From positions 1 through 6,829 of the forward strand of contig JAFGON010000063.1 in NCBI GenBank assembly GCA_016926475.1: a DNA stretch of 6,829 nucleotides, written 5' to 3'. Positions 1 through 6,829 of the stretch are shown here, piece by piece. The notes below the pieces were generated by a model. It searched no databases. It was not told the origin of the DNA and saw only the letters and a program-made list of their open reading frames with translations. Origin of the DNA: a candidate division WOR-3 bacterium. GTDB taxonomy: Bacteria; SDB-A. The position numbers and the translations under genes are program-made. Each line of letters starts with the position of its first letter. The first letter of the stretch is position 1.

Positions 1-1
1 A

Positions 2-190
2 GACGACCTTTTCTTTCTAATACAAGCTTTTTCCGAGTCTGGAATGAAATCAAACGATTTCTATTTTCTTGAAGAACTTCTGGAGCTTTTTGAAAAAGAA
101 AAAAACCCTCCGAATACACTCATGGTATTTTTGAAAAGAACACTCGAAAAAAAAGAGGAAGTTGAGCTTCACTGGGAAACTCCCAAGTGA
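2..190 (+). CDS. 3' end of an unrecognised protein (partial, cut by window edge)
   Basis: A reading frame is open from the window edge to a TGA at 188-190 and gives 62 residues. It begins DDLFFLIQAFSESG and ends VELHWETPK. The segment is acidic and lysine/leucine rich (FLEELLELFEKEKN), likely helical, with no membrane segment or recognisable motif. The other two plus-strand frames are closed early (stops at 18-20 and 70-72), which supports this one. The frame happens to stay open for another 33 codons after the TGA, to 290-292, but that extension runs through the hairpin at 254-279 and into the convergent gene, so TGA 188 is taken as the true stop. I do not recognise the family. Being coding is likely from composition; function is unknown. 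Confidence 0.6.
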   Translation, partial: DDLFFLIQAFSESGMKSNDFYFLEELLELFEKEKNPPNTLMVFLKRTLEKKEEVELHWETPK

Positions 191-253
191 TACGACTTCA
201 ATCCGCTGGAAACGTATCTTCTAAAGAGGAGTTTAAGGGCGAAGTTTGATATA

Positions 254-279
254 AAGAGGCGGTCTGTGGACCGCCTCTT
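254..279. terminator. Hairpin terminator between convergent genes
   Basis: A perfect 10-bp inverted repeat, AAGAGGCGGT / ACCGCCTCTT, has a six-base centre that can pair one step further. It lies between the stop of the left-edge gene and the stop of the minus-strand gene at 286, so it could serve both. Flanking U-runs are short (TTTATAT on the minus side), so termination efficiency is uncertain. Its GGCGG core resembles the hairpin after pstS at 1615-1640. Confidence 0.7.
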
Positions 280-285
280 GAGGTT

Positions 286-1335
286 TCACTGAACTTTGAT
301 CAAAATTTTCGAATCGTTACGGTCGGGTGATGTCAGCTCGACCCTGTATATTCCAGCCGAAACTTCTCTTCCGGAATCGTCTTTTCCGTCCCACGCAAAG
401 GACGTGTTGGAATCCAGCTCTCTGTTCACAGCGATTGTCCTTACAGTTCTGCCGCTAACGTCGAATATTCTGAGGGAGACAGATGAAGCGGAGGATATTT
501 GGACCGGGATGAAAGCTGTTCCGACGAACGGGTTGGGGTAAAAATCACCTAAACCGAAAATATCAGACAGGACGGGAGAGGAAGGCGTCTCCTCGACTGC
601 GTTGAGTCCTGAAATGTCTATCTTGTTGCTCTGGTGGATGTATTTAGGGGATCCGTGAGTCTGAAGCCATACGGCAAAATAAATTGCGCCTTCTTCGTAG
701 TTCCACCATGTAGTGTCCAACGTGAAAGGAATTGATACTTCGAGGGTTTCAGGGTAAGTTCCGGAAAACGTGACAGTAGTTCCGTTGTAATTTGGGCACA
801 TCCTTCGCATGGGGTAATGAAAATCCGAGAAATATCCATGGGGGTAGGGCACTACTTTTGAAACTGCCGCGAAGTGCAACCTGAAAGGTCCGGTGCCGAT
901 GGAAGCTTCAAGGATAAGAGTGGCTCTTACATTACCGGAATGCGTCGAAGGGTCGAAATCACCGTCAAGAAAAATGTTCAGATAACAAGGTCTGGTCATC
1001 GCCGAAGTAAAAGCGCTTTGAAGATTCGGGTTGGCTGGGTAGAAATTTACATATCCATCCATAAAGGCGTCTGGGACTCCGCTCACACCGTAAAAAGCCT
1101 GCCTCCCCTCGTGGTCTGTGTTGTTGAATGGATCAGAAGACGAAACGTGGTATTTAAGGGCAGTGATACTATCGCCCTTGCCTTCAATGAATGAGTTCTG
1201 CTGACCAGCATACTGAGCGCAGTAGCCTCAATATGAATAACCGTGGATCTCCAGAAGAGGTCTTCTCACGGCAGAAAAGATAGGACTGGAAAAAAACAGG
1301 ACTCCCAGAGATAAAAATACAAAAATTTTCTTTAT
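286..1335 (-). CDS. Secreted Omp28-like thioredoxin-fold selenoprotein with FlgD-like C-terminal domain (in-frame UGA = Sec36)
   Basis: Read as one frame this gives 349 residues with a single in-frame TGA at 1228-1230 (codon 36). Residues 1-22 are a signal peptide (MKKIFVFLSLGVLFF then SSPIFSA). Next comes EIHGYSY-U-GYC, so the UGA replaces the first Cys of a thioredoxin-type CxxC with Cys39 as partner. The fold continues convincingly: ALKYHVSSSDPFNNTD (59-74), then FYGVSGVPDAFMDG (81-94) with the cis-proline at Pro88. This order (CxxC, YH..DPFN, GVP.AF.DG) is that of Omp28-related and similar extracytoplasmic Trx-like proteins. A middle beta-rich region follows, then a FlgD-like Ig domain from about residue 262 (YPNPF, RIFDVSGRTVRT, WDGKDDSGREVSAGIY) to the C-terminus, typical of surface or secretion-linked proteins. 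The start is an AUA at 1335-1333, 7 nt after AAGGAG; no AUG, GUG or UUG lies between it and the upstream stop (1369-1371). Starting at GTG 1086 would lose the signal peptide, active site and RBS. Role inferred: extracytoplasmic thiol/selenol redox protein. The alternative is a nonsense-mutated Cys gene. Confidence 0.8.
1194..1214 (-). promoter_or_regulatory. SECIS-like hairpin for UGA recoding
   Basis: In the mRNA sense the 21-nt element reads AGU, A, UGCU, GGUC, AGCA, GA, ACU: a 3-bp lower stem, a 1x2 internal loop, a 4-bp upper stem and a GGUC tetraloop. There are 21 nt between the UGA (1228-1230) and the loop (1203-1206). E. coli fdhF, from knowledge, has a UGC-A-GGUC-U-GCA tip one codon nearer its UGA, so loop sequence and position agree closely. 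It also meets the usual bacterial SECIS rules of a small apical loop with G in the first two positions, 16-37 nt after the UGA. The lower stem is weak and a competing CUGC/GCAG pairing exists. Confidence 0.6.
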
Positions 1336-1342
1336 CGGAGGT

Positions 1343-1348
1343 CTCCTT
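1343..1348 (-). promoter_or_regulatory. Shine-Dalgarno deciding the AUA start of the selenoprotein gene
   Basis: AAGGAG lies 7 nt upstream of the AUA at 1335-1333, and AAG AAA ATT (Lys-Lys-Ile) plus a hydrophobic stretch follow. The position is ideal for initiation at that codon, and no standard start codon is available in the frame between the upstream stop and the signal peptide. Confidence 0.65.
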
Positions 1349-1422
1349 GATAAAAAGTCAAATTGATTTTAACGAATGTTAGAAAAAAAAGCAAACAAAA
1401 AATAATAAAACTGTAAGCCTCG

Positions 1423-1428
1423 ATTATA
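1423..1428 (-). promoter_or_regulatory. Candidate -10 box for the selenoprotein gene
   Basis: A perfect TATAAT on the minus strand lies about 90 nt before the AUA start. No good -35 hexamer is found at 16-18 nt spacing; a TTGCAA lies only 11 nt upstream. The surrounding 1336-1614 interval is AT-rich and holds no other gene I can support. Confidence 0.3.
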
Positions 1429-1614
1429 GGAGAGATGTTTTGCAATTAGAGTTATATAACATTTTTATAGTTGATTGTTTATGTGTTGGGGTGTGTTTTG
1501 AAGAGAGGAAATGCGAAATTAAACGGCTTTTGGCAATAGGATTTCAGACGGCATAAAATTCAATAAATATAGATTTTAAAATACTACACGGGGATTTTAA
1601 GGAAACATTTATTG

Positions 1615-1640
1615 AGAAAGGCGGCTTGAGCCGCCTTTCT
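1615..1640 (-). terminator. Intrinsic terminator of pstS
   Basis: A perfect 12-base inverted repeat, AGAAAGGCGGCT / AGCCGCCTTTCT, is separated by two bases (effectively 11 bp with a 4-nt loop). It sits one base after the pstS stop codon. The 3' arm is pyrimidine rich (CCUUUCU) and a moderately AU-rich stretch follows on the minus strand. It probably makes pstS a monocistronic unit. Confidence 0.8.
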
Positions 1641-1641
1641 A

Positions 1642-2670
1642 TCAGAGAATTTTAGCGCCGTTGAAAGTGACTGATTTGAGAAGGTCCTCGGCTTTTCTAA
1701 CGGCGCTCTGTGGCAGAGGCGCGTACAGGAGGGGTTCCGCGTGGCTCTGACCGTCGTGTATCATCCACCAGATCAAATTTACTGTTTCTCTCGCAGTCTC
1801 CATTGATCTGCCGGAGTAATTCTGTTCCTGGTATAGAAGTATCCATGTGAAACCGCTTATAGGATATCCTTCTTCGGCTTCTGTGTCTGTGATGGAGACT
1901 TTCATGTCGGGCGGCATATCTACGTTGGCGGCGGCGCTCACCGTTTCAATACTGGGGTATACATACCTTCCGCTTTTGTTTTGAATTGTGGCGACAGGCA
2001 TGTCGTTTGAAAGCGCGTATATCAATTCTACGTAGCCAATGGAACCTGGAGTGGACTGAACCAGACCCGCAACGCCTGGGTTTTGATTTCCGGCGAGACC
2101 AACCGGCCAATCCAACGATTTTCCGCAACCGACTCTTGACGCCCAGTCTGTGCTGACTTTTGTCAGGTAATCGCTGAAAATGTATGTGGTTCCGCTTCCA
2201 TCCGCTCTGTGTACTACGACTATTTCGGTGTTTGGAAGTTCTACGCCAGAGTTTATGGTTTGAATTGCGGGGTCGTTCCATTTTGTTATTTCACCGAGAA
2301 ATATCTGGGCTATCACTTCGGAGGTCAGTTTAAGGTTGGGATTGCCAGGAAGGTTATATGTTATGACTACAGCTCCGAGACAAGTCGGTATATGAAGTAC
2401 GTTTCCGCCGGCTTTTTCAATTTCTGAATCCTTCATCGGTGCATCCGACCCGGCAAAATCTACGGTCTTTTCAATCAGTTGGTTTATGCCGCCTCCCGAA
2501 CCTACGGGATTGTAGTTTACCTGATTGCCGGTAAGAGAATGGTAAGTGTCAAAAGCTTTGGCGTAAAAAGGATAAGGGAATGACGCTCCAGCAGCTTTTA
2601 AATCCACCGCTGAAATAGCCGAAGTCAAAACAACGCTTCCAGCAAATAACAATGTCAAAAATTTCTTCAC
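1642..2670 (-). CDS. pstS: Periplasmic phosphate-binding protein PstS
   Basis: This is the substrate-binding component that delivers phosphate to the PstCAB ABC importer. It has 342 residues, the normal size. An N-terminal signal peptide (MKKFLTLLFAGSVVLTSAISA, about 1-21) is followed by the hallmark phosphate-contacting segments: GASFPYPFY (28-36), VGSGGGINQL (56-65), DFAGSDAPM (71-79) and HRADGSGTT (154-162, with the Arg and Ser-Gly-Thr ligands). IFLGEITKWNDP (123-134) is the conserved hinge-region signature. Translation starts at GTG, four bases after AGGAGG. No pstC, pstA, pstB or phoU lies next to it and a terminator follows at once, so it is an orphan pstS here; the permease must be encoded elsewhere. 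The upstream region has two TTTTAA blocks spaced 11 bp apart (2736-2753), a weak hint of Pho-type control. Confidence 0.95.
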   Translation of the reverse strand: MKKFLTLLFAGSVVLTSAISAVDLKAAGASFPYPFYAKAFDTYHSLTGNQVNYNPVGSGGGINQLIEKTVDFAGSDAPMKDSEIEKAGGNVLHIPTCLGAVVITYNLPGNPNLKLTSEVIAQIFLGEITKWNDPAIQTINSGVELPNTEIVVVHRADGSGTTYIFSDYLTKVSTDWASRVGCGKSLDWPVGLAGNQNPGVAGLVQSTPGSIGYVELIYALSNDMPVATIQNKSGRYVYPSIETVSAAANVDMPPDMKVSITDTEAEEGYPISGFTWILLYQEQNYSGRSMETARETVNLIWWMIHDGQSHAEPLLYAPLPQSAVRKAEDLLKSVTFNGAKIL

Positions 2671-2842
2671 AATTCCTCCTTTTGTTTTATTGCTAAGAAT
2701 TTAAAGAGAAATCGTTATTTTAAAATAAATTCAATATTAAAATTTAGTTAAAATGGATTGGAAAATTCGGATTTTTGAAAAGGAATAAATATATACAAGC
2801 GAAAAGCATATTGTAGAACGGCAATTTGCAGAACTGAAAAAT

Positions 2843-3355
2843 TTATTCCAGATTTCTTCCTATTTGAAACTTGATACCTGTTGGGGTAGGAAGGTTTCTA
2901 ATCCTGTTTAAAAAAAAGGAAACCCATAATTCGATTGAAAACGAATATTTATCAAGATTGTACCCAATGCCGGGAGATAAATTGAAAAGGAAAAGAAATT
3001 TTCTTTTTTAAGAATCAGAGATCTGATTTCACAGAATCAGAGATCTGATTTCACAGAATCAGAGGCCTGATTTCAGAATCAGAGGGATAATTGCCGCAAA
3101 ACCGGCGCCTATTTGAGGCTTAAAATTCACCTCGCCGAAATTCTTTATCAGACCCGCGTCAAAAGCGAAGGGATTACCTTTTGCTGGTATCACATAAGCG
3201 TCTATTTGCGCGGAAATATCATCTTGCAGAAAACGAGTGTAACCCAAGCCGATCAGCAACTCACCGCTCAAGACAACTGAAATCTCTACCCGGTTTAAGT
3301 CTTGAGAAAAAATAGCCGAGCAGAAGAGAAAAGAAATAATCGAATACTTAAGCAT
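2843..3355 (-). pseudogene. Outer-membrane beta-barrel protein gene interrupted by palindromic repeats
   Basis: The 5' part (3355-3059) encodes 98 residues: a signal peptide (MLKYSIISFLFCSAIFSQ), then alternating strands (VEISVVLSGELLIGLGYTRF, ISAQIDAYVIPA, NFKPQIGAGFAAIIPL) typical of a small beta-barrel. It ends in the repeat-derived tail LILKSGL. In the same frame, after stops at 3059, 3029 and 3008, barrel-like coding resumes: FNLSPGIGYNLDKYSFSIE, LWVSFFLNRIR, then GIKFQIGRNLE and TAA at 2843-2845. The simplest reading is one gene of about 155-170 codons broken by the repeat array at 3011-3084. The ATG overlaps the last 8 bases of the upstream membrane-protein gene (ATGCTTAA), so translation is coupled. 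The 98-residue N-terminal product could still be made, but it lacks the closing strands and C-terminal aromatic residue of a finished barrel. The barrel family is not identified. Confidence 0.6.
3011..3084. repeat. Tandem 22-bp palindromic repeat array
   Basis: Two identical 22-bp units (3011-3032, 3033-3054) of AGAATCAGAGATCTGATTTC plus AC are followed by a variant 20-bp unit (3055-3074, centre AGGCCT instead of AGATCT) and a 10-bp partial unit (3075-3084). Each full unit holds an inverted repeat, AATCAG...CTGATT, able to form a 6-bp hairpin. The array carries TGA codons that close all three minus-strand frames and lies inside the beta-barrel gene. Confidence 0.9.
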
Positions 3356-4022
3356 TTTTGGATTTGAACCTGTACCACAACAGAGCTGTTCCGCTTGAAA
3401 CAAGAGGCAGGGGTATGAGCGAATACATTAAAATTCTTGTGTACAGATCTAATCTTGACCAACCCCTGAAGAATATCAAAAGAGTGGCTGAGAAGACTAG
3501 AAATAGAATTCCTCCTGCTCCAGGGAATTTTTTCGAAAAGAAAGAAATGAGAAAGATCAGGACAAAAGGGACGGATTCTATCAGAGCGACGAAACTCAGG
3601 CCGTGAGATAGGATTACGAACAATAGCCAGAAAAATGAAAAGAAATACCCAATCCACTGCGCTGTAGGAACAGCGCCATAATCCATATAAAGGCTTGCCA
3701 ATAGTTTTACCACAAACGGAACAATCATCAGCATGTAAAATTGAGGAGGAGGGTTCAGTCCTTTGGAGATATACTCCCTGTTTATCGTCAGAAGAAGAAG
3801 CAAAATAAATACATAAAATGTTATGTGGCTTGATAAGTGGCTTATCGCTATCTGTCTCTCATCTACGACATTTTTTCTTTTAAACTCCAAGATCAAAGGA
3901 GATATGAAGACGACGGAAACAGAGACAACGAAAAACCAGTAGGGAAGTGATGTGGCTAAAAATAATGTTATAATTATAAAGATTAGCCAAATATTTCTCA
4001 AAGTACTCTCGGGAATTTTCAT
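3348..4022 (-). CDS. Polytopic membrane protein, partner of the adjacent XRE regulator
   Basis: This 224-residue protein has about eight predicted membrane segments: near residues 10-27, 29-45, 66-80, 95-112, 122-145, 149-161, 170-185 and 198-217. Between the second and third is a short charged loop, EFKRKNVVDERQIAI (46-60). A DER(E/Q) motif in such a loop is common in small membrane proteins, such as DUF2178-like families, encoded directly after short Cro/C1-type regulators. I make that comparison from memory, and the family is not certain. The ATG has a good RBS (AGAGGT, spacing about 5) and begins 15 bases after the regulator's stop. The stop overlaps the start of the beta-barrel gene, so all three appear co-transcribed. 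No catalytic motif is visible and the function is unknown. Confidence 0.75.
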   Translation of the reverse strand: MKIPESTLRNIWLIFIIITLFLATSLPYWFFVVSVSVVFISPLILEFKRKNVVDERQIAISHLSSHITFYVFILLLLLTINREYISKGLNPPPQFYMLMIVPFVVKLLASLYMDYGAVPTAQWIGYFFSFFWLLFVILSHGLSFVALIESVPFVLIFLISFFSKKFPGAGGILFLVFSATLLIFFRGWSRLDLYTRILMYSLIPLPLVSSGTALLWYRFKSKNA

Positions 4023-4037
4023 TTTGACCTCTCTTTT

Positions 4038-4241
4038 TTAATCATTTTCTTCAAGAAAAAAAAGGGATTCTACATCAGCCTCTAAAATTTTTGATATCTT
4101 CAGAGCGAGTTTTACAGATGGATTAAAGGAGCCCTTTTCTATTGCTATAATCGTCTGTCTTGTCACCCCGGCTTTTTCTGCTAATTCTCTTTGTGTCATG
4201 TCGTCTTTTATCAATCGAAAAAGCTTTATTTTGTTTATCAT
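4038..4241 (-). CDS. Small Cro/C1 (XRE)-family transcriptional regulator
   Basis: This 67-residue protein is almost entirely a helix-turn-helix domain. The HTH runs about residues 16-33 (TQRELAEKAGVTRQTIIA), followed by the family-typical IEKGSFNPSVKLALKISKIL and an acidic tail (ESLFFLEEND). The size and the QTI.AIEKG..NPS..LALKI pattern match the compact YozG-like XRE proteins that sit in front of small membrane-protein genes. It is the first gene of the minus-strand group with the membrane protein (15-nt gap). No Shine-Dalgarno precedes the ATG, and the predicted transcription start falls at about the ATG itself, so the message may be leaderless. An inverted repeat inside its promoter suggests autorepression. 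The signal or ligand is unknown. Confidence 0.92.
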   Translation of the reverse strand: MINKIKLFRLIKDDMTQRELAEKAGVTRQTIIAIEKGSFNPSVKLALKISKILEADVESLFFLEEND

Positions 4242-4247
4242 GTTATA

Positions 4248-4276
4248 AATGTAAATTATTGTTTACTTTTTGTCAA
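4248..4276 (-). promoter_or_regulatory. Promoter of the XRE regulator operon
   Basis: On the minus strand there is a perfect TTGACA (4271-4276), a 17-bp spacer and TACATT (4248-4253, four of six matches to TATAAT). Transcription would begin at about 4241-4242, at the start codon. Confidence 0.6.
4251..4266. promoter_or_regulatory. Candidate operator, inverted repeat GTAAA-N6-TTTAC
   Basis: The perfect dyad GTAAA TTATTG TTTAC occupies the spacer and part of the -10 box of the regulator's promoter. Placement between -35 and -10 is typical of an autorepressor operator, and XRE dimers bind such short dyads. Which protein binds is inferred. Confidence 0.5.
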
Positions 4277-4311
4277 GTATTATTTGCTTGTGCCGTGCTG
4301 AAAAATAGAAA

Positions 4312-4317
4312 TATAAT
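4312..4317 (+). promoter_or_regulatory. Candidate -10 box for the RAYT-like gene
   Basis: A perfect TATAAT lies 34 bases before the ATG at 4352. The best -35 (TTGTGC, 4288-4293, spacing 18) is poor, so this rests mainly on the -10 match and its placement in the divergent intergenic region. Confidence 0.35.
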
Positions 4318-4351
4318 TTGAAATAATGTTCTAACTATGATATAAAGCAGA

Positions 4352-5236
4352 ATGCCCAGAACAGTTAGACTAGAGCTGCCAAAATCTCTCTATCTTGTCG
4401 AGGCTAGGGGAAACAGAAATCTGCCGATTTTCTGCGAAGAGGAAGAAAAAAATAGATTTCTTACAAAACTTGCTGAATACAAGGAAAAATACGATTTTTC
4501 ACTCTACGCTTACTCTTTGAGGGATGAATCTTTTCAACTTTTGTTGGAGACCGGGCTTGTCCCACTGTCGAGAGTGATGCAAGGCGTTATGCAATCTTTC
4601 ACCCAGTGGGTAAACAAAAAACATAAGACTTCAGGGCATCTCTTCGGAAGCAGGTACAAGTCAATTTTATGCGATAAAAACTCTTTTTTTACCGACCTGA
4701 TAAGTTACGTCAATTCCTGCGGTGAAAACAACGGCAAAAAGCAGTTTTGTTTGAGCTCAAAAGGCGAATATTTGTCGGCTGAAAAGCGTTTACTCGTCGA
4801 TTTCGACAAAATCCTGAAATATTTGAATTGCGGTGAAGAGGAATTGGTTGCGCGAATAAACCGCGTGCCAACCGAAAGTTTTAGGGTTAAACTTGAAAAA
4901 AGCAGGCAAATTTTTGGAGGGGATGGTTTCTTTGAAAATGTCAAATACTCTTCGGGGAAAAAAAACGCAGTTGAAAGACAAAAAGACAAAACTCTTGAAG
5001 AAACCGCTCAGATGACAGAAAAGCTGACGGGAATAGACAAAGAAGCACTTTTAGGGTCCAGGCGAAGAAAGGATATAGTAAGGGCTAGGGCTCTTTTTGT
5101 CAAATTGTCTCTATTTTTCACCAAGAGCAAAAAAAAGGAAATCGCCTTTTATTTGGACCGAGTACCGAGAAACATACCTTATCTCGAACGCAAAATCAGC
5201 GAAACAAAATTCGAAGAATACCTCAGGCGCTTATGA
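4352..5236 (+). CDS. RAYT/IS200-like (TnpA_REP) protein lacking the HUH histidines, with DnaA-C-like C-terminal HTH
   Basis: The 294 residues follow the REP-associated tyrosine transposase layout. MPRTVRLELPKSLYLVEARG corresponds to the family's MPR.pRie.pg.fYHV..RG, followed by NRNLPIF (21-27), LLLET (63-67), and GHLFGSRYKSILCD (95-108), which matches the usual GHLFqgRYKailvd. The catalytic HUH motif, normally NHYHLLLET, here reads ESFQLLLET: both histidines are replaced (Ser60, Gln62). The N-terminal YHV histidine is also Leu (YLV, 14-16). The tyrosine normally in YIHLNP remains (Tyr119, in ISYVNSCG), but the HLNP that follows is gone. The C-terminal part (about 228-282, SRRRKDIVRARALFVKLS, KKKEIAFYLDR) resembles the DnaA-C/helix-turn-helix tail of long members. 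The frame is full length with no stops, which suggests retention as a DNA-binding protein rather than an active transposase. The RBS is weak. No IS ends were seen. Confidence 0.85.
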   Translation: MPRTVRLELPKSLYLVEARGNRNLPIFCEEEEKNRFLTKLAEYKEKYDFSLYAYSLRDESFQLLLETGLVPLSRVMQGVMQSFTQWVNKKHKTSGHLFGSRYKSILCDKNSFFTDLISYVNSCGENNGKKQFCLSSKGEYLSAEKRLLVDFDKILKYLNCGEEELVARINRVPTESFRVKLEKSRQIFGGDGFFENVKYSSGKKNAVERQKDKTLEETAQMTEKLTGIDKEALLGSRRRKDIVRARALFVKLSLFFTKSKKKEIAFYLDRVPRNIPYLERKISETKFEEYLRRL

Positions 5237-5295
5237 AGGGCAGGTTTTTGGCAAACAAAAAAAGCTCAATTTGAAAGGTGATAAGAGAGGGAATT

Positions 5296-6507
5296 TTGAA
5301 GAAAAATTCAACGGAATGGACCAGAAATTCTGCTTTCTTATTTATAATACTCTTCGGCGTAGTAAGCCTTTTCGCCGACATGAATTATGAGGGAGGGAGA
5401 AGCGTCGTCGGGCAGTATCTCAAGCTACTCGGCTCAAGCGCATTTGCGCTCGGAATTGCAGCCGGCGTTGGAGAATTTGCCGGATACGCACTGAGGTTTG
5501 TCTCCGGAACAATAGCCGACAAGACCAGAAAATACTGGGTAATAATAATTGTTGGATACGCTATTCAGCTTTGTTCTCTTCCAGCACTCGCTTTTCTCGA
5601 CAGCTGGCAGCTTGCGGTGGCTTTTTTGTTTTTTGAAAGAGTTGGTAAAGCTATCAGAAAACCCGCACACGACGCTGTCCTTTCTTTCGCGGCGAAAAGA
5701 ACAGGCAGAGGCTTTGGTTTCGGCCTTCACGAAGCGATGGATCAAATAGGAGCGTTTCTAGGGCCTGCGCTGTTTTCAGCACTTCTTCTGACAACGAGAA
5801 GCGAACTTGCTGTTTACAGAAAAGGACTCCTTTTTCTCTTCATACCGGCGGGAATAGTCATCGCGATCACAATATTCGCAAGTTTCTTGTTTCCGCATCC
5901 GGAAAAGTTCGAGATCAAATCAAAAAAACCCGAAATTTCGACAAAAGGATATTCACGTCATTATTGGATCATAGTAATTTCTGCGGGTCTTCTCGCAATG
6001 GGGATTACAGATTTTCCTTTGATAGGTCTTCACTTGAAAAATTTCGGAAGTTTTAAAGAAGCGATGATACCGCTTCTATACGCGGGGGCGATGGCAATAG
6101 ACGCTGTGTCTGCGATTATTCTGGGAGTTTTATACGACAGGATCGGATTAAAAGTACTTGCGGTTCTTTTCATAGTTGAAGTATTCACAGCGCCGCTCGT
6201 TTTTTTGGGTTCTTTCTGGTTTATAATCGCGGGGATGTCTCTATGGGGGATCAGCGTCGGAACACAGGAGTCCATTCTCAAAGCTTCAATATCGGATCTC
6301 GTCCACCAAAACAGAAGAGCTCAAGCTTTTGGTCTTTTCAATATGATATTCGGAGCATTATGGTTTTTAGGCAGCGCTGTCATGGGTTTTCTATACGACA
6401 AAATCGGTTCTTCAGCGCTCGTTTTTTTTTCTGTCGCCGTTCAGTTTTCCGCCGCACTGTTCTTTATGACTATTTTCTTTAAAAGAAAAAATGCCGCTGT
6501 CAGTTGA
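5296..6507 (+). CDS. Major facilitator superfamily permease
   Basis: This 403-residue, roughly 12-helix transporter moves an unidentified solute across the inner membrane. Numbered from the TTG at 5296, the loop after helix 2 has a motif-A-like GTIADKTRKYW (71-81). FERVGKAIRKPAHDA (113-127) and GFGLHEAMDQIGAFLGPALF (142-161) are conserved segments of this MFS subgroup. The second half repeats the motif as GVLYDRIG (277-284) and GFLYDKIG (364-371). A charged central loop (about 200-225) separates the two six-helix bundles. The TTG start with GAGAGGGA just upstream is preferred; an in-frame GTG at 5278 would add six residues but has AAGG directly abutting it. The gene lies about 60 bases after the RAYT-like gene on the same strand and may be read from the same transcript. 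The substrate cannot be assigned; drug efflux is possible but unsupported. Confidence 0.88.
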   Translation: MKKNSTEWTRNSAFLFIILFGVVSLFADMNYEGGRSVVGQYLKLLGSSAFALGIAAGVGEFAGYALRFVSGTIADKTRKYWVIIIVGYAIQLCSLPALAFLDSWQLAVAFLFFERVGKAIRKPAHDAVLSFAAKRTGRGFGFGLHEAMDQIGAFLGPALFSALLLTTRSELAVYRKGLLFLFIPAGIVIAITIFASFLFPHPEKFEIKSKKPEISTKGYSRHYWIIVISAGLLAMGITDFPLIGLHLKNFGSFKEAMIPLLYAGAMAIDAVSAIILGVLYDRIGLKVLAVLFIVEVFTAPLVFLGSFWFIIAGMSLWGISVGTQESILKASISDLVHQNRRAQAFGLFNMIFGALWFLGSAVMGFLYDKIGSSALVFFSVAVQFSAALFFMTIFFKRKNAAVS

Positions 6508-6697
6508 TAATTTTCTTTCTGAATTCATTTTTGTTTTAATTTTCTTGGTGTTAAGGGTATGAAGAGAATTGTAAAACAGGGTATCAAGCTGAAAATGATT
6601 ATTTCATTGTCTAATGCGAAAACCCAAGAATTTTAAGACGGAAATACTCTTTGACGGGATAAGACAATAGAATCCTTTTTTGTCATGTAAAAAAAGT

Positions 6698-6729
6698 AAA
6701 AGAGGGAAAGGTTTTCCTTTCCCTCTTTT
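6698..6729. terminator. Strong bidirectional intrinsic terminator
   Basis: A perfect 14-bp inverted repeat, AAAAGAGGGAAAGG / CCTTTCCCTCTTTT, has a TTTT loop. It is followed by TTTTTAT on the plus strand and by TTTTACTTTTTTT on the minus strand. It lies between the convergent MFS gene and the right-edge gene and should end both transcripts. It is 190 bases after the MFS stop; the interval 6508-6697 holds nothing else convincing. Confidence 0.88.
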
Positions 6730-6742
6730 TATAAGGAATATT

Positions 6743-6829
6743 TCAGTTTACTATCGAGAACTTCTCAGAAACCGTTTTTCCAGGAACAGTCAGCAGCATT
6801 ATGTAGTTGCCGGAAGTAACTCCGTCAGA
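6743..6829 (-). CDS. C-terminal end of a secreted protein with FlgD-like/sorting-type domain (partial)
   Basis: The frame is open from the right edge to a TGA (6743-6745) and encodes 28 residues: SDGVTSGNYIMLL, then TVPGKTVSEKFSIVN. The D-G-x-x-S-G-x-Y-x...K...I pattern is the last two strands of the FlgD-like Ig / type A C-terminal sorting domain, matching the end of the selenoprotein gene (DSGREVSAGIYRVEL...KILIKVQ). It is probably an exported or surface protein whose main domain lies outside the window. The position just after a strong terminator supports a true 3' end. Confidence 0.75.
   Translation of the reverse strand, partial: SDGVTSGNYIMLLTVPGKTVSEKFSIVN

Follow-up and report, generated by a model that had tools for sequence, protein, structure and literature searches.

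The window, a stretch of 6,829 nucleotides from a candidate division WOR-3 bacterium, carries on its minus strand a 349-residue frame whose sole internal TGA is codon 36, in the context LLEIHGYSY-U-GYC, at the position in which relatives carry the initial Cys of a CxxC motif (Table 1). An earlier note, made from the sequence alone, had described a single minus-strand frame with one in-frame UGA at the active-site Cys position, and this description is borne out, as are the two motifs that it cited in the frame, YHVSSSDPFNN and GVSGVPDAFMDG. The FlgD-like C-terminus that it named is also found, the tail of the protein matching the Pfam models FlgD_ig (6.3e-12) and Por_Secre_tail, with the latter match slightly below that model's cut-off. 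As the note had further predicted, a standard gene caller truncates the gene, returning a 266-residue ORF that starts at GTG 1086.

No ATG, GTG or TTG lies upstream of the active site in this frame. The start is most likely the ATA at 1333–1335, the only good candidate, which follows AAGGAG at a distance of 7 nt; at its position the orthologues have ATG or TTG, preceded at the same place by a similar Shine–Dalgarno-like site, and we infer initiation at AUA in the window gene, a non-canonical codon that counts against the selenoprotein reading. Elsewhere in the window, a 22-bp unit with a palindrome in it (AGAATCAGAGATCTGATTTCAC) is repeated in tandem approximately three times at positions 3010–3085, downstream of or overlapping a small predicted ORF, and positions 4352–5236 of the plus strand encode a Y1 transposase of the IS200-like/REP-associated type with a weak DnaA C-terminal-like match.

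Table 1 Features of the 286–1335 gene and its surroundings, in window coordinates
Feature	Position	Strand	Basis or remark
Predicted selenoprotein gene, 349 residues, Sec at codon 36	286–1335	-	Putative start ATA 1333–1335; stop TGA 286–288
Shine–Dalgarno-like AAGGAG	1343–1348	-	7 nt before ATA; orthologues similar
Probable signal peptide, residues 1–22	1270–1335	-	By eye; hydrophobic leader in all relatives
In-frame TGA, codon 36, probably read as selenocysteine, first position of UxxC	1228–1230	-	Frame and homologue alignment
Predicted resolving Cys39 (UGYC)	1219–1221	-	Invariant column
SECIS-like apical hairpin	1197–1212	-	Core UGCU-GGUC-AGCA at 1199–1210; loop 21 nt after UGA
Pro88, thioredoxin cis-proline position	1072–1074	-	By place in sequence (V-P-D); invariant
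Mature thioredoxin-fold and Omp28-like beta domain, residues 22–246	598–1272	-	Model pLDDT 97.4; HBP35 Z 24.5
C-terminal FlgD_ig / T9SS type A-like sorting tail, residues 266–346	298–540	-	Profile matches
Probable terminator, perfect 11-bp inverted repeat with TGTG loop	254–279		Just after the stop; read from sequence; scan did not flag it

Homologues with TGA or cysteine at the active site

A protein search of the phylum's four genomes found both TGA-carrying and stop-free copies. In two congeners, orthologues that are 70–76% identical to the window protein are flanked by pstS on one side and the same small ORF on the other, with intact frames and a TGA at the same codon; in one of these genomes (G001) the orthologue appears to form a tandem pair divided by contig ends. 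Paralogues across the four genomes carry either TGA or Cys at this place, with distant ones reading U-GGC, U-SGC or U-IDC and others CGFC, CSFC, CGPC or CINC. A protein scan of genome contigs returned FlgD-tail matches only, in unrelated bacteria.

A profile of the mature domain matched in 49 of 386 sampled genomes. Twenty-six of the homologues, from 17 genomes, bear a TGA, in every case on the first column of UxxC, and a further 33 have TGC or TGT on that same column, which is the outcome for codon 36 that the earlier note had put forward as support. The placement of all 26 TGAs on one column is more than chance. Among 58 sequences the only invariant columns are C/U15 and C18 of the active site and a proline, P67. 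A tree needs at least 14 changes between Sec and Cys, nine of which are forced by starred branches, and related versions with a predicted Sec or a Cys occur across many bacterial lineages. The phylum also holds a second, distant lineage of putative Omp28-type selenoproteins (L073 1815–2921 and L069 3107–4138; U-GSC, U-PSC), in which both copies have a CGUGA-loop hairpin and the L073 copy matches PF11551.

Fold, probable export and known relatives

A structure model of the mature domain built with 58 sequences reached a pLDDT of 97.4 and a pTM of 0.93, and replaced a first, poor model built with 12 sequences (pLDDT 63). Among solved structures it is most similar to P. gingivalis HBP35 (PDB 5y1a; Z 24.5, 2.3 Å, 217 residues), followed by 2axo from Agrobacterium (Z 19.0) and 2r2c, an Omp28 domain (Z 9.5), and thioredoxins match the first 95 residues with a Z of about 8 over 80–86 residues. 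Foldseek matches to potassium channels were partial, with TM under 0.4, and were disregarded. The features of a thioredoxin-fold oxidoreductase are present, with UxxC and a proline at the cis-Pro position, assigned by its place in the sequence, set in a thioredoxin fold. The earlier note had called the protein Omp28-like, and this part of its claim stood by way of relatives and structure but not from the sequence itself: many homologues match PF11551 and the beta domain resembles 2r2c of the Omp28 family (PF11551, NF033782), whereas the window protein has no match to PF11551 (gathering score 34.9), its likeness being one of fold to 2r2c only.

HBP35 shares the thioredoxin domain, the Omp28-like domain and the C-terminal sorting domain, but it has CxxC instead of UxxC and is only 12% identical to the window protein. 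Its thioredoxin activity is abolished when both cysteines are mutated, it complements an E. coli dsbA mutant (PMC2907840), and it is exported via the Por/type IX system (PMC3120885). The window protein may, by analogy, be a thiol–disulfide enzyme exposed at the surface, in which selenium takes the attacking role. Its tail scores 32.1 bits against the T9SS type A sorting model TIGR04183 (cut-off 23), and a SprA homologue above cut-off is present in all four genomes of the phylum; from these two features, surface export by a type IX-like secretion system is most likely. A selenoprotein that instead stays periplasmic and works as a DsbA/DsbC-like folding enzyme, without export to the surface, would suit the complementation of dsbA by HBP35 and the narrow miss of the Por_Secre_tail cut-off, yet the tail passes TIGR04183, the genome encodes a SprA homologue, and HBP35, the nearest fold, is itself a cargo of the type IX system, and we consider a purely periplasmic enzyme rather unlikely. 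No gene neighbour points to a redox partner.

The DsbA-, DsbG- and thiol:disulfide interchange-like selenoproteins are extracytoplasmic. They share the thioredoxin-fold UxxC with the window protein (reviewed in PMC13188914) but belong to another family with another domain layout, and their models miss the window protein. Closer to it is the catalogued NCBIfam family NF045500, "Omp28-related selenoprotein", which is GOS_C of Zhang and Gladyshev 2008 (PMC2398784) and is listed in the same review as UxxC selenoprotein NF045500 (PMC13188914). The earlier note knew of no selenoprotein with an Omp28-plus-FlgD architecture; its claim of novelty holds in so far as the catalogued model misses the protein and the C-terminal module is another, and fails in so far as an Omp28-related selenoprotein family already exists. 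Searches of the literature that paired selenoproteins with Omp28 or with type IX secretion turned up nothing of relevance.

We also weighed whether the protein is a plain member of this known family and nothing beyond. NF045500 matches 50 of the 58 wider homologues weakly over the thioredoxin and Omp28 part (E up to 0.01), and through these shared relatives the window protein, like GOS_C a thioredoxin-fold UxxC protein, is homologous to it over that part. The window protein itself, however, goes unmatched by the model even when E is allowed up to 1; its 200-bit cut-off is passed by no match in the protein's own genome and is reached in none of the 386 sampled genomes, and its tail-region matches are dockerin/TSP3-type repeats, not a FlgD/T9SS-type tail. 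Simple membership is, in our judgement, decidedly unlikely. Because the NF045500 model misses the protein and its tail differs, we assign it, on sequence grounds, to a new subfamily of a kind of selenoprotein that is not wholly new.

Decoding of the in-frame TGA

The source genome (2.15 Mb, 106 contigs, estimated 100% complete) contains the tRNA-Sec, selA, selB and selD genes that the earlier note had proposed to look for. Contig C90 carries a tRNA-Sec with anticodon TCA (ARAGORN), after which selA (492 bits) and selB (311 bits) lie adjacent to each other on the same strand. There are two selD genes, one of which (L084 1447–2514) has a TGA within FSEKAG-U-AAKIGPC, the known SelD Sec site, and serves as a useful internal control; the other (G000:C66:4961–5887) lies inside a 744-residue open frame and is possibly a fusion. 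A tRNA-Sec was confirmed in G003 too (ARAGORN), and selA was found in G001 and G002, where the tRNA-Sec hits are at contig ends and without ARAGORN confirmation. In the wider sample, selA was found in 16 of 17 genomes with an active-site TGA versus 20 of 32 Cys-only genomes (p 0.02). The one exception, G289, has two active-site TGA copies (L132, L133) and no selA above cut-off, reflecting either an assembly gap or a loss of Sec decoding.

Downstream of the UGA, the alignment of the seven nearest TGA copies is free of gaps, and U-G-C-[U/A]-loop-[A/U]-G-C-A occupies a constant position in it. This apical hairpin is found in 7/7 close copies with one compensatory exchange (U-A/A-U), which is all of its covariation and was reached by 17 of 500 shuffles. 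Two close copies read UGCAGGUCUGCA, which is exactly the 12-base apical hairpin that occurs a single time in the E. coli K-12 fdhF locus, and TGCAGGTCTGCA is identical to the E. coli fdhF SECIS tip; by coordinates, the fdhF hairpin starts 15 nt after the fdhF UGA at codon 140. The rules for bacterial SECIS elements place a G in the first two loop positions, the loop 16–37 nt from the UGA and the energy at or below -7.5 kcal/mol (PMC13188914). The hairpin of the window copy conforms in its GGUC loop and 21-nt spacing but, at -4.1 kcal/mol, misses the energy cut-off; three of the seven nearest copies pass the full rules, with energies from -3.3 to -11.6. Rule-fitting hairpins at or below -7.5 kcal/mol occur in 18 of 26 TGA copies versus 5 of 33 Cys copies (Fisher p 3.6e-5), and codon-shuffled TGA tails averaged 7.25 such hairpins and never exceeded 12, against the 18 observed. 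Folding the region after the UGA by itself showed unexceptional stability (z -1.69 to +0.95), so the case for the hairpin is a comparative one.

Set against recoding, UGA is indeed a normal stop in the window, as the earlier note had stated, since four of the seven ORFs counted, the selenoprotein gene among them, end in TGA, the six other ORFs have no internal TGA and Trp is encoded by TGG. That and the 266-residue ORF returned by the automatic caller would agree with a true stop or nonsense mutation that leaves a shorter protein or a pseudogene. The shorter form, however, would lose the signal peptide and the active site, the TGA is conserved in orthologues and paralogues, and its flanks are under purifying selection; against the G001 orthologue dN after the UGA is 0.17 with dS saturated, and because dS is saturated in most pairs we claim no dN/dS ratio for the downstream part. 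The gene is otherwise undecayed, its two congeneric orthologues likewise keeping their frames, and a stop or nonsense mutation is very improbable. An assembly error, which the earlier note had listed as a way to be wrong, is excluded because the TGA is kept in independent genomes. Genome-wide reassignment of UGA to Trp, Gly or another residue, to which the evident read-through of the 286–1335 gene might also be ascribed, can be dismissed given that TGA serves as a stop and is internal to no other ORF of the window, that homologues have Cys at the codon 36 site, and that the UCA-anticodon tRNA found is tRNA-Sec. All three explanations were rejected.

A secreted protein gene with an in-frame TGA (LC-U-GG) is encoded on contig C90 of the source genome (L016 11605–12894, plus strand), divergent from and adjoining tRNA-Sec in the tRNA-Sec/selA/selB region. 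Nine homologues in four genomes (including L172–L179) all have the TGA on one column, mostly as LC-U-[GH], and a downstream hairpin of the CCCAC-AGUUC-GUGGG type is fully paired in six of the nine and partially in the rest, with covariation not above that of shuffles. A search for a Cys form of this family found none, and the protein has no family matches beyond its sorting tail. From these sequence features, LC-U is likely to be a second, undescribed selenoprotein family. In two congeners an LC-U copy lies approximately 0.7–0.9 kb downstream of the window-gene orthologue on the same strand (G001:C38, L076 and L178; G002:C30, L081 and L176), and a functional link is possible.

A candidate surface-exported selenoenzyme

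The recoding signals, the conservation of the active site, the fold, the sel machinery and the SprA homologue, each established computationally, make it highly probable that the 286–1335 gene encodes a secreted selenoprotein, probably a surface-exported UxxC thiol–disulfide oxidoreductase. The extracytoplasmic selenol redox enzyme envisaged in the earlier note is thereby supported, its fold and export readings both holding under computational comparison. In the mechanism we propose, the ribosome would insert selenocysteine at UGA codon 36 under the direction of SelB, tRNA-Sec and the hairpin around 21 nt downstream, and the mature protein would join an N-terminal thioredoxin fold, containing U-G-Y-C and the cis-Pro position, to an Omp28-like beta domain and to the tail, which most likely directs it to the cell surface through a type IX-like secretion system. 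Sec36 would then attack a substrate disulfide (or pass one on), and the selenenylsulfide would be resolved by Cys39. Of this scheme we infer the actual insertion of Sec, the surface location, the redox direction, the substrate and the redox partner.

For the family as a whole, the balance of the evidence leans towards HBP35-like selenoproteins that are exported to the surface, are present in multiple copies in one small uncultured phylum and form a separate subfamily within a wide Omp28-related superfamily that has seen many Sec/Cys exchanges across bacterial lineages and is mostly missed by present models, with the same genomes carrying the secreted LC-U selenoprotein family, partly linked to it. 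As none of the 386 genomes passes the curated cut-off and 17 carry active-site TGA copies, the known Omp28-related family emerges as the small portion of a larger group that has so far been named. Automatic annotation cuts short or misses selenoproteins, and the 286–1335 gene would be affected. The natural Sec/Cys pairs, some of them in one genome, offer a test set for what selenium adds to an extracellular redox enzyme. In the present case, from an uncultured phylum, the selenium would sit in a thioredoxin-like protein that a type IX-like system probably presents on the cell surface.
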